DNA of 64,000 bases. Source: Verrucomicrobiota bacterium. GTDB lineage: Bacteria > Verrucomicrobiota > Verrucomicrobiia > Limisphaerales > J093. The notes beneath the pieces are model-generated. The model saw only the letters and a list, made by a program, of their open reading frames with translations. It had not been told where the DNA came from and made no database searches. Of this stretch, positions 1-64,000 are shown one piece after another. A program made the position numbers and the translations under genes. Position 1 is the stretch's first letter. Every line of letters begins with the position of its first letter. Location: the NCBI GenBank assembly GCA_022710935.1, contig JAKLFY010000029.1, positions 1 to 64,000 on the forward strand, read 5' to 3'.

Positions 1-490
1 GGTCATCATCCTCCGCGGAGCGGGTCAGCGCGGACTTATCCCGCGGCGGCGGGACGGCTACGCGGCTTCCGTAGCCGCCGTCGTCAGACGGCGCTGATGA
101 TTGGGGCTGATGATTCTGTCGGGCTGGATTAACAGCCAGGTCCCATTCATGATCCGCCCCGATTCATGAGGAACCTCTTCCCTTTCCGGTTCTTTGCGTC
201 CTTCTGTTGAATTCGCCTCGATTTCATCGTTTCCTCCGGTTCACCTCGCCCGTCATCATCTCTTTGGCTCTTAATCGTAATCCCTTCCCCTAACTTCCTG
301 TCACTGTGAATGGCGACTGGGTCGAGATTACGATTACGATTACGATCAGACGCGGTTTTTTCTAGCCCGCAGCGGTCCGCATTTCGGAGTTAGCGGCTTC
401 GCCGTGATCACAAGTCCGTGTAACATGCGGGCCAGTGTCGCACCGCCCACTGACGCACCGACGCACTGGCTACCGACCTACTGACGTACT
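1..490. repeat. Composite intergenic repeat, copy 1
   Basis: This gene-free stretch is one of three long copies of a mosaic repeat in the window (others near 3950-4560 and 19540-20030). In order it holds a GC-rich palindromic block at about 15-115, with stems GGCTACG/CGTAGCC and GCCGTC-GTCA-GACGGC. A stretch reading like 'ctttgcgtccttctgttgaa' follows at about 195-215. Then AATCGTAATC (about 272) faces GATTACGATTACGATT (about 326), able to pair around a loop of some 45 nt. Degenerate 8-bp repeats of the type actgacgc/accgacgc run at about 445-495. No open frame here resembles a protein. Confidence 0.8.
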
Positions 491-502
491 GACGCACCGC
501 CA

Positions 503-1129
503 ATGAAGCGGTTTTTTGACCTGGCCATCATTCTCCTGGCGTCCCCGATCTGGATCCCGGTCCTGCTCCTGCTGGCTCTCTGTGTCTGGGCCGCCCTGGG
601 CCGCCCCGTCCTGTTCCGACAGCCCCGTCCGGGCCTCAACGGACGCATCTTTCATCTCTGGAAATTTCGGACCATGACCAACGCCCGGGATGCGCAGGGG
701 CAGCTTCTTGCGGACGCCCAGCGCCTGACGCGGTTCGGTCGATGGCTCAGATCCACATCCCTGGACGAATTGCCTGAAGTGCTCAATGTGCTCAAGGGCG
801 ATATGAGCCTGGTCGGGCCGCGTCCCCTGCTGGTCCAGTACCTCGACCGCTACACGCCCGAGCAGAGGCGTCGACACGAGGTCCGGCCAGGCATCACGGG
901 TTGGGCCCAGGTCCGAGGCCGCAATGCGCTGTCGTGGGAGGAGAAGTTCAAGCTCGATGTCTGGTACGTCGATCATCAGTCGCTCTGGCTCGACCTGCGC
1001 ATTTTGGCCCTGACGGTCGGCCAGGTGCTGCGCCGGACCGGAATCAGCGCCGCCGGGGAAGCCACGATGCCGGAGTTCAGGGGATCGGCCCCCAACCATC
1101 AACCAGGTGTGCCTCCAGAAGCACACTAG
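503..1129 (+). CDS. Short bacterial sugar-phosphate transferase (PglC/EpsL-like)
   Basis: A 208-aa polyprenyl-phosphate sugar-1-phosphate transferase of the short, monotopic class. These enzymes move a phospho-sugar from a UDP-sugar to undecaprenyl phosphate at the inner membrane, the first step of a polysaccharide or glycan. One hydrophobic N-terminal helix (about residues 5-32) is followed by the family motifs KFRTM, LDELPEVLNVLKGDMSLVGP, RPL and RPGITGWAQVRGRN. The length fits the PglC/EpsL-type minimal catalytic domain and not the long WbaP/WcaJ forms with extra membrane helices. Start at ATG 503 right after the repeat block. It stands alone, so the glycan it serves is unknown; a strong hairpin terminator follows at 1218. 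Confidence 0.9.
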   Translation: MKRFFDLAIILLASPIWIPVLLLLALCVWAALGRPVLFRQPRPGLNGRIFHLWKFRTMTNARDAQGQLLADAQRLTRFGRWLRSTSLDELPEVLNVLKGDMSLVGPRPLLVQYLDRYTPEQRRRHEVRPGITGWAQVRGRNALSWEEKFKLDVWYVDHQSLWLDLRILALTVGQVLRRTGISAAGEATMPEFRGSAPNHQPGVPPEAH

Positions 1130-1217
1130 GCAGGGGGATCGGTTGTGATATGATCCGCCCGAAATCCAACAGGTTTTGAATCGAGTAGTCGGTAGGTAAA
1201 TTCAACGGTTACGCGTG

Positions 1218-1251
1218 CTGGCCCGCCCTTTGGCGGGCCAGTTACGTTTTT
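1218..1251 (+). terminator. Rho-independent-type terminator after the sugar transferase
   Basis: A 10-bp perfect stem CTGGCCCGCC/GGCGGGCCAG with a short CTTT loop (1218-1241) is followed by ttacgttttt. The T-rich side faces plus-strand transcription. The stem abuts the stop codon of the convergent minus-strand gene, so it may act on both strands. Confidence 0.75.
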
Positions 1252-1652
1252 AGGGGTCTGCCCAGAAGCCTGCTGATGCCTGTCCAGGCCAGGATCGCGA
1301 GGCCGACGGGTGTGCCTGTGAGGGATGTTGGAACGGCGGCCAGGACGCCCAGCAGGAGCGAGTATGCAAGGGCGCGTCCGAACGTGTCCTTCTTGAGCGT
1401 CTTCTGAATGACAAACGTGGGCACAAAGACGCTGATGAAGCTCAATGGGATGGTCACTGCCCAGTTCAGAACGATGAACTCGGGAACGGTCCACAGGTTA
1501 TCGAAGACCAGCAGGAGCAGAGCCGACAGCGGGTGGACGGGCGGGCCGCCAACAGACCCCGCAGATGCCTCCGTGGATGCCTCGTGCCCGCTCCGCGGGC
1601 CGGCGTCGGTGTCGACGACCTCGACTTCGATGGTTTTAGGCGGAACGTCCAT
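1242..1652 (-). CDS. Small hypothetical membrane protein
   Basis: A protein of about 136 aa of unknown function. The first ~50 residues are polar and low-complexity. The rest contains two to three hydrophobic segments (around residues 55-75, 80-95 and 105-130), so it is probably an inner-membrane protein. ATG 1652 was chosen over the in-frame ATG at 1700 because the sequence begins to look ordered there (MDVPPKTIEVEVVDTD). It converges on the sugar transferase and shares the hairpin at 1218-1241. I do not recognise the family with confidence. Confidence 0.6.
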   Translation of the reverse strand: MDVPPKTIEVEVVDTDAGPRSGHEASTEASAGSVGGPPVHPLSALLLLVFDNLWTVPEFIVLNWAVTIPLSFISVFVPTFVIQKTLKKDTFGRALAYSLLLGVLAAVPTSLTGTPVGLAILAWTGISRLLGRPLKT

Positions 1653-1791
1653 GTCTGAAAACTCGACTTGGCCATCGCATCGAGTGCCGTGAAGGCGCAA
1701 GTCGCCTGATCGACTGCATTCGAGATGGCCGCAACGTCACGGCCCTTCTATCGCCCAGAGACGCGCCGCCCGCAAGTCCAGAATCGCTGGC

Positions 1792-1976
1792 CTCCGTAGC
1801 CCGCCGTCGTGAGACGGCGCTGATGATTGGGGCTGATGATTATTGGTCGGGGACGAGGACGTCCCCACTCCAACGCCTTCGTGTGCACGAGCAGAGCAGT
1901 GGAGGGGCGACGTCCTCGTCGCCCGCGAACACAGTGTGCGACTCGATTGGTCGGGGACGAGGGCGTCCCCACTCCT
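1792..1976. repeat. Palindromic repeat block (inverted copies of the 104-bp family)
   Basis: Begins with a fragment of the composite repeat (ccgtagcccgccgtcgtgag, about 1795-1814) and continues with inverted copies of the 104-bp unit found at 17164-17490. Three stem-loops are perfect: GGGGACG-AGGA-CGTCCCC, GGGCGACG-TCCT-CGTCGCCC and GGGGACG-AGGG-CGTCCCC. The block lies directly downstream of the stop codon of the PQQ-like protein gene. The rest of the gap 1653-1791 shows nothing recognisable. Confidence 0.85.
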
Positions 1977-1981
1977 ACAAA

Positions 1982-3613
1982 TCAACGGACACCGGTGTTG
2001 TGGATGGCGTACAGATGCGTGCTGCTGGCCATGTAAAGAACGCCGTTGGCGACAATCGCGGTGGCGTACACGGGCGTGTTCAGGTTCGCCTCGCTCAGGA
2101 CTTTCTTCTCTTTCGCCGCGGCCAGGACCACAATGTCGCCGTCCTCGTCGCCGGCGATCACCTTCCCGTCCGCCACCAGTGTCGATCCCCACAGGTGCGC
2201 CTTCATGTCGTGTGTCCAGTGCGCTTTGCCGGTGTCGGCGTCCATGCAGTAGATGAATCCCGAGAAATCGCCCACAAACAGGAGGCCGGTCTCCGGATCG
2301 ATCGACACGGTCGACAGGCTGCGATAGATGGCGCGCGCGTCCCAGACGGTCGCCGTTTTGGTCACGTCGCCCGTCTTGGTGGCATCGACGCAGACCAGGC
2401 GCCCAACACCTTCGCCGTTTTCGGGATCCTGGCCGATGGCGACGTAGACACGGTCCTTGTAAAACACCGGCGTGGCGTTGATTTCGCTCGGTCCGTCGGC
2501 CGCGGGATACTTGATCGGTTTGCCGTCCGGTCGTGTCTTGTACTCGGGCGGGTTGCAGTCGTACCACCAGATCTTCTTGAGCAGCGCGGTCTCGCCCTGT
2601 TTCACGGGAACGGCTTCGAGTGCGTAGAGCACGCCGTCGCCGCCGCCGCAGAAGATCTGGTCGCGTCCGTTCACCCTGCCGCTGGCGACGGAGGTCCACT
2701 GGCCGTGGAAGATGCGGGGTCCGATCCCGGCATCGTCCTCACCGGCCAACGCCCCGGTTCGTTTATGGACGGCGATGAAGCTGGGGGCGAACGGGGACGG
2801 GATGTTGGAATTGGTCCAGTCGGTTCCGTTCGATGTGCAGACGAAGACCAGGTCTCCGACGATGAGTGGCGAGCTGTTGGACGCGTTGCGCGGGAAGACG
2901 CCCAATTCATCGAGCATGTTGTAGACCCAGATGATGTCGGCGTCGTTCGGCCCGATCCGGGCGGGGGGGGCCTTGGTGTCGCGGACGACATAGTCGGCTT
3001 CGCTGGTGAACGGGCCGTCATTGCCGTCGGCCTGGCCGTTGACATCGAGACAGACGACCTCGCAACGGCTTGTCACCAGGTAGACGCGATTGCTCTCGAC
3101 GATGGGCGACGAGAGGATCCCGAGGTTTTCCCAGTCGTTGGCCTGGCCCGACTTGAGCTTGGGGACAACCAGTTGCCAGAGGAACGCACCGGTCTTTTCG
3201 TCGAGACAGAGCAGGATGCTACGGTCGCCCTCGTGTTGAGGGTCGCGCGGGAAATCGTTGTTGGTGCCAATCAGGATCTTGCCTTGGGCCACGACGGCGT
3301 TGCCGTAGCTCTGGGTGCCGAGCCTGGCCACCCACTTCACGTTGCGCGTGGTGGCCATGTCGACGTCGTCGGTCCCCGACTTGAACGTGCCGGCGTCGAA
3401 GCTGTCCGGCAGACCTCGGGCGGGCGAGTACATGTTGCGGTGAACGGTCCGGCCCCACATCGGCCAGTCGTCCGCGGCGGCGGGCAGCGCGCCCAGGGCA
3501 AGCGCCAGTCCAAACGCCAGGGCGTGGGGCACGATCCGCCGGGCGTGGCGCGACGGGCGGGCGTGGCGCGGACATCTGAGTATCGACGCACTCGAGCACA
3601 TGGCGCGCATCAT
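1982..3613 (-). CDS. Secreted PQQ-like beta-propeller repeat protein
   Basis: A protein of up to 543 aa with an N-terminal secretion signal (basic stretch, hydrophobic core around residues 30-46, Ala-rich cleavage region ending ...PAAADDW). The mature part is built of repeated blades of the PQQ-like beta-propeller type, with recurrent motifs such as G(K/R)(I/V)LIGTN, LLCLDEKTGAFLWQ, SSPIV..RVYLVTSRCEVVCLD and GFIYCMDADTGKAHW. The family covers PQQ dehydrogenases, BamB-like scaffolds and many uncharacterised periplasmic proteins. I see no dehydrogenase-specific active site or cytochrome motif, so an enzymatic role is not supported. Several Met codons lie in the first five residues; ATG 3613 or 3601 could be the start. 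No operon partner; repeats flank both sides. Confidence 0.85.
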   Translation of the reverse strand: MMRAMCSSASILRCPRHARPSRHARRIVPHALAFGLALALGALPAAADDWPMWGRTVHRNMYSPARGLPDSFDAGTFKSGTDDVDMATTRNVKWVARLGTQSYGNAVVAQGKILIGTNNDFPRDPQHEGDRSILLCLDEKTGAFLWQLVVPKLKSGQANDWENLGILSSPIVESNRVYLVTSRCEVVCLDVNGQADGNDGPFTSEADYVVRDTKAPPARIGPNDADIIWVYNMLDELGVFPRNASNSSPLIVGDLVFVCTSNGTDWTNSNIPSPFAPSFIAVHKRTGALAGEDDAGIGPRIFHGQWTSVASGRVNGRDQIFCGGGDGVLYALEAVPVKQGETALLKKIWWYDCNPPEYKTRPDGKPIKYPAADGPSEINATPVFYKDRVYVAIGQDPENGEGVGRLVCVDATKTGDVTKTATVWDARAIYRSLSTVSIDPETGLLFVGDFSGFIYCMDADTGKAHWTHDMKAHLWGSTLVADGKVIAGDEDGDIVVLAAAKEKKVLSEANLNTPVYATAIVANGVLYMASSTHLYAIHNTGVR

Positions 3614-3649
3614 GCGCGATCGCTCGGCGGCACGTCACGGAGAAATGAC

Positions 3650-4760
3650 GGTGCGTCGGAGCGCTGGTAGCCGGTAGGCAGTGCGTCGGTGCGTCGGTAG
3701 GCGGTGCGTCGGTGCGTCGGTACGTCGGTGCAGCAGGGAGCAGGGAGCGGGGAGCAGGCGGGAAGCGGGGGCAACGCTCAACGTTCAACGTTCAACGTTC
3801 AACGTTCAACTTCCAAACATCAACCATCAACCATTCGATGGCTGTCATCGTCCCGGATTAGACCACAGAGACGCAGCGACGCAAAGAACACGGCTTCCAA
3901 AGAGCCACAGATGAAGACAGATGGCACGGATGAGAATGGGGAGCCCCGGATTGTTTCCCGCGGAGCGGGTCAGCGCGGACTTATCCCGCGGCTGCGGGAC
4001 GGCTACACCGCCGCCGTAGCCGCCGTCGTGAGACGGCGCTGATCAAACATGGATGAGCGGGTTCATTCTGCTCTTACCCGGCTGGATCGACAGACAGGTT
4101 CCATTCATGATCCGCCCTCATTGATGAGGGACTTTTCCCTTTGCGCATCTTTGCGACCTTCTGTTGAATTGGCTCCGATTTCATCGTTTCCCGTGATCCC
4201 CTTCGCCCGTCATCATTTCTTTGGCTCGTAATCGTAATCCCTTCCCCTAACCCGGAAATCTCACCAGTGGGGCGGTCGCGGCATTCCTGACGGTCGGTGG
4301 GTGAGATTTCCGGGGCTTCCTGTCACTGTGAGTAGCGTTCCGGGTCGAGATTACGATTACGAGTAGGATTACGATTACGAGCGGACGCGGTTTTTCAAGC
4401 CCGCAGCGGTCCGCATTTCGGAGTCTCCCGCTTCGCCGTGGTCACAAGTCCGTGCCACATGCGGGCCAGTGTCGCACCGACGCACCGACGTACCGACGCA
4501 CTGGCTACCGACGTACCGCCCACTGACGCACCGCCTCTTTGCGGTTCTTTGCGACCTTCTGTGAAGAATGACCCGACTGGAAGGTGTTCAACAGAAGATC
4601 GCAAAGGAACGCAAAGCAGGGAAGACAAGACACTCGTTTCTTCGCCACCTTCTGTCGAATTGACTCCGATGGTGAGAAATGCGCGCCAGCGTCTGCGATA
4701 AACGCAATTGCGGTTTGCCATCGAAATTGCGAGAATCTGCGTGGTCCTGAGTCCTTGCGA
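3650..4760. repeat. Composite intergenic repeat, copy 2, with short tandem repeats
   Basis: A gene-free 1.1-kb mosaic. About 3655-3730 is an 8-bp repeat (ggtgcgtc). About 3729-3775 is a heptamer repeat (ggagcag). About 3776-3830 is a heptamer repeat (caacgtt, then caaccat). About 3860-3930 resembles 19366-19440 (accacagagac...agagccac.gatgaa). About 3955-4045 is the GC-rich palindromic block with GCCGTC-GTGA-GACGGC. About 4230-4380 carries the facing arms AATCGTAATC and GATTACGATTACGA, here interrupted by a 65-bp insertion (4251-4315). About 4485-4530 again holds accgacgc-type octamers. About 4535-4620 holds facing copies of ctttgcg..ctttgcgaccttctg. Confidence 0.8.
4251..4315. repeat. 65-bp palindromic element nested inside the composite repeat
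   Basis: The two 15-nt ends CCCGGAAATCTCACC (4251-4265) and GGTGAGATTTCCGGG (4300-4314) are exact reverse complements. The other two copies of the surrounding repeat read straight from ...cccctaa into the following sequence (cttcctgtcactg at about 293-305; cttactttcactg near 19876). Here the 65 bp interrupt that junction exactly. This is the pattern expected for a small non-autonomous palindromic element that moved into a pre-existing repeat. I see no obvious target duplication. Confidence 0.75.
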
Positions 4761-4764
4761 GGCG

Positions 4765-5172
4765 GGGGACCCGGCCTACACATGAACGGACACCGATGTT
4801 GTAGGCCGCGTGCCCTCACGCGGCGCGAAGACAGACACCGGTGCGGACGCCGGGTCGGGGGACCCGGCCTACACATGAACGGACAGCGATGTTGTAGGCC
4901 GCGTGCCCTCACGCGGCGCGAAGACAGACACCGGTGCGGACGCCGGGTCGGGGGACCCGGCCTACACATGAACGGACAGCGATGTTGTAGGCCGCGTGCC
5001 CTCACGCGGCGCGAAGACAGACAACGGTGCGGACGCCGGGTCGGGGGACCCGGCCTACACATGAACAGACACCGATGTTGTAGGCCGCGTGCCCTCACGC
5101 GGCGCGAAGACAGACACCGGTGCGGACGCCGGATCGGGGGACCCGGTCTACACATGAACAGACACCGATGTT
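4765..5172. repeat. Tandem array of 93-bp palindromic units
   Basis: The landmark catgaac recurs at 4781, 4874, 4967, 5060 and 5153, an exact 93-bp period. Each unit contains GCCGCGTG-CCCT-CACGCGGC and GCCGGGTC-GGGG-GACCCGGC (one copy ggatc). GGCCTACA and TGTAGGCC lie between them and can pair with each other. Most differences between copies are single bases. The array ends about 25 bp before the glpD start codon, so transcripts of that operon may carry part of it. Confidence 0.95.
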
Positions 5173-5195
5173 GAGCACCCCTCGGTAGTTCGACT

Positions 5196-6707
5196 ATGCA
5201 AAGAGAACAGACATGGAAATGGTTCGGAGAGGCCCCGCTCGATCTGCTGGTGATCGGCGGCGGCATTGTCGGCGCCGGTGTGGCGCGCGACGCCGCGATG
5301 CGTGGGCTGCGGGTGGGATTGGTCGAGCAACACGATTTTGCGTTCGGGACGAGCAGTCGATCGAGCCGCCTGTTGCATGGGGGATTGCGCTACCTGGCCC
5401 AGGGACGCATCGGTCTGGTGCGCGAGGCGAGCATCGAGAAGACGATCGTGCATCGCATCGCGCCGCACCTGGCCGAGCCGCTGCCTTTTCTGTTTCCGAC
5501 CTACCGCGGCAACCGGCATTGGGTGCTGTGGCAACTCAAGATCGGCGTCAAGATCTACGACTTCCTTTGTCGGGGTCGAAACCTCGGGCAGTCGACCTGG
5601 CTCGAGCCGGGCGAAGTGCTGCAGCGGGTGCCGGGTCTGGTCGAGGCGGGTCTGAACGGGGCGGTGCGTTACTACGACGGGTTGACCAACGACGCTCGAC
5701 TGGTTCTCGACACGTTGCGTTCGGCCGCGCGCAGCGGGGCCGGTATCGTCAACTACGGACGGTTCATCGAGGCGACGCGCGCGGGCGATTGGGAATGCCG
5801 GCTCGAGGATTGTCTGACGGGAAACGTGACGCGGGTCCGCAGCCGCGCGCTGGTCAATGCCACGGGGCCGTGGGCCGAGCAGGTCCCGCATAGCCGGGTC
5901 AAACTGCGGCTGACCAAGGGCATACACCTCGTGGTGAGCCGGGATCGGCTCGCCGTGCCCGACAGCGTGGTCATGACCGAGGACAAGCGGATCCTGTTCG
6001 CCATACCCTGGGGCGAACGTGTGATTCTGGGCACGACCGACACCGACTACAACGGGTCGCTCGATCGGATCACGGCGGACGCTTCCGATGTCGCTTATGT
6101 CCTCGAGATCGCGAACCAGTTCTTCCCGCGCGCGCGCCTCGCATCGAGTGACGTCATCGGCGCGTGGGCGGGGGTGCGCCCGCTGATCGCCGCGCCGGGC
6201 GGCAAGCCGTCCGACATCTCGAGGTCGCACGAGATCCGCAATCCGGAACCGGGCTGGTGGGATGTTGCGGGGGGCAAACTGACGACCTACCGGCTGATGG
6301 CCGAACAGACAGTCGATCAGATCGCCCATTGGCTGCAGCGCACCCGGACGCCGCGTCCGGGATTTCGTCCGTGCCGGACGGCCGATGAGCCGTTGCTGAC
6401 GCCTGCCGAGAGCGCCGAGGTCAGCGGGATATTGCCGCCGCCGTTCGAGCGCCGTGTGATCGAGCATTACTGCGCCAACGAATGGGCGGTGCATCTGGAC
6501 GACGTCATGGTCCGGCGGACAAGCTGGCAGTATTACTGTCCGGACGCCCGCCAGCGGGCCGAGCAGGCGGCGGACTGGATGGGCGAGTGCCTGGGCTGGT
6601 CCGAGGCAACGCGCGCCGCCGAGATCAATCGCTACCAGGCCGCCGTGGACCTGGCAGCGATCTCGGGCGACTCCACCGCGGGGAACGGCACCGGAGGCAA
6701 ACGATGA
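5196..6707 (+). CDS. glpD: FAD-dependent glycerol-3-phosphate dehydrogenase
   Basis: A 503-aa member of the aerobic/anaerobic GlpD/GlpA family, which oxidises sn-glycerol 3-phosphate to dihydroxyacetone phosphate and feeds electrons to the quinone pool at the inner membrane. The N-terminal FAD-binding dinucleotide fold DLLVIGGGIVGAGVARDAA (about residues 15-33) is complete. Family motifs FGTSSRSSRLLHGGLRYL, NATGPWA, TKGIHLVV, GTTDTDYNG, GVRPL and GGKLTTYRLMAE follow in order. The C-terminal helical domain typical of GlpD (ADEPLLTPAE onward) is present, and the length is normal. The ATG at 5196 follows the 93-bp repeat array. The stop overlaps the next start (ATGA), so it is coupled to the glycerol-1-phosphate-dehydrogenase-like gene. 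Confidence 0.95.
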   Translation: MQREQTWKWFGEAPLDLLVIGGGIVGAGVARDAAMRGLRVGLVEQHDFAFGTSSRSSRLLHGGLRYLAQGRIGLVREASIEKTIVHRIAPHLAEPLPFLFPTYRGNRHWVLWQLKIGVKIYDFLCRGRNLGQSTWLEPGEVLQRVPGLVEAGLNGAVRYYDGLTNDARLVLDTLRSAARSGAGIVNYGRFIEATRAGDWECRLEDCLTGNVTRVRSRALVNATGPWAEQVPHSRVKLRLTKGIHLVVSRDRLAVPDSVVMTEDKRILFAIPWGERVILGTTDTDYNGSLDRITADASDVAYVLEIANQFFPRARLASSDVIGAWAGVRPLIAAPGGKPSDISRSHEIRNPEPGWWDVAGGKLTTYRLMAEQTVDQIAHWLQRTRTPRPGFRPCRTADEPLLTPAESAEVSGILPPPFERRVIEHYCANEWAVHLDDVMVRRTSWQYYCPDARQRAEQAADWMGECLGWSEATRAAEINRYQAAVDLAAISGDSTAGNGTGGKR

Positions 6708-8113
6708 ATCCCGGCCCCGATACCGCTGGTTGTGCGCTGGCCCGGGAATCTGTGTCCACGTCATCGCATGAGGTTTTCGGGTTGGCCGATGCCCTGCGCG
6801 CGGCGCGTGACACGCGCTGTCTCGAGTTGGGCGAGGGTGTCCTGCCCCGGACGCCGCGCGTCTTTCGCGAGCAGTTCGGGGAGCGGCCCGCCGTCATCGT
6901 GGCCGACACCAACACGTTCGCCGCGGCGGGCGCGAAGGTGCAAGAGACGCTGGAGGCGGCGCGGCATCCGATACTCGAACCGTTCATCTTCAAGAGCGCA
7001 GGTTTGTACGCCGAGCACGGGTTTGTCGTGGAATTGGAATCCGCCCTGCGACAACACGAGGCGATCCCGATCGCGGTGGGTTCGGGCACAGTCAACGACC
7101 TGACCAAACTCGCGGCGCATCGGGTGGGGCGCGCTTACCTGTGCGTGGGGACGGCGGCTTCGATGGACGGCTACACCGCGTTCGGTGCGTCCATTACGCA
7201 CCAGGGTGCGAAGCAGACATTCATCTGCCCCGCGCCCGCGGCGGTTATCGCCGATCTCGATGTCATCCGCGCCGCGCCGTCTGGAATGAGCGCGTGGGGC
7301 TATGCGGATCTGCTGGCCAAGGTCACTGCCGGTGCGGACTGGATCCTGGCCGACGCTCTGGGAGTCGAGCCGATCCATGCGCAGGCCTGGGGTATCGTTC
7401 AAGGCCGGCTCCGGGATCTTGTATCCGATCCGGACGGTGTTCGTGCAGGACGTCCCGAAGCGCTTGGCCGGCTCGTCGAAGGGCTCATGCTTGGCGGTTT
7501 TGCGATGCAAGCCATGCAATCGAGCCGGGCCGCTTCCGGCGCGGAGCATCAGTTCAGTCACCTCTGGGACATGCAACACCACACGCACCAGGGGATCGTG
7601 CCATCGCATGGACTGAAGGTGGGGATTGGCACACTGGCGATGTCCGCGCTGTACGAGTCGATGCTCGAGAAGCCGCTGGATCGACTCGATGTTGAGGCGT
7701 GCTGTGCGGCCTGGCCGGACCAGGCGTCTTGGCTGGATCGGATTCGGGATCGTTTCGGCGAAGGCGACTTGTGCGCCGTTGCCTTGCGTGAGTCGGCTGC
7801 GAAGCACGTGTCTCGAGACCAGCTCCGACAGCAACTCGAACAGGTCCGCGGCGCCTGGCCGCGGATCGCCGAGCGGTTGCGTCGGCAACTGATCCCGTTC
7901 CAGACACTCCGCGAGATGCTGCGCGCGGCCGGCGCGGCGACCGAGCCTGAACAGATCGGCATCTCGCGCGACCGGTTGCGCGCGAACTTCCTCGACGCTT
8001 TTTGCATTCGCCGTCGATTCACCGGTCTCGATTTTGCGGTGCGCACCGGGCTGCTGAACACCTGTCTGGATGAAATCTTCGGCCCGGATGGGGTTTGGGG
8101 CGCGGACGGATGA
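6704..8113 (+). CDS. sn-Glycerol-1-phosphate dehydrogenase-like protein (AraM/EgsA family)
   Basis: A 469-aa protein of the iron-containing alcohol dehydrogenase superfamily, closest by eye to the AraM/EgsA group, which reduces dihydroxyacetone phosphate to sn-glycerol 1-phosphate with NAD(P)H. Supporting motifs are the nucleotide-binding GSGTVNDLTK, the substrate segment GTAASMDGYTA, and the metal-ligand regions SGAEHQFSHLWDM and PSHGLKVGIGTL, which carry the expected histidines. It is longer than bacterial AraM (about 390 aa); the extra part is mostly C-terminal. The start overlaps the glpD stop by ATGA, so the two are co-translated and share DHAP as metabolite. Glycerol-1-phosphate in bacteria is known for special prenyl-glycerol lipids; which product is made here cannot be read from the sequence. 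Confidence 0.85.
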   Translation: MNPGPDTAGCALARESVSTSSHEVFGLADALRAARDTRCLELGEGVLPRTPRVFREQFGERPAVIVADTNTFAAAGAKVQETLEAARHPILEPFIFKSAGLYAEHGFVVELESALRQHEAIPIAVGSGTVNDLTKLAAHRVGRAYLCVGTAASMDGYTAFGASITHQGAKQTFICPAPAAVIADLDVIRAAPSGMSAWGYADLLAKVTAGADWILADALGVEPIHAQAWGIVQGRLRDLVSDPDGVRAGRPEALGRLVEGLMLGGFAMQAMQSSRAASGAEHQFSHLWDMQHHTHQGIVPSHGLKVGIGTLAMSALYESMLEKPLDRLDVEACCAAWPDQASWLDRIRDRFGEGDLCAVALRESAAKHVSRDQLRQQLEQVRGAWPRIAERLRRQLIPFQTLREMLRAAGAATEPEQIGISRDRLRANFLDAFCIRRRFTGLDFAVRTGLLNTCLDEIFGPDGVWGADG

Positions 8114-8151
8114 GGAGGATCGGAGCTCGCGACAGCGGATTCGTCGTGAAA

Positions 8152-11076
8152 TCAGAGTGGCGCCTGGAAGGTGTAGTCGCCTGATCCGATCCCGAACACA
8201 GCGGCGTGCCCGTCGGTGCGCAGGAATCTGATGCCCGGGACGGACGCGGCTGGCTGTCCGCCTTCCGTGACGCGCGTCGGATCGGTTGATGGGATGTGCA
8301 CAACGGCCGTGGCGTTGCCGGGGATCGAGAGGCGCAACGTGAATGTGTCCGCGCTTCTCTCCCATGCACTCGAGATCCGTCCGCGGACGCAATCATGAGT
8401 GGCGCGCACCCAGCGCAGGTCCCCCACGGGCTGGGGCTTGATGAGAATCCGGTTGAAACCGACGGCGTCGGGGGCGGGTTGGATGCCGGCGAGCGCTTTG
8501 TAGAACCATTCGCTGACGGAGCCGAACATGGGGTGGTTGTGCGAATAGGTATTGTCGCTGAACTCCCAGTGTTCCCACAGGGTGGTCGCGCCCCGTTCGA
8601 GCATGTGGCCCCAGCCGGGAAACGTTCGCTGGTTGACAATGCGATACGCGACGTCGGCTCGCCCGGCGTCGGTCAGCGCCTCGAGCAGGTACTTCGTCCC
8701 GAAGATGCCGGTGGTGAGATGATCATCATGGCGGGCCACATCCTGCACGAGCACATCGAGCGCGCGGGCCTGTTGGTCGGCGGGGACGAGTCCGTAATGG
8801 AGTGCAAAGGCCTGGCAGGCCTGGGACGCGATGTCGTAACGCCCGGTGTCCGGGGCGAGGAACTTCCGATTGAAGGCGTCTTGAATCGAGTCGGCGAGCG
8901 CATTGGCCTCGCGGGCGTCGGCTTCGCGCCCGAGCGCGCCGGCGAGTTGGGCGAGCAGCCTGGCGTTGAAGTAGTAGAAGGCCGTGCCGGTCAGGGCGCG
9001 CGGTTTGGGGGCCAGGCTTTCATGGTCGCTGATCCCGTTGTCGAGAATGCCCTCGACCGCGTTTGCGCGCAGCAAGGCGACCCATCGCCGGGCGGCGTCG
9101 TACTGGTCCTCGATCAGGCGCCGCTCGCCGTAGTACTGACGCAGTTGGACGAGCAGGAGCGGTTGCGCCGTTCCCCAGCCGACCGGGCCGGACTTGTCGC
9201 CAAGGCCTTCGTCGCTGATGCCGACAAAGGGCGCCGTCTCGGTAAAGCCGCCGTTGGTGCGGACGTCATCGACGAGATCCTGAGCCGCCTTTGCATAGAA
9301 GCGGGCCATATCGAAGTTGAGCATGGCCATCTCGCTCGACGCCACGATGTCGCCTCCGTATCCGAACTTCTCGCGATGCGGGCAATCGGATTGGACGCTG
9401 AAGATGTTGCTCAACTCGGTCCAGAGGACCATGCGTTGGATGCGATTGAACACGTCGTTCGAGCACTCGAACGAGCCGGCGCTCGGGACATCGGAATTGA
9501 GGCGCAGACCTTCGAGCGCGTCGAGGCCCGGCGTGCCGGGGTAGCCCGTGACCTCGACGTATCTGAATCCGTGGAACGTGAAGCGCGGCGTGTACACCTC
9601 GATGCGGCCCGGCGTCACAGGGCCCCGTGGCTCCGGTTCAGACACCCGTCCGCCCCGCGTTGGCGAGAGCGGGACGGTGAGCGGATCGGCCAGGTTCGGC
9701 GCGTTCCCCGGTGCGGATGAGTCGGGGGCGTCGCCTCTCAAGACATACTCATCGATCTGGAAGGCGGTCTTGGGCTGGCCGACGCCATCGTACCGGTAGT
9801 CCTTTCCCCCGCCTTTGATCTGGCCGCAGACGGCGGTCATGCCGTTGAGCGTGCCGTCCGGTTCGAGCAATTCGCCGTAACGCAAACGGACGCGCGTACC
9901 GGCGGGGCCGCTGACGCGCAGACGCGCCCACCCGGCGAAATTCTGTCCGAGATCGAAGATGAACGCGCCCGGCTTCGGTTCGGTGCGATTGACCGGCTTG
10001 ATGAGGGTGGTGACGCGGATGGGCGGGGCGTCCTGGGCGCGCAGCGGACCGAGCTTGGGTGCGGCGGAGCGGAGGGTGTGCGTCCAACGCGAATCGTCAA
10101 AGCCGGGGGTGTCCCAGCCGGGCTGTTCGCGCCGGGCGTCGTACACTTCGCCCAGGTAGACGTTGTTTCGCACGATCGGGCCGTCGCACGCGCGCCAGGT
10201 CTCGTCAGTAACCACGGTCTGGAAGGTGCCGTCGGCAAACTCGACGACGAGTTGGAGGATGACGCGCGGTTCACCGTGCGGGAGGGTGTCGCGCAGGTTG
10301 ATGTGGTTCCAGAGGCGGAGGGGCAGGGGATTGAACCAGCCGTTGCCGAGCATCAGGCCGAGCGCGTTCGGGCCGCGCCTGAGCTGGGCGGTGACGTCAT
10401 AGGTCGAGTAGAGGACGCGCCGGGCGTAACTGGTCCAACCGGGGTCGAGGACATGGTCGCCAACCCGTTCGCCATTCAGGCGCAGTTCGTAGTAGCCGAG
10501 CCCGCTGACGTAGGCCCGGGCGCGGCGGATCTCCTTTTCGAGGGCGAACTCCTTGCGCAGGAGCGGCGCCGGATTGTCCTCGAACATCTCGGCGTCCGGA
10601 ATCGCCCGATCCGGTTTGGCCTGGATCCATTGGGCGCGCCAGTCCTCGGCCTCGAGCAAGGCGGTTTCGAACCAGGCCGGCTCGCTGAACTCGGACGGCT
10701 GGTCCGCGGTTCCCCAGACGCGGACTTTCCACCAGACACGCTGGCCCGAGCGAAGGGGCTTGCCGGCGTAGAGAACGTGAATCGAGTCGTGTGAAAGGAC
10801 CTTGCCGCTGTCCCACAAGTCGCCTTCCTCGCGGGCCAGGATTCCGGGCCTCGATGCGGCGAGCACATGGTAAGCAGTTTGCGTTTCGGCGCGGTGGTCC
10901 GAACGCAGCATCCAGGCCAAACGCGGCTGGGGGCAGTCGATGCCCAGCGGGTTGGCGCGCAACTCGCATCGGAGGTTCTCGACAATGACACCTGCGCGTG
11001 TGTCCAGGCCATGAAGGAGGGCGAGTGCGGCGGCGAGGACCAGGAGGCGGAATCGTGTGTGTGTTCTAATTTCCAT
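8152..11076 (-). CDS. Secreted alpha-L-rhamnosidase (GH78)
   Basis: A protein of about 974 aa that should release terminal alpha-L-rhamnose from plant or algal polysaccharides or glycosides. A signal peptide (residues ~8-27) is followed by the N-terminal beta-sandwich domains (WMLRS, Y.LRLNGERVGDHVLDPGWTSY) and the (alpha/alpha)6 catalytic barrel with the GH78 signatures DCPHREKFGYGGD, EGILDNGISDHESL and GATTLWEHWEF..NTYSHNHPMFGSVSEW. The barrel acidic residues expected for an inverting GH78 are present in these blocks. ATG 11076 was chosen because it starts the signal peptide and overlaps the end of the upstream regulator gene by 11 bp. Propeller kinase, regulator and enzyme therefore form one unit, suggesting sensing of a rhamnose-containing substrate. 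Confidence 0.92.
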   Translation of the reverse strand: MEIRTHTRFRLLVLAAALALLHGLDTRAGVIVENLRCELRANPLGIDCPQPRLAWMLRSDHRAETQTAYHVLAASRPGILAREEGDLWDSGKVLSHDSIHVLYAGKPLRSGQRVWWKVRVWGTADQPSEFSEPAWFETALLEAEDWRAQWIQAKPDRAIPDAEMFEDNPAPLLRKEFALEKEIRRARAYVSGLGYYELRLNGERVGDHVLDPGWTSYARRVLYSTYDVTAQLRRGPNALGLMLGNGWFNPLPLRLWNHINLRDTLPHGEPRVILQLVVEFADGTFQTVVTDETWRACDGPIVRNNVYLGEVYDARREQPGWDTPGFDDSRWTHTLRSAAPKLGPLRAQDAPPIRVTTLIKPVNRTEPKPGAFIFDLGQNFAGWARLRVSGPAGTRVRLRYGELLEPDGTLNGMTAVCGQIKGGGKDYRYDGVGQPKTAFQIDEYVLRGDAPDSSAPGNAPNLADPLTVPLSPTRGGRVSEPEPRGPVTPGRIEVYTPRFTFHGFRYVEVTGYPGTPGLDALEGLRLNSDVPSAGSFECSNDVFNRIQRMVLWTELSNIFSVQSDCPHREKFGYGGDIVASSEMAMLNFDMARFYAKAAQDLVDDVRTNGGFTETAPFVGISDEGLGDKSGPVGWGTAQPLLLVQLRQYYGERRLIEDQYDAARRWVALLRANAVEGILDNGISDHESLAPKPRALTGTAFYYFNARLLAQLAGALGREADAREANALADSIQDAFNRKFLAPDTGRYDIASQACQAFALHYGLVPADQQARALDVLVQDVARHDDHLTTGIFGTKYLLEALTDAGRADVAYRIVNQRTFPGWGHMLERGATTLWEHWEFSDNTYSHNHPMFGSVSEWFYKALAGIQPAPDAVGFNRILIKPQPVGDLRWVRATHDCVRGRISSAWERSADTFTLRLSIPGNATAVVHIPSTDPTRVTEGGQPAASVPGIRFLRTDGHAAVFGIGSGDYTFQAPL

Positions 11077-11698
11077 AGAGCTTGGCCACGGCGGCGGCGC
11101 GGGAGTTGACCTGGAGTTTGGCGTAGATTTTGCGGAGATGGTTGCTGACCGTCGACGTGGCAATGTTGAGCGTTTCGGCGATCTTTCTCGATTGCGCGCC
11201 TTGGGCGACGAGATCGAGGATCTCACGTTCGCGCGCGGTCAGGTTGTGGTCGTCCGCTTTGGCGGCGGTCGGTTGCGATTCGTGGAGATAGACGGCAATC
11301 CGCCGGGCGATTTCGGGTGTCATGGGCGAACCTCCCTCATGCACCTCGATGATCGCGTCGACGATCTGGGCGGGCGTCGCGCGCTTGAGGAGGTAGCCGA
11401 CTGCCCCGGCCCGCAGGGCCTCGAAAATCAACTCGTCATCGCCGTATGCGGTGAGCATGACCGGCAGGAGTTGAGGGACGAGGCCTCGCAATTGGCGGAC
11501 GCATTCGATGCCGCCGAGTTGGGGCATCCGGATGTCGACCAGGACAACCTCGGCGTGCGCTTCGGGCAGGTGCGCCAGGGCGTGGCGGCCGTTGGGATGA
11601 ACACTGACGCAGTGGAGTTCGGGGGTGAGGTTGATGACGCGTTCGAGTGTTTCGCGGAACCCCGCGTCGTCTTCGATGATGCTTACGGCGATGGGCAT
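11066..11698 (-). CDS. NarL/LuxR-type response regulator
   Basis: A 210-aa two-component regulator. The receiver domain (about residues 1-120) has the acidic pair Asp10/Asp11, the phospho-acceptor Asp55 in VVLVDIRMP, the Thr in MLTAY and the Lys in LLKRA. The C-terminal LuxR-type helix-turn-helix (about residues 145-205) has LTAREREILDLVAQGAQSRKIAETL. ATG 11698 starts the receiver fold. An in-frame ATG at 11764 would add 22 unconserved residues and overlap the kinase stop, so it is possible through translational coupling. It is the evident partner of the histidine kinase just upstream, and probably controls the rhamnosidase gene that overlaps its end. Confidence 0.92.
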   Translation of the reverse strand: MPIAVSIIEDDAGFRETLERVINLTPELHCVSVHPNGRHALAHLPEAHAEVVLVDIRMPQLGGIECVRQLRGLVPQLLPVMLTAYGDDELIFEALRAGAVGYLLKRATPAQIVDAIIEVHEGGSPMTPEIARRIAVYLHESQPTAAKADDHNLTAREREILDLVAQGAQSRKIAETLNIATSTVSNHLRKIYAKLQVNSRAAAVAKLYGN

Positions 11699-11750
11699 GG
11701 GATCTGGGGAATGGGCGACAGTGTTGGGGGTGTTCGGGAATGGTTCGGGG

Positions 11751-14700
11751 TCAGTGCGCGCCATGCGTGGCGGACTCGGCGGCGCCGAAACGGGGCAATG
11801 TGAACAGAACGGTGGTTCCCGCCTGGGGGCTGCTCGAGATCCGAAACTCGCCTTGAGCCTCCTCGATGCGGCTCCGCATGTTGCTCAGTCCGTTGCCCAC
11901 CGTCGAGGACTCGGACGGGTCGAATCCGATGCCATCGTCGCTGACGCCGATGGTGGCGGTCGAGGCGGACAGGCGCAGAGTCAGCCGGATGGTGTCGGCT
12001 TTTGCGTGCATGACGGCGTTGTGGAGGGCCTCTTTGCAGGCCAGGAAGACATTCTTGCGCTGGGAGGCATTGAGCGGCCAGGCAGGGATCTCAGTGGGCA
12101 ACTCCAACACCAGGTCCACGCCCGCCGCCGCGAGATACTCCCGGGCGCGTTGGATCAGGTAGCTCATCAGGTGGTTGAGCGTATCCTTGCCCGGCTGCAT
12201 CGCCCAGACGATTTCGTCGAGGCTGCGCGCGGCTTCCCGTGCCAGGGCGGCCACGGTTTCGCCGCCCGCCCTGTTATCCCCGAAATCGCTCAACAGGGCC
12301 AACTGGTTGAGGCGCGCGCCCAGGTCGTCGTGCATGTCCCGAGCGATGCGCTCGCGCTCGATGGCCAGGGCGCTCTGGCGTTCGGCCGCGTGCATCCGTT
12401 TGAGCTCGCGATAGTGGGCGAACACGCCCGTGCCGGCGAGCAATATGAAGGCGGCTGCGCAGGCCGGCCAGAACCACCGGGTCTGGTAGAACGGAATCAC
12501 GACCGCAAATGTCAGCTCCGCGGGGACCGGGCTCCAGAGGCTGAAGTTGCTGGCCGCGACAACCTGAAAGCGGTACGAGCCCGGACGCAAACTCGGGTAG
12601 CGCGCCGTGCGGTCGCCGTGGGCGTCCACCCAGTCCGAGTCCCACCCCTCGAGTCGGTACCGAAAGCGGACGTCTTCGGGCGCGCGGAAGGTGGGGGCGG
12701 CGTAGTGCACCTCGATCCAGGCCGTCGGGCTGCGACGACGATCGGGGTTGGAGAAGGTCAGAAACGGGAAGACGGGGTGGCCGTGGGAGGCGACGATCGG
12801 GAGTGCGTCGCGGGCGTTGGACACGTTGACGTTCCTGATGGAGTTCGGGTTTCCAACCGCCACGCGGTCGATTTGGACCAGCGGGGCGAGATCCTCCTGG
12901 ATGACCCGGGCGGGATCGAACACAACGGCCCCCTTGGTCGTGGCGAACCAGAGCCGTCCGTCCTCGGTCTTGCAGGCCGCCGGATGACTGTTTTGGCCTT
13001 TGACCTCGCTCGAAGGCAGGCCGTCGGATTCGTCGTAGACGACGCACTGGACCCGTGGGGCACGGCCGGACGCAACGGCCTCGAATTGGTCGATGGCGAC
13101 GCGGAAGATGCCACGCTCGCATCCGATCCAGAGGTGGCCGAGATTGTCTTCGACGATGGCATTGAACACATCGTCGGGCAGGCCGTTGGTCCGATTGAAC
13201 ACCGCGATGGTCGGGGAGGTGTTCCGGGTGTGCGGCGATGCGGATGCGAACTCGATGCGGTTGAGTCCGTTGGGAGTCCCAGCCCACAGGACGCCCTGGC
13301 TATCCTCGTACAGGACGCAAACGTGGTTGTCCGAAAGGCCGTCGCCCACGCACAGAAGCGATTGGATCCGGAGTTTCGGGGTCCGATCGATGGAACAAAG
13401 CCCGCCGCCGAAGGTGCCCAGCCAGAGGCGGCCGCCGCGATCTTCGAGGATGGCGCGCACGTCGTTGTGCGGCAAGCCGTCGGCTGTCGAGGAATGCGCA
13501 AATCGTCCCTCGCTCCACCGCGCCAGTCCTTGCGCATGGCCGACCCAGAGTGTCCCGGTGCGATCCGCCTTGATGACACGGATTCGGTTGCCGTCGGGCC
13601 TCTCGGACCAGCGGTAGGCGACACGTTGGCCCTCCTGCCAGCGTTCGAGTGAATCCATCGTCCCGATCCACAGCGCGCCGTCGGGATCCTCGTGAATCGA
13701 GCGAACGCGTCTGTCGTAGAGATTCGGCCCGATCGGACGCCGGATGACCAACCCGTCCCGCCACAAGGCGACCCCTCGTTCCGTGCCGATCCAGATCCCG
13801 CCGTCGCGTGCGGGATAAACGACCCGGATGTCGTTGTCGGGAAGCCCATCCGCGGATCCGTAGGCGGCAAAACGCCGCGGCTGCCAGCAGTTGAGACCGC
13901 CGCCGTCGGTGCCGATCCAGAGGTTACCCTCGAGGTCTTCGAGCAGGCAGTTGATGGAGCCGCTCGAGAGTCCGTCCTCGACTCCGAACTGGGATTGTTG
14001 ACCCCCGCTCAGGCGGGTGAGTCCGGACTGCTCCCAACCGAGCCACGCGTTTCCATCCCGATCGACGAGCAGCGCCCTCACATTCTCGAGCGCTCTCAGC
14101 GGTTCGTAATAACGGCTCACTTCCTGGCGATCGAGCGCCACGGTGATCGTCCGATTCGGCAGGCAATGGAACAGACCGATTCCCCGCAGCCACACATTGG
14201 TGCGCGCGTTCCCGGCGATTTGCATCGCCAATTGAGGGTGCCTCGGGGGCAGAGTGACGGGCGAGAATCGGTCGGTCGCCGGATCCCAGCGTCGAACGCT
14301 GTTCATGCCGCCCAGCCACACGAATCCGGCAGCATCCTCGTACAGCGCCGGCACGACCACGGCTTCAGAATCGACGATGGTGTCGGCCGAGACCGGAAGA
14401 ACGGTCTCAAAAACACCGGCCCGCCGACGGGCGAGTCCGGAAGCAGTCCCGATCCATAGGTCACCGTTTCGCGCCCGGCACAGCGACAAGATCCGATCGT
14501 TCACCAGGCCGTCGGCGGCCGTGAACCGCTCGATGCGGTCGGGAGCCAGATGGATCAAGCCGGCAGGCGTGCCGATCCAGAGTGTGCTGTCGGCGTCCTC
14601 GGCAAGGGCGGCGCATTCTTCGCTGACGAACTCGGCGACGGTGTCGCTAGTGATAACCTCGAAGGTAAGGCCGTCAAAACGGGCCAATCCTCTCGGCGTG

Positions 14701-14918
14701 CCGACCCAGAGGTGGCCGTCCTGTGTTTGGAGCAAAGACAGAATCCGATTGTCGGGCAGGCCGTTCTCACGCGTCCAGACCCGCTGGCGATACAACTGCT
14801 CGGCCTTGAGCCTTCGGGTCGAGGAAGCGCTGGCTGTCTGGCTGGCAAATGCAGACGCAAGCCCATCAGCCGCTTCGAGCAGGGCCAGAGACACGCAGAA
14901 CTTGGCCAGGCAATTCAT
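11751..14918 (-). CDS. Two-component-regulator-propeller sensor histidine kinase
   Basis: A 1055-aa membrane sensor. A signal peptide precedes a large periplasmic region with about a dozen two-component propeller repeats (motif DG.LW.GT..GL.R, from about residue 45 to 640) and a Y_Y_Y domain (about 690-790). One transmembrane helix (about 805-830) leads to a HisKA_3 dimerisation domain with the phospho-acceptor His863 in IARDMHDDLGARL, then an HATPase domain (N box KEALHNAVMHA, G box DDGIGFD, and NGLSNMRSR). This architecture is typical of polysaccharide-utilisation regulators in Bacteroidetes and Verrucomicrobia. Here there is no fused AraC domain; the response regulator is the separate gene immediately downstream. 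The ligand is probably a rhamnose-containing oligosaccharide, judged only from the neighbouring GH78 enzyme. Confidence 0.93.
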   Translation of the reverse strand: MNCLAKFCVSLALLEAADGLASAFASQTASASSTRRLKAEQLYRQRVWTRENGLPDNRILSLLQTQDGHLWVGTPRGLARFDGLTFEVITSDTVAEFVSEECAALAEDADSTLWIGTPAGLIHLAPDRIERFTAADGLVNDRILSLCRARNGDLWIGTASGLARRRAGVFETVLPVSADTIVDSEAVVVPALYEDAAGFVWLGGMNSVRRWDPATDRFSPVTLPPRHPQLAMQIAGNARTNVWLRGIGLFHCLPNRTITVALDRQEVSRYYEPLRALENVRALLVDRDGNAWLGWEQSGLTRLSGGQQSQFGVEDGLSSGSINCLLEDLEGNLWIGTDGGGLNCWQPRRFAAYGSADGLPDNDIRVVYPARDGGIWIGTERGVALWRDGLVIRRPIGPNLYDRRVRSIHEDPDGALWIGTMDSLERWQEGQRVAYRWSERPDGNRIRVIKADRTGTLWVGHAQGLARWSEGRFAHSSTADGLPHNDVRAILEDRGGRLWLGTFGGGLCSIDRTPKLRIQSLLCVGDGLSDNHVCVLYEDSQGVLWAGTPNGLNRIEFASASPHTRNTSPTIAVFNRTNGLPDDVFNAIVEDNLGHLWIGCERGIFRVAIDQFEAVASGRAPRVQCVVYDESDGLPSSEVKGQNSHPAACKTEDGRLWFATTKGAVVFDPARVIQEDLAPLVQIDRVAVGNPNSIRNVNVSNARDALPIVASHGHPVFPFLTFSNPDRRRSPTAWIEVHYAAPTFRAPEDVRFRYRLEGWDSDWVDAHGDRTARYPSLRPGSYRFQVVAASNFSLWSPVPAELTFAVVIPFYQTRWFWPACAAAFILLAGTGVFAHYRELKRMHAAERQSALAIERERIARDMHDDLGARLNQLALLSDFGDNRAGGETVAALAREAARSLDEIVWAMQPGKDTLNHLMSYLIQRAREYLAAAGVDLVLELPTEIPAWPLNASQRKNVFLACKEALHNAVMHAKADTIRLTLRLSASTATIGVSDDGIGFDPSESSTVGNGLSNMRSRIEEAQGEFRISSSPQAGTTVLFTLPRFGAAESATHGAH

Positions 14919-14989
14919 GCAGCGCGCTCATGTGATAACCAAGGCCCCGGTCGCGGGCAAGCGCCGCGTCCGGCGAACGGCCTCACCCA

Positions 14990-15060
14990 AACCCGGAGTT
15001 CTCATCATCGGGAAGATAACAATGAAATCCGGGCTGTGGCAAAAGTTGGTGAGAAATGCG
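14990..15060. repeat. Small dispersed palindromic element
   Basis: Contains cccgga...tccggg arms around a ~30-nt centre, followed by gctgtggcaaaa and ggtgagaaatgcgc. A related copy occurs at about 52685-52740 (ccgggaaggagaatctgaaatccgggctctggcaaaa). The ggtgagaaatgcgc end recurs at about 4670. It occupies the gap between the sensor kinase and the next gene. Confidence 0.5.
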
Positions 15061-15073
15061 CGCTAGGGCGGAG

Positions 15074-17038
15074 TCACTCGACCCGATACGCGATAACCGC
15101 ATTGGCCCCGTTCCGGCTCAGATGGGTGATGCGGGTGGCGCGCGGGCCGTCCAGGACGTAAAACCGAATCCCATCGGCGATCGGGACCGTGAATGTTCCT
15201 CCGGTGACCATCCGGGCGACAACCGTCGGACTGCAGTCCGCGCCCGCCACGTTCGCCGTGTTGATCGCGTTGACCGCCTTGGGCTCGACGGCATAGGGGC
15301 CGGCGACCGCCGTGGCGGATCGGCAGACCAGCGGATACCAGGCTCGAACGACGCCGTCGGGATCGGCGGGATCGTTGATCACCGTCTCGGACAGGCTGTT
15401 GGGATCGATCGAGTAGAGATGATGATACGCGCTGCCGCCCGTCTCTTCCCACAGGGAGCGCACCGGATAGAGGCCATCGGCTTCAACGTAGAACTCGAAG
15501 GTGCTGTCCGCGGTGTTTCCCGGATTCTCCCACAGCACCTGGGCGTCGGCCCCGGCAAAGCGGGGGGCCGAGTAGAGTCCCGCGCGATCGTCTGTATGGA
15601 TGCGGAAGCGCTGGACGCCCGCCTTGAGTTCGAGGTAAGCGAGCGACTCGACGGCGATGTTCTCATACGTTCCGGAGCACAAGCCCGGCACGTTGGCCGG
15701 CTGGCTTTCGGGAGTGCCGCCTTTGTCCCAACTCAGGGCTTGCACGATGCTGGTAGCCGCCAAATCGATGGGGATCAGGGGCGGGACGGCGAGTTGCTGG
15801 CGGGCTCGTTCGAGGGTGTTGGCCAGGGGGACGCCACCGTTCGCGCTTTGGACCATGCGCACATCGAACCCGCGAACGCTCAGGCTGCCGACGGGCAGGC
15901 TGCTGCTGGCGGGCAGGTACGGATAAGCGCTCGTCCAGGTCCATGTATGGCTGCGTGTCATCCCGGCGCTGTCGACGAACGACACCACGTTCGTGTGCCG
16001 GGTCCCCCACGGAAACACGGTCGTGATCGGGTAGGTCAGAGTCGCGCCGCCGAAATCCTGGACTCCGGGATTGTCGGCCTTGTGCACGGCATAATCGATT
16101 GTCAGGGACTCGCTCGGGACCGGCACGCCATCGAGCGACAGTGTGATCGAGGTCGGCTCGACGTACGTGTCGCGATCCAGAATGCTCACGCTCACGGTCG
16201 GATAGAACGCGGTGGCTTTCCCGCCCGGCTGAGGCGACAGATCGGTCACAATCGCGGGCATGGCGCCCGCCGCCGGAGTCGATGCCTCGAAATTGTCGAA
16301 TGTGGCCTCCGCACCCTCCGTGGCCGACGGGTAGTTGCGCTGCCAAGCAAACAGGGCGCAAAGCCCCGAGAAGTAACTGCTTGCCGCGTCCTGGCATACG
16401 ACCGAACACCACGGATTGGCGAGATCCGCCTTGTCGAAAAAGCGGAAAAGGAAGGTGAAGCCGTCGTGGCAACTGACTTCGAGGCGGTGGGCGCGACTGG
16501 GGTCCAGGAGGACCCCCTCCAACACGCCCACAGTCCCCGAGTCCCGCTCGTCGACGATGCGGGTGATATACAGATTGCGGTACCCGGAGGAATACGTTGC
16601 GGCGTAGCCGTCCGTTGTTCCAAGGCCGATGTCGGAGAGGTAAAAGAGCATGCCTGTCTCCTGCGGCCAGACATCGTTCCATTCGAGCATGTCCACTCCC
16701 ACAACGAAGCGATCCGCAAGAGACACGTCCGGACGAAAACTCCCTGCGCGCGAGTTGCCCATGCCGCCCGGGTCATCTCCGGTGGGCGGGGCATAGATCC
16801 GGTACGCTTTGCCGCCCGTGTCGTCGGCCGGGAACGTGTACACAGCCTGGCCGTATGCGGGCAGCGTGTAATGCTGCCATCCGGTGTCTGTGCCCGTGTT
16901 GAAGTCCCAGGACTGAGCCTCGAGGCGGGGCAGGACCGCACCGGAGAGAATCAGGGCCAGGACCGAGGCCAGGGTGAGGCCGAAGGCGCCGTGGGCAGGC
17001 GAATGGCGATCGGCGCGGAGAGCAGACGTTCTTTTCAT
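15074..17038 (-). CDS. Large secreted protein of unknown function
   Basis: A 654-aa exported protein. The signal peptide (basic start, hydrophobic core about residues 20-38, cleavage near LEAQSW) is clear. The first third (about 43-250) reads like a concanavalin/LamG-type beta-sandwich with GFTFLFRFFDKADL and ATFDNFEAS. The middle part has Ig-like segments (ITLSLDGVPVP, WTWTSAYPY). The C-terminal part contains HTDDRAGLYSA, similar to PA14-like carbohydrate-binding folds, and ends without a recognised sorting tag. Such proteins are common in polysaccharide-degrading Verrucomicrobia, but no catalytic signature is seen. The start ATG has a good ribosome-binding site (aaagga) 4-5 bases upstream. 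Confidence 0.75.
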   Translation of the reverse strand: MKRTSALRADRHSPAHGAFGLTLASVLALILSGAVLPRLEAQSWDFNTGTDTGWQHYTLPAYGQAVYTFPADDTGGKAYRIYAPPTGDDPGGMGNSRAGSFRPDVSLADRFVVGVDMLEWNDVWPQETGMLFYLSDIGLGTTDGYAATYSSGYRNLYITRIVDERDSGTVGVLEGVLLDPSRAHRLEVSCHDGFTFLFRFFDKADLANPWCSVVCQDAASSYFSGLCALFAWQRNYPSATEGAEATFDNFEASTPAAGAMPAIVTDLSPQPGGKATAFYPTVSVSILDRDTYVEPTSITLSLDGVPVPSESLTIDYAVHKADNPGVQDFGGATLTYPITTVFPWGTRHTNVVSFVDSAGMTRSHTWTWTSAYPYLPASSSLPVGSLSVRGFDVRMVQSANGGVPLANTLERARQQLAVPPLIPIDLAATSIVQALSWDKGGTPESQPANVPGLCSGTYENIAVESLAYLELKAGVQRFRIHTDDRAGLYSAPRFAGADAQVLWENPGNTADSTFEFYVEADGLYPVRSLWEETGGSAYHHLYSIDPNSLSETVINDPADPDGVVRAWYPLVCRSATAVAGPYAVEPKAVNAINTANVAGADCSPTVVARMVTGGTFTVPIADGIRFYVLDGPRATRITHLSRNGANAVIAYRVE

Positions 17039-17163
17039 GGGATTCCTTTATCACTCATCTCGTGACCGACCGTGGATTGGAGGCGCGGTCTGGAGATCAT
17101 GTGCGCGAAATTCTGGTGGGGCGGTGGTGGCGAGTCAAGACGCCATTTCTGGCCCGAATCCTC

Positions 17164-17490
17164 GCCCCTCCGCTGCCCAGCTCGTGCACGGGAAGGTGTT
17201 GGAGTGGGGACGTCCTCGTCCCCGGCCAATCGGGTCACGGAATGTGTTCGCGGGCGACCAGGACGTCGCCCCTCCGCTGCCCAGCTCGTGCACGGGAAGG
17301 TGTTGGAGTGGGGACGTCCTCGTCCCCGGCCAATCGGGTCGCGCACTGTGTTCGCGGGCGACGAGGACGTCGCCTCTCCGCTGCCCAGCTCGTGCACGGG
17401 AAGGTGTTGGAGTGGGGACGTCCTCGTCCCCGGCCAATCGGGTCGCGGAATGTGTTCGCGGGCGACGAGGACGTCGCCCCTCCGCCGTGG
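17164..17490. repeat. Tandem array of 104-bp palindromic units
   Basis: The segment cctccgctgccc recurs with an exact 104-bp spacing (its ctgc at 17173, 17277 and 17381), giving three full units and a partial fourth. Each unit carries GGGGACG-TCCT-CGTCCCC and GGGCGACG-AGGA-CGTCGCCC; the first unit has one mismatch in the second stem. The two loops are exact complements. The array separates the downstream end of the purF-like gene from the start of the secreted-protein gene. The remainder of the 17039-17572 gap has no gene. Confidence 0.93.
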
Positions 17491-17572
17491 AGGTCGGCGC
17501 AGGCAGTGGTGCGGCGGTTGAACGCCGCTCTTCGAAAAGGAGGGGCGGTCACATCCCACGCAAAACAATGCC

Positions 17573-18973
17573 CTATTCCTTGGCGTTCCAGCAGAAGGTG
17601 CAGAGTTGCTCCTGGGGCAGGCCGATCGACGCGACCATATCGTCGAGCTGCTGGTACTGGAGCGTCGTCAGGCCCAGCCGATGGCGGATCCGCTCGATCA
17701 TCGTGCGATGCTTGTCCGAGTTGGGATCGGCATACTCGGGTGGCGGCGCGCCGTCCTGTCCTTCCATCTCCTTGATGGCGCGGCGGCCGGCGAGGTCCAG
17801 TTCGGACTTCGAGCGCGAGAAATTGAGGAATTTGCATCCGAAGATCAGGGGCGGACAGGCTGGACGCATGTGCACCTCGCGGGCGCCGCAATCGAAGAGT
17901 CGACGGACCGTCTCGCGGAGTTGTGTGCCGCGGACGATCGAGTCTTCGCAGAAGAGCAGACGCTGCCCCTGGATGAGTTCCCGGATCGGAATGATCTTCA
18001 TGCGCGCCACCAGATCGCGCGTCAGTTGGTCCTGAGGCATGAAACTGCGCGACCACGTCGGCGTGTATTTCACGAAGGGGCGTCGGAACGGCACCCCGCG
18101 TTCCTGGGCGTATCCCATGGCGTGGGCGGTGCCGGAATCGGGAATGCCGGCCACGACGTCGACGGGTGTGGCGTCCCTGCGGGCCAAAGCGGCCCCGCTG
18201 CGATAGCGGGCGGCCTCGGTATTGATGCCCTGGTAGGTCGAGGCCGGGTAACCGTAGTAAACCCAGAAAAAGGCGCACATCTGGCAGCGGTGGCCGGGCA
18301 GCGAAAGCACCTCGACGCCCTCCGGGGTCATTCGGACAACCTCACCCGGCCCCAGGTCGCGCAGCGGTTCGTAACCCAGGTTCGGGAGCGCGCAACTCTC
18401 GATCGTGGCCGCATAGGCCCCCGGCTTCTGGCCGAGGATGATCGGGGTGCGCCCCAGTTTGTCGCGCGCCGCGTAAACGCCGCCGTCGGTCAAAAGCAGA
18501 ATGGAACAGGATCCAACGATGGCGTTTTGGGCGATCTGAATGCCCTCGGCGAATGTCGCGCCCTGGTTGATGAACAGTGCGACCAGCTCGGTCGGGTTGA
18601 CCTCGCCGCCGCTCATCTCGGAGAAATGGGCCGCGCGCAGCCCGTAGATCTGCCTGACCAGTTCGGCGGTATTGGCGATGCGCCCGACCGTCACGATGGC
18701 GTAGTTGCCCAGGTGCGAACCGATGATCAACGGCTGGTCTTCGGTGTCGCTGATCACGCCGATGCCGGTGCGGCCCTTGAGTTTCAGGACGTCCTGCTCG
18801 AATTTGGATCGGAACTGGGCGTTCGTTATATCGTGGATAAAGCGGGTGCAACCGCCGCCGTTGTGCACGGCCAGACCGCCACGCCGCGTGCCCAAATGCG
18901 AATGATAATCTGTCCCGTAGAAGAGATCATCCACGCAGTCCTGTCTTGAAACCACGCCAAAGAAACCACCCAT
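17573..18973 (-). CDS. Amidophosphoribosyltransferase-like protein lacking the catalytic Cys
   Basis: A 466-aa PurF homologue. PurF makes 5-phosphoribosylamine from PRPP and glutamine, the first step of purine synthesis. The N-terminal Ntn-hydrolase-like domain (DYHSHLGTRRGGLAV, IGSHLGNYAIVTVGRIAN) and the C-terminal PRTase domain are both present. The PRPP loop is LLFCEDSIVRGTQL, and cysteines placed like PurF iron-sulfur ligands occur in CQMCAFF, RPACPPLIFGCKFLN and LCTFCWN. The residue after the initiator Met, the glutaminase nucleophile Cys in true PurF, is Gly (MGGFFGVVS). Glutamine hydrolysis is therefore not expected. A similar GGFFG start is, to my memory, found in annotated Bacteroidetes homologues, so this may be a distinct subfamily. 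Confidence 0.85.
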   Translation of the reverse strand: MGGFFGVVSRQDCVDDLFYGTDYHSHLGTRRGGLAVHNGGGCTRFIHDITNAQFRSKFEQDVLKLKGRTGIGVISDTEDQPLIIGSHLGNYAIVTVGRIANTAELVRQIYGLRAAHFSEMSGGEVNPTELVALFINQGATFAEGIQIAQNAIVGSCSILLLTDGGVYAARDKLGRTPIILGQKPGAYAATIESCALPNLGYEPLRDLGPGEVVRMTPEGVEVLSLPGHRCQMCAFFWVYYGYPASTYQGINTEAARYRSGAALARRDATPVDVVAGIPDSGTAHAMGYAQERGVPFRRPFVKYTPTWSRSFMPQDQLTRDLVARMKIIPIRELIQGQRLLFCEDSIVRGTQLRETVRRLFDCGAREVHMRPACPPLIFGCKFLNFSRSKSELDLAGRRAIKEMEGQDGAPPPEYADPNSDKHRTMIERIRHRLGLTTLQYQQLDDMVASIGLPQEQLCTFCWNAKE

Positions 18974-19224
18974 AGGAATGTGCCCGTTCGTTGGTTTTGA
19001 ACGCCCGAAAGGTTAGCGAGCCTTTGCCTCAGACTCATGAAGCACCTCGGCAGATCGTTTGTGCCGGGCTTCAGCCATGGCAACCGACCGTCGACGCCTC
19101 GCTAAGCGGCGCCGCCACGCGGCGCAAAAGCTCGATCTGTCGACAACGAGTTTTATCGGCGAGGAATTCTAGAGGCCCGGCCCCGCCGATTCAAGAACGA
19201 TGAAAGAGAGACTCGTGGGCGGTG

Positions 19225-20040
19225 CGTCCGTGGGGCAGGGGGCAGGGAGCAGGGAGCAGGGGGGGGGCAAGGGGGAAGCGGGGGCAACGCTCAACGCTCA
19301 ACTTTCAACTTTCAACCATCAACTATCGACCATCAACCAATTGATGACTGTCACCGTCCCGGATTGAACCACAGAGACAGAGCACGCGGAGAGCACCGCA
19401 TCCAAAGAGCCACGGATGAAACACGGATGGCACGGATAAGCCCCGGAAGTTACGGATTGTTCTTCGCGGAGCGGGTCAGCGCCGACTTACGTCCACGGCT
19501 GCACCCCGTCCGTAGCCGCCGTCGTGAGACGGCGCTGGTCATCATCCTCCGCGGAGCGGGTCAGCGCGGACTTATCCCGCGGCGGCGGGACGGCTACGCG
19601 GCTTCCGTAGCCGCCGTCGTCAGACGGCGCTGATGATTGGGGCTGATGATTCTTCTTCCCGGAGCGGGTCAGCGCGGACTCATCCCGCTCTTGCCGGGCT
19701 GGAACAACAGCCAGGTCCCATTCATGATCCGCCCCGATTCATGAGGAACCTCTTCCCTTTGCGGTTCTTTGCGTCCTTCTGTTGAATTCGCTTCGATTTT
19801 GTCGTTTCCCGCGGTTCCCTCGCCCGTGATGATCATCTCTTTGGCTCTTAATCGTAATCGTAATCCATTCCCCTAACTTACTTTCACTGTGAATGGCGAC
19901 TGGGTCGAGATTACGATTACGAGTAGGATTACGATGACGATCAGGGACAGCGCTTCGTTTGGCTACTGACATACCGCCCACCGACGCACTGACGCACCGA
20001 CGCACTGACGCACCGACGCACTGCCCCCCCATCTCCGATC
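19225..20040. repeat. Composite intergenic repeat, copy 3
   Basis: The gene-free gap between the purF-like gene and the universal stress protein. It repeats the mosaic of copies 1 and 2. A ggagcag-type heptamer run lies near 19235-19262, and caacgct/caacttt heptamers at about 19284-19338. The accacagagac/agagccacggatgaa block is at about 19369-19440. The GC-rich palindromic block occurs twice (about 19455-19535 and 19540-19640). The facing arms AATCGTAATCGTAATC and GATTACGATTACGA are at about 19851-19935, and actgacgcaccgacgc octamers at about 19980-20025. Positions 19540-19655 match positions 2-112 almost base for base. 18974-19224 has no recognisable feature. Confidence 0.8.
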
Positions 20041-20055
20041 TCCCATCTCCGAACT

Positions 20056-20553
20056 TCAATCCGGCTTCAAGCCGGCGGTTCTCGCGTAGTCGAGGGGAAC
20101 GACCAGCACGGCACAATCGGCTTTGCGCACGATCTTCTCGGCCACGCTGCCGAAGAGCGCCTGGCCGACGCTGCGGTGATGGCCGTGCCGGCCCAGGACG
20201 ATGACGTCCACCTGCGCGGCCCGTGCGAACTCGAGAATGGTCGGGGCCTCGGAGCCGATGCGGAATTCCACCTTGCAGTCCTGGCCCGGCGGGATGCGGG
20301 CGAGGTAACTGGCCGCCACTTTGGCGTCGATGGCCCTTTTCGCCTCGTCGTCCACATTGTCGATTTCGGCGATATAGCTTTTCCAGAACTGGGCATCGGG
20401 CTCGTGGATGACGTGCAAGAGGTAGAGTGTCGATCCGGGCCGCCGGATGGCGGCGTCCAGAGCGAACTCGAAGGCGGCATCGGCGCTTTCGGAGAAGTCC
20501 GTGCAGAAGAGGATGCGCTTGTACGCGGACTCGGGCAGTGGTGAGGAGTGCAT
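20056..20553 (-). CDS. Universal stress protein (UspA family)
   Basis: A 165-aa cytoplasmic protein with a single Usp domain. It starts with KRILFCTDFSESADAAFEFAL and ends with the ATP-binding motif of the UspFG/MJ0577 type, LGRHGHHRSVGQALFGSVAEKIVRKADCAVLVVP. It starts 10 bp after the stop of the TRAP transporter gene dctM, so it is the last gene of a dctP-dctQ-dctM-usp operon. In Halomonas the UspA protein TeaD is encoded with and modulates the TRAP transporter TeaABC. A similar regulatory role here is an inference from position only. Confidence 0.92.
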   Translation of the reverse strand: MHSSPLPESAYKRILFCTDFSESADAAFEFALDAAIRRPGSTLYLLHVIHEPDAQFWKSYIAEIDNVDDEAKRAIDAKVAASYLARIPPGQDCKVEFRIGSEAPTILEFARAAQVDVIVLGRHGHHRSVGQALFGSVAEKIVRKADCAVLVVPLDYARTAGLKPD

Positions 20554-20563
20554 GGGGCCTATG

Positions 20564-21865
20564 TCACTGGGTGAGCGACGGCAGGTAGGTGGCGATCGAG
20601 GGGAAGATCACAAGCAGGATGGCGGCCAGCGCGAGCGCCCAGAGGAAGGGCAGGCTGCCCCGGAACACCTTTTCGAGCGGGACATCGCGGGCCATGCCGC
20701 TGACGACATAGACGCAGACGCCCACGGGCGGCGTGATGACGCCCATCATGGTGACGACAACAATCATCACGCCGAACCAGATGAGATCGTAGCCAAGGGC
20801 CTGAACGACCGGGTAGAGAATGGGGATGGTGAGAATGTCGAGCGCCAGGGCATCGAGGAAGCAGCCGCCGATGAAATAGAAGAGGATGATCAGGCCGATG
20901 ATGCACCAGCCGGGCAGGGGAAGCCCGGCCAGCCACGACGCCAGGTTGGCTGGCACCTGGGTGACGGCCAGGAACTTGCCGAAGATGATCGCGCCGGCCA
21001 CGATGACCATCACCATGCACGAGGTGCGGATGGTTTCGTTGAGGCATTGCAGCAGTTTGTGCCAGGTCAGCCTGCGCTTGAGAAGCGCGATGGCGAACGT
21101 GCCCGCCGCGCCGATGGCCGCGGCCTCCGTGGCGGTGAAGTAGCCGCGGAACATCCCGCCCATGACAAGCACGAAGAGCACCAGCGTCTCCCACACGCCC
21201 TTGAGGGCCACGATCTTCTCGCGCCAGGAGAATTGGGGGCCGGGCGGACCCAGGTTCGGGTCGCGTCGGCATTGGATGTAGATCACCCCGCAGAACAGCA
21301 GGCTGATCAGCAGGCCCGGAGCGACGCCGGCGATGAAGAGCTTGCCGATCGATTGCTCGGTCAGGATCGCATAGACGATGAACACGATGCTGGGGGGAAT
21401 GAGCATGCCGATGCCCCCGCCGGCCGCGACACACCCCGTCGCCAACTGGAGATCGTACTTGTAGCGGCGCATCTCGGGGAGTGCGACGGACGCGATGGTG
21501 GCGGAGGTGGCGGGCCCCGACCCGCAGATGGCGCCGAAGGCCGTGCAGGCGCCGACGGTCGACATGGCCAGGCCGCCGGGCAGGCGTCCCATCCAGTGAT
21601 AGGCGGCATCGAATAAACCGCGGCTGATGCCGGTGTGGAACGCCACCTGCCCCATCAGGATGAAGAGGGGGATGGTGGTGAGGCTGTAGTCCGAGAAGGT
21701 GGTGTAGAGGTCGATCGTCGCCATGCTGAAGGCCGCCTGCGGCGAGACCATGACGGCAAACCCGATCAGCCCCACAAAGGCCATGACAAAGCCGACGGGC
21801 ATGGACCCCGCCAGGAAGAGCAGGAGCAGGATGAAACCGATCAGGGCTCCCTCGGAAGGCGTCAT
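20564..21865 (-). CDS. dctM: TRAP transporter large permease (DctM)
   Basis: A 433-aa inner-membrane protein of the ion-transporter superfamily that carries out Na+-coupled substrate uptake with DctQ and the binding protein. About twelve hydrophobic helices are evident. Family motifs include PLFILMGQVAFHTG, FGAICGSGPATSATIASVALPEM, GGGIGMLIPPSIVFIVYAILTEQSIGKLF, GCFLDALALDILTIPILYPV and VGVITPPVGVCVYV. ATG 21865 starts a normal DctM N-terminus and overlaps the dctQ stop by ATGA; upstream in-frame codons belong to the dctQ region in another frame. Confidence 0.94.
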   Translation of the reverse strand: MTPSEGALIGFILLLLFLAGSMPVGFVMAFVGLIGFAVMVSPQAAFSMATIDLYTTFSDYSLTTIPLFILMGQVAFHTGISRGLFDAAYHWMGRLPGGLAMSTVGACTAFGAICGSGPATSATIASVALPEMRRYKYDLQLATGCVAAGGGIGMLIPPSIVFIVYAILTEQSIGKLFIAGVAPGLLISLLFCGVIYIQCRRDPNLGPPGPQFSWREKIVALKGVWETLVLFVLVMGGMFRGYFTATEAAAIGAAGTFAIALLKRRLTWHKLLQCLNETIRTSCMVMVIVAGAIIFGKFLAVTQVPANLASWLAGLPLPGWCIIGLIILFYFIGGCFLDALALDILTIPILYPVVQALGYDLIWFGVMIVVVTMMGVITPPVGVCVYVVSGMARDVPLEKVFRGSLPFLWALALAAILLVIFPSIATYLPSLTQ

Positions 21866-22389
21866 GGCTTGATCATCGGCTTGCCCGGGTGGGTGAGGTG
21901 ATAGAGTTTGATGAGCACCACCAACAGGCAGGACACGGCCAGAACGTACGGCAGCCAGAAGATTGGGAGTTCGAGTGTCATGCTCACCTCCCCCTTCGCG
22001 CGGATGGAATTGCCGTAGTCGAGACAGCCCCAGGCCAGCAGCCCGAACAGGGCCATCCCGGCCGACCGCATCAGCGCGTCCACAACGATGCGTCCGCGCC
22101 GGCCCAGCTTGTGGAAGAGGAATTCGATGGCCACATGGCCTTTGGTGGCCGTGGTGTAGGGCAGGGCGGCCGCCACGGTGATCGTGGCGGCGATCTTGAC
22201 AATGTCGTACGCGCCGGTCAGGGAGAGCCCGAGTTTGCGCAAGATGACGTCGGCGCTCGTGACCAGCATCATGACCATGAGGCCGGCCCCCGCCAGCCAG
22301 GCGAGCGCGTGGACCAACCCTCGCAGCGCGCGGTGGTAGAGGCCGATTGGAGCGCGCGGACCCTCCGGCAGGGCAGGGGATGGACTCAT
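21862..22389 (-). CDS. dctQ: TRAP transporter small permease (DctQ)
   Basis: A 175-aa protein with four hydrophobic helices and the DctQ features [12 protein letters not shown] and [13 protein letters not shown]. DctQ is the small membrane subunit that pairs with DctM. It overlaps the dctP stop codon at its start and the dctM start at its end by four bases each, showing tight translational coupling. Confidence 0.92.
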
Positions 22390-23459
22390 TTGGCCGTGGC
22401 GGGCTTGGCGAGTTCAGCCTGGATGTCCGCGAGAAACTCTTCGCCAGGCAGGTTCCTGGCTTTGGCCTGCGCAACGAAGGTGTCGAGGACCGGTTTGACG
22501 GCTGTCTTCCAGGCCTGCTGTTCCGCCTCGGGCAGATCGATGAACTGGCGTTTGAGCTCGGTGACGAATTCGCGTCCGGCCTGGTCGGCCTGATCCCAGG
22601 CCTCGCCGTGTTTGGCGATCCAATCCCGGCTCACGTCGAGGAAGACCTGCTGGATGTCGGCGGGCAGGGCGGCCCATTTGTCCTTGTTCATGACGACGAA
22701 CATCGCGGTGGTGTACCCGACGGCCGTGGCGTCGATGACGTACTCGATCGTCTCTCCCTGTTTCCAGCCTTTGAGGGTTTCGATGGGGCAGAGGGTGGCG
22801 TCCACGACGCCTTTCGAGAGGGCCTCGTAGGTTTCCGGCTGGCTCATGGCGATCGGTGTCGCGCCCAGCGACTCGACGATCTTGGCGGACAATCCCGTGG
22901 CGCGGACCTTGAGCCCCTTGAGGTCGGCGAGCGATCGGACTGGCTTCTTGCTGGCGAGGATGCCGGGCCCGTGCGCGTGCACGTAGAGCGTTTTGACATC
23001 GGCCAGCTCGGCGGGCTGGTACTTCTGGATCATCGCGTTGGCGATGTGCGTGGCCGTCATGCCATCGGGATAGCCGACCGGCAGGTCAAGACCCTCGATG
23101 AGAGGGAACCGTCCGCGCGTGTAGGCGAAGCAGCTCATGCCGAGGTCGGAGATGCCCTTGGTGACGCCTTCGTAACACTGGTCGGCTTTGCTGAGCGAAC
23201 CGGCCGGGTAAACCGTGATCTGCACGCGCCCGCCGGTCCGTTTCTGGATTTCATTGGCCCAATTGGTGGCCGTGATGCACTGAACGTGCGTTGGCGGGAA
23301 GAAGATGCTGTACGAGAGCTTGATCACTTCCGCCGGTCTGGCGGGTGCGGCGGATTGGGCCTCTCCGCCCGGCTGGGTGTCGGTCGGTTTGCAGGCTGTC
23401 AGGCAGAGTCCGGCGAGCAACGCCGCGCCCGCCGCCACGATCCAGGGTTTCATGTTCAT
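22386..23459 (-). CDS. dctP: TRAP transporter substrate-binding lipoprotein (DctP)
   Basis: A 357-aa periplasmic solute-binding subunit. The N-terminus is a lipoprotein signal with lipobox LTAC (about residue 25), so the protein is membrane-anchored and not freely soluble. DctP family features are [14 protein letters not shown] near the start, [10 protein letters not shown], the carboxylate-binding segment [10 protein letters not shown] (Arg clamp) and the [17 protein letters not shown] block. The substrate is probably an organic acid, but its identity cannot be read from sequence. ATG 23459 (or 23453 two codons later) was chosen to place the signal peptide; the in-frame ATG at 23591 would add 44 unrelated residues overlapping a repeat. 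Confidence 0.92.
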
Positions 23460-23589
23460 AGGACTGCGTTCAGGTTCTGGTTGCGTTTTAACGTTCCGGA
23501 GCAAGACACGGGTTTGGCACAGCCCGGCAGGAACGCTTTCGAGCCTTATAGGACAACGCTTCGCCGGGCACAACAATTCTTGAGCTCGC

Positions 23590-23717
23590 AAATCTGCATC
23601 CGTTGCAGGCCCGGTGCCCTCACCGGGCGACTGGACATGCGCCGCGTGGGGGCACGCGGCCTACAGCGGGAGTCTGCATCCGTTGCAGGCCCGGTGCCCT
23701 CACCGGGCGACTGGACA
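23590..23717. repeat. Hairpin repeat of the 80-bp family (about 1.5 copies)
   Basis: Carries GCCCGGTG-CCCT-CACCGGGC twice (about 23611 and 23691) flanking GCCGCGTG-GGGG-CACGCGGC, in the same order and 80-bp spacing as the large array at 25981. It lies between panE and dctP, and its right edge runs into the 3' end of panE. Confidence 0.9.
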
Positions 23718-24710
23718 TTGGCAACCTCCAGATTCACCGGTCTGGATCTCGCGTTTTTCGAGTTGCTCGAGCACCGCGCACAGGGCTTCGAGCCGCGGGA
23801 TCGGAATGCCGGTGGCCCGGGCCCGGCGGAGCGGTTCGATGAACAGGCTCTCGATTTCGAGCGGCGAGCCGCGCTCGAAATCGAGCAGGGTCGAGGCCCG
23901 GTAGGCGCCCATGCAGCGTGTGCGGGCGATCATGCGATCGGGGAGGTCGCCCGCAATGGGAAAGCCGGCCTGGCGTCCGGTGGCGACCAGTTCGTCCATG
24001 AGTTGGCGGGCCAGGGCGGTCCAGTGGGGATCGCGAAGAAGTTCGTCGGTTGCGAGCGTCGTCACTCGATCGAGCGTCTGCGGCAGGCGGCCTTCGAGGA
24101 CGTTCTCGATGCCGGCGATGCCGGCGACGCCCAGGCCGTTGAAAGGGATGTTCCAGACCAGTTTCTCCCAGTGGGCCTGGGCCAGGTCCGGTGTCAGGTC
24201 GCAAGGGATCCCGGCTCGAATGAGGCACTGGGCCACTGCGCGGGCGCCCTCGGTGGGGGCGTGACCGTATTGGCCCAGGACGATCTGGCCGTGGGCGGTA
24301 TGGCGGACGACGCCGGGCGCGATGCGGTTGAGGCAGACGAAGCAGAGGCCGCCCAGGACATGGTCGGGGCCGAAGAGGGCGGCCAGAGCCTCTTCGTTGC
24401 CCAGGCCGTTTTGAAGCGTCAGGATCCAGGATTGGGGGCCGGTCAGCGGGGGCAGCAGGCCGGGCAAGGCGTGGTTGGCGGTGGCCTTGAGCGCGACGAT
24501 GATGAGATCGCAAACGCCGATCTCGGCCGGTTGACGCGCCGGGTGCGGATAAGCCCGGAACTCGCCTTCGGGGCTGATGATCCGGACGCCTTCCTGGCGG
24601 ACGGCGTCATAGTCGGATCGCAACAGGAAGAAGACCGGGAGACCGGCCCGGCAGAGTTTGGCGCCGTAGAAGCTGCCGACCGCGCCGCAGCCGACGACCG
24701 CGACTTTCAT
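23700..24710 (-). CDS. panE: 2-Dehydropantoate 2-reductase family protein
   Basis: A 336-aa cytoplasmic NADPH-dependent reductase of the PanE/ApbA family, which makes pantoate for coenzyme A synthesis. The N-terminal Rossmann motif is KVAVVGCGAVGSFYGAKL. The family blocks KATANHALPGL, TLQNGLGNEE, HWEKLVWNIPFNGL (catalytic Lys) and GAYRASTLLDFERGSPLEIESLF (Glu/Ser substrate contacts) follow. ATG 24710 begins the Rossmann fold; the ATG at 24737 would add nine residues. The last residues (about GCQCPVAR) are encoded by the edge of a hairpin repeat, so the C-terminus seems to have been reset by the repeat. Many family members are not true PanE, so the exact substrate is likely but not certain. 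Confidence 0.85.
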   Translation of the reverse strand: MKVAVVGCGAVGSFYGAKLCRAGLPVFFLLRSDYDAVRQEGVRIISPEGEFRAYPHPARQPAEIGVCDLIIVALKATANHALPGLLPPLTGPQSWILTLQNGLGNEEALAALFGPDHVLGGLCFVCLNRIAPGVVRHTAHGQIVLGQYGHAPTEGARAVAQCLIRAGIPCDLTPDLAQAHWEKLVWNIPFNGLGVAGIAGIENVLEGRLPQTLDRVTTLATDELLRDPHWTALARQLMDELVATGRQAGFPIAGDLPDRMIARTRCMGAYRASTLLDFERGSPLEIESLFIEPLRRARATGIPIPRLEALCAVLEQLEKREIQTGESGGCQCPVAR

Positions 24711-24723
24711 GATGCGGGGCGAA

Positions 24724-24760
24724 ACAAAAACAGGCACCCCGAGTCGATCAGGGTGCCTGT
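24724..24760 (-). terminator. Rho-independent terminator of the HU gene
   Basis: Reading the minus strand, a perfect 10-bp stem ACAGGCACCC/GGGTGCCTGT with an 11-nt loop (24730-24760) is followed by TTTTTGT. It lies 15 bp after the stop codon of the HU-like gene and just upstream of panE. Confidence 0.9.
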
Positions 24761-24775
24761 GCGGGGAGAGAACGG

Positions 24776-25060
24776 TTACTTGCCGAGGATTGCATCCTTG
24801 GCGGCCTTGGCGACGCGGAACTTCACGACCTTCTTGGCCGGGATCTTGATTTCCTCGCCTGTGGCGGGGTTGCGTCCGACACGCGCCTTGCGGTTCACGA
24901 GCACGAGCTTGCCGATGCCCGGGAATGTGAAAGTGTTCTTAGCATTCTTGTATGCCAACTCACACAGCGTGGCCAGCACCTCGCCCGCCTGCTTCTTTGT
25001 GATGCCAACTTTGTCGGCGAGGGCGGAGGCAATTTGGGACTTCGTCAATGGTTTAGCCAT
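24776..25060 (-). CDS. HU/IHF-family DNA-binding protein
   Basis: A 94-aa histone-like nucleoid protein that bends DNA as a dimer. It has the typical N-terminal helix pair (TKSQIASALADKVGITKKQAGEVL), the FPGIGKLVLVNRKARVGRNPATGEEIKIPAKKVVKF arm and a short C-terminal helix ending KDAILGK. Length and motifs are standard for HU. A ribosome-binding-like aagagaa precedes the ATG, and a strong terminator follows. It is probably a single-gene transcript. Confidence 0.95.
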   Translation of the reverse strand: MAKPLTKSQIASALADKVGITKKQAGEVLATLCELAYKNAKNTFTFPGIGKLVLVNRKARVGRNPATGEEIKIPAKKVVKFRVAKAAKDAILGK

Positions 25061-25153
25061 AATTTCTCTTGTTTAATGGTTAGGTAAATTCACCGGTCGA
25101 CGCGGGTGGTTTTAGCAAGCTCCAGCAGTGGCGCAAGGAGAAAATCCAACGTT

Positions 25154-25870
25154 TCAGGCTACGGAGTCGCGGCGGATCAAGGCCGCCTGCCCGATGAGCA
25201 GCGCGACATCCGCGCAGGCGAGGCGGTCGGTGTTGAAGGTAAGATCGTAGTCCAGAGGATCATCGATGCTGGCCTGAAAATGCTCCTTCAGATAGCGCTG
25301 CCGGCCCCGATCCCCGCGCTCGATCAGCTCGGCGGCGGCCTTGCGATCCAGTTTGAGCCGGTCCTGGACCCGGGCGATCCGCTTCTCGATCGAGCCCACC
25401 AGGCGGACGTGAAGGACGTGCGGCAGCTTGGCCGTGACGATGTTGGCGCCGCGCCCGATCAGGATCACGTGGCCGAGTTCGCCCAGTTTCAGAATGGTCT
25501 CGATGGTCTGGTGGGCGAGCGTCCACGAGGGCGGATGCAAGCCGAGGATTTCCTGCATCATGTCCTGGACGGCCGAGACGCGGTCTTCGGGCATGAACTC
25601 CGCGAGCTTGCGCGGGAGATTGTGGTCTTCGAGCACCTTCTCGACCAGTTCCTTGTCGAACACCGTCCAGTGGCATCCCTCCGCGGGCGCGTGCTTTTCG
25701 AGGAACTGGGCCAGGTGTTCGGCCACCAGCCAGGCGCCGGAGCCGGCCAATCGCGAGATGGTCACGGCAAGCTTGCGGGGCTTGGCGGTCTCCGGAGCGT
25801 CTGTCGAGGGCGCGGAGATCTGGCAGTGAATGAAACTGCGGCATCGGTCCAGGTTGGCGGGCGGTCTCAT
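25154..25870 (-). CDS. Cytidylate kinase-like protein
   Basis: A 238-aa protein of the cytidylate-kinase-like P-loop family. The nucleotide-binding segment is AVTISRLAGSGAWLVAEHLAQFL, a relaxed form of the Walker A loop found in this family. GHVILIGRGANIVTAKLPHVLHVRLVGSIEKRIARV and DYDLTFNTDRL match its later motifs. Members are annotated as cytidylate kinase-like; the true substrate is not known and need not be CMP. The ATG has an aaagga ribosome-binding site. It diverges from the hydrogenase operon, with the 11-copy hairpin array in between. Confidence 0.85.
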   Translation of the reverse strand: MRPPANLDRCRSFIHCQISAPSTDAPETAKPRKLAVTISRLAGSGAWLVAEHLAQFLEKHAPAEGCHWTVFDKELVEKVLEDHNLPRKLAEFMPEDRVSAVQDMMQEILGLHPPSWTLAHQTIETILKLGELGHVILIGRGANIVTAKLPHVLHVRLVGSIEKRIARVQDRLKLDRKAAAELIERGDRGRQRYLKEHFQASIDDPLDYDLTFNTDRLACADVALLIGQAALIRRDSVA

Positions 25871-25980
25871 AACGGGTTCCTTTCAGCCACGGCTCAAGCA
25901 TATCGCCGTTCGCCTGTTTGCCCAAGCGTTTTTCAGGGCCGGGCGAGGCGGTGCATCGGGTTGTTGTCGGTGGGAATCGG

Positions 25981-26860
25981 GCATGCGCCGCGTGGGGGCA
26001 CGCGGCCTACAGCGGGAGTCTGCATTCGTTGTAGGCCCGGTGCCCTCACCGGGCGACTGGGCATGCGCCGCGTGGGGGCACGCGGCCCACAGCGGGAGTC
26101 TGCATTCGTTGTAGGCCCGGTGCCCTCACCGGGCGACTGGGCATGCGCCGCGTGGGGGCACGCGGCGTGCAGCGGGAGTCTGCATTCGTTGCAGGCCCGG
26201 TGCCCTCACCGGGCGACTGGGCATGCGCCGCGTGGGGGCACGCGGCCTACAGCGGGAGTCTGCATTCGTTGTAGGCCCGGTGCCCTCACCGGGCGACTGG
26301 GCTTGTGCCGCGTGGGGGCACGCGGCGTACAGCGGGAGTCTGCATTCGTTGCAGGCCCGGCGCCCTCACCGGGCGACTGGGCATGCGCCGCGTGGGGGCA
26401 CGCGGCCTGCAGCGGGAGTCTGCATTCGTTGTAGGCCCGGTGCCCTCACCGGGCGACTGGGCATGCGCCGCGTGGGGGCACGCGGCCCACAGCGGGAGTC
26501 TGCATTCGTTGTAGGCCCGGTGCCCTCACCGGGCGACTGGGCTTGCGCCGCGTGGGGGCACGCGGCGTACAGCGGGAGTCTGCATTCGTTGCAGGCCCGG
26601 TGCCCTCACCGGGCGACTGGGTATGCGCCGCGTGGGGACACGCGGCGTGCAGCGGGAGTCTGCATTCGTTGTAGGCCCGGTGCCCTCACCGGGCGACTGG
26701 GCTTGTGCCGCGTGGGGGCACGCGGCCTACAGCGGGAGTCTGCATTCGTTGTAGGCCCGGTGCCCTCACCGGGCGACTGGGCTTGCGCCGCGTGGGGGCA
26801 CGCGGCGTACAGCGGGAGTCTGCATTCGTTGCAGGCCCGGCGCCCTCACCGGGCGACCTG
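25981..26860. repeat. Eleven-copy tandem array of an 80-bp hairpin unit
   Basis: The unit starting gc(a/t)tg(c/t)gccgcgtg recurs exactly every 80 bp: 25981, 26061, 26141, 26221, 26301, 26381, 26461, 26541, 26621, 26701 and 26781. Each unit contains GCCGCGTG-GGGG-CACGCGGC and GCCCGGTG-CCCT-CACCGGGC. In between, GGCCTACA faces TGTAGGCC in several copies; variant copies read gtgca/tgcag or ccaca. 80 is not a multiple of three, so the long open frames running through it are not genes. It fills the divergent space between the cytidylate-kinase-like gene and the hydrogenase operon. 26861-27065 shows no further repeat and no clear promoter. Confidence 0.97.
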
Positions 26861-27065
26861 ACTCACCGCGATTCGGCGGGCGCAACTCGAGTGCAAATCG
26901 GAGTTGGCATTTTCAGCGGGTCACTTTAGGTTCGCCGCGCGCATGCCGGATCGGCGCGTGCCCGATCGGCACGATTGGTACGAGAAACGAGGCCGGGATG
27001 CGCGTGCACGAACGGCCCGCGGTCGCCACGATGAGGCGAGCGGGGTCCGGCGAAGCGAAACCGAC

Positions 27066-29108
27066 ATGGGACAAACGCTGACGACATGCACCTTTTGCGG
27101 TGTCGGGTGCGGGATTTACCTGGAAGCGGCGAATGACCGGGTGACCGGGGCCTATCCCAGCCTCTCGCATCCCACGAACAGGGGCCGGATCTGCGTGCGC
27201 GGCTGGCACGTGCATGAAGTGGCGAGTTCGCCCGAGCGGCTGCGATCGCCCCTGCTGCGGCGCGACGGGCGGTTGGTCGAGGCGACGTGGGACGAGGCCC
27301 TGGGCTACATCGCGGATCGGATCAAGGAGATCCGGGCGCGTTACGGGCCGGACGCGCTTGCGTTCTTCAACATGCCGCGCTGTTCGAACGAGGAGAGTTA
27401 TCTGTTGCAGAAGCTCGCGCGGGCGGTGGTGGGCACCAACAACGTCGATCACGGTTCCGGTCCCTACTGCAACAACAGCATCAGCGTCCTGCGCGACATG
27501 CTCGGCGTCTCGGCAACCACCAACTCGATCGGTGAGCTGTTCCGCAGCGATGCGATCGTCGTGGACGGGGTGGACCTGGGCATGCAGTTGCCGACCATTG
27601 GCGGCATCGTCATCCGCGCCAAACTCGACGGGGCGAAGCTGATCGTGATCGATCCGCGGCGCCATCGCCTGGCCGAGCATGCGGACTACTTTCTGCAGGT
27701 GCGTCCGGGCACGGAGGTGTTGGTCTACGGGGCGATGGCCAAGGTGATTGTGGACCGCGGGCTGATGAGCCAGTCCTTTGTCAAGGCGCATTGTGAGGAC
27801 TACGACGCCTTCGTCGCGGCGGTGGGCCGCTTCGATCTGCTGGCGGCGGCCGAGGCTTCGGGTGTCGCGCCCGAGTTGATCGAGGGGGCGGCTCTGGCCT
27901 ACGGGCGGGCGCGCGCCGCGGCGTGGCTCTATTCGACCGGCGCCGAGGCGCGCAGCGAGGACAGCATCCGGTCGGTGGTGAACCTGGTCCTGCTGACCGG
28001 CAATGTCGGGCGGCCGGGGGCCGGGGTCTACGCGTTGACCGAGCACAACAACTTGCAGGGGGTGTGCGACATGGGGGTCTCGCCCCAGTGGTTGCCGGGC
28101 TACCGGGATGTGGCCGACGCCGCGGCGCGGCGGACGTTCGAGCAGGCTTGGAACACGCCGCTGTCGGCCCAACCCGGTCTGGGGGCGCGCGATGTGTTCG
28201 AGAACGGGAAGGGCTCGACGGTCAGGGCGCTTTGGCTCAGCCGGTACGATCCGGTGACATCGGCCGCTTCGAACAATGTGGCGGACACCCTGGCGCGGAT
28301 GGAGTTGGTGGTCGTGCAGCATCTCTTCCCGGTCGCGGCGGCGGCGCAGGCCCATGTCGTCCTGCCGGTGGTGGCCTATGGCGAGGAGGAGGTCTCCTTT
28401 ACCAGCACCGATCGCCGCATCCAACTCGCCCGCCAGGTGCTGCCTTCTCCCGACGGGCCGATGCCGGTTTGGCGGCAGTTGATGCTCCTGGCGCGGAGTC
28501 TGGGCGCCGACTGGGCCTACGAGTCGAGTGCGTGCGTCATGGACGAGATCAGCACGGTGGTGCCCGAGTACGGCGGCGTGAGCCATGAGAATCTCGGGCG
28601 CGATTACGGGCGCCAGTGGCCCTGCACCAAGGACCGTCCGCTCGGCACGCCTTATCTCTTCGACACGGGCATTCCCGGCCAGTGCTTCCGGTTCCGCTCC
28701 ATCGCGCCGCCGGCCGAGGTGGCTCGGCAGCCGGCGGCTTACCCCTTTGCGTTGATTTTCGGGCATTCGTTGTATTACTGGCACCAAAACGTGCTGGTGA
28801 AACACAGCGAAACGCTGCGTCGCGAACTGCGGGTGCTGCTGCTCGATTATCCGGAAGGATTCGTCGAAATCAGCGATGAAGATGCCGCCGCCCTGAAGAT
28901 ACGGGATGGCGGTCGCATCCGGCTGGTGGCCGAGGAAGGAACGGCTCTGACGACGGCCCGGGTGACGCGGGAAGTGCGGAGCGGGACGATTTACGTCCCC
29001 TTTTTCGTGCGGGAGGTCGAGCGGGATCTGACGGGGCGGGCGCGCAGCGGTTTGGGCGACCTCGACGAGCCTGTTTTCGTGCGGTTGGAACGGGTGGATT
29101 CGCTATGA
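27066..29108 (+). CDS. FdhF-like molybdopterin oxidoreductase without formate active-site residues
   Basis: A 680-aa cytoplasmic bis-MGD oxidoreductase, the first gene of the hydrogenase operon. The N-terminal 4Fe-4S site is Cys8, Cys11, Cys15 and Cys43 (TCTFCGVGCG...RICVRGW), followed by the molybdopterin domains and a C-terminal MGD-binding barrel (GRIRLVAEEGTALTTARVTREV). It aligns well to E. coli FdhF (YLLQKLARAVVGTNNVD, NNLQGVCDMG). In the ungapped active-site stretch Sec140 becomes Tyr134, His141 becomes Cys135 and Arg333 becomes Thr325; the codon at the Sec position is TAC, not TGA. Formate oxidation by the known mechanism is therefore unlikely. It may act on another substrate or only relay electrons. 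ATG 27066 was chosen because it directly precedes the iron-sulfur motif. The stop overlaps the next start (ATGA). Confidence 0.85.
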   Translation: MGQTLTTCTFCGVGCGIYLEAANDRVTGAYPSLSHPTNRGRICVRGWHVHEVASSPERLRSPLLRRDGRLVEATWDEALGYIADRIKEIRARYGPDALAFFNMPRCSNEESYLLQKLARAVVGTNNVDHGSGPYCNNSISVLRDMLGVSATTNSIGELFRSDAIVVDGVDLGMQLPTIGGIVIRAKLDGAKLIVIDPRRHRLAEHADYFLQVRPGTEVLVYGAMAKVIVDRGLMSQSFVKAHCEDYDAFVAAVGRFDLLAAAEASGVAPELIEGAALAYGRARAAAWLYSTGAEARSEDSIRSVVNLVLLTGNVGRPGAGVYALTEHNNLQGVCDMGVSPQWLPGYRDVADAAARRTFEQAWNTPLSAQPGLGARDVFENGKGSTVRALWLSRYDPVTSAASNNVADTLARMELVVVQHLFPVAAAAQAHVVLPVVAYGEEEVSFTSTDRRIQLARQVLPSPDGPMPVWRQLMLLARSLGADWAYESSACVMDEISTVVPEYGGVSHENLGRDYGRQWPCTKDRPLGTPYLFDTGIPGQCFRFRSIAPPAEVARQPAAYPFALIFGHSLYYWHQNVLVKHSETLRRELRVLLLDYPEGFVEISDEDAAALKIRDGGRIRLVAEEGTALTTARVTREVRSGTIYVPFFVREVERDLTGRARSGLGDLDEPVFVRLERVDSL

Positions 29109-30223
29109 GAGCGCGTGTGATCGGCGAGGCGGACGTCTTGAGGCTGGTGGACCTGCTGCGTCAGGACCGCCAGGTGATCGCCCCGTTCTGCGGGCGGGGC
29201 CGGGACAGCTATTTCGATGTCGTCACGGACGTCAATCGGGACCGGATCCGCCTGCACGTGCCCAATCCGCTCTATCCGCCCAAGCGCTATGTCCTCCCGC
29301 ACATCGAGCGCCTGATGCGGATGCGGCGGTCGGCGGCCGGCCTTTGGAATTTCCAGCCGGACTATGCGGAGACGCCTCTGGCGCTCTTTGGCGTCCGGTC
29401 CTGCGACGTGGCGGGCGTCCGGCATCTGGACCGCTTCTATCTGGGGCGGGAGTATGTGGATGCTTATTACGAACGGCGGCGGCGGAATCTGTTCGTCGTG
29501 AACATGGTTTGCACCGATCCGGAGGTCGACATCGACGACAACTGTTTCTGTGTCTGTGCGGATACCGGGCCCGCGGCGCGCGACGCGTTTGATCTGCAAC
29601 TGATGGATCTGGGGGGCGGAGAGTATCTGGCGGTGGCCGGGACCGCGGCGGGCGAGGATCTCTTCAGCGCTCCGTTTTTCCGTCCGGCCACGGCGGCGCA
29701 CGTCGAGCGGCGGCGGGCGATTCTGACGGAGGTCCGCGGGCGGTTCCGGAGCACGACCAGTTGGTTTGCGGCGACGGTGCGGTACATCTCGCGCGGCGAC
29801 GTGCTCGACAAGACGTGGGAGGAGATTGGGAACCGCTGTCTCGAGTGCGGGGCGTGCACGTTTGTCTGCCCCGCCTGCACCTGCTTCACCGTGAGCGACC
29901 GGCGCACCGGCAAAGAGGAATACGAGCGGGTGCGGATGTGGGATTCATGCGCCCTGAAGGGCTTCACGCGGATGGCGGGCGGATTCAATCCGCGGCGGGC
30001 GGTGCATGACCGGCGCAATCGACGGTTTTTCCGCAAGCTGGCGCATTATTTCATCCAGCGGGAGCTGTCGATGGCCTGTGTGGGTTGCGGGCGCTGCGCG
30101 GCGGTGTGTCATGGCGATGTGGGCATGCCCAGCGTTGTCGAGATGATCCGCCGGGCCACGGCGATCGCCGCGCCGCCCCTCGACGAGTCTTCGACGGTTC
30201 CGAGTGCAAAGGTCACCGCGTGA
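29105..30223 (+). CDS. Iron-sulfur subunit of the HydB/AsrA type (diaphorase module)
   Basis: A 372-aa protein related to the beta subunit of sulfhydrogenases and to anaerobic sulfite reductase subunit A. It carries electrons between the flavoprotein partner and other iron-sulfur subunits. The N-terminal two thirds is the characteristic domain with ALFGVRSCDVAGVRHLDRFY and NCFCVCADTGP. The C-terminal third has two ferredoxin-type 4Fe-4S motifs, CLECGACTFVCPACTCF (about 245-262) and CVGCGRCAAVCHGD (about 325-340). It overlaps both neighbours by four bases (ATGA before, GTGA after). In group 3b hydrogenases HydB and HydG form the NAD(P)-reactive arm; its association here with a group 4 hydrogenase is the notable point. 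Confidence 0.9.
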   Translation: MRARVIGEADVLRLVDLLRQDRQVIAPFCGRGRDSYFDVVTDVNRDRIRLHVPNPLYPPKRYVLPHIERLMRMRRSAAGLWNFQPDYAETPLALFGVRSCDVAGVRHLDRFYLGREYVDAYYERRRRNLFVVNMVCTDPEVDIDDNCFCVCADTGPAARDAFDLQLMDLGGGEYLAVAGTAAGEDLFSAPFFRPATAAHVERRRAILTEVRGRFRSTTSWFAATVRYISRGDVLDKTWEEIGNRCLECGACTFVCPACTCFTVSDRRTGKEEYERVRMWDSCALKGFTRMAGGFNPRRAVHDRRNRRFFRKLAHYFIQRELSMACVGCGRCAAVCHGDVGMPSVVEMIRRATAIAAPPLDESSTVPSAKVTA

Positions 30224-31062
30224 GTTCGACCGAGAACATCTATTTGCCCAAAGTGGTCCAACTGGACCGTGTCGTGGACGAGATCCACGAAGTGCGGACG
30301 TTTGTCTGGCACTTCGAGGATCCCGCGGACCAGGCGGCGTTCAAGAAATTCCGTCCGGGCCAGTTCGCGCAGGTTTCAATCTTCGGCGCGGGCGAATTCC
30401 CGGCCTCGCTGCCTCCGAGTCCGACCGAGAACGAGATGTTCTTTACCATCCGGACGGTCGGGGGCTGCACGGCTGCGCTCCATCGCTTGCAGCCCGGCGA
30501 CCGCTTTGCGGTGCGGGGTCCGTACGGCAACGGTTTCCCGATGGACGATTATGCGGGGAAGAACCTGGTGTTTGTGGCCGGCGGGATAGGGCTGATTCCG
30601 CTCCGCTCGTGCATCGTCTATGCGCTGGCGCATCGCGAGCGCTACGAGCGCATTCAGATCTATTACGGCGCCAAGACGCCGCGCGAGCTGATGTACCTCC
30701 CCAACCTGCGGGCCTGGGAACAGGCCGCCGGGATCGAGTGTCAACTGACGGTCGATCGCGCGTCCGACGGCTGGACGGGCAATGTGGGTGTGGTCGGGAG
30801 CCTGTTCAAGCGTCCAGGCGTCCATGTGCCGGTCGAGAACACGGTCGCCTTCGTGTGCGGACCGCCGGTCATGTTCCGGTTCGTCATTCGCGACCTGCTG
30901 GACATGGGGTTTCGGGAGGACCAGATCATGTCGACGCTCGAACGCTACATGAAGTGCGGCGTGGGCAAGTGCGGCCATTGCTGCATCGGCGTCGCGTACG
31001 TCTGCGTGGACGGCCCGGTATTCACTTACGAACAAATCAAGAAACTCGGCGAGGATATCTGA
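30220..31062 (+). CDS. FAD/NAD(P)-binding diaphorase subunit (HydG-like)
   Basis: A 280-aa flavoprotein of the ferredoxin-NADP reductase/dihydroorotate dehydrogenase B electron-transfer type. The FAD domain (about 20-110) has FRPGQFAQVSIFGAGEFP and FFTIRTVG. The NAD(P) domain (about 115-230) has NLVFVAGGIGLIPLRS and VAFVCGPPVMFRFV. The C-terminal 2Fe-2S motif is CGVGKCGHCCIGVAYVCVDGP. It should exchange electrons between NAD(P)H and the iron-sulfur chain. The start is GTG at 30220, sharing GTGA with the upstream stop; this is preferred because residues before it are a shadow of the previous gene. Confidence 0.9.
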   Translation: MSSTENIYLPKVVQLDRVVDEIHEVRTFVWHFEDPADQAAFKKFRPGQFAQVSIFGAGEFPASLPPSPTENEMFFTIRTVGGCTAALHRLQPGDRFAVRGPYGNGFPMDDYAGKNLVFVAGGIGLIPLRSCIVYALAHRERYERIQIYYGAKTPRELMYLPNLRAWEQAAGIECQLTVDRASDGWTGNVGVVGSLFKRPGVHVPVENTVAFVCGPPVMFRFVIRDLLDMGFREDQIMSTLERYMKCGVGKCGHCCIGVAYVCVDGPVFTYEQIKKLGEDI

Positions 31063-31658
31063 TGCCTGATCTGCGCGCCCAACTCGAACCCTGCCTGAGC
31101 GGACGCGTTTGTTTCGTCGGCCTGGGCAATGCGGACCAGGGCGACGACGGGGCGGGGATGCGCCTGGCGGAGGCCTTGCGGACCGGGCTGCATCCGGGGG
31201 CGGCGCGGCGCGGGGAGGACGAGGTGTTTGACGCCGGGACGCACAGCGTGGTGCTTGCGGGGACCGCGCTCGAGCGGTGGGGGGCGGCGCTGGGGCGCCT
31301 GGACGTCGACCGATTTGTGTTTCTGGATGCCGTTGACTTCGGCGGGCACCCGGGATCGGCGGTATGGCTCGAAGGCGACGAGATCCGGGCCCGTTTCCCC
31401 CAGGTGTCGACTCATCGTATGTCTTTGGGCGCCTGGGCACGCTGGCTCGAGGCGGATGGCTCGAAACGGGTTTGGCTGCTGGGTGTGCAGCCCGAATCGT
31501 TGCGGGCGGGCCGCGGCCTTTCGGCGCCGGTGGCTGCCGCCGTGTCGGCGTTGGCGCAAATCCTTCTCGACGCCGCCTCGCCAAGGCAATCCGGGTTGTC
31601 CGACTCGAAGGCCGCAACGGCGCCTCTCATTCCAGAATTGTCAAACATGCCATGGTAG
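31062..31658 (+). CDS. hycI: [NiFe] hydrogenase maturation endopeptidase (HycI-like)
   Basis: A 198-aa protease that removes the C-terminal tail of the hydrogenase large subunit after nickel insertion. The HybD/HycI motif VGLGNADQGDDGAGMRLAEAL is at about residues 17-37. The later conserved acidic position (FLDAVDFGGHPG) and His (STHRMSLGAWARWL) expected to touch nickel are present. It is longer than E. coli HycI (156 aa), mainly because of a C-terminal extension. It overlaps the upstream stop by one base and the following large-subunit gene by seven. The substrate is clearly that neighbour, whose tail is still encoded. Confidence 0.92.
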   Translation: MPDLRAQLEPCLSGRVCFVGLGNADQGDDGAGMRLAEALRTGLHPGAARRGEDEVFDAGTHSVVLAGTALERWGAALGRLDVDRFVFLDAVDFGGHPGSAVWLEGDEIRARFPQVSTHRMSLGAWARWLEADGSKRVWLLGVQPESLRAGRGLSAPVAAAVSALAQILLDAASPRQSGLSDSKAATAPLIPELSNMPW

Positions 31659-33328
31659 CACGCGACCTTTTAAATCGGTTGAAGGAGATGCTGGGCCCGG
31701 CGTTGCTGCGCGTGGACACCCCGGCGGACGACCGGATCTTCATCCACGTCGAACGCGATGCGATTCGCGCCGTGTGCCGTCATGTGTTTCGGGACTTGGG
31801 GGCGCGGTACGTGATCAGCATAGGTGCGGATGATCGTCCTTTCTCAGGGCAGTATCTCGTGGCGCACGACTTCGCCTTCGACGCCGCGCATTTGCTGGGC
31901 AGCGTGGTCACCCACGTGCCGGAGGGCGATCCGCGACTGGACAGCATCACCCCGGACGTGCCGGCGGCGAACTGGGCGGAGCGCGAGCTTCGCGATTTGG
32001 TGGGGATCGAACCGGTGGGCCATGTCGAGCCGAAGCGCCTGATCCTGCCCGACGGATGGCCTGAGGGGGCGCATCCGTTGCGCAAGGATGTGGCATGGAA
32101 CTTCGTGCCCGAGGGGTACGATCCGGAGCGCGCGTTCAAGTTTGGCGAGCCGCCGCCGGGATGCACGGTGGTGCCGTTCGGACCGTTTCATCCGACGTTG
32201 GACGAGCCGGCGCATTTCCGGCTCTATGTCGAGGGCGAGGTGGTTCGCGGGTGCGAATACCGGGGGTTCATGGTCCATCGCGGAATCGAGAAGCTCGCCG
32301 AGTCTGTTCTGAGCTACAACGACATTCCGATGGCGGCGGAGCGGATTTGCGGGATCTGCGGCTGCGTGCACAACGTGGCCTACGCTCAGGCGGTCGAGGA
32401 GGCGGCGGTGCTGCGGGCGCCGCCGCGGGCCGAGTACATCCGGACGATCATGCTCGAGATCGAGCGGTTGCACAGCCACTTGTTGTGGGTGGGGCTGGCG
32501 TGTCACATCCTGGGCTTCGACACGCTGTTCATGCAGAGCTTCCGCATCCGCGAACCGGTCATGTGGATTGCCGAGAAGATCAGCGGCAACCGGAAGACCT
32601 ACGCCCTCTGCCTCATCGGGGGGGTGCGGTGGGATCTGACCCTCGAACTGATCGCCGAGTTGCGCCGCGTCCTCGATACGCTCGAAGCCGAATGGCGCGC
32701 CGTGATCAAGGCGGTGCTCGGGGACAAGAACGTGCAGCAGCGCGCGCGCGGCGTGGGCGTGGCGGACCGGAGCCTGGTCCAGGAACTGTCGTTGATCGGG
32801 CCGGTGGCGCGGGCCGCGGGCGTGCCTCTGGATTGCCGGCGGGATCATCCATACGCGGCCTATGACCGGGTCGAGTTCGAGGTTGTGACGCACGAGGGCG
32901 GGGATGTCTGGGCGCGCATCGTGGTGCGGATGAAGGAAGTGCTCCAGTCCATCGAGATCATTCGCCAGTGCCTCGACAAGATGGAGCCGGGTCCGATCCA
33001 GTTGGCGATCACGGACGAATTGCCCGTGGGGCGCTACGGGTTGTCATCGGTCGAGGCGCCGCGGGGCGAGAGCCATCATTTCGTGATCACGGGCGAGAAC
33101 CATCGTCCGCGCCGGTGGCGTGTGCGGGCGCCGACCTACCAGAACCTGCAGGCTGTGCCGGCCATGATCAAGGACCAGCAACTGGCTGACATGACGATCA
33201 CGCTGGGAAGCATCGATCCCTGCTTTTCCTGCACGGACCGCTTCGAGATTGTGGATCTGGCGACCTCGACGACGCGCGTCTGGTCGGCGGAGGAGCTGGC
33301 GCGCCTGGCGCGCGCGGGACGCCGTTGA
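31652..33328 (+). CDS. hycE: Group 4 [NiFe] hydrogenase large subunit (HycE-like)
   Basis: A 558-aa fusion of a NuoC-like 30-kDa domain (about 1-165) and a NuoD-like catalytic domain, as in E. coli HycE (569 aa). Both nickel-binding pairs are intact: Cys233-G-I-Cys236 in ERICGICGCVHN and Cys524-F-S-Cys527 in IDPCFSCTDR. It should therefore be a working H2-evolving or H2-oxidising enzyme and not a complex I subunit. A 28-residue tail follows Arg530 and matches the position of the HycE peptide cut by HycI. It is cytoplasmic and docked to the membrane through the HycD/HycG-like partners encoded next. ATG 31652 overlaps the protease gene. Confidence 0.95.
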   Translation: MVARDLLNRLKEMLGPALLRVDTPADDRIFIHVERDAIRAVCRHVFRDLGARYVISIGADDRPFSGQYLVAHDFAFDAAHLLGSVVTHVPEGDPRLDSITPDVPAANWAERELRDLVGIEPVGHVEPKRLILPDGWPEGAHPLRKDVAWNFVPEGYDPERAFKFGEPPPGCTVVPFGPFHPTLDEPAHFRLYVEGEVVRGCEYRGFMVHRGIEKLAESVLSYNDIPMAAERICGICGCVHNVAYAQAVEEAAVLRAPPRAEYIRTIMLEIERLHSHLLWVGLACHILGFDTLFMQSFRIREPVMWIAEKISGNRKTYALCLIGGVRWDLTLELIAELRRVLDTLEAEWRAVIKAVLGDKNVQQRARGVGVADRSLVQELSLIGPVARAAGVPLDCRRDHPYAAYDRVEFEVVTHEGGDVWARIVVRMKEVLQSIEIIRQCLDKMEPGPIQLAITDELPVGRYGLSSVEAPRGESHHFVITGENHRPRRWRVRAPTYQNLQAVPAMIKDQQLADMTITLGSIDPCFSCTDRFEIVDLATSTTRVWSAEELARLARAGRR

Positions 33329-33338
33329 AGGAGAGGCC

Positions 33339-34256
33339 ATGGAGTTACTGAGCATACTCGGATGCGTGGCGAACGCGGGCCTGGTGTTGGCGCTGGCGCC
33401 GCTGGGCGAAGGCGTGTTGCGCAAGGTGACTGCCCGGCTTCAGTCGCGCCAGGGGCCGCCGCTGCTCCAGCCCTATTTCGATCTGCTCAAGCTTTTGGGC
33501 AAGGAAGACATCGAATCGGGCGAGACCCCGCACGTCCAGCGGGGCGCGGGTTACCTGGCCTTGGCGACGGTGCTGACGGTGGCGTGTCTGCTGCCTCTGG
33601 GTTTTCGGACGCCGCTGACGGGGGCGGGGGACGTGATTCTCCTGGTTTACCTGATCACGCTGGCGGGCATATGCACATTGCTCGCCGGGTGGGGGGCGGG
33701 ATCGACGTACGCGCTGCTGGGTTCGAGCCGGGAGATGATGACGATGATGGCCCTCGAACCGCTGTTTGCGGTGAGCCTGGTGGCTGGAGCGGTCCAGACC
33801 GGGTCCTGCCAGGTGGACCGGGTGCTTGACGGATCGGTGTACGGCGCGGGCGGCATCCCGTGGTCGGGGCTGATCCTTCTGGCGACGATGGCGCTGGCAT
33901 TTCCGGCCTTTGTCCAGCGGCTGCCCTTTGACGTTGCCGAGGCGGAAACGGAGATCATGGAAGGGGCCTTGATCGAGTACTCGGGACCCAAGCTCGCGCT
34001 GTTCAAGTATGCGCAGATGGTCAAGCTGTTGGTCTACAGCGCGCTGTTTGTGGCGCTTTTTGTGCCTTGGGGAAGCGGCTGGGCATTTCCATTCGGCTGG
34101 CTTGTGTTTTGGGGGAAAGTGTTGGCGATGGTGCTGCTGGTGACGGCCGTGGCGGCCAGTCACGCACGATACCGAATCGACCAGGCGCTGCGGCACTTCG
34201 CGCGTCTGCTGGTGTTGGCCGTGGGGGCGCTGGTCCTCGCCTGTTACGGCCTATGA
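33339..34256 (+). CDS. hycD: Membrane subunit HycD/NuoH-like
   Basis: A 305-aa integral membrane protein with about eight hydrophobic helices, the NuoH-type anchor that links the hydrogenase to the membrane. Conserved features are the basic QSRQGPPLLQPYFDLLKLLGKED loop, SSREMMTMMALEP, and PFDVAEAETEIMEGALIEYSGPKLALFKYAQMVKL, which carries the charged residues typical of the quinone/ion-channel region. The length equals E. coli HycD (307 aa). A clear aaggagag ribosome-binding site precedes the ATG. It is the only membrane subunit in the operon; no NuoL/M/N-like antiporter gene is present. Confidence 0.93.
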   Translation: MELLSILGCVANAGLVLALAPLGEGVLRKVTARLQSRQGPPLLQPYFDLLKLLGKEDIESGETPHVQRGAGYLALATVLTVACLLPLGFRTPLTGAGDVILLVYLITLAGICTLLAGWGAGSTYALLGSSREMMTMMALEPLFAVSLVAGAVQTGSCQVDRVLDGSVYGAGGIPWSGLILLATMALAFPAFVQRLPFDVAEAETEIMEGALIEYSGPKLALFKYAQMVKLLVYSALFVALFVPWGSGWAFPFGWLVFWGKVLAMVLLVTAVAASHARYRIDQALRHFARLLVLAVGALVLACYGL

Positions 34257-34287
34257 AACCGCAGCTCCCACCGTGCGGGAAAGGAAC

Positions 34288-34821
34288 ATGCCGATGACCT
34301 CGTTGCTCAGCAAGATCCGGGAAGTCATGGTCGGTTGGAACGCCGGGCGCGTGACGCTGCCCTATCCGGCCGCGCCCGCGCCGCCTCCGCCCCGGTTCCG
34401 GGGCCGTCCAATCTTCGATGCCACCAAGTGCATTGGCTGTGCGGGCTGCGCAAACAACTGTCCGGCGCGGGAGATTCTGGTCTACGACGTCTGCCAGGAG
34501 ATCCGCATACTCAAGTATCTGGGGCGCCGGTGCACGTATTGCGGGCGCTGCGCGGATGTGTGTCCGGAGGGCGCGATCACGATGAGCGGCGAGTTCGAGA
34601 ATGCGACTCCGGCGATCGGCGACATCGAGCAGCGGCTCGAACTGTTCATGAGCACGTGTCAGCGCTGCGGGCGCTGCTTCACCGAGCCGAGCCCGCTCGA
34701 ACAGTTGAAACTCAAGGGCTATCGGTTCGACGATCTCGAGCACGATCGCTGGGTGTTCCGGTCGCAGGGGTATCTCGAGAATTCGCCCGTCGTGGACGAT
34801 CTCACGATCGAACTCGATTGA
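34288..34821 (+). CDS. hycF: Ferredoxin-like electron-transfer subunit (HycF/NuoI-like)
   Basis: A 177-aa protein with two 4Fe-4S motifs, CIGCAGCANNCP and CTYCGRCADVCP (about residues 48-95), and a third cluster-like CQRCGRC near residue 130, the place where HycF has its conserved CxxCG. It is preceded by a Pro/Ala-rich segment. It should pass electrons to the small subunit. ATG 34288 was chosen for its ggaaagga ribosome-binding site; ATG 34294 is an alternative. There is a 31-bp gap after hycD and a 12-bp gap to the next gene. Confidence 0.92.
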   Translation: MPMTSLLSKIREVMVGWNAGRVTLPYPAAPAPPPPRFRGRPIFDATKCIGCAGCANNCPAREILVYDVCQEIRILKYLGRRCTYCGRCADVCPEGAITMSGEFENATPAIGDIEQRLELFMSTCQRCGRCFTEPSPLEQLKLKGYRFDDLEHDRWVFRSQGYLENSPVVDDLTIELD

Positions 34822-34833
34822 GTCAGGAAGGCT

Positions 34834-35370
34834 ATGCTCAAGAAGATCTGCCAGAAGATGCTCCGCCGCTCCCTCTGGGTCTACCACGCCAACAGCGGCG
34901 GCTGCAACGGATGCGACATCGAGGTCCTGAACGTTCTCACCCCGTATTATGACGCCGAGCGTTTCGGAATCAAACTGGTGGGATCGCCCCGTCACGCCGA
35001 TGTGATGCTCTGCCAGGGGCCGGCGATGCGTTCGACGGCGTGCGCCTTGCGTCGCGCCTACGAGGCCATGCCGGCGCCGAAGCTGGTTTTTGCCATCGGC
35101 TCGTGCGCCTGCGGCGGAGGCCTGTGGCACGACAGCTACAGCGTCCTGGGGCCCGTCGAGAAGCTGTTGCCCGTGGATTTCTACATCCCCGGATGCCCCC
35201 CCCGGCCCGAGGCGATCCTCTATGGCGTCGCGGCGGCGGCGGGGTTGGTGGACAAGAAAGTCGCCCCGGTCCGCTTCAAGCAGGCCGAGTTCCCGATCCC
35301 GCGCTATCACCCCGAACACCTCCGCGGGCGGGGCGAGCTGGTGGTCTACGAAAAGGCGGAACGCGTTTAG
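34834..35370 (+). CDS. hycG: Hydrogenase small subunit (HycG/NuoB-like)
   Basis: A 178-aa protein with the four cysteines that bind the proximal 4Fe-4S cluster: C-N-G-C in SGGCNGCDIEVL (about residues 22-32), one in IGSCACGGG (about 90) and one in YIPGCPPRPEA (about 121). It receives electrons from the Ni-Fe site of the large subunit. It is the last gene of the operon; its stop codon lies inside a hairpin. An aggaagg ribosome-binding site precedes the ATG. Confidence 0.94.
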   Translation: MLKKICQKMLRRSLWVYHANSGGCNGCDIEVLNVLTPYYDAERFGIKLVGSPRHADVMLCQGPAMRSTACALRRAYEAMPAPKLVFAIGSCACGGGLWHDSYSVLGPVEKLLPVDFYIPGCPPRPEAILYGVAAAAGLVDKKVAPVRFKQAEFPIPRYHPEHLRGRGELVVYEKAERV

Positions 35371-35413
35371 CCCGGTTCTTTGACACGCTAAGCGAGGAAC
35401 CGTAACCGGGCTA
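35368..35413. terminator. Hairpin at the end of the hydrogenase operon
   Basis: TAGCCCGGTT, which includes the hycG stop codon, pairs with AACCGGGCTA; an inner GGTTC/GAACC pair adds to the stem. There is no T-run on either strand, so factor-independent termination is uncertain. It lies between convergent operons and may shield both. Confidence 0.5.
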
Positions 35414-35430
35414 TGGACTGCCCGCCACGG

Positions 35431-35874
35431 TCAGTACTTCTTGACGAACTTCTTGCGCGGATCGTCCTCGGGCGCTGTGTCGGACGGGGCCGCACTCGGA
35501 GTGGAGGCCGGGGAAGAGGCTTTCGGCGCGTCGGCCCCTGCGGGCGAGGGGGGACTCGGTTTTGACGGGGCGGCGTCGGCGGCCTCGACGAAGGCCATGC
35601 GCAAGTTGGTCAGGCTTTGTTGCAGGAGGTCGTTCTCGCTCTTGGACAGGTTGCCTTTGGTCTTTGCCGCAAGCATATCGAGGGTGTCGATAAAGACGCT
35701 GGCGGCCTCGACATCGGTTTCGGTGGTCCCGGTTTGGGGGTGAGGCGCCTGGCCCAGGAAGATGAGGGCCATGTTTGTCTGCTGGATGACAAGATTGGCG
35801 AAGAGGGCCGTGTGATGGCGGGAGGCATCCGGCGTCGAGGCGGATGGTGCGGATGTTGCGGATTGGTCAGTCAT
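35431..35874 (-). CDS. DUF1844 domain protein
   Basis: A 147-aa protein of unknown function. The central part matches the DUF1844 family: FANLVIQQTNMALIFLGQAP, then VFIDTLDMLAAKTKGNLSKSENDLLQQSLTNLRMAFVEA. The remainder is Ala/Pro/Ser-rich linker ending in the basic DPRKKFVKKY. Its start overlaps the end of the upstream LON-domain gene by eight bases, so the two are coupled. Confidence 0.85.
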   Translation of the reverse strand: MTDQSATSAPSASTPDASRHHTALFANLVIQQTNMALIFLGQAPHPQTGTTETDVEAASVFIDTLDMLAAKTKGNLSKSENDLLQQSLTNLRMAFVEAADAAPSKPSPPSPAGADAPKASSPASTPSAAPSDTAPEDDPRKKFVKKY

Positions 35875-36571
35875 GGTCTTCGGAGGCCTTGCGGCGCTCG
35901 ATGTCGTGATAGAGGAAGCTCACCAAATGGCGCAACCGATCCTCGAGGTGAGCGGTTTCGAGGATGACCTGGCGCTCGCGGGGCGAGGGCAGCAGGGTTG
36001 CTGAGATCAGGTCAACCAGTTGCTCGGGATCGTCGACCTGGCTCAGGTGCCGCAGCACTTCGCGAAAGGCCTCCGTCGCCGTTTCGTCCGGAGCAGTCGG
36101 CTCCGCGCCGAGTCCGACATCGGCGGTCAATTCAGCCAGTGTCTTGAACGGCGGTTCGAAGCCGAGCTTGAGGCGCTCGGTCACCAGGTCGAGCAAGCGG
36201 ACAGCCAGCGCCTGAACCGCCTGCGCTGACGCGGCCAGGCGCGGCAGGTACCGGACGCCATGGATGCGATATGGGCGGTGTGGGACACGGCGCGTGAGTT
36301 CGACCCGGGCGATGCCCTGGAGCACGAGGTTCGATGTCCCGTCCCGCTTCTTCACCGAGGCCCGGACCAGCCCGAGCCCCGCCACGTTCGCCGGGCATTC
36401 CCGGACGCGCCCGGGTTTCTGCATGGCCACGGCGATCATGCGATGGGTTTCGAGCGTGTCGGACAGCATCCGGCGGTACCGCGGCTCGAATATATAGAGC
36501 GGCAGCATCGCCTGCGGGAACAGGATCACGTTGGGCAAGGTCATCACCGGGACCTCGGTCGGCAGTTCCAT
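35867..36571 (-). CDS. LON substrate-binding-domain protein
   Basis: A 234-aa protein consisting of the N-terminal substrate-binding domain of Lon proteases without ATPase or protease parts. The signature is TLPNVILFPQAMLPLYIFEPRYRRMLSDTL at the N-terminus, followed by GLVRASVKKRDGTSNLVLQGIARV. Stand-alone members are widespread and their function is unsettled. It forms a two-gene operon with the DUF1844 gene. Confidence 0.9.
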   Translation of the reverse strand: MELPTEVPVMTLPNVILFPQAMLPLYIFEPRYRRMLSDTLETHRMIAVAMQKPGRVRECPANVAGLGLVRASVKKRDGTSNLVLQGIARVELTRRVPHRPYRIHGVRYLPRLAASAQAVQALAVRLLDLVTERLKLGFEPPFKTLAELTADVGLGAEPTAPDETATEAFREVLRHLSQVDDPEQLVDLISATLLPSPRERQVILETAHLEDRLRHLVSFLYHDIERRKASEDHD

Positions 36572-36681
36572 GTGTGGATATTAGTCTCGAGTGCGTGTAA
36601 TGCAAGGGGGGTGCGAGGAGGCCAAGCGCGAATCGCAGGTTTGCGCCCGGCGGACCGATGCATCATTCTTCGAGAGCCGAC

Positions 36682-38463
36682 ATGAACGTCTCGCGACACT
36701 CAGTCCCCGTCGACAGCAAGGGCTTCCTCCCGATGACCCGGGCGGAGATGTCTGCGCGGGGATGGGAGGCGCTGGATGTTTTGATCATCACCGGTGACGC
36801 CTATGTGGATCATCCGTCCTTTGGGGCGGCCATGATCGGGCGCGTTCTCGAAGCCGGGGGTTGCCGCGTGGGCATCGTGGCGCAGCCGGACTGGAAAAGG
36901 CTTGAAGCGATCCAGGTCATGGGCCGGCCCCGTCTCTTCTGCGGCGTGACGGCGGGGAACCTGGACTCGATGCTCGCCAACTACACGGCCGCGCGCCACA
37001 GGCGCAAGGAGGACGTCTACAGCGAGGATGGCCTGCCCGGGAGACGCCCGAACCATGCGGCGATCGTCTATGCGCAGATGTGCCGGCAGGCGTTTCCAGG
37101 TCTGCCGGTTGTTCTGGGGGGGCTCGAGGCCGGGATGCGGCGGTTCGCGCATTACGACTACTGGGAGGACAAGCTGCGTCCGGCCCTGCTGGCCGACGCG
37201 AAGGCGGACATCCTGGTTTACGGCATGGGGGAAGTCGGCGTGCGGGAAATCGCGCGCCGGCTGCGCGCGGACGTGACGGATCTTGGCGGCATTCGCGGGA
37301 CGGCGCGCCTGCTTGGCGGGCGGGAGACCTCGACGAACGATTTCGGAGACTGCATCCGGCTGGCGTCGTGGGAGGAATTGCGGCGCGATCCCAAGCTTCT
37401 CCTTCGCCTGACGAAGGTGATTGAAGCGCAGCAGACGCCTTACTGCGGGAAGCGGTTGGTCCAGGTGCACGGGAATCGTGCGTTGCTCCAGGAACCGCCC
37501 GCTTGGCCGCTGGACGGGCCCGATCTGGACGCGGTTTATGAGTTGCCGTTCATGCGGGCGCCGCATCCGGCGTATCGGGGCAGGATCCCGGCCTTCGCCG
37601 CGATTCAGGACTCGATTGTCGTCTCGCGGGGTTGTCCCGGCGGATGCACCTTCTGCGGCCTCGGTTTTCATCAGGGGAAATTCGTGTCGAGCCGCAGTGT
37701 GGACTCGGTGGTTGGGGAGATTCGGAGAGTGGCGGCGGGCGGGACATTTCGGGGCACGGTGTCCGATCTGGGCGGTCCGACGGCTAATCTCTTCGGCGCG
37801 CGGAACGGGCATGTCGAGGCGTGCCGGCGCTGTCATCGGCCCAGTTGCCTCTGGCCGCGACTGTGTCCGCACTTCAGGATTGACGAGGGCAAGGGGATCG
37901 AGTTGCTGCGCCGGGCTCGCGAGCAGGCGGGAGTCAAGCATGTGTTTGTCCAATCGGGCATTCGGATGGACATCGCGCTGCGGACGCCGGCGTACCTCGA
38001 AGAACTTGTCCGCCATCATGTCTCCGGGCACCTGAAGGTCGCCCCCGAGCACCTGCATCCGGAGGTGCTGCGTCGGATGCGCAAACCCGCCGTCGATTTC
38101 GAGGCGTTTCTGAAGCAGTTCCATCGCTTGAGCGAGGCGGCGGGCAAGGAGCAGTACCTGGTGCCGTATTTCATTTCGAGCTTTCCGGGCTGCACCGACA
38201 GGGAGATGGCCGTGATCGAGCGCTTTCTCAAGCGCCAGAGCTGGAATTTGCAGCAGGTGCAGGATTTCATCCCACTCCCCATGACGGGCGCGGCGGCGAT
38301 GTACGTGACCGGTTTGGATCTCGACACGGAGCAGCCGATTCCGGTGGTGCGCAACGCCGGCGATCGGGCGCGGCAGCGGCGGATGTTGCATCCGAATCGG
38401 CCGCGGGCCACCCCGCATGGCGCATCGGGCCTTGACGACTACGACGTCGGCGTCAGCCCATGA
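36682..38463 (+). CDS. YgiQ-family radical SAM protein
   Basis: A protein of about 593 aa with the YgiQ-type N-terminal domain (LIITGDAYVDHPSFGAAMIGRVLEA...FCGVTAGNLDSMLANYT) and a radical SAM core with CPGGCTFC (the CxxxCxxC cluster motif) at about residue 315. HPEVLRRMRKP and FISSFPGCTDREM follow. The enzyme binds a 4Fe-4S cluster and S-adenosylmethionine; the reaction of the YgiQ family is unknown. ATG 36682 has a GAGAG sequence eight bases upstream; the in-frame ATG at 36658 would add eight residues. Its end overlaps the convergent EF-G gene by 11 bp. Confidence 0.92.
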   Translation: MNVSRHSVPVDSKGFLPMTRAEMSARGWEALDVLIITGDAYVDHPSFGAAMIGRVLEAGGCRVGIVAQPDWKRLEAIQVMGRPRLFCGVTAGNLDSMLANYTAARHRRKEDVYSEDGLPGRRPNHAAIVYAQMCRQAFPGLPVVLGGLEAGMRRFAHYDYWEDKLRPALLADAKADILVYGMGEVGVREIARRLRADVTDLGGIRGTARLLGGRETSTNDFGDCIRLASWEELRRDPKLLLRLTKVIEAQQTPYCGKRLVQVHGNRALLQEPPAWPLDGPDLDAVYELPFMRAPHPAYRGRIPAFAAIQDSIVVSRGCPGGCTFCGLGFHQGKFVSSRSVDSVVGEIRRVAAGGTFRGTVSDLGGPTANLFGARNGHVEACRRCHRPSCLWPRLCPHFRIDEGKGIELLRRAREQAGVKHVFVQSGIRMDIALRTPAYLEELVRHHVSGHLKVAPEHLHPEVLRRMRKPAVDFEAFLKQFHRLSEAAGKEQYLVPYFISSFPGCTDREMAVIERFLKRQSWNLQQVQDFIPLPMTGAAAMYVTGLDLDTEQPIPVVRNAGDRARQRRMLHPNRPRATPHGASGLDDYDVGVSP

Positions 38464-40534
38464 TTCTCTTGAGCGTGTTGGGGGGGACGGGGGCGTAGGT
38501 GAGCGGTTCCATCGAGCATGAGGCGCGGCCCTGGCTGAGGCTCCGCATCGCACTCGCGTAGCCGAACAACTCGTGCAATGGAGCGTGGGCCTCGATGGCC
38601 GTGAGGCCGTCCCGGTGCTCGGTGCGGACGATGAGTGCGCGGCGCTGTTGGAGGTCGCCCAGAAAGTCGCCCAGGTAGGTCTCGGGCGTCAGGATGTCGA
38701 GCTTCATGATGGGCTCGAGCAGGACCGGTCCGGCCTGCTCCAGCCCCCTGTGAAACGCCTCGTTGGCGGCAATGCGAAAGGCCATTTCGTTCGAATGCTC
38801 CGGGCTCATCTGGCCCCCCAGGATCGACACCCGAAGCTTCGTCAAAGGGTAGCCGGAGATTCGGCCGCCGCCGTCGCCACAGGCCTTGAGTTCCTCGACG
38901 GCGGCCGCCACGAAGGACGCGGGCAAGGACTCGGGCGGGCAGAGGTTGACGACGGTCACGGGCTGCGCGTCAGAGTCCACGGGTTCAATGCGGATTCGCA
39001 GTTCGGCGAACAGCGGTTGGCCGGCGATTTGGCGCTGGCAGACGCCGGTGACATCGACGCCGTGGGCGACGGTTTCGCGATAGCTGACCTGGGGTGTGTG
39101 GAACCGCACATTGAGGGCAAAGTCGCGCAGGAGGCGGTTCTTGATCACTTCGAGGTGCAACTCGCCCATGCCGTTGATGAGCGTCTGTCCGGTCTCGCCG
39201 TTGCCGACCCGCAGGGTGGGATCCTGTCGCTGGAGCAATTCGAGCGCGTCGGCGAGTTTCTCGCGTTCGGTGGCGCTCTCGGGCTCGATGGCCATCGAGA
39301 TGACGGTTTGCGGGAACTGGATGGACTCGAGGAGAATGGGGTGCCGCGGGTCGCAGAGGGTGTCGCCGGTGATCGAGTGCCGCAGGCCGATCAGGCCCAC
39401 GATGTCGCCGGCCGCGGCGTTCTGGACCTGTTGCTCCCTTTTGGTCGCATGGATGCGCCACAATTGAGAGACGTTTTCCTTCTTGTCCTTGCCCGGGTTG
39501 AGGGCGCGCGTGTTGGCCTTGAGTTCGCCCGAGTAGATGCGCACCCAGGACAGATCGCCTGTCTTGGCCGGGAGCACCTTGAAGACCAGGCCGCAGAACG
39601 GTTCGGAGGAGCGGGGGGGGCGGCGCTCGATGTGGCCCTTGCGGGCCGGGTGCTCTCCCTCGACGGCCGGCAAGTCCAGCGGGTTGGGCAGATACCAGGC
39701 GACGGCGTCGAGGAGCGGTTGCACGCCGATGCCGCGCAGGGCCGAGCCGCAGAGCACAGGCTGGATCTTCAAAGCGACAGTCGCCTGGCGAATCACCTGG
39801 CGAATCAGGGCCGGCGGGATCGGCTTCTCGAGAAGAGCCAGTTCCGTCAGTTCGTCGCTGTGCCCGTAGAGTTTCTCGAGCATCTGGTTGCGCCACGACT
39901 CGGCTTCGGCCCGCCGGTCCTCGGGGAGATCGCTCCGTCGAACGAGCCGTCCGTCCGTCTCCCCGTCGAACTCGAGCATCTGCATTTCGATCAGGTCGAT
40001 GACGCCGCGGAACGCATCGCCACCAAGGGCGGGGCCGGCCCCAACCGGGATCTGGAGCGGGACGGGCTGGGCGCCCAGGCGCTGCGCGATCTCGTTGCAG
40101 ACGCGCTCGAAGCCGGCGCCGTCCCGATCCATCTTGTTGATAAAGGCCAGACGCGGCACCCGGTAGCGGTCGGCCTGACGCCACACGGTTTCGCTCTGGG
40201 CCTGGACGCCTTCGCGGGCGCTGAAGACGACCACGGCGCCATCGAGCACGCGCAGGCAGCGTTCGACTTCGGCCGTGAAGTCGACGTGGCCGGGGGTGTC
40301 GATGAGATTGATGTGGGCATCCAGCCAGTCGAACGTGACGCAGGCCGAATAGATGGTGATCCCGCGGTCCTGCTCCTCGGGATCACAATCGGTCTCCGTG
40401 GTCCCGGCATCGACCTCGCCTGCGCGATGCTTGCTGCCGCTGCAGAAGAGCATGTGCTCGGTGACGGTGGTCTTGCCCGCGTCGATGTGCGCGATGACTC
40501 CGATGTTGCGGATGCGTTGGATGTCGCGTGGCAT
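38453..40534 (-). CDS. Elongation factor G paralogue (EF-G2-like)
   Basis: A 693-aa translational GTPase with all five EF-G domains. G motifs: AHIDAGKTT (P-loop), RGITI, DTPGH, NKMD. The switch region GEVDAGTTETDCDPEEQDRGITIYSACVTFDW resembles the EF-G2/mitochondrial EF-G2 type more than the canonical GEVHDG..TMDWM form. This suggests a secondary EF-G, perhaps for ribosome recycling and not routine translocation. Its setting is also not the usual str operon (no rpsL, rpsG or tuf). It follows the diadenylate cyclase gene by 53 bp on the same strand and may share its transcript. Confidence 0.88.
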   Translation of the reverse strand: MPRDIQRIRNIGVIAHIDAGKTTVTEHMLFCSGSKHRAGEVDAGTTETDCDPEEQDRGITIYSACVTFDWLDAHINLIDTPGHVDFTAEVERCLRVLDGAVVVFSAREGVQAQSETVWRQADRYRVPRLAFINKMDRDGAGFERVCNEIAQRLGAQPVPLQIPVGAGPALGGDAFRGVIDLIEMQMLEFDGETDGRLVRRSDLPEDRRAEAESWRNQMLEKLYGHSDELTELALLEKPIPPALIRQVIRQATVALKIQPVLCGSALRGIGVQPLLDAVAWYLPNPLDLPAVEGEHPARKGHIERRPPRSSEPFCGLVFKVLPAKTGDLSWVRIYSGELKANTRALNPGKDKKENVSQLWRIHATKREQQVQNAAAGDIVGLIGLRHSITGDTLCDPRHPILLESIQFPQTVISMAIEPESATEREKLADALELLQRQDPTLRVGNGETGQTLINGMGELHLEVIKNRLLRDFALNVRFHTPQVSYRETVAHGVDVTGVCQRQIAGQPLFAELRIRIEPVDSDAQPVTVVNLCPPESLPASFVAAAVEELKACGDGGGRISGYPLTKLRVSILGGQMSPEHSNEMAFRIAANEAFHRGLEQAGPVLLEPIMKLDILTPETYLGDFLGDLQQRRALIVRTEHRDGLTAIEAHAPLHELFGYASAMRSLSQGRASCSMEPLTYAPVPPNTLKRIMG

Positions 40535-40587
40535 GGCGTTGTTGTGTTTTTGAATGGGGTGCCGCTCATCAGCAGCAAGCCTGGCGC

Positions 40588-41808
40588 TCAGGGCTCCGTC
40601 TTCGCGTTCGGCGCCAGCGCCTCATCGATCTCGAGTGTGACCTGACGGGGTTCGATATTCTCGAGGTTCAGCTTGGCCGGGTAGGAGAGTTCGGTGCTGG
40701 TGATGCGGAAGGTGCGGCGCCCGCGCCGCGCGTCCCAGAGTTGGAGCACGAGGCGGATGTCGCCGGAGCCCAGGAAATCGAATTCCTTGCGCGGGGCGGA
40801 GAAGCTGACCACGATGCTTTCGGGGCGGACCGTGGTGACGACGAGATTGGTCCCGAGCAGTCCGTACTGGACAGGGATCTCGAAGGAGCGGTGGACGACC
40901 TGGCTGCGATGGACGACGACCAGCCAGAGACTGACGGCCAGGACGAGCGCGAGGACCTTCTCGCGGTAGTTGTGATGGTAGAGATCGCGCCAGAGACGGA
41001 ACTCGGGCTGGGGAGCGATCTCGTGATAGAAGGCTTCGAGGATGGTGGCCAATTCGCTCGAATCGGCCACCATCCGGATGCGCCCGCGACGAACGACGGA
41101 TATGGTGCCGCGTTCCTCGGACACGACCAGGCAGAGGGCGTCGCTGCGTTCGGACAGGCCGAGGGCGGCGGCATGGCGGGTGCCTCTGCGGGGGAGTTCG
41201 TCGAGGTTCTTCGAGAGGGGCAGGTAGGCGCCGAGCTTGTCGACCTGGTTGCCTTCGATGATCACCGCGCCGTCGTGGCCCGGCGAATGGGGATCGAAGA
41301 TGCTCCGAAGCAAGGGTTCGCTCAATCGTCCGTTGACCTCCTCGCCCCCCTGCACGTGCCGCGCAATCACGTCGTGTCCGCGCACCACCACCAGCGCCCC
41401 GATGCGGGCCCGGGCCAGATCGCCCAGGGTGCGGGCGAGGATCTCGACCTCGCGTCGGGGGAGGCGCCGGGCCTGGCGCCGGTAGAGGGGCAGGCTGCGC
41501 TCACGCCACCACAGGCCCACCCGCTCGAAGAAGTAACGGAGATCCTCCTGGAAAATCACCACAAGCGCCACGAGGATAATCGCGAAGAAACCTCGCAGCA
41601 GCGTGATGGTCAACCGGAGATCGAGTTTCCAGGCGCCCAAATAGAGCAGGCCGAAGATCACGATCCCGACGACGATCAGCGAGGAGCGGCGCGTCCGTTT
41701 GAGAGCGACGAGGAACGTGTAGATGATCAGCATGACCACCGCGATGTCGACAAAGCCGCTCACGCTGATCTGAGTGAGGGCGCGGAACAGGTATTCCAGC
41801 CAGTCCAT
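40588..41808 (-). CDS. cdaA: Diadenylate cyclase (CdaA-type) fused to a YbbR-like domain
   Basis: A 406-aa membrane protein making the second messenger c-di-AMP from two ATP. Three N-terminal helices (about residues 15-90) precede the DAC domain (about 100-260), which has HDGAVII and GTRHAAALGLSERSDALCLVVSEE; the usual RHR motif reads RHA here. A fourth helix (about 280-300, EKVLALVLAVSLWLVVVH) leads to a C-terminal YbbR-like beta domain (about 305-395: EIPVQYGLLGTNLVVTTVRPESIVVSFS). In Firmicutes the YbbR protein CdaR is a separate regulator of CdaA; here both are one chain. Seven bp separate it from the DHH phosphoesterase upstream, giving a synthesis and breakdown pair. Confidence 0.92.
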   Translation of the reverse strand: MDWLEYLFRALTQISVSGFVDIAVVMLIIYTFLVALKRTRRSSLIVVGIVIFGLLYLGAWKLDLRLTITLLRGFFAIILVALVVIFQEDLRYFFERVGLWWRERSLPLYRRQARRLPRREVEILARTLGDLARARIGALVVVRGHDVIARHVQGGEEVNGRLSEPLLRSIFDPHSPGHDGAVIIEGNQVDKLGAYLPLSKNLDELPRRGTRHAAALGLSERSDALCLVVSEERGTISVVRRGRIRMVADSSELATILEAFYHEIAPQPEFRLWRDLYHHNYREKVLALVLAVSLWLVVVHRSQVVHRSFEIPVQYGLLGTNLVVTTVRPESIVVSFSAPRKEFDFLGSGDIRLVLQLWDARRGRRTFRITSTELSYPAKLNLENIEPRQVTLEIDEALAPNAKTEP

Positions 41809-41814
41809 CGGCGT

Positions 41815-42879
41815 TCAACTCGCAAAGGGTTTGCGGGGCTCGGTCGTGCCCCGGATGCGCAGACGGCCCCTCAAGCGCTCGGTCAGCACGCGTTCGCGTT
41901 CGTTCCATTTCTCCTCGAGGGCGTCGAGCCCGACGCGGCAACTGCCGCCGGCGATCGGCCCGTGGCCGCCGGCCTGGGTGCGCTGAACGAAGACGTCGCG
42001 CAACACCTCGCCCGCCTGGGCGTCCTGGTGGACGCTGCGCAACGAGACGTGCAGGCGGCCCTTGTAGCGCCCGGAGACGAAACACCACTGGGCGCGCTCG
42101 TACGTGAGCAGGAACTCCGCCACCTGGGAGACGCGATCGGGGGTGTCGACCGCGCCGAGATGCGACACCACCAGGCGGCGGTACTGGACGGCTTCGCGGA
42201 TGCCGCGGCCCAGCACGCTGAAGAACTTGCGGGGGCGCAGCGGGTTCTGAATGCGCGCCAGGGCCCGCATGTCGGCGTGGCGCAGCACCTCGAGATACGT
42301 CTGGGTGACATCCGCGCGGCGCGCACGGTACAGGTCGAGCGTGTCCGTGAGGATCCCGTACGCCAGCGCGGTCGCGACGCGCGCCGGGATATCGGGGCTG
42401 GTTTGGAGCAGGGCCTGGGCGACCAGGACGCACGTGGCGCCGCAACCGGGGTCGACGATGGCCAGGCCGGCCGAGGGCGGGGTGTCGCCAGGATGCTGAT
42501 CGAGGACGAGGGTGGCCTTGCGGTTGCCCGGGAATGGGTTGTTGCGAAAGGCCGGCTGGGTATCCACCAACGCCACATTCGCGAAGCGCTTGAGCAGCGC
42601 CGGGTGGAACCGGTGCATTCGGATGCGGAGGGTCCGGACCATCGCCTGGTTCTCGACGCGGCCGACGATCCCGCCGTAGGCGATGCGGGCTTCGATGCCA
42701 AAGGCCGATTGCACCAGATGCTGAAGCCCATACATCGAGCCGATCGCGTCCGGATCCGGGAAATCATGGCTCATGATCAGGAGCGGTGACAGGGCCGCGC
42801 GATGCTCGGCAAGGAACGCGAGCAGGGTGCGGGCGTGATCCGCGGAGTTGGGAGGGGGACCGTTTTCGGGCGTTGTCAT
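41815..42879 (-). CDS. DHH-family phosphoesterase (NrnA/DhhP-like)
   Basis: A 354-aa cytoplasmic phosphodiesterase of the DHH/DHHA1 type. Motifs: SHDFPDPDAIGSM (I), VDTQP (II), LDQHPGD (III, normally DHH), YGILTDT (IV), and a C-terminal DHHA1 site GGHGPIAGGSC. Family members cleave c-di-AMP, pApA, nano-RNA or pAp; the position next to the cyclase points to c-di-AMP/pApA turnover. The His-to-Gln change in motif III is unusual and could alter metal binding. ATG 42879 was chosen; the longer frame to 43065 adds residues with no family resemblance. Confidence 0.85.
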   Translation of the reverse strand: MTTPENGPPPNSADHARTLLAFLAEHRAALSPLLIMSHDFPDPDAIGSMYGLQHLVQSAFGIEARIAYGGIVGRVENQAMVRTLRIRMHRFHPALLKRFANVALVDTQPAFRNNPFPGNRKATLVLDQHPGDTPPSAGLAIVDPGCGATCVLVAQALLQTSPDIPARVATALAYGILTDTLDLYRARRADVTQTYLEVLRHADMRALARIQNPLRPRKFFSVLGRGIREAVQYRRLVVSHLGAVDTPDRVSQVAEFLLTYERAQWCFVSGRYKGRLHVSLRSVHQDAQAGEVLRDVFVQRTQAGGHGPIAGGSCRVGLDALEEKWNERERVLTERLRGRLRIRGTTEPRKPFAS

Positions 42880-43201
42880 CGCGAGACAGTCAAATCGTTC
42901 CACAGGGCATCCAGGGCGACGCCCGATGCATCCCAGACGCGGAGTCGTACCGGTGGCGGGCGTGAGCCAGCCCCGTCCGGCGTGTCCGGGGGCTGGCGGC
43001 CAGGTTGGTCGGACTGTGTGCGGGCCGCTGCTGCTTGTATCATATCGCTTCTCGAGAGTCTGCAATCAGGGCGCAGTTCTGCGCGCAGATACTCGGATGA
43101 GCGATCTGCGGGATGCAACAGGTTTTTGCGGGGCAAATTCTTGCGTGGCAGGCGCAGCCCGCTCGATTGACGTTCGATCCAGTGCGCGCTAGCGTGCCCT
43201 G

Positions 43202-44227
43202 ATGAATGAGGTACGGGATAGCAAACCGAGCGGCCTCGATCGTTGTGCGGGGGGCCAGGCCCTGGCGCCGGCTCAAGTCGAGTCGCTTGCGCTCGAGATC
43301 CGCGCGCTCAAGCAGCGCCTCAACGCCGTCATTCTCGCCCACAATTACCAGGTGCCCGAGATTCAGGACATCGCCGATTTCGTCGGCGATTCGCTCGGCC
43401 TCTCGCAACAGGCGGCGGCAACCCCGGCCGACGTCATTGTCTTCTGCGGCGTGCATTTCATGGCCGAGACGGCCAAGATCCTGAATCCCGACAAGATCGT
43501 CGTGCTGCCGGACAAGGACGCCGGATGCTCGCTCGAAGAGAGCTGCCCGCCCGACCAGTTGGCTGCATTGCAGCGGACCAATCCGAACTTTTATACCGTC
43601 ACCTACATCAACTGCAGCGCGGCGGTGAAGGCGTTGAGCGACGTGATTTGCACCAGCGGCAACGCGGTCAAGATCGTCGAGGCGAGTCCGAAGGAGAAGG
43701 ACCTGCTGTTTGTGCCGGACGAGAATCTGGGCGCCTGGGTCATGGAGCAGACCGGGCGGCCCATGACCCTGTGGAAGGGCAATTGCTACGCACACGTCGA
43801 GTTCCGCCGCGACAGCCTGTTGCGGATGCGTCAGCGGTATCCGGACGCTAAAGTCGTGGTCCATCCGGAGAGCCTGCGCGAGGTGCGCGATCTCGGGGAC
43901 GCAGTTTGTTCGACGGAGAAGATGATCAGCTACTGCAAGACCAGCCCGGCCAGGCAGTTCATCATCGTTACCGAATCGGGCATCGTCCATCGCCTGCAGA
44001 AGGAATGTCCGGGCAAGGAGTTCCTCTGCGCCCCGGTTTTCGACGCGATGCGGCTGCCCACCGACAACTGCCGTTGCTGCGAATGCAAGTACATGAAGCT
44101 GAACACGCTCGAGAAAGTGCGCGACTGCATGAAGCATCTCGCCCCGCGCATCGAGTTGCCCGACGACATCCGTCAACGGGCCCGGCTCCCCATCGAGCGC
44201 ATGCTCGAAATCTCGGCCCGCCCCTGA
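43202..44227 (+). CDS. nadA: Quinolinate synthase
   Basis: A 341-aa 4Fe-4S enzyme condensing iminoaspartate and dihydroxyacetone phosphate to quinolinate in NAD synthesis. Family motifs are ILAHNYQVPEIQDIADFVGDSLGLSQQA, FCGVHFMAETAKILNPDKIVVLPD, AGCSLEESCP, TYINCSA, WKGNCYAHVEF and CRCCECKYMKLNTLEK. Cluster ligands are expected among the cysteines in AGCSLEE, in CSTEKM/SYCKTS and in the C-terminal CRCCEC. It diverges from the DHH phosphoesterase gene across a 322-bp gap in which I see no clear feature. nadB and nadC are not nearby. Confidence 0.95.
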   Translation: MNEVRDSKPSGLDRCAGGQALAPAQVESLALEIRALKQRLNAVILAHNYQVPEIQDIADFVGDSLGLSQQAAATPADVIVFCGVHFMAETAKILNPDKIVVLPDKDAGCSLEESCPPDQLAALQRTNPNFYTVTYINCSAAVKALSDVICTSGNAVKIVEASPKEKDLLFVPDENLGAWVMEQTGRPMTLWKGNCYAHVEFRRDSLLRMRQRYPDAKVVVHPESLREVRDLGDAVCSTEKMISYCKTSPARQFIIVTESGIVHRLQKECPGKEFLCAPVFDAMRLPTDNCRCCECKYMKLNTLEKVRDCMKHLAPRIELPDDIRQRARLPIERMLEISARP

Positions 44228-44720
44228 TTGATTCCGCGCGGTCCGGCGGGCCGACGGCCTGAATCCTCCGGGTTGCACGGTCAAGGATTCTAGCCTGCAT
44301 TTCTCACCGGTTTCTGCCACCGCGAAGCCGGAGTTCACAAGAGAAGTCAGCATGCAGGCTAGGGTTTTGTTCTGTCGTGGTGCGATCAAAACCGGACGGG
44401 TCTGTGCGATCAAAACCGGAATAGTTGCTGGGCCCCCTTGTCAGAGCCGGTCCAATTGGTAGTCTGTTCAGTTGCTTCAGCGGAGGATAGGGCTCTGCGG
44501 GGACGCAACCTGAGCGCCGCCTGAAGCCTGATAAACGGCAGGTCGGGCGGTCCTCCCCTGGCCCATCCCGGGGCTCGACTCCACAACCGGCTGCGGCTAG
44601 CGCCGGCGCTACCTTCAGGCGGTTGGACGACTTGCGCTGGTGAGTTCCCGCACCCAAGGGTATTCTCACGCGGCTTGAGAACCCGTTTGAGCCGATTCGA
44701 CTGAACCAAAGGTGACCGCG
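44228..44720. repeat. Intergenic stretch with an inverted and a direct repeat
   Basis: No gene is visible. CTAGCCTGCAT (44290-44300) and ATGCAGGCTAG (44352-44362) are perfect inverted repeats bounding a 73-bp segment that includes ttctcaccgg, reminiscent of other palindromic elements here. Just after it, gtgcgatcaaaaccgga occurs twice (about 44379 and 44405). Confidence 0.55.
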
Positions 44721-44860
44721 ATGGACCATACCACCCGACGCCGTTTCGTGCGAACAATGCTGACTGCAACCGCCCTGCCCGTGGCCACCCGACTCGTTGG
44801 CGCTCGATCGCCAACCACCGAGGCCCAAGCCGGCGGCTACGTCCGAGCTAACCTGCCCGA
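44721..44860 (+). pseudogene. Orphan Tat signal peptide (5' fragment of a lost gene)
   Basis: Starts at ATG 44721 with an aaagg ribosome-binding site. It encodes a convincing twin-arginine signal (MDHTTRRRFVRTMLTAT, then ALPVATRLVGA) and about ten more residues. After about 44850 the frame runs antisense into the 3' end of the next gene and no longer looks like protein. Tat leaders of this kind precede sulfatases and DUF-type secreted enzymes in these bacteria. I read it as the remaining 5' end of such a gene. Confidence 0.55.
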
Positions 44861-44863
44861 TCT

Positions 44864-46126
44864 TCAGTTCTTGAGCGGCGCGATCTGGACCTTCTCGAGT
44901 TCGACGCCTTCGGTGCGGAAGACCAGCTTGCGCACGGAGAGACCGGGGCGATACGAGAGCATCGTGCGTCGTCCCGCGATCTCCGCGTCCACCAGTGACC
45001 CGCCGATCTTGTTGCAGCCCTTCACCAGCATCCGGACGGTGAAGGGTTGGTCCACGCCGATCAGGTTCTCGATGGCGTAGTTGCCGACACCGTGGGGCGC
45101 GCCTCCCTCGCGCAGCGACTTCTCCCGCGCTGCGAAACCGTGCGTTGACGCGGGGCCGAATTGCGCCCGCCGCTCGTCCAAGCGGATCAGGAGTTCGCAC
45201 GTTGGCGCTCCGTCTTCCTCGGGCAGAAGGGAGATGCCGAGCTTGCCTTGGTGGGCGTGGGCCGGCCGCGCGTCGAAGACCAGCAGGAACGACTCCTCGT
45301 CGGTCACGAATGCGGCTGTGTCAACCATTCGCTCCGCCAGCGTGCGGGCTCTTCCGGTTGCCGGGGTGATTTCCTTCATCCACTTCGAGCCGATCCGTCC
45401 GTCGGGCAATTGCAGCAGCTCGCGAATCAGCAGGTTGCCGCCCCAGCCGCGGATGGGAACCCACGCGGCCATGAGAAAGCGCCCGCCGGCGACTTCCGTG
45501 ATCGAGGGGACATTCGAGCCATCGTAGAAATCGAGTCCCTGGCGGACCACGTCTTGGTAGGCCGAGTCGGGCGCGTCGGCTGGTTTCATCCAAAGCCCCG
45601 TGAAGCCGCCGATGACATAATCGAACTTGCCCCAACCGAAGAAGAACGTGCAGTCGCCGCCCGGCGGAAAGTCCGGGCTGACGCAGCGCCAGTCGCCGTC
45701 CACGTACAGGGTCCAGCGCACCCCAGAGAAGTTGAGGACAACATCGTGTTTGCCCGCGGGCCGCTCGAGCAGGGCGAGCGGGATGCCGATGGTCATCTCC
45801 TTCCAGTCGGGATGTTCGACGGAATGGAGCGTCAGCGTCGCTTCGAGCACCGGCACGGAGCCGTCGGGCAGCTTGAAGGCCGGGTAGTTCTGCCGGTTGC
45901 GGTCGCCCGGATCATTCTGGCGGAGCCGCACGCCGAGCACGCCCGGAATTTCGAGAACCGTCTGCTCACCCTCGAACCTCTTCAGGTGCACCGTGAACTT
46001 GACCGTGAACCCGTTGGTGGCGGTCGGTGCGCCGGCGAACTCTGCCTGCGGCGCGGCCGGGGTGAGGGTGCTCTGCGCCGGTTGCGCGGTGTTGAAGAAC
46101 CAGACCAAGACCAGGAGATCGACCAT
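44864..46126 (-). CDS. Putative secreted protein of unknown function
   Basis: A protein of about 420 aa. A short hydrophobic start (VDLLVLVWFFNTAQPAQS) probably serves as export signal. The first half reads like a concanavalin-type beta-sandwich (KHDVVLNFSGVRWTLYVDGDW, FFFGWGKFDYVIGGFTGLW). The middle has NVPSITEVAGGRFLMAAWVPIRGWGGNLLIREL, resembling five-bladed glycosidase propellers of the GH32/GH43 type, without an active site I can assign. ATG 46126 was chosen; in-frame codons further upstream encode basic sequence without family character. It is divergent from the DUF4832 gene. Confidence 0.65.
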   Translation of the reverse strand: MVDLLVLVWFFNTAQPAQSTLTPAAPQAEFAGAPTATNGFTVKFTVHLKRFEGEQTVLEIPGVLGVRLRQNDPGDRNRQNYPAFKLPDGSVPVLEATLTLHSVEHPDWKEMTIGIPLALLERPAGKHDVVLNFSGVRWTLYVDGDWRCVSPDFPPGGDCTFFFGWGKFDYVIGGFTGLWMKPADAPDSAYQDVVRQGLDFYDGSNVPSITEVAGGRFLMAAWVPIRGWGGNLLIRELLQLPDGRIGSKWMKEITPATGRARTLAERMVDTAAFVTDEESFLLVFDARPAHAHQGKLGISLLPEEDGAPTCELLIRLDERRAQFGPASTHGFAAREKSLREGGAPHGVGNYAIENLIGVDQPFTVRMLVKGCNKIGGSLVDAEIAGRRTMLSYRPGLSVRKLVFRTEGVELEKVQIAPLKN

Positions 46127-46557
46127 GAGTTTGACCGAGAGGCGTTTGCTGTTTCGATGTGGCTGGAGTGTGCCTGGCTGGGTGTGGCCATTCAAGGCGA
46201 AACGCGGCAGAATTGTCCCCGGCCGAGTGCTTGGCCGGCCTTCGGGGCTGGTGGGCGGTCGCCCGCCTGGCCGGGAAGACGCTCGTAGCCAGCAGCAGCG
46301 CCGCTCGAGGGGCGAGCGCGGCTGGAAACGGCTGTTGCGCCTGCCGGCCAGGGTGCAGTTCACCGTCGAAAACGCGAAGCGTCTGGAGTGGGTGTGCTTC
46401 AGCACCGCTTTGATATGGTCTGGGAATGCAGGAGAACCGTCCCCGAAAAGCGGCGGTCGAACCGGAAGTAGATCCGCAGCCGCTTCGGGATCGTAAACAC
46501 AAACCACATCTTTCCGTGACGCCGGAGCGGAAAGATTCAGGCTCCTTTCCCACGAAC
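46127..46557. other. Divergent intergenic region
   Basis: A 431-bp GC-rich space between two divergent genes for secreted proteins. It presumably contains both promoters. I see no convincing -35/-10 pair, operator or repeat. Confidence 0.4.
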
Positions 46558-48234
46558 ATGAAGACCACACGACGCGAGTTTCTCGGGACCTCCGCCGGCA
46601 TCGTCGGGTCGGTAGCGCTCGGCTCCGCGGGCACGACTTGGGCCAATGACGGTGCCGAGGACGCACCAACGCGCCCCCTCACCTATCATGGGCTCCGCCC
46701 GACGGATCCCGGAGGGCGGGTCGGGTTGCGCAATCCGGAGCGTGGCTGGCGTATCGAAAGCGTCATCGCCGAGCCGGCGCGGAAGACGTTCGGACCTGCC
46801 CATCACCTCACCGGTCGAGTGGCGCCGCTCTACCAGGAGGACTGGTGGATGCTCGATGCGGCGCGCTTCGAGCCCTTCGGTTTGACGTTGGTCCAGGCCT
46901 ACTGCTACCTCACCGAGTTCGCGGACGGGCCGATTTCGGACGAGAAGTTGGCCCTGCTCGAGGAGAGCTTCGACAACCTCCGGCATCGCGGCTTGAAGGC
47001 GGTGCTGCGGTTCGCCTACGAACGCGACATGGGGGTGAAGGAAGCCCCCACGCCGGATTGGATCCTGCGGCATATCGACCAACTCCAGCCCGTGTTGCGC
47101 AAGCACGTCGATGTAATCTACGTGCTCCAGGCCGGGTTCATCGGCGCCTGGGGCGAATGGCACAGCGCCGCCCGGATCGCACCGGACGACTACGCGACGC
47201 GCGCCGCTATCATCAAACGGTTGTTGGAGGCCATGCCGGAGGGACGCATGCTCCAGGTGCGGGTTCCAAAGTACAAACGGCTGGCGCTGCAACAGCCGGC
47301 GTTGGCTGCATTCGTCGAGATCGGCCCACAGAACGCCTTCAGCAAGCTGCCGGCGGCGCGCATCGGCTTCCACAACGACGGCTTCCTGGCCGGACCTTCC
47401 GATGGGGGCACGTGGCCGGAACCGCCGCACTTCGGTCAACCCGGCAACCCCGAGTTCGACTACATGACCCGGGAAAGCCCGTACGTGCCTGTCGACGGCG
47501 AGCTCTTTTGGTCGGATCAGGGCTTTGATGGCAAAGCGGCTCGCGGGGAAGGCGTGGACGGCCTCAACGCCGCAGTGCGGATGCGCCTGCACCATTACAG
47601 CAGCTTCAGCCTGGCGCACAGCTATTCGGAGCGGGAAGGCAAGCCGTACTCGATCGACCATTGGCTGAGCGCCGCCGCCGCAGCGGAGTCGATGCGGCAG
47701 GCTGCCCTGCCCGTGGGCGACGGGTGGTTCGAGGACGGCTTTGGCCAGCCCGCGATGCGCACGCAGTTCGAGTACATCCAGGATCATCTCGGCTATCGGC
47801 TGGAGCTGCGAAGCGCGCGCATCCCGGAGAAGGTGAAGGCGGGCGCGCCATTCCAAGTCGAGATCGAACTGATCAACCGCGGTTTCTCGACGCTGCACAA
47901 TCCCCGCCTTGTCTGCCTCGCGCTGATGGATCGCACCGGGAAGGTCACCGAGTTGCCCGTGCCCGGCGCCGATCCGCGGCAGTGGCAGCCGTTCCGCCCG
48001 GGCGACGGTGAATTCAAGCCGATCGTCCACCACATCACCTGGCGCGGCACGCTGCCCTCGGGCTGCCCGCCGGGCTGGCAGCAAATCGGTTTGTGGCTCC
48101 CGGACGCCGCCGAATCGTTGCGTCGCGATCCTCGCTACGCCGTGCGCGTGGCCAATCGGGACGTGCCGTGGTGGACGGATGGGCGGGGCCAATACGGCAT
48201 CAATGTGCTGGGGGTAGTGGAAGTGGTTTCGTGA
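46558..48234 (+). CDS. Tat-exported DUF4874/DUF4832 protein
   Basis: A 558-aa secreted protein. The twin-arginine signal (MKTTRREFLGTSAGIVGSVA) ends near residue 35. The N-terminal DUF4874 region begins with GLRNPERGWRIE and continues with FGLTLVQAYCYLTEF and YVLQAGFIGAWGEWHS, a TIM-barrel-like pattern. The C-terminal DUF4832 part includes HHYSSFSLAHSY and YRLELRSARIPEKVKAGAPFQVEIELINRG, an Ig-like end. Both domains occur in putative glycoside hydrolases of polysaccharide degraders; the substrate is unknown. ATG 46558 is the start of the signal. The stop codon lies exactly at the edge of the rtcA pseudogene fragment on the other strand. Confidence 0.88.
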   Translation: MKTTRREFLGTSAGIVGSVALGSAGTTWANDGAEDAPTRPLTYHGLRPTDPGGRVGLRNPERGWRIESVIAEPARKTFGPAHHLTGRVAPLYQEDWWMLDAARFEPFGLTLVQAYCYLTEFADGPISDEKLALLEESFDNLRHRGLKAVLRFAYERDMGVKEAPTPDWILRHIDQLQPVLRKHVDVIYVLQAGFIGAWGEWHSAARIAPDDYATRAAIIKRLLEAMPEGRMLQVRVPKYKRLALQQPALAAFVEIGPQNAFSKLPAARIGFHNDGFLAGPSDGGTWPEPPHFGQPGNPEFDYMTRESPYVPVDGELFWSDQGFDGKAARGEGVDGLNAAVRMRLHHYSSFSLAHSYSEREGKPYSIDHWLSAAAAAESMRQAALPVGDGWFEDGFGQPAMRTQFEYIQDHLGYRLELRSARIPEKVKAGAPFQVEIELINRGFSTLHNPRLVCLALMDRTGKVTELPVPGADPRQWQPFRPGDGEFKPIVHHITWRGTLPSGCPPGWQQIGLWLPDAAESLRRDPRYAVRVANRDVPWWTDGRGQYGINVLGVVEVVS

Positions 48235-48235
48235 T

Positions 48236-49595
<1,360 letters not shown>

Positions 49596-49615
49596 TGCTT
49601 CTGGTGCGTGCCGAT

Positions 49616-49990
49616 TCACGATCTCGGCAGATACACCACCACGTCCGCCCATTCCCAGCCCGCGGCCTCGCGCCAGAAGTCCACCAGCAACCGCGCTTGG
49701 GCGCCGTAGGCAGTCCGCGACACAGTTCGCCGAAAGAGAATCACGCCGGAATGGCCGACGCCTTCGCGCGTGAGCACCCCGGCATGGTGCGGCAGCGATC
49801 GGCGGTCAAAGCTGACCAACACCAGGCCCTCATCCCGCAGCGTCATCAGTAGCGCCGGGTCCTTTAATTGCAGGCACGCCCCGTCACACCAGTCGGCGAG
49901 ATGCTCGACGGGAAATCGTGGGTCGAATTTCCGGCAGGCAGCGACCAGGTCGTGCGAGACGTTTTCGTCCGCCAGAAGCCGCGGTTTCAT
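49616..49990 (-). CDS. DUF5615 PIN-like toxin candidate
   Basis: A 124-aa protein of the DUF5615/Mut7-C-like PIN group. MKPRLLADENVSHDL starts the fold with the conserved acidic residues (D8, E9); a second site is VLVSFDRRSLPHHAG. It is probably a small RNA-cleaving toxin. Its ATG overlaps the stop of the upstream DUF433-type gene (ATGA), the usual layout antitoxin then toxin. Confidence 0.8.
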   Translation of the reverse strand: MKPRLLADENVSHDLVAACRKFDPRFPVEHLADWCDGACLQLKDPALLMTLRDEGLVLVSFDRRSLPHHAGVLTREGVGHSGVILFRRTVSRTAYGAQARLLVDFWREAAGWEWADVVVYLPRS

Positions 49991-50349
49991 GCGCCGAGTT
50001 CGGCAGCGCGCTGCGCGGAGACTTCTTCAGGAAACGACCGGGCAAAAGCCAGGGCGCATCGCACCACGCTGGGCGGCCACCGGAAGTGCCGGGCCGTCTT
50101 GTCCAGGCTCTTGGTTTCGCGGTGCACGTCCTCCACTTCCCACACCGCCACGCGATGCCCGAGAATGAAGGCCTCGCGCCCGCCCGCCGCGTCCCGGAAG
50201 CCGATGCCCGGGTACTCCTCCTCCAGTGCCTTCTCCTGAAGGTAGAGGCTGCTAAGGGTAGAGACTTCCAGGTTCTTGCGGCGCGCCTGGCGGGCCAGAA
50301 GGGGGGCCAAGTCTTCTGCGATGCGACACGATTGAACGACGGTTGCCAT
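49987..50349 (-). CDS. DUF433-type antitoxin
   Basis: A 120-aa protein with a C-terminal DUF433-like helix-turn-helix region (FILGHRVAVWEVEDVHRETK...TARHFRWPPSVVRCALAFARSFPEEV). The N-terminal helical part (CRIAEDLAPLLARQARRKNLEVSTLSSLYLQEKALEEE) may contribute DNA binding or dimerisation. DUF433 proteins paired with DUF5615 proteins form toxin-antitoxin modules of the VapBC45-like kind. It starts just upstream of its toxin partner and probably represses the operon. Confidence 0.8.
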   Translation of the reverse strand: MATVVQSCRIAEDLAPLLARQARRKNLEVSTLSSLYLQEKALEEEYPGIGFRDAAGGREAFILGHRVAVWEVEDVHRETKSLDKTARHFRWPPSVVRCALAFARSFPEEVSAQRAAELGA

Positions 50350-50455
50350 AAGTGGAGAGAGAATCGTCTACAACGTATACACCGTCAAGCCGGGAAACCC
50401 ACCCGTCCGACCCGCTCCAGCCGCCACTGGCTACCGGCGCCTTGCTCGGTCGAAG

Positions 50456-50483
50456 GCGGGCGGGTGATCACGCACCCGCCCGC
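50456..50483. other. Strong hairpin between antitoxin gene and Ro-like gene
   Basis: GCGGGCGGGTG and CACCCGCCCGC form a perfect 11-bp stem with loop ATCACG. It lies about 50 bp past the stop of the Ro-like gene on the minus strand. No T-run follows, so it may be a terminator, a small RNA domain or neither. Confidence 0.45.
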
Positions 50484-50533
50484 GCGCGTTCACCGCTTTG
50501 GTTGTCCTTGAACCGCCCGCCAGGGGCGGTGAT

Positions 50534-51622
50534 TCACACCCCGCGGATGACGTCCGAGATCACGGCCGGAACCGTGGTGTCGAACCCGACGACGTCGAGC
50601 ATCCCGCGGTCGTTCGGGTCGGCCAAGGTGAAGCCGCTGGAGGTGATCCCGACCACGGCCGCTTTCGCCTCCCCGACGAACTCGCTCCGATACTCGCGCA
50701 GGGCCTGCGCCGGGTGGATGTTCCCGGCCCAGGTTTCGCCGTCGGTGTAGGTCACAAAGCCCGACACCCTCAGCTTGTTCCGCCGCGCCCACACCATCGG
50801 CAGGGCGCAGTCGGTGCCCCCCATCGGGATGGCACTGATGCGCTGGATCACGTCGTCCAACCGCATCCGCGGCGACAACGCGATCGGGGTGATGCCCGAT
50901 TCGCCGCCGCCGTGCATGCCGCCGTAGCCACCCCCGGCCGGAGCCGAGAACGCGATGATTTCGCAGTCAGGCTCGGTCGCGGCAGTGACCAGCGCCATGG
51001 CGGCGCTGGCTTCGCGGGCCGTGAGGCACGAACCGGCAATCCGCGACCCGTCCATCGAACCGCTGACATCAAGCGCCAGGAGCACCGGCTTGCCGCACGG
51101 TTCGACGTTGCTGAACGTGGCATAGAACGCTGCGTCCAGGGCATCCACGATCTTCCCGACCGGTTGCCACTTGAGGTCGCCCTTCTCACCGTGGCCTTGC
51201 GCGTACACCTTTTGGGCGATAAGCACGGCCAACGGGTGGATACGGGTGCGCTTGAGCACCTTCTCGTCGCCCAGCTTGTTGACCACGAGCTTCGCGGCCT
51301 CGCTGAACGGCTGGATCAGCCCCAGGGAAGTCATCTTGCCCAGGTTGCGGATCAGGGCCGTCATGGGCATGTGCTGGAGCAGGGCGTCCCAAACCTCCGG
51401 CTCATTGAGCCATTGGGTCGGGACAGCTTCCCGCGGCAGGTCATGCTCGGTGATGAGCTTCACGACCTCGGCCTTGGTGGATGCCTTCTTGGCCTGTTCG
51501 AAGGCGGTGATGAGCGCCGGCAGTTGGCCGGCGGCGGCGTACGTGGCTAGGCCACGGCCAACTGCTGGACGAAGCCGGCGACGGACGTCGCGACGCACCG
51601 ATATCCCGTGGTTCCCCTCCAA
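50534..51622 (-). CDS. rsr: N-terminally truncated Ro60/Rsr-like (TROVE) protein
   Basis: A frame of up to 362 aa. From about residue 28 it matches the C-terminal half of Ro 60-kDa/TROVE proteins: LPALITAFEQAKKASTKAEV, ITEHDLPREAVPTQWLNEPE, MTALIRNLGKMTSLGLIQPF. A von Willebrand A domain follows with the MIDAS motif DVSGSMDGS (about residue 185) and FVTYTDGETWAGNIHPAQAL. Full bacterial Rsr is about 530 aa; roughly the first 200 residues of the RNA-binding ring are missing, and the first ~25 codons here (basic, unordered) are not family sequence. Rsr binds Y RNA and works in RNA quality control. With the dead rtcA nearby on the same strand, it looks like part of a broken rsr-rtc locus. No Y RNA was recognised. 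Confidence 0.8.
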   Translation of the reverse strand: MEGNHGISVRRDVRRRLRPAVGRGLATYAAAGQLPALITAFEQAKKASTKAEVVKLITEHDLPREAVPTQWLNEPEVWDALLQHMPMTALIRNLGKMTSLGLIQPFSEAAKLVVNKLGDEKVLKRTRIHPLAVLIAQKVYAQGHGEKGDLKWQPVGKIVDALDAAFYATFSNVEPCGKPVLLALDVSGSMDGSRIAGSCLTAREASAAMALVTAATEPDCEIIAFSAPAGGGYGGMHGGGESGITPIALSPRMRLDDVIQRISAIPMGGTDCALPMVWARRNKLRVSGFVTYTDGETWAGNIHPAQALREYRSEFVGEAKAAVVGITSSGFTLADPNDRGMLDVVGFDTTVPAVISDVIRGV

Positions 51623-51722
51623 ACGACGTTATGGGCCCAGAAGGTCGGCACGTGCGGTGCACGGGCCAAGTCCCCGGATGCGCTTGCGTCCATGACTGCA
51701 CCGGTGCTATCATTCCAGAGCA

Positions 51723-52151
51723 ATGGGACTGACGGTCGTGGTCGACACCAGCGTCTTTGTCTCCGCTCTGATCGGAACGGCGGGGGCCAGCCGGCAGGTT
51801 TTGCGGGCGTGCCTGGAGCGGCGCTGCCGGCCGGCCATGGGCGAGAAGCTCTTTCTGGAGTACGAATCGGTACTTCAGCGGCCGACGGTGGTGCGCGACT
51901 CGCCGCTGAGCGCGCCTGAGCGAGAGAAGCTGCTGGACGCGTTCCTGAGCGTGTGCCAATGGATTCCGGTGTTCTACCTGTGGCGGCCCAATGTGCCGGA
52001 CGAGGGCGACAATCATGTGGTGGAGTTGGCGGTGGCGGCCGGCGCCGAGGTGATTGTGGCGCAGAACGTGCGCGATTTCCGCGGGGGCGAGCTGCGTTTC
52101 CCGCAGCTTGAAATCTTGACGGCGGCTCAGTTTGCGATGCGAGTGAGGTGA
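51723..52151 (+). CDS. PIN-domain toxin (PIN_3/TIGR00305-like)
   Basis: A 142-aa putative RNase toxin. The fold starts with VVVDTSVFVSALIG (first catalytic Asp). The middle has GEKLFLEYESVLQRP (Glu), and the end has DEGDNHVVELAVAAGAEVIVAQNVRDFRGGELRF with the remaining acidic residues. It is followed after 3 bp by a ribbon-helix-helix-like antitoxin. The order toxin then antitoxin is common in this subfamily. It sits where the missing 5' part of the Ro-like gene would have been, on the opposite strand. Confidence 0.85.
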   Translation: MGLTVVVDTSVFVSALIGTAGASRQVLRACLERRCRPAMGEKLFLEYESVLQRPTVVRDSPLSAPEREKLLDAFLSVCQWIPVFYLWRPNVPDEGDNHVVELAVAAGAEVIVAQNVRDFRGGELRFPQLEILTAAQFAMRVR

Positions 52152-52154
52152 AGT

Positions 52155-52394
52155 ATGGCAACCATGACGATTCGACTTCCGGATGCGAAGCATGTGCGGC
52201 TCAAGCGCCTGGCGGCGCGACAGGGCGTCAGTCTCAACAAGCTGATCGAGGAATGGTCGAGTGTGGCGCTGGCGCAATTCGATGCAGAGACGCGGTTCCT
52301 GGTTCGCGCCGCGCGGGGCGACGCCCGCACAGGCTTGGCGCTGCTCGGCAAGCTGGATGCCACGTTTGCCAAACGCACCACTCCCAAGGGCTGA
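52155..52394 (+). CDS. Ribbon-helix-helix antitoxin
   Basis: A 79-aa protein whose N-terminal half (MATMTIRLPDAKHVRLKRLAARQGVSLNKLIEEW) is a HicB/Arc-like ribbon-helix-helix DNA-binding domain; the C-terminal half would wrap the toxin. It lies directly behind the PIN toxin gene and is probably co-transcribed with it and autorepressing. Confidence 0.82.
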   Translation: MATMTIRLPDAKHVRLKRLAARQGVSLNKLIEEWSSVALAQFDAETRFLVRAARGDARTGLALLGKLDATFAKRTTPKG

Positions 52395-52926
52395 CCTTGA
52401 CCAGGCGGCAGATTCCCCGACTCGACACCGGCGCTCGTTGACTCGATTGGGACGTTGCTTAAGGGGCGCAACCTCCCGAAAGCCCAAATCCTTCTCGCAG
52501 CCTGGTACATGAGCTGACCGCCGCGCTGCCTCCGAGCCGTGTTCGACCTCCTGTTCATTTCGGTGGGCGTCGTTCTTCTGGCGAGTTACCTCTACCTGAA
52601 TCGCCGCCGTTGGACGCGCGGCTTCCGTGCGTGGCTGCTGCTTCGTGCTCTGCCACTGACGATCTTCTTCCTGCTGATGCCAGCCCGGATTCCTCACCAC
52701 CGGGAAGGAGAATCTGAAATCCGGGCTCTGGCAAAACCGCGCCGAGACGGGGGGAAAACGAAGCCTTGGTTGTGCAGGAAAACGCGGTCGCGAGCTGACG
52801 CTCCGTTGCCTTCTGCCTTCACTCCAAGCCGGCGCGGTTTTGCTCTCAATTGGCGTTAGCAGTGTGCCCTTTTTGCGAGACGCCAACATGCAGCAAACCC
52901 TTGATTTTATTGGCGATTGTGAGGAT
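52395..52926. other. Degenerate region with a possible membrane-protein fragment
   Basis: No complete gene is visible. From about 52539 a frame encodes one or two hydrophobic helices (LLFISVGVVLLASYLYLN..., AWLLLRALPLTIFFLLMPARI) and then runs into a copy of the small dispersed repeat at about 52685-52745 (ccgggaaggagaatctgaaa...). This is probably the remains of a membrane-protein gene cut by the repeat. Confidence 0.4.
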
Positions 52927-52959
52927 TGGAGCGGGTGAAGGGAATCGAACCCTCGCAAC
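52927..52959 (-). other. 3' end of a tRNA-Gly (attachment-site remnant)
   Basis: Read on the minus strand this is GTTGCGAGGGTTCGATTCCC then TTCACCCGCTCCA. It is the T-arm (GAGGG TTCGATT CCCTT), the acceptor 3' strand CACCCGC, a discriminator base and CCA. The acceptor would pair with GCGGGTG, typical of bacterial tRNA-Gly. Anticodon and D arms are absent: the upstream bases (ccactttacaccactatatc) do not fold as tRNA. A tyrosine recombinase gene begins 95 bp away, so this is best read as an att core left by integration into a tRNA-Gly gene. Confidence 0.8.
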
Positions 52960-53054
52960 AGATATAGTGGTGTAAAGTGGTGAAATATGGCCTGTTTTGC
53001 TGAGTATTTCGCCTTGAGTGCAGTAAGTTTACTGCACAAACTGCACTCCAAGGT

Positions 53055-54086
53055 ATGGCCTCGCTCTACAGGAAGCGGAATTCGCCGTTCTGGTTCGTGC
53101 AGTTTGTCGATGGCTCCGGCAAGCGCCGAAACCGCTCGACCGAGCTTCGCGCCGACGATCCGGGACAAACCATCAAGGCTCGGACCCTGCGAGCACAGCT
53201 CGAAGCGAAGGAACTTTCGCGCACCGGCAGTGCACTTGGAGAGGGCTGGGATTCCTGGGTTCCCGCCTTCTTCGAGCGGCACTGCGAGAGCCAGCGGACG
53301 CATGACCGTTACCTGGACGCCTGGAAATGGCTCGCGCTTTGGCTGCAGACTAAGCACCTGCACTCACCACGCGAGATTACGTACCGGAACGGCCTCGAGT
53401 TCATTGACTGGCGGACCTCGTACAAGAAGAGGACGGGCAAGAAGGTCGGACGTAACACCGCAATCTTGGAACTGAAGATCCTGGCGATGATTCTGGGCGA
53501 GGCCGTGCGTTTGGGGTACGCCGACTCGAATCCCCTGACCGGGCTCAAGCTCCGCCGGGACAAGTCCGACAAGAAGGCGGAATTGTCTGACGAGGAGATC
53601 CGCAGAATCCAGGCCGCACTACCGGATGAGCCGGAGTGGATGCAGGTGTCGTTTGCGATCGCGCTGCACACTGGTTGTCGTCTGCGTGAAACACGCATTC
53701 CCCTGGACTGCGTGGATTTCAGCGAGGGGAAGATCACGTTCCCCAGCCCCAAGGGCGGCGAAGATCGGGCCTTCTCGGTTCCGATGCCGACCGCGTTGCG
53801 TCCGGTCCTGGAGAACTTGAAAGTGCAGAAGCGGCGCTACACAGTGGAATTCCCGTTTCAGCCGTCCCGCCGGTGGCGGCAGTTCTTCATCAAACTGAAA
53901 CTACCGCACCTGTGCTTTCATTGCCTCCGGGTGACTTACGTGAACCGGCTCCGGCGGGCCGGCGTTCCGCGTGAGGTTGCCATGCGATTGGTGAATCACG
54001 CCTCGGAACTTGTCCACCGGGTCTACCAACGAGAGCGCGTCGAGGATGTGGTTAAGTGGCGGGACGCCGTGCGCTTCCCGGGGTAG
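53055..54086 (+). CDS. Tyrosine recombinase/integrase
   Basis: A 343-aa site-specific recombinase. An N-terminal SAM-like DNA-binding domain (about 60-160) is followed by a catalytic domain with the conserved residues Arg209 (HTGCRLRE), Lys233 (SPKGGED), His289-x-x-Arg292 (FHCLRVTY), His315 (VNHASE) and the nucleophile Tyr324 (VHRVYQRE). All catalytic residues are present, so it may be active. It starts 95 bp from the tRNA-Gly fragment and reads away from it. Recombinases of this type commonly insert at tRNA 3' ends. Confidence 0.93.
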   Translation: MASLYRKRNSPFWFVQFVDGSGKRRNRSTELRADDPGQTIKARTLRAQLEAKELSRTGSALGEGWDSWVPAFFERHCESQRTHDRYLDAWKWLALWLQTKHLHSPREITYRNGLEFIDWRTSYKKRTGKKVGRNTAILELKILAMILGEAVRLGYADSNPLTGLKLRRDKSDKKAELSDEEIRRIQAALPDEPEWMQVSFAIALHTGCRLRETRIPLDCVDFSEGKITFPSPKGGEDRAFSVPMPTALRPVLENLKVQKRRYTVEFPFQPSRRWRQFFIKLKLPHLCFHCLRVTYVNRLRRAGVPREVAMRLVNHASELVHRVYQRERVEDVVKWRDAVRFPG

Positions 54087-54205
54087 CGCGTATGGCTGCC
54101 ATGCTCGGGCGGGCCTCGACGGAAACAACCATTGCTTACGGTCTCCCTGAAGTGCCGAGAGCGGTCGAGGTTTACACGAATCCATAGCTCTGTTACTGAC
54201 AGTGC

Positions 54206-56059
54206 ATGAACGCGTGCGGATTGACTGGGAAGGAAGTGGCAAGCCTGCCCGAAACCTTGCCGCGGGGAGTCCACGGCTTCGCGGGCGCCTTCCGCCTGAA
54301 GAATGCGGAAGAGCGTTTCAACGGCCTGCTTCTGCGTCGCTACCTCGCAGCCTGGCTCGTGATCCTCCCCGCGTGCGTGCGGTGCTGCGTCGGGACCGCG
54401 GCTGAAGTCCGCACCCAGGCGAATGTCCCAGTCGAAGTTTCCTTCACGGCGCAACGTTCCCACGCCGGCCTGCCAAACGAGGTAGTGCTCGACGTTGTCT
54501 TCAACGAACCGGATGGAACCACGCGCCGAGTGCCGGCCTTCTGGCTCGGCGGCTCTGACTGGAAAGTGCGCTATGCCTCGGCGACTCCCGGCGTCCATCG
54601 CTGGCGCAGCGAGTGCGTCGACCAGCAGGACGCGGGCTTGCACGGGTTGACGGGCACGGTGGAGGTCGTGCCTTATGTTGGCGACAATCCGTTGTTCAAA
54701 CACGGGCCGGTTCGCATTGCGGCGGATCGGCGGCACTTCATGCACGCGGACGGCACGCCCTTCTTCTGGCTGGGCGACACGTGGTGGATGGGACTCACGA
54801 AGCGGCTCGAATGGCCGGGCGACTTTCACACGCTCGCGGTGGACCGGCGGGCGAAGGGCTTCAACGTGGTGCAGATTGTCTCGGGTCTTTATCCCGACAT
54901 GCCGGCGTTCGACGTGCGGGGGGCGAACGAGGCGGGGTTTCCGTGGGAGACGAATTACGCGCGGTTGCGGCCGGAGTATTTCAACGCCGCCGATCGGCGC
55001 ATCGCGTATCTGGCCGAACAGGGCTTGGTGCCCTGCATCGTCGGCGCATGGGGCTATCATTTGCCGTGGCTCGGGGCCGAGAAAATGCGGCGGCACTGGC
55101 GGGAGATCATCGCGCGTTGGGGCGCCTGGCCGGTGGTGTGGTGCGCTGCGGGCGAGACGACGATGCCCTTCTACCTCTCGTCCACAAAAGCCGCCGACAC
55201 AGAGCGGCAACAATGCGAGTGGACGGATATCATCCGCTTCATCCACGCAACGGACCCGTTCGGGCGGCTGGTGACCTGCCATCCTTCGCAAACCGCACGG
55301 GCCTCCGTCACCGACCCCTCGGTGCTCGATTTCGACATGCAACAGACCGGCCACGGCTCGCCGGCTTGGAAGCATGCCCTTCTCGCGCGACAGGGCTGGG
55401 AAGTCAAACCAGTGATGCCGACCATCAGCGGCGAAGCGCGGTACGAAGCCCTGGAGATCAGACCCACGCTCACTGCGCGCGAGGTGCGCGAGGCGTTCTG
55501 GGCGCACCTGATCAGCAGTGGCTGCGCCGGCCACACCTACGGTGCAAACGGCATTTGGCAGGTGAACCGACGCGGACAACCGTACGGTCCTTCCCCCGGC
55601 GGCAACAACTGGGGTACGACGCCCTGGGACGATGCGATGCGCCTGCCCGGCTCCGAGCAACTGAGCCGGGCAAGAGGGTTCCTTGCTGCGCTGCCTTGGT
55701 CACAATTCGTTCCCCAACCGGACAGCGCTGCGTGGGCAGAACCGGAGAAGGCGCCTTCCGCGGGCGACTTGAGCGGCGCACCGAAAGGCGCTGCAAGAGC
55801 AGGGGCCTCCGGGGACGACACGAGCGCGCCGTACACCTGCGGCATCGGCGACCGGTTGCGGCTTGTGTATGTGCTGGAGCCGCGCGCGGTGTCGGTGTGC
55901 GCGCTGCGCTCGTCAGCACGCTATCGCCTGACGCATTTCGATCCTGTGACTGGCCAGCGCGCTCCCACCGCACCGGTCACGACCGGCGCGAATGGCCAAC
56001 TGCGCGTCGAACCGCCACCGCACGGCCATGACTGGGTCTTGTTGCTGGAAGCCGAGTAG
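54206..56059 (+). CDS. DUF5060/DUF4038 putative glycoside hydrolase
   Basis: A protein of up to 617 aa. A hydrophobic segment at about residues 43-62 (LRRYLAAWLVILPACV) probably belongs to the export signal, so the true start may be downstream of ATG 54206 at a non-ATG codon. A DUF5060 beta-sandwich (about 75-160: VEVSFTAQ, VVFNEPDG, FWLGGSDWKVRYASATPGVHRWR) precedes the DUF4038 TIM barrel (about 175-480: DGTPFFWLGDTWWMGLTKRL, NVVQIVSGLYPDMPAF, VVWCAAGETTMPF, WAHLISSGCAGHTYGANGIWQ). The C-terminal beta domain ends HDWVLLLEAE. DUF4038 families include apiosidase-like GH140 enzymes; the substrate here is unknown. Confidence 0.88.
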   Translation: MNACGLTGKEVASLPETLPRGVHGFAGAFRLKNAEERFNGLLLRRYLAAWLVILPACVRCCVGTAAEVRTQANVPVEVSFTAQRSHAGLPNEVVLDVVFNEPDGTTRRVPAFWLGGSDWKVRYASATPGVHRWRSECVDQQDAGLHGLTGTVEVVPYVGDNPLFKHGPVRIAADRRHFMHADGTPFFWLGDTWWMGLTKRLEWPGDFHTLAVDRRAKGFNVVQIVSGLYPDMPAFDVRGANEAGFPWETNYARLRPEYFNAADRRIAYLAEQGLVPCIVGAWGYHLPWLGAEKMRRHWREIIARWGAWPVVWCAAGETTMPFYLSSTKAADTERQQCEWTDIIRFIHATDPFGRLVTCHPSQTARASVTDPSVLDFDMQQTGHGSPAWKHALLARQGWEVKPVMPTISGEARYEALEIRPTLTAREVREAFWAHLISSGCAGHTYGANGIWQVNRRGQPYGPSPGGNNWGTTPWDDAMRLPGSEQLSRARGFLAALPWSQFVPQPDSAAWAEPEKAPSAGDLSGAPKGAARAGASGDDTSAPYTCGIGDRLRLVYVLEPRAVSVCALRSSARYRLTHFDPVTGQRAPTAPVTTGANGQLRVEPPPHGHDWVLLLEAE

Positions 56060-56877
56060 AGGGCGGACGATCTCCGGGGAATCAAGCTACGGGGTTGAGT
56101 CCGAAGAAGCGACAATTGGGGCCTCAGTTCGGACAGGAACCCCGCCGGCCCGAACTCCAATCGAGTGCCGCCCCAGCGGGATTAGCTCCGACGGACGTTT
56201 TTCGGATTCCTGGGGACCACATCAGTGGCCGATGAGTTCCCTTGTCAGCAAAGCGGCGGCCAGGCAAATGCCTTGGTCCCGCGTTAGCCCACCGGTTGTG
56301 AACTGCGCGTGCATCCCCCCGCCTACGAGCGCCAGGCCGTAGCGGTAAAGGCAGGGTGTTTCATGTCACAAGGCAGGTGCCTCATAATTGAAAACGTGCG
56401 AAGGGACCGTTGGTGCCTGACGGGGACCGTTGAGGACAAATGATTCGCCAACAACGCTTTTGGTAAAAGTTGCCGGGAATGGAAGCGGCCCGCAAAGGAC
56501 CCAATTTCGGGTGGTCGGTATCAAATCGCAGTATCAAATTGCTCGCGAGTCTGGTGGGCGGCATGAGGGCGACGGTGGGTGGTGCAGAGACGTGCGCTGC
56601 TGAGGTCCGAGTCGCGCCTTTGAAGACGCAAGACGCCTCGTTCAACTTGGTCCTCGTGGACTCCGTGCGCGATAAGTCAAACCGTAGCATCGCGTCGCCA
56701 CCGGCCGCCTCGATATGTGATGCTTGCGTCTGCGTCCGCAGCACTGACGCGGCAACCGGCAACACTATAATGACTGACAGCATACTACCTTGGGCAGGGT
56801 AATCGCCTTTTCCGGCTTCGCGGCGCTTCGGGCGAGGTTGGGAAGGGCAGCCAATCAAGCTGTCGCCTTCAGACGGT
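56060..56877. other. Gap without a recognisable gene
   Basis: 818 bp between convergent genes. Open frames exist on both strands but their translations lack family signals and look like noise. There are no tandem repeats of the kinds found elsewhere. A short duplicated phrase (gggaccgttg) occurs near 56405 and 56424. Confidence 0.5.
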
Positions 56878-59800
56878 TCAGTCGCCGACGGGAGCAACCA
56901 CGGTGGAAGCGGGCGGGCGGGGAGAAGCGGCTCCGCCCTCTTTCAAGAACCGTCGGCCCCATCGCGCGTAGGGATCTGTCTGTGGAAGTGCCAGGATGAA
57001 CTCGCGTAGGGCGGCGGACTCCTGCACCGGCACCGGCTCGGCGAGACCGTTATTCGGGAAACGATACCGGGTCACCGCTTCGGCGAGGCGCGGCACCCAC
57101 TCCGGACACGGCAACGGCCACGGTCCCAACTCGACCCGCTGCACCGCGGTCCACCCGTCGTAGAAAGCCAAGGCCCGTTCGTCGGGTAGGAAGGCCATGG
57201 TCGTCAGATTCCAGCGCCCGCGCAGCTCTTCAGCTATCGGGAGGCCGGTGCGCGTGTCCCAAACGCGCAAGCGCCCGAGATGGGTCATGGTGGCAAAGTA
57301 CTTGCCGCTGGGGCTCACCGCGGCCATGAACACCTCGTCGCCCTGGTCGGCGGTCTGGGCCAGCACCTGCTTGGCCGCCACATCCCACACGCGGGCAGCG
57401 GTGTCGCCGGCGGTGATCGCGAGGCGTCCGTCGTGCGTCAGCAGGGCGTCCATGGCGAATCGTTCGTGGTGCAGCACGGCGCAGCGTTTCCCGTCTGCGA
57501 CTCGCCAGACACGGGCGGTACCGTCGATGCCTGCCGTTATCATCTCCTGCCCATCGGCGCTGAAATGCGCGCGCGGGACCGGGCCGCCGTGATCGAGGAC
57601 GAACAGGTTGGTACGATTGGCGAGGTCCCAGACTTGGGCGTTGAGCTGGAGGCCGGCGATGAGCCGGCGGCGGTCAGGACTGAATTCGATCCAATGAAAG
57701 GGAGGGCTGACCTTCGCCTCCGGTGCGAGCGGTTCCAACAAGGGCTGATCGGATTGCCACTCGAAAGCGCGAAGGCCGCTTGAAGTCACGACCGCCAACT
57801 GCCGTCCGTCCGCGCTGAAGCGCACCCGCCTGGGCGCGCCCTCGAACGCCAGAGGCGGACGCGCGAGACGGCTGTCATGAAGCTCCCAGACCTGCAGACC
57901 TCCTTTCTGGGCCTCGAACTCCTGGCTTCCCACCGCCAGCCATGCGCCATCGTTCGACAAGGCCAACGCACTGAGCGCACCCTCGACAGGCACCTTTGCA
58001 CCGACCCGCTGACCAGTCGCCGTTTCCATTACCTCGACCACTTGATTCGACCCCGCGCAGGCAAACAGCCGCCCGTCCTCGGTAAAGGTCACCCGCGACG
58101 TGCCGGGCCGCAGTTGAACCGCCGTCTCGTCCTTGGCGCTTTTGCGCAGGGCAAACACCATCAACTTGGCCTCGTGAGTCGTGAGCGCCATGCGGCGGCC
58201 GTCGTCGCTGAGAGCAATGTCGCCCACCAGCCGCCCACAGTCGAACGGATCGCCGATCCATGACGCGTCACGATCGCTGTGGACTTGCACCAGGCTTCCG
58301 TAGGAGTTTGGGATCAGACCCGAGCTCGCCGCGAACGGGTCCGGTTTAGCGATGACGACGTTGGTGATGTTTCCGGCCAGTTGCAGGCGATCAGTCGAGA
58401 GTAGCCGCACAGTCCGGAGAGCGGCAAGTGACGGGGCTGCCACCATCAACCGGTCGCCCAGCCGATTGAACGCCACGAAATCCCCCCCGACGCCATTGGT
58501 TCGAGCGAGCGTCCGGCCCGTGGGCAACTCCCAGAGCGCCGTCTCGTTTGTGCCTGCGCCAGCCAGGCGTGTCCCCTGGTAATCGAAAGCCAGCGCGACT
58601 ACCGGGATCGCCGAAGTCCAGCCGCTGCCCGAAGCCTGGCCCGACGCGAGGTCCCACACGCGAACCACCTGGTTGGTGGCCGCGGCTGCCAACCAGCGAC
58701 CATCCGGGCTCAAGGCGGATGCGCGCCAGGCCGGATCAGGTCCGATCGTCGTGACGGCCTTCCCGCTCGCCACCTCCCAGCGTTCTGCTTGGTGGTTCGC
58801 GGCAATCGTACTGACGTGAGACGCGTCGGGTGACAGACGGAGATCGACCACGCTTTGCGTATGCGTCAACGATGGCGACCGCGGTGCGCCCGAAGCCGCG
58901 TCCCAAAACCGCACCACGGACACGCCCGGCTCGTTGGTCGGCGAGGAGACCGTGTACACCGCTTGGCCATCCGCGCTGAAGCCGAGCTGCCGCAAGCTCA
59001 GCGGGTTTTCCCACGTCGCCAGCGGCGCAGCCTTCGGCGGAGGCGGGTTGCTTCGGAGGGCCGAGTTCCAGGAGGCCCTGTTCGAAATCCCACTCTCTTT
59101 CCAGCCAGGGCCTCGCGGAGCTCGGCCCTCCGAACCGGGTTCATCGCCCTTGACCGCTCCCGGCAGACCAGGGCCTCTCTCCTCCAGGTCCCACACGCTC
59201 ATGAGGCCACTTGCGCTTGCCGTCAAAAGGCGCTTCCCGTCCGGACTCAACCGGGCCGCAGCCACGTTGGTCGTCGGGCACGGGACGGGCACGGGCACGA
59301 GATGACCGCGGTAGGTCAACGCCGACATCAACCGCTGCACGGCGAGCGGGTTGGTGGGTTGCCGACGGACGGCGTCAACGAGAAGACGCATCGCCCGCGC
59401 CGGACGACCGGCCTCGAAATGCATGTCTGCTTGGTCCACGCTCTTCTGCACGAACTGGTCCAGCAGGGCGGTGTTGGCCTCGATCGTTCGACGCCACTCC
59501 CAGCTCAGGACTGCCGCCGCGCCAATCAGCACGGCAACCAAAGTTCCGGTGAGCGCCGCCACGACCGGCTTGCGCCTTGCCCACTTCACCAGTTTGTCAA
59601 CTGTTCCCGCGGGCCGGGCGCGGATCGGTTCGTTGCGCAGGAATCTCCCCAGGTCGTCGGCCAACTCCTGCGCCGTGGCGTAACGTCGTGCGGGTTCCTT
59701 CTCAAGACACTTGAGCGCGATGGTCTGCAAATCCTTGGGGACTGCGAGACTCGAACTGCGGGGCGGCGCCGGCTCGGTCTCCAGGACCTGGCGAAAGGCC

Positions 59801-60642
59801 TCGGCCAGGCTGCTGGTCTGGAACGGGGCGCGCCCCACCAGCAGAAAATAAAGCACCGCCCCGAGCGAATAGACGTCGCTGTGCGGCCCGAGTTCGCCAC
59901 GCCCGTGCGATACCTGCTCGGGTGGCATAAAGCCCGGCGACCCCATCGTCTGTCCGGTGCGGGTCAATACGGTCTGGTGTTCCGGCATCCGGGCCAGGCC
60001 GAAATCGGCAACGCAGATGCGGCCATCGTCACGCAGCAGCAGATTCGAGGGCTTCAAGTCTCGATGCCAAATCCCGTGGCGATGGGCAAAGGCCATCGTT
60101 TCCGCCGCCGATTGAATCCACTCCGCGGCGCGCGTTGGACTCGGCAGTTGGCGCTGGACCAGGCGCCCGAGATCGCACCCCTCGACGTACTCCATGGCGA
60201 AGTACAGCGTGCCCTGGTGCTCGCCGATCTCGAAGACGGTGACAATGTTGGGGTGCTGCAGCCGCGCCACGGCCTCGGCCTCCTGGCGAAATCGCCGTTT
60301 GGCATCCTCGGTGGCGTGTTCGCCGCCCAGCAGCACCTTGACTGCAACGAGGCGATTCAGTCCCGGTTGACGCGCCCTGTAAACGATCCCCATTCCTCCT
60401 TGGGCCAGAGGTTCGAGCAGCTCGAACGGGCCCAGTGTGGCTCGTCGTCCTTCGGCGGGCGGCAGATCATCCAGGAAAAGCCCTTGAGCTGCCACGGGAT
60501 CGAGTGGCGACACCAGAGCGTCCTCGATCACGCAACGGGCGCAGACCGATCCGACTTTCGGTTCGGTGATCGGCGCGCCGCAGCGGCGGCAAACGCGTTG
60601 TTGACCGGCACTGTTGTCCATTTCAGTCAGAACATGCCGCAT
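56878..60642 (-). CDS. Membrane Ser/Thr protein kinase with WD40 repeats
   Basis: A protein of about 1250 aa. An N-terminal zinc-ribbon-like CRRCGAP...CARC (about 20-40) precedes a Hanks-type kinase domain (about 70-340) with P-loop LAQGGMGIVY, Lys in VAVKVLL, HRDLKPSN, DFG and SDVYSLGAVLYFLLVG. A transmembrane helix (about 358-382) leads to an extracytoplasmic part with about 14 WD40-type blades (SPDGKRLLTASASGLMSVWD, and later ISPSGKYFATMTHLGRLRVWD-like units). ATG 60621 is an alternative start. The ECF sigma factor gene lies upstream on the same strand; such kinase/sigma pairs are frequent in Planctomycetes and Verrucomicrobia, where the kinase may control the sigma factor. Confidence 0.92.
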   Translation of the reverse strand: MRHVLTEMDNSAGQQRVCRRCGAPITEPKVGSVCARCVIEDALVSPLDPVAAQGLFLDDLPPAEGRRATLGPFELLEPLAQGGMGIVYRARQPGLNRLVAVKVLLGGEHATEDAKRRFRQEAEAVARLQHPNIVTVFEIGEHQGTLYFAMEYVEGCDLGRLVQRQLPSPTRAAEWIQSAAETMAFAHRHGIWHRDLKPSNLLLRDDGRICVADFGLARMPEHQTVLTRTGQTMGSPGFMPPEQVSHGRGELGPHSDVYSLGAVLYFLLVGRAPFQTSSLAEAFRQVLETEPAPPRSSSLAVPKDLQTIALKCLEKEPARRYATAQELADDLGRFLRNEPIRARPAGTVDKLVKWARRKPVVAALTGTLVAVLIGAAAVLSWEWRRTIEANTALLDQFVQKSVDQADMHFEAGRPARAMRLLVDAVRRQPTNPLAVQRLMSALTYRGHLVPVPVPCPTTNVAAARLSPDGKRLLTASASGLMSVWDLEERGPGLPGAVKGDEPGSEGRAPRGPGWKESGISNRASWNSALRSNPPPPKAAPLATWENPLSLRQLGFSADGQAVYTVSSPTNEPGVSVVRFWDAASGAPRSPSLTHTQSVVDLRLSPDASHVSTIAANHQAERWEVASGKAVTTIGPDPAWRASALSPDGRWLAAAATNQVVRVWDLASGQASGSGWTSAIPVVALAFDYQGTRLAGAGTNETALWELPTGRTLARTNGVGGDFVAFNRLGDRLMVAAPSLAALRTVRLLSTDRLQLAGNITNVVIAKPDPFAASSGLIPNSYGSLVQVHSDRDASWIGDPFDCGRLVGDIALSDDGRRMALTTHEAKLMVFALRKSAKDETAVQLRPGTSRVTFTEDGRLFACAGSNQVVEVMETATGQRVGAKVPVEGALSALALSNDGAWLAVGSQEFEAQKGGLQVWELHDSRLARPPLAFEGAPRRVRFSADGRQLAVVTSSGLRAFEWQSDQPLLEPLAPEAKVSPPFHWIEFSPDRRRLIAGLQLNAQVWDLANRTNLFVLDHGGPVPRAHFSADGQEMITAGIDGTARVWRVADGKRCAVLHHERFAMDALLTHDGRLAITAGDTAARVWDVAAKQVLAQTADQGDEVFMAAVSPSGKYFATMTHLGRLRVWDTRTGLPIAEELRGRWNLTTMAFLPDERALAFYDGWTAVQRVELGPWPLPCPEWVPRLAEAVTRYRFPNNGLAEPVPVQESAALREFILALPQTDPYARWGRRFLKEGGAASPRPPASTVVAPVGD

Positions 60643-61036
60643 GCCCCAGTTGGCCGATGCTCTCAGGATCTGTTGGGATCCGCGTCACCGGGCCCCCGCC
60701 CTCCGCCTGCCGAGGCCGCTGCCTGTGCGGGTCCGCACATGCCTGCGCGTTGAATGCAAGCTGGCGCAGAAAGGTCGGCTCAGCCAGAGGCACCAGCTTC
60801 CAGCGGATGCGAGCTGAGATGAGCCGATCTGTCGAGCGTACATACGCGCTCATGTGTAATAAACGGATTTTCCGCTGATCCGTTTCAGGCGCGCAGAGCT
60901 TCCGTCCAGCGACGTCTTCCATGAGTTTCGTACCCGCCGACGCCAGTCCGCGCCATCGCGCCACCCAAGCCACAAGGGCCGGCGCCCACGGATGTCGTCG
61001 GCTGTTGAAGCTCAGACTCCTGCGCCGGTCCAACCG
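60643..61036. other. Intergenic region between sigma factor and kinase genes
   Basis: 394 bp with no supported gene. The minus-strand frame through it has no recognisable family. A promoter recognised by the neighbouring sigma factor could lie here, but I cannot identify one. Confidence 0.4.
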
Positions 61037-61819
61037 CTACCCGCGTCTCCTGAGCGCCTCCATCAGGTGCCTCATCTCGTCTTCGATCAACGAGGGATCG
61101 GCCACGATCCTTGCCACTTCGTCCCGGATCAGAAAGCGCAGACGTCCGCGCGCCCGGCTGGCGGCCGAGCGAGCACCGCTCTCGGTCGTGCCAATCCGCG
61201 CGGCGATGTCGCGATACGACAGAGCCTCCGAGTCGTCGTAGAGCAACGGCTCGAACAGGTCGAACCAGCCCGTCTTGCCCTTCTGGGCGTATTCTTCCTT
61301 CAATCGTCCAAACACATTGGCCACGAGGGTGTTGGCCAAAGACAGGTCAAACGCCTCTTGGGGGGAAATCGCTCCACCGGGCATCCCCCGTCCAGAGGGG
61401 ACTGTGCCCGTGACCGGATCGAGCGGTTCCATGCGCGCGCCACCGCCGCGTTTCTTGGCATTCGCGTTCCTCCGTTGGTCGCGAACGAAGTTTTCCAGCG
61501 AGCGCAACACCCAGGTCCGGAAGCGGCCTTTGTCCTCGCTGCGGCCCTTGAGGAAGTCGGCCTGAATGAGCTTTTCCCTGAGGAAGCTCTGCGCCAAGTC
61601 CTCCGCATCTTCCGGGGAATGGCCCTGCCGGGTGAGGTGGACCAGAATCGGGGTGCGATAGCGCGTGTAAAGCCGATCAAGGGCGGCCTCGGCCTCACGG
61701 GTGGCGTTGGGTTTCTGGCGGGCGCCAGCTTCTTCGCCCGCCGCCACTACGACCGTCCATTCGGTCGTCGGGAAGGTGGCGAACGGCCACCTTCGGCCGC
61801 CGCCTTCGTCCGGATGCAT
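61037..61819 (-). CDS. ECF-type RNA polymerase sigma factor
   Basis: A protein of about 260 aa. Region 2 (about 55-110) has LYTRYRTPILVHLTRQGHSPEDAEDLAQSFLREKL and FRTWVLRSLENFVRDQRRN. Region 4 (about 180-240) has LSYRDIAARIGTTESGARSAASRARGRLRFLIRDE. The linker is longer than in most ECF factors, as in the planctomycete/verrucomicrobial groups linked to Ser/Thr kinases. ATG 61819 (MHPDEGG) was chosen; the frame is open to 61942. There is no anti-sigma factor gene next to it; the WD40 kinase downstream is the likely partner. Confidence 0.88.
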   Translation of the reverse strand: MHPDEGGGRRWPFATFPTTEWTVVVAAGEEAGARQKPNATREAEAALDRLYTRYRTPILVHLTRQGHSPEDAEDLAQSFLREKLIQADFLKGRSEDKGRFRTWVLRSLENFVRDQRRNANAKKRGGGARMEPLDPVTGTVPSGRGMPGGAISPQEAFDLSLANTLVANVFGRLKEEYAQKGKTGWFDLFEPLLYDDSEALSYRDIAARIGTTESGARSAASRARGRLRFLIRDEVARIVADPSLIEDEMRHLMEALRRRG

Positions 61820-62285
61820 GACCAAGACTGGTAGCGACCCCGAAGATGTTTGAGAAGCCCAAAGACGCTGACGCAAGGACGCAGCGCGGCACAGCCCATC
61901 TCCGTCAGGCTTAGGCCCGACCGGCTTGGGAGAGGAGATCATAATAGTTGGCGCGGTCTTGTCGGCGTTCGTAGAAGGCCTGTCGGGCGAGATTGAACTC
62001 TAGCCAGCGAGCGACCGAAATGCCCAGCACCGTGGCGGAGAACCAGCAAGCGGATTGCCCGAGAATGCGCCCTACACGTAAGAGACTTGACATGCTCGTT
62101 GGGGGCGCAAGCCAACTCCAACAGGTCGGTGACACGCTTCGATCCCTCTTACCGTTCCTCCTCCCGCTGCGTCTTTGCGTTGCGAGCCTGAGTCTCGCTA
62201 ATGCTCAACATACGTCCCGGAACTACTTTCCGGAAACCGGATCTCCCGCGGGACGATTCATGGGCGCTTTCCGTTTGAGAAGTAT
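61820..62285. other. Intergenic region upstream of the glycine-rich protein gene
   Basis: 466 bp without a convincing gene. A minus-strand frame at 61911-62135 encodes a plausible short tail (RQAFYERRQDRANYYDLLSQ) that may be the remnant of a lost gene. cgctgacgcaaggacgcag (near 61868) resembles low-complexity phrases in the composite repeats. Confidence 0.35.
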
Positions 62286-63551
62286 ATGCAAAAACTCATC
62301 TCCTCCTTCGGACTGGTTGCCGTCCTGTGCACGCAGACGGCTCTGGCAGCAATCAACATCCCCTCTAACGGTTCCGACGGCGCCTTGGTCGTTGCCGAAA
62401 ACACCGTGATCGACCTGAGCCTGGCGAGTACCAATCGCTGGGACGCCGACAACAGCGCTCGCCCTGGCACAGGGACCTACGACGCGGACAAGTGGGCCGT
62501 GGTGTTTCATTACACCAGTGTCAGCATCGAAGCCGGCGCTACGGTGACGTTTATCAACCACCCCAGTGGCGCCCCGGTGGTGTGGCTTGTCCAAAGCAAC
62601 GTGACCATTAACGGAACGGTTTGCTTGGATGGAGAAGACGGGAGGATTGCACCCTATTTGTCCAAGCCTGGACCTGGCGGGTCCAGGGGAGGCGCTGCCA
62701 GTTTTGGCGCGGGTGCCGGTTATGGGGATGGCTTCGGAGTTGGCGGCGGCGGAACCGCAGGGGCGAACACCACGCCTTCTGGCGGATCATATGGGTCAAA
62801 CGGAGTGGGTCCCCGGACTGGTGGACAGTATGGCAACGCCTCGAACATGCCTCTCATCGGCGGCTCCGGTGGCTCCGGAAGACACGGCCATCCGGACGAC
62901 GGTGGCGGTGCGGGTGGCGGCGCGATCTTGATCGCGTGCTCTTCCGTTCTCTCGATCGGTGGGGCCGTGACAGCCAACGGCGGATCGCACAATTACTGGG
63001 CAAGCGGTGGCAGCGGTGGTGCCATTCGGTTGGTCTGCGAGACCCTCAGCGGGGCCGGAGATGTGTTGGCGCAGGGAGGTAAGAATGGTAACCAGGGGAT
63101 CGGCGGTAACGGCCGCATCCGAATCGAACGCGTCACCAACACCACCAACGACGATTCCTTTGCAGTCGCTCCCGACCCCAGCGTCGTCGAGCTTGGCGAT
63201 GGCGACACTCCCCTGATCTGGCTCCCGACCAACGGTCCGACGGTCCAGATTGTGAAGATTGGGGGCAATGATGCACCGGCGGACCCGCGCGCCGGGTTCG
63301 GCGCCATTGGTGCTGATGTAACTCTGCCCCAAGTCACGAGTACGACGGTGGTGATTGAAACGCGATATGTGGAGGCCGAATCGGCGGTGACCGTTCGTGC
63401 CACACCGCGCTCGAACGGCAATTACACGGAGGTCCCCGCTACCGGCGCGCCGGAGGTGATCAGCGAGAACGAGCCGGTGCTTCGCTGGACGGTGAATGTC
63501 CCGGTGCAGGACGGCTACTCGGCCATCCAGGTGAAAGTTGTCCGGCCCTGA
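62286..63551 (+). CDS. Glycine-rich secreted protein of unknown function
   Basis: A 421-aa protein with a clear signal peptide (MQKLISSFGLVAVLCTQTALA, cut near residue 21). A beta-rich segment follows (VFHYTSVSIEAGATVTFINHPSGAPVVWLV). A Gly/Ser/Asn-rich stretch (about 118-270) is broken by GGGAGGGAILIACSSVLSIGGAVTANGG and GGSGGAIRLVCETLSGAGDVLAQGG, the pattern of parallel-beta or polymorphic-repeat surface proteins. The C-terminal 120 residues resemble an Ig-like domain. No sorting tag is seen. It is probably extracellular or surface-bound. Confidence 0.75.
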   Translation: MQKLISSFGLVAVLCTQTALAAINIPSNGSDGALVVAENTVIDLSLASTNRWDADNSARPGTGTYDADKWAVVFHYTSVSIEAGATVTFINHPSGAPVVWLVQSNVTINGTVCLDGEDGRIAPYLSKPGPGGSRGGAASFGAGAGYGDGFGVGGGGTAGANTTPSGGSYGSNGVGPRTGGQYGNASNMPLIGGSGGSGRHGHPDDGGGAGGGAILIACSSVLSIGGAVTANGGSHNYWASGGSGGAIRLVCETLSGAGDVLAQGGKNGNQGIGGNGRIRIERVTNTTNDDSFAVAPDPSVVELGDGDTPLIWLPTNGPTVQIVKIGGNDAPADPRAGFGAIGADVTLPQVTSTTVVIETRYVEAESAVTVRATPRSNGNYTEVPATGAPEVISENEPVLRWTVNVPVQDGYSAIQVKVVRP

Positions 63552-64000
63552 GCTCGTGGCAGCACTCGATGGAGCTGTTTCTCAGGCTTCCTGCCATGAA
63601 AACCTCACCAACACAGAGCCTGGGGCCGCCGGGGCCTGGCTGGATGGGGACGGTTGTCCCCAACAGGCCGCGCCCGCGAGGCCAGCCCGGGCCGGCCCGT
63701 GCGCCGCGCCGCCTTGAACCGTCACCGGCCGGAGGGCGGTGTGCCCCCCTCTCGGACTGCGGCGGCATGCGGAGCGCGACGCCGTTTTGGGATTCGCGGC
63801 ACTCGCAACAAGTTCGGCGTGGCCTGCCTGCACCGCCCAACGAACTGGTTTGCCTACGTTCCAAGCACAATCAGGCGCCTGTGCCCGGTCTCGCCTCAGG
63901 CATGCGGCAGGCAGGCCGCTGCGCGCTGCCACCGCACTCCAAAGCCCGGGGGCGTCCAGGAGACGCACGGACGGGCACGGCCAGGGCGTGGTCGCTGCTT
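63552..64000. other. Right edge, no recognisable gene
   Basis: 449 bp of GC-rich sequence with open frames on both strands but no family signal. A gene remnant or the start of a gene beyond the edge cannot be excluded. Confidence 0.4.

Follow-up and report, generated by a model that had tools for sequence, protein, structure and literature searches.

Bacterial MITEs derived from insertion sequences, such as the Correia elements and TIMEs, are short, multicopy and non-coding, and share their ends with an autonomous transposase family. Members of the IS1380 family, such as ISEcp1/ISEc9, generate 4-5 bp target duplications, and ISEc9/ISEcp1 is capable of one-ended transposition, the published one-ended ISEc9 event retaining its duplication (PMC12116815). 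In piggyBac elements, whose outgroup is IS1380, the target is TTAA and only rarely CTAA or TTAG (PMC10813416). Small dispersed palindromes carrying a tetranucleotide tag are also characteristic of REP/REPIN systems with RAYT and of systems with TIR-associated Y1 transposases.

The element described here, S, is a 65-bp palindrome located in the window (the whole 64,000-nucleotide stretch of Verrucomicrobiota DNA that was analysed), and it resembles each of these systems in part. Like the MITEs, S is short, multicopy and non-coding, with ends shared with a transposase family, and its long forms have the target duplications of MITEs. Unlike them, solo S lacks these duplications; at no more than 65 bp it consists almost entirely of hairpin, and it forms one module of larger hairpin mosaics. 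With the IS1380 loci of its order, S shares 15-bp ends resembling CCCGSAWWTYTCAYM and a 4-bp YTAR target, but it carries no internal transposase and no duplication accompanies its short form. S is a small dispersed palindrome with a tetranucleotide tag, as in REP/RAYT systems, but its tag is CTNA rather than GTAG, none of the genome's Y1 genes has S at its borders, and the long forms carry direct duplications. The unusual point of S is mainly the existence of lone short copies without a duplicated target site. A limited literature search found no paper on IS1380 MITEs or on comparable MITEs of Verrucomicrobia.

Architecture of S and of its filled and empty sites

The features of the window that bear on S are as follows.

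13-501, plus strand: composite repeat copy 1, with an empty site at 293^294 (CCCCTAA/CTTCCTG junction)
3732-4535, plus strand: composite repeat copy 2, broken by S
4247-4250, plus strand: CTAA target tetranucleotide touching the left end of S, of the YTAR/CTNA type, as read in the sequence
4251-4315, plus strand: S, probably the hairpin module from the left end of an IS1380-type miniature element, here standing alone (solo); its right side lacks a target-site duplication
4251-4265, plus strand: left arm of S, CCCGGAAATCTCACC, a probable IS1380-type terminal inverted repeat
4266-4299, plus strand: 34-bp spacer of S, not conserved between genera
4300-4314, minus strand: right arm of S, the exact reverse complement of the left arm
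4315, plus strand: 65th base of S, G here and T in 16 of 22 solo copies; the base after it is C in 18 of 22
19248-19940, plus strand: composite repeat copy 3, with an empty site at 19876^19877 (CCCCTAA/CTTACTT junction)

The first-pass annotation had described a 65-bp palindromic element with perfect 15-nt inverted ends, and this description holds: the arms occupy bases 1-15 and 50-64 of S. Within the 64-kb window, no other such arm pair occurs at a spacing of 10-80 bp, the one exception being a simple repeat of GTTGATGG located at 48.4 kb. S is non-coding and contains no IS1380/PF13701 transposase, and an Rfam scan of the window returned no matches.

The composite repeat was said to have three copies, of which only the second is interrupted. 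Three copies are indeed present in the window, and five more lie elsewhere in the genome (C201:4885, 6340, 8134 and 45920, and C251:16816). Copies 1 and 3 retain the joined site CCCCTAACTT (287-296 and 19870-19879, with 0.02 occurrences expected by chance), and copy 2 reads CCCCTAA, the 65 bp of S, then CTTCC. Among the five further copies, one is filled with S (C201:46007) and four are empty, so that genome-wide, of the eight copies that span the junction, S occupies two, in each case at CCCCTAA, and the other six are empty. The two filled copies are ∼15% diverged from each other, and their S inserts are identical over 64 bp. Had S been inherited together with the composite repeat and diverged at an equal rate, such identity would have a probability of about 0.85^64 = 3e-5. 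The simplest reading is that the two insertions, which look recent and independent from this comparison, went into one preferred target. This agrees with the earlier proposal that S moved after the composite repeat had spread.

Genome-wide copies and longer forms

By BLAST and inspection of the 7.52-Mb draft genome, S was found in ∼43 nearly identical copies of 64-65 bp, at unrelated places and with unique left flanks. The exact 15-mer arm occurs 65 times in the genome, and the same pattern read backwards does not occur at all. The S of the window is identical over 64 bp to copies on three other contigs (C251, C229 and C201). The genome search for similar-ended elements and empty sites suggested by the first-pass annotation recovered both, the latter as four further empty composite copies. 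S is real mobile DNA that has been dispersed and inserted.

S also serves as the left-end module of longer elements, of which S-R measures ∼147 bp and S-P-R ∼283 bp; assignment to the solo or long class was made by hand, on draft MAG-type assemblies. Twelve S copies carry 50-220 bp more after S (most of them S-P-R), and seven carry ∼80 bp more (S-R). P, which lies between S and R, may be present or absent, and a few partial long forms exist (L055, L028). Complete long forms terminate in GGTGAGAAATGCGGG, which is related to the left end in inverted form, and in most of them CTAA comes after it. Both P and R are themselves hairpins, as seen in the sequence and, for R, by folding. R is found apart from S at more than 10 places. 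The 67-bp right-end hairpin R without S (L219-L251) has YTAG or TGATKAG on its left and CTNR on its right, with duplications that are mostly inexact.

Related genomes

Comparison within the genus was made with one genome, G001. At the loci there that are orthologous to three of the solo-S sites (L035, L036 and L053), S is absent. This absence gives the polarity as insertion. Related genomes with the 65-bp form as the ancestral state had been named as evidence against the insertion; this refutation failed, the relative being empty at these three orthologous sites. In G001, the genes flanking the window's intergenic region are 91-92% identical but lie on different contigs, and the composite repeat is absent there, so the window locus itself has no empty counterpart in that genome. 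On G001 contig C166, positions 11-26 kb are dense in composite-repeat pieces and hold one S-P-R element.

S-like elements also occur in G009 and G011, which belong to another genus of the family. Their arms are identical, their spacer differs, and relatives of P and R can be recognised attached to them. One locus of the present genome, L030, is a hybrid of 64 bp, flanked by CTAA on each side, whose right end is of the R type. A long-form ancestor of this hybrid was sought at the G001 orthologue, where unrelated sequence was found. At that orthologue (L271, 1290-1500; G001:C169), ∼207 bp of other sequence starts with CTGACTCGAGTATTTCAC and is possibly another miniature element.

Tandem repeats are a separate feature of the window. 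A 93-bp repeat (4763-5173, 4.4 copies, 97%) lies directly upstream of a glycerol-3-phosphate dehydrogenase-like gene (5196-6707), and G001 has about one to two units at this locus. An 80-bp repeat (25979-26857, 11 copies) has a GTAGGCCGCGTGCCC-type palindrome in common with the 93-bp array, and a 104-bp repeat (3.1 copies, 96%) lies at 17162-17485.

Target sites and duplications

The tetranucleotide to the left of S is CTAA in 26 of 43 copies, CTGA in 6, CTCA in 3 and GTAG in 1. In the long forms, a 4-bp direct duplication is exact in 13 of 18 cases, against a shuffle mean of 7.6 (permutation p = 8e-5, with flank pairs taken from alignments), and the duplications include non-consensus pairs such as CTGG/CTGG and CTGA/CTGA. 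Some long forms (L022, L033, L040 and L063) have flanks that do not match.

The 22 solo copies are preceded by CTAA (14), CTGA (4), CTCA (2), CCAA or CGAA, and not one of the 22 in this genome shows a 4-bp duplication. After the hairpin they mostly continue with T (16/22), then C (18/22). Measured against the empty sites, the right side of S has lost no target in the window, ∼3 bp at C201:46007 and ∼2 bp at L053. At L036 there is no loss and one base is changed, and at L035, which is less clear, several bases are lost. A few solo S-like copies in G009 and G011 do have 4-bp repeats (L211, CTAA/CTAA; L198, TTGA/TTGA). Judged from these flanks, the left end of solo S appears to be placed as in the IS1380-like long forms and the right end to be closed in an unusual way. 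The insertion had been called unambiguous, and insertion is supported; with the expected duplication absent from all 22 solo copies, however, the fact of insertion does not by itself give the mechanism.

The link to IS1380

Ends of the S type, resembling CCCGSAWWTYTCAYM and following a 4-bp YTAR target, are common to the IS1380 loci of the order and to a truncated relic in the same genome. This relic (L075) is a single PF13701 fragment, with an ORF of 140 aa that matches the first fifth of the family, at its N-terminal end. The sequence (C)TTAA followed by CCCGGACTTCTCACC lies 32 bp upstream of the ORF, and there are 2 mismatches between this end and the S arm over 15 positions.

A survey of 320 genomes from the order showed that CCCGSATATTTCAYA-like ends, preceded by CTAG, TTAG, CTAA or TTAA, are a common start of IS1380 relatives. 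With a permissive pattern, an S-like end was found within 450 bp upstream in 21 of 26 IS1380 loci against 5 of 136 control windows, some of the matches being weak. Several of these loci have both ends matched and CTAG, CTAA or TTAA duplicated. The closest intact match to the S arm belongs to L131 (G065), where CCCGCAAATCTCACC and CCCGCATATCTCACC flank a transposase of 504 aa (NCBIfam IS1380, 359 bits) and the target is duplicated (TTAG/TTAG); CCCGCAAATCTCACC has 1 mismatch to the S arm over 15 positions. When a transposase whose terminal repeats match was looked for, as had been proposed, it was identified at the level of the IS1380 family, but this draft genome yielded the truncated relic and no intact IS1380 gene. 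Intact IS1380 genes were also sought in G009 and G011, where S-like copies are most numerous, and set aside, the full-length IS1380 of G009 having no matching ends nearby.

Origin of the solo form

We consider it probable, at roughly 0.65, that S is the non-autonomous left-end hairpin of an IS1380-derived miniature family and that its solo form arose through aberrant transposase events. Since its ends match those of IS1380, S would be a small passenger of that system. An IS1380 (DDE, PF13701) transposase would recognise the 15-bp arms of S as its terminal inverted repeat and set the left end immediately 3' of a tetranucleotide resembling YTAR, in most cases CTAA. Acting in trans, this enzyme would have moved the long forms and presumably also joined the left end of the window S. 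The solo copies would most likely stem from one-ended or abortive events by the same transposase, with the right side putatively closed by repair at the hairpin foot. Several observations count against this reading. Identical S copies point to recent movement, yet no intact IS1380 gene was found in the genome, and normal DDE transposition would leave the duplication that the solo copies lack. The relic's two mismatches to the S arm and the long forms with unmatched flanks also weigh against it. The ISEc9 precedent fails to cover them, since that event kept its duplication. With a truncated relic and no intact cognate transposase, the family may now be stranded, or may be served by a transposase gene outside the assembly.

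The main rival to aberrant deposition, possible if doubtful, is that solo S is a decayed S-R or S-P-R element, inserted with a duplication and then deprived of its right part by a deletion that broke at the hairpin foot, as in replication slippage at a palindrome. Solo and long forms do have the same left target and the same orientation, most solos retain the T-C found after S in the long forms, partial forms exist, and the variable presence of P indicates that modules come and go. However, at the window site, C201:46007, L036 and L053 the far break would have to land ∼0-4 bp from the insertion point each time, and leftover R or body sequence, which should then be common, is not.

That S itself moves as a unit, entering beside CTNA in a single orientation with no duplication, by a pathway unlike that of the longer S-R elements with which it shares an end, is unlikely.

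Mobilisation of S as a hairpin by an HUH/Y1 single-strand transposase, of the REP-associated or TIR-associated type, seems very improbable. It would suit the missing duplications, the CTNA fixed on one side, the fixed orientation and the hairpin form, and the genome has 12 Y1 matches. However, S-like ends adjoin none of these 12 loci (one has a divergent pair ∼1 kb away), the S arms correspond to IS1380 ends, and target duplications accompany the long forms. Instead, inverted repeats of other kinds, for the most part GGG-rich, delimit several Y1 genes, as in TIR-associated genes (PMC3733652), and these other ends speak against the Y1 route. The Y1 genes at L078, L079 and L084 (C179, C194 and C180) have their own inverted repeats, GGGGTCACATCTTC, AACGGGTCAGTTCTTGAT and GGGGTCGCATCT, like TIR-associated tyrosine transposases (PMC3733652).

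The last alternative, an ancestral 65-bp form deleted from the other composite copies, accounts for S lying at the same CCCCTAA in two of eight copies and is hardly credible given six empty copies, identical S in two copies ∼15% diverged, ∼40 unrelated sites with S and three orthologous G001 sites without it.

Significance

Through S, a family of very small verrucomicrobial palindromes is connected with transposons of the IS1380 type. S also provides a clean natural data set, with filled and empty copies in one genome and with long and solo forms that share an end, for the question of how a 65-bp transposon end spreads without the usual target duplication. If S does move alone, a single transposon end of some 65 bp would have turned into an independently spreading parasite.
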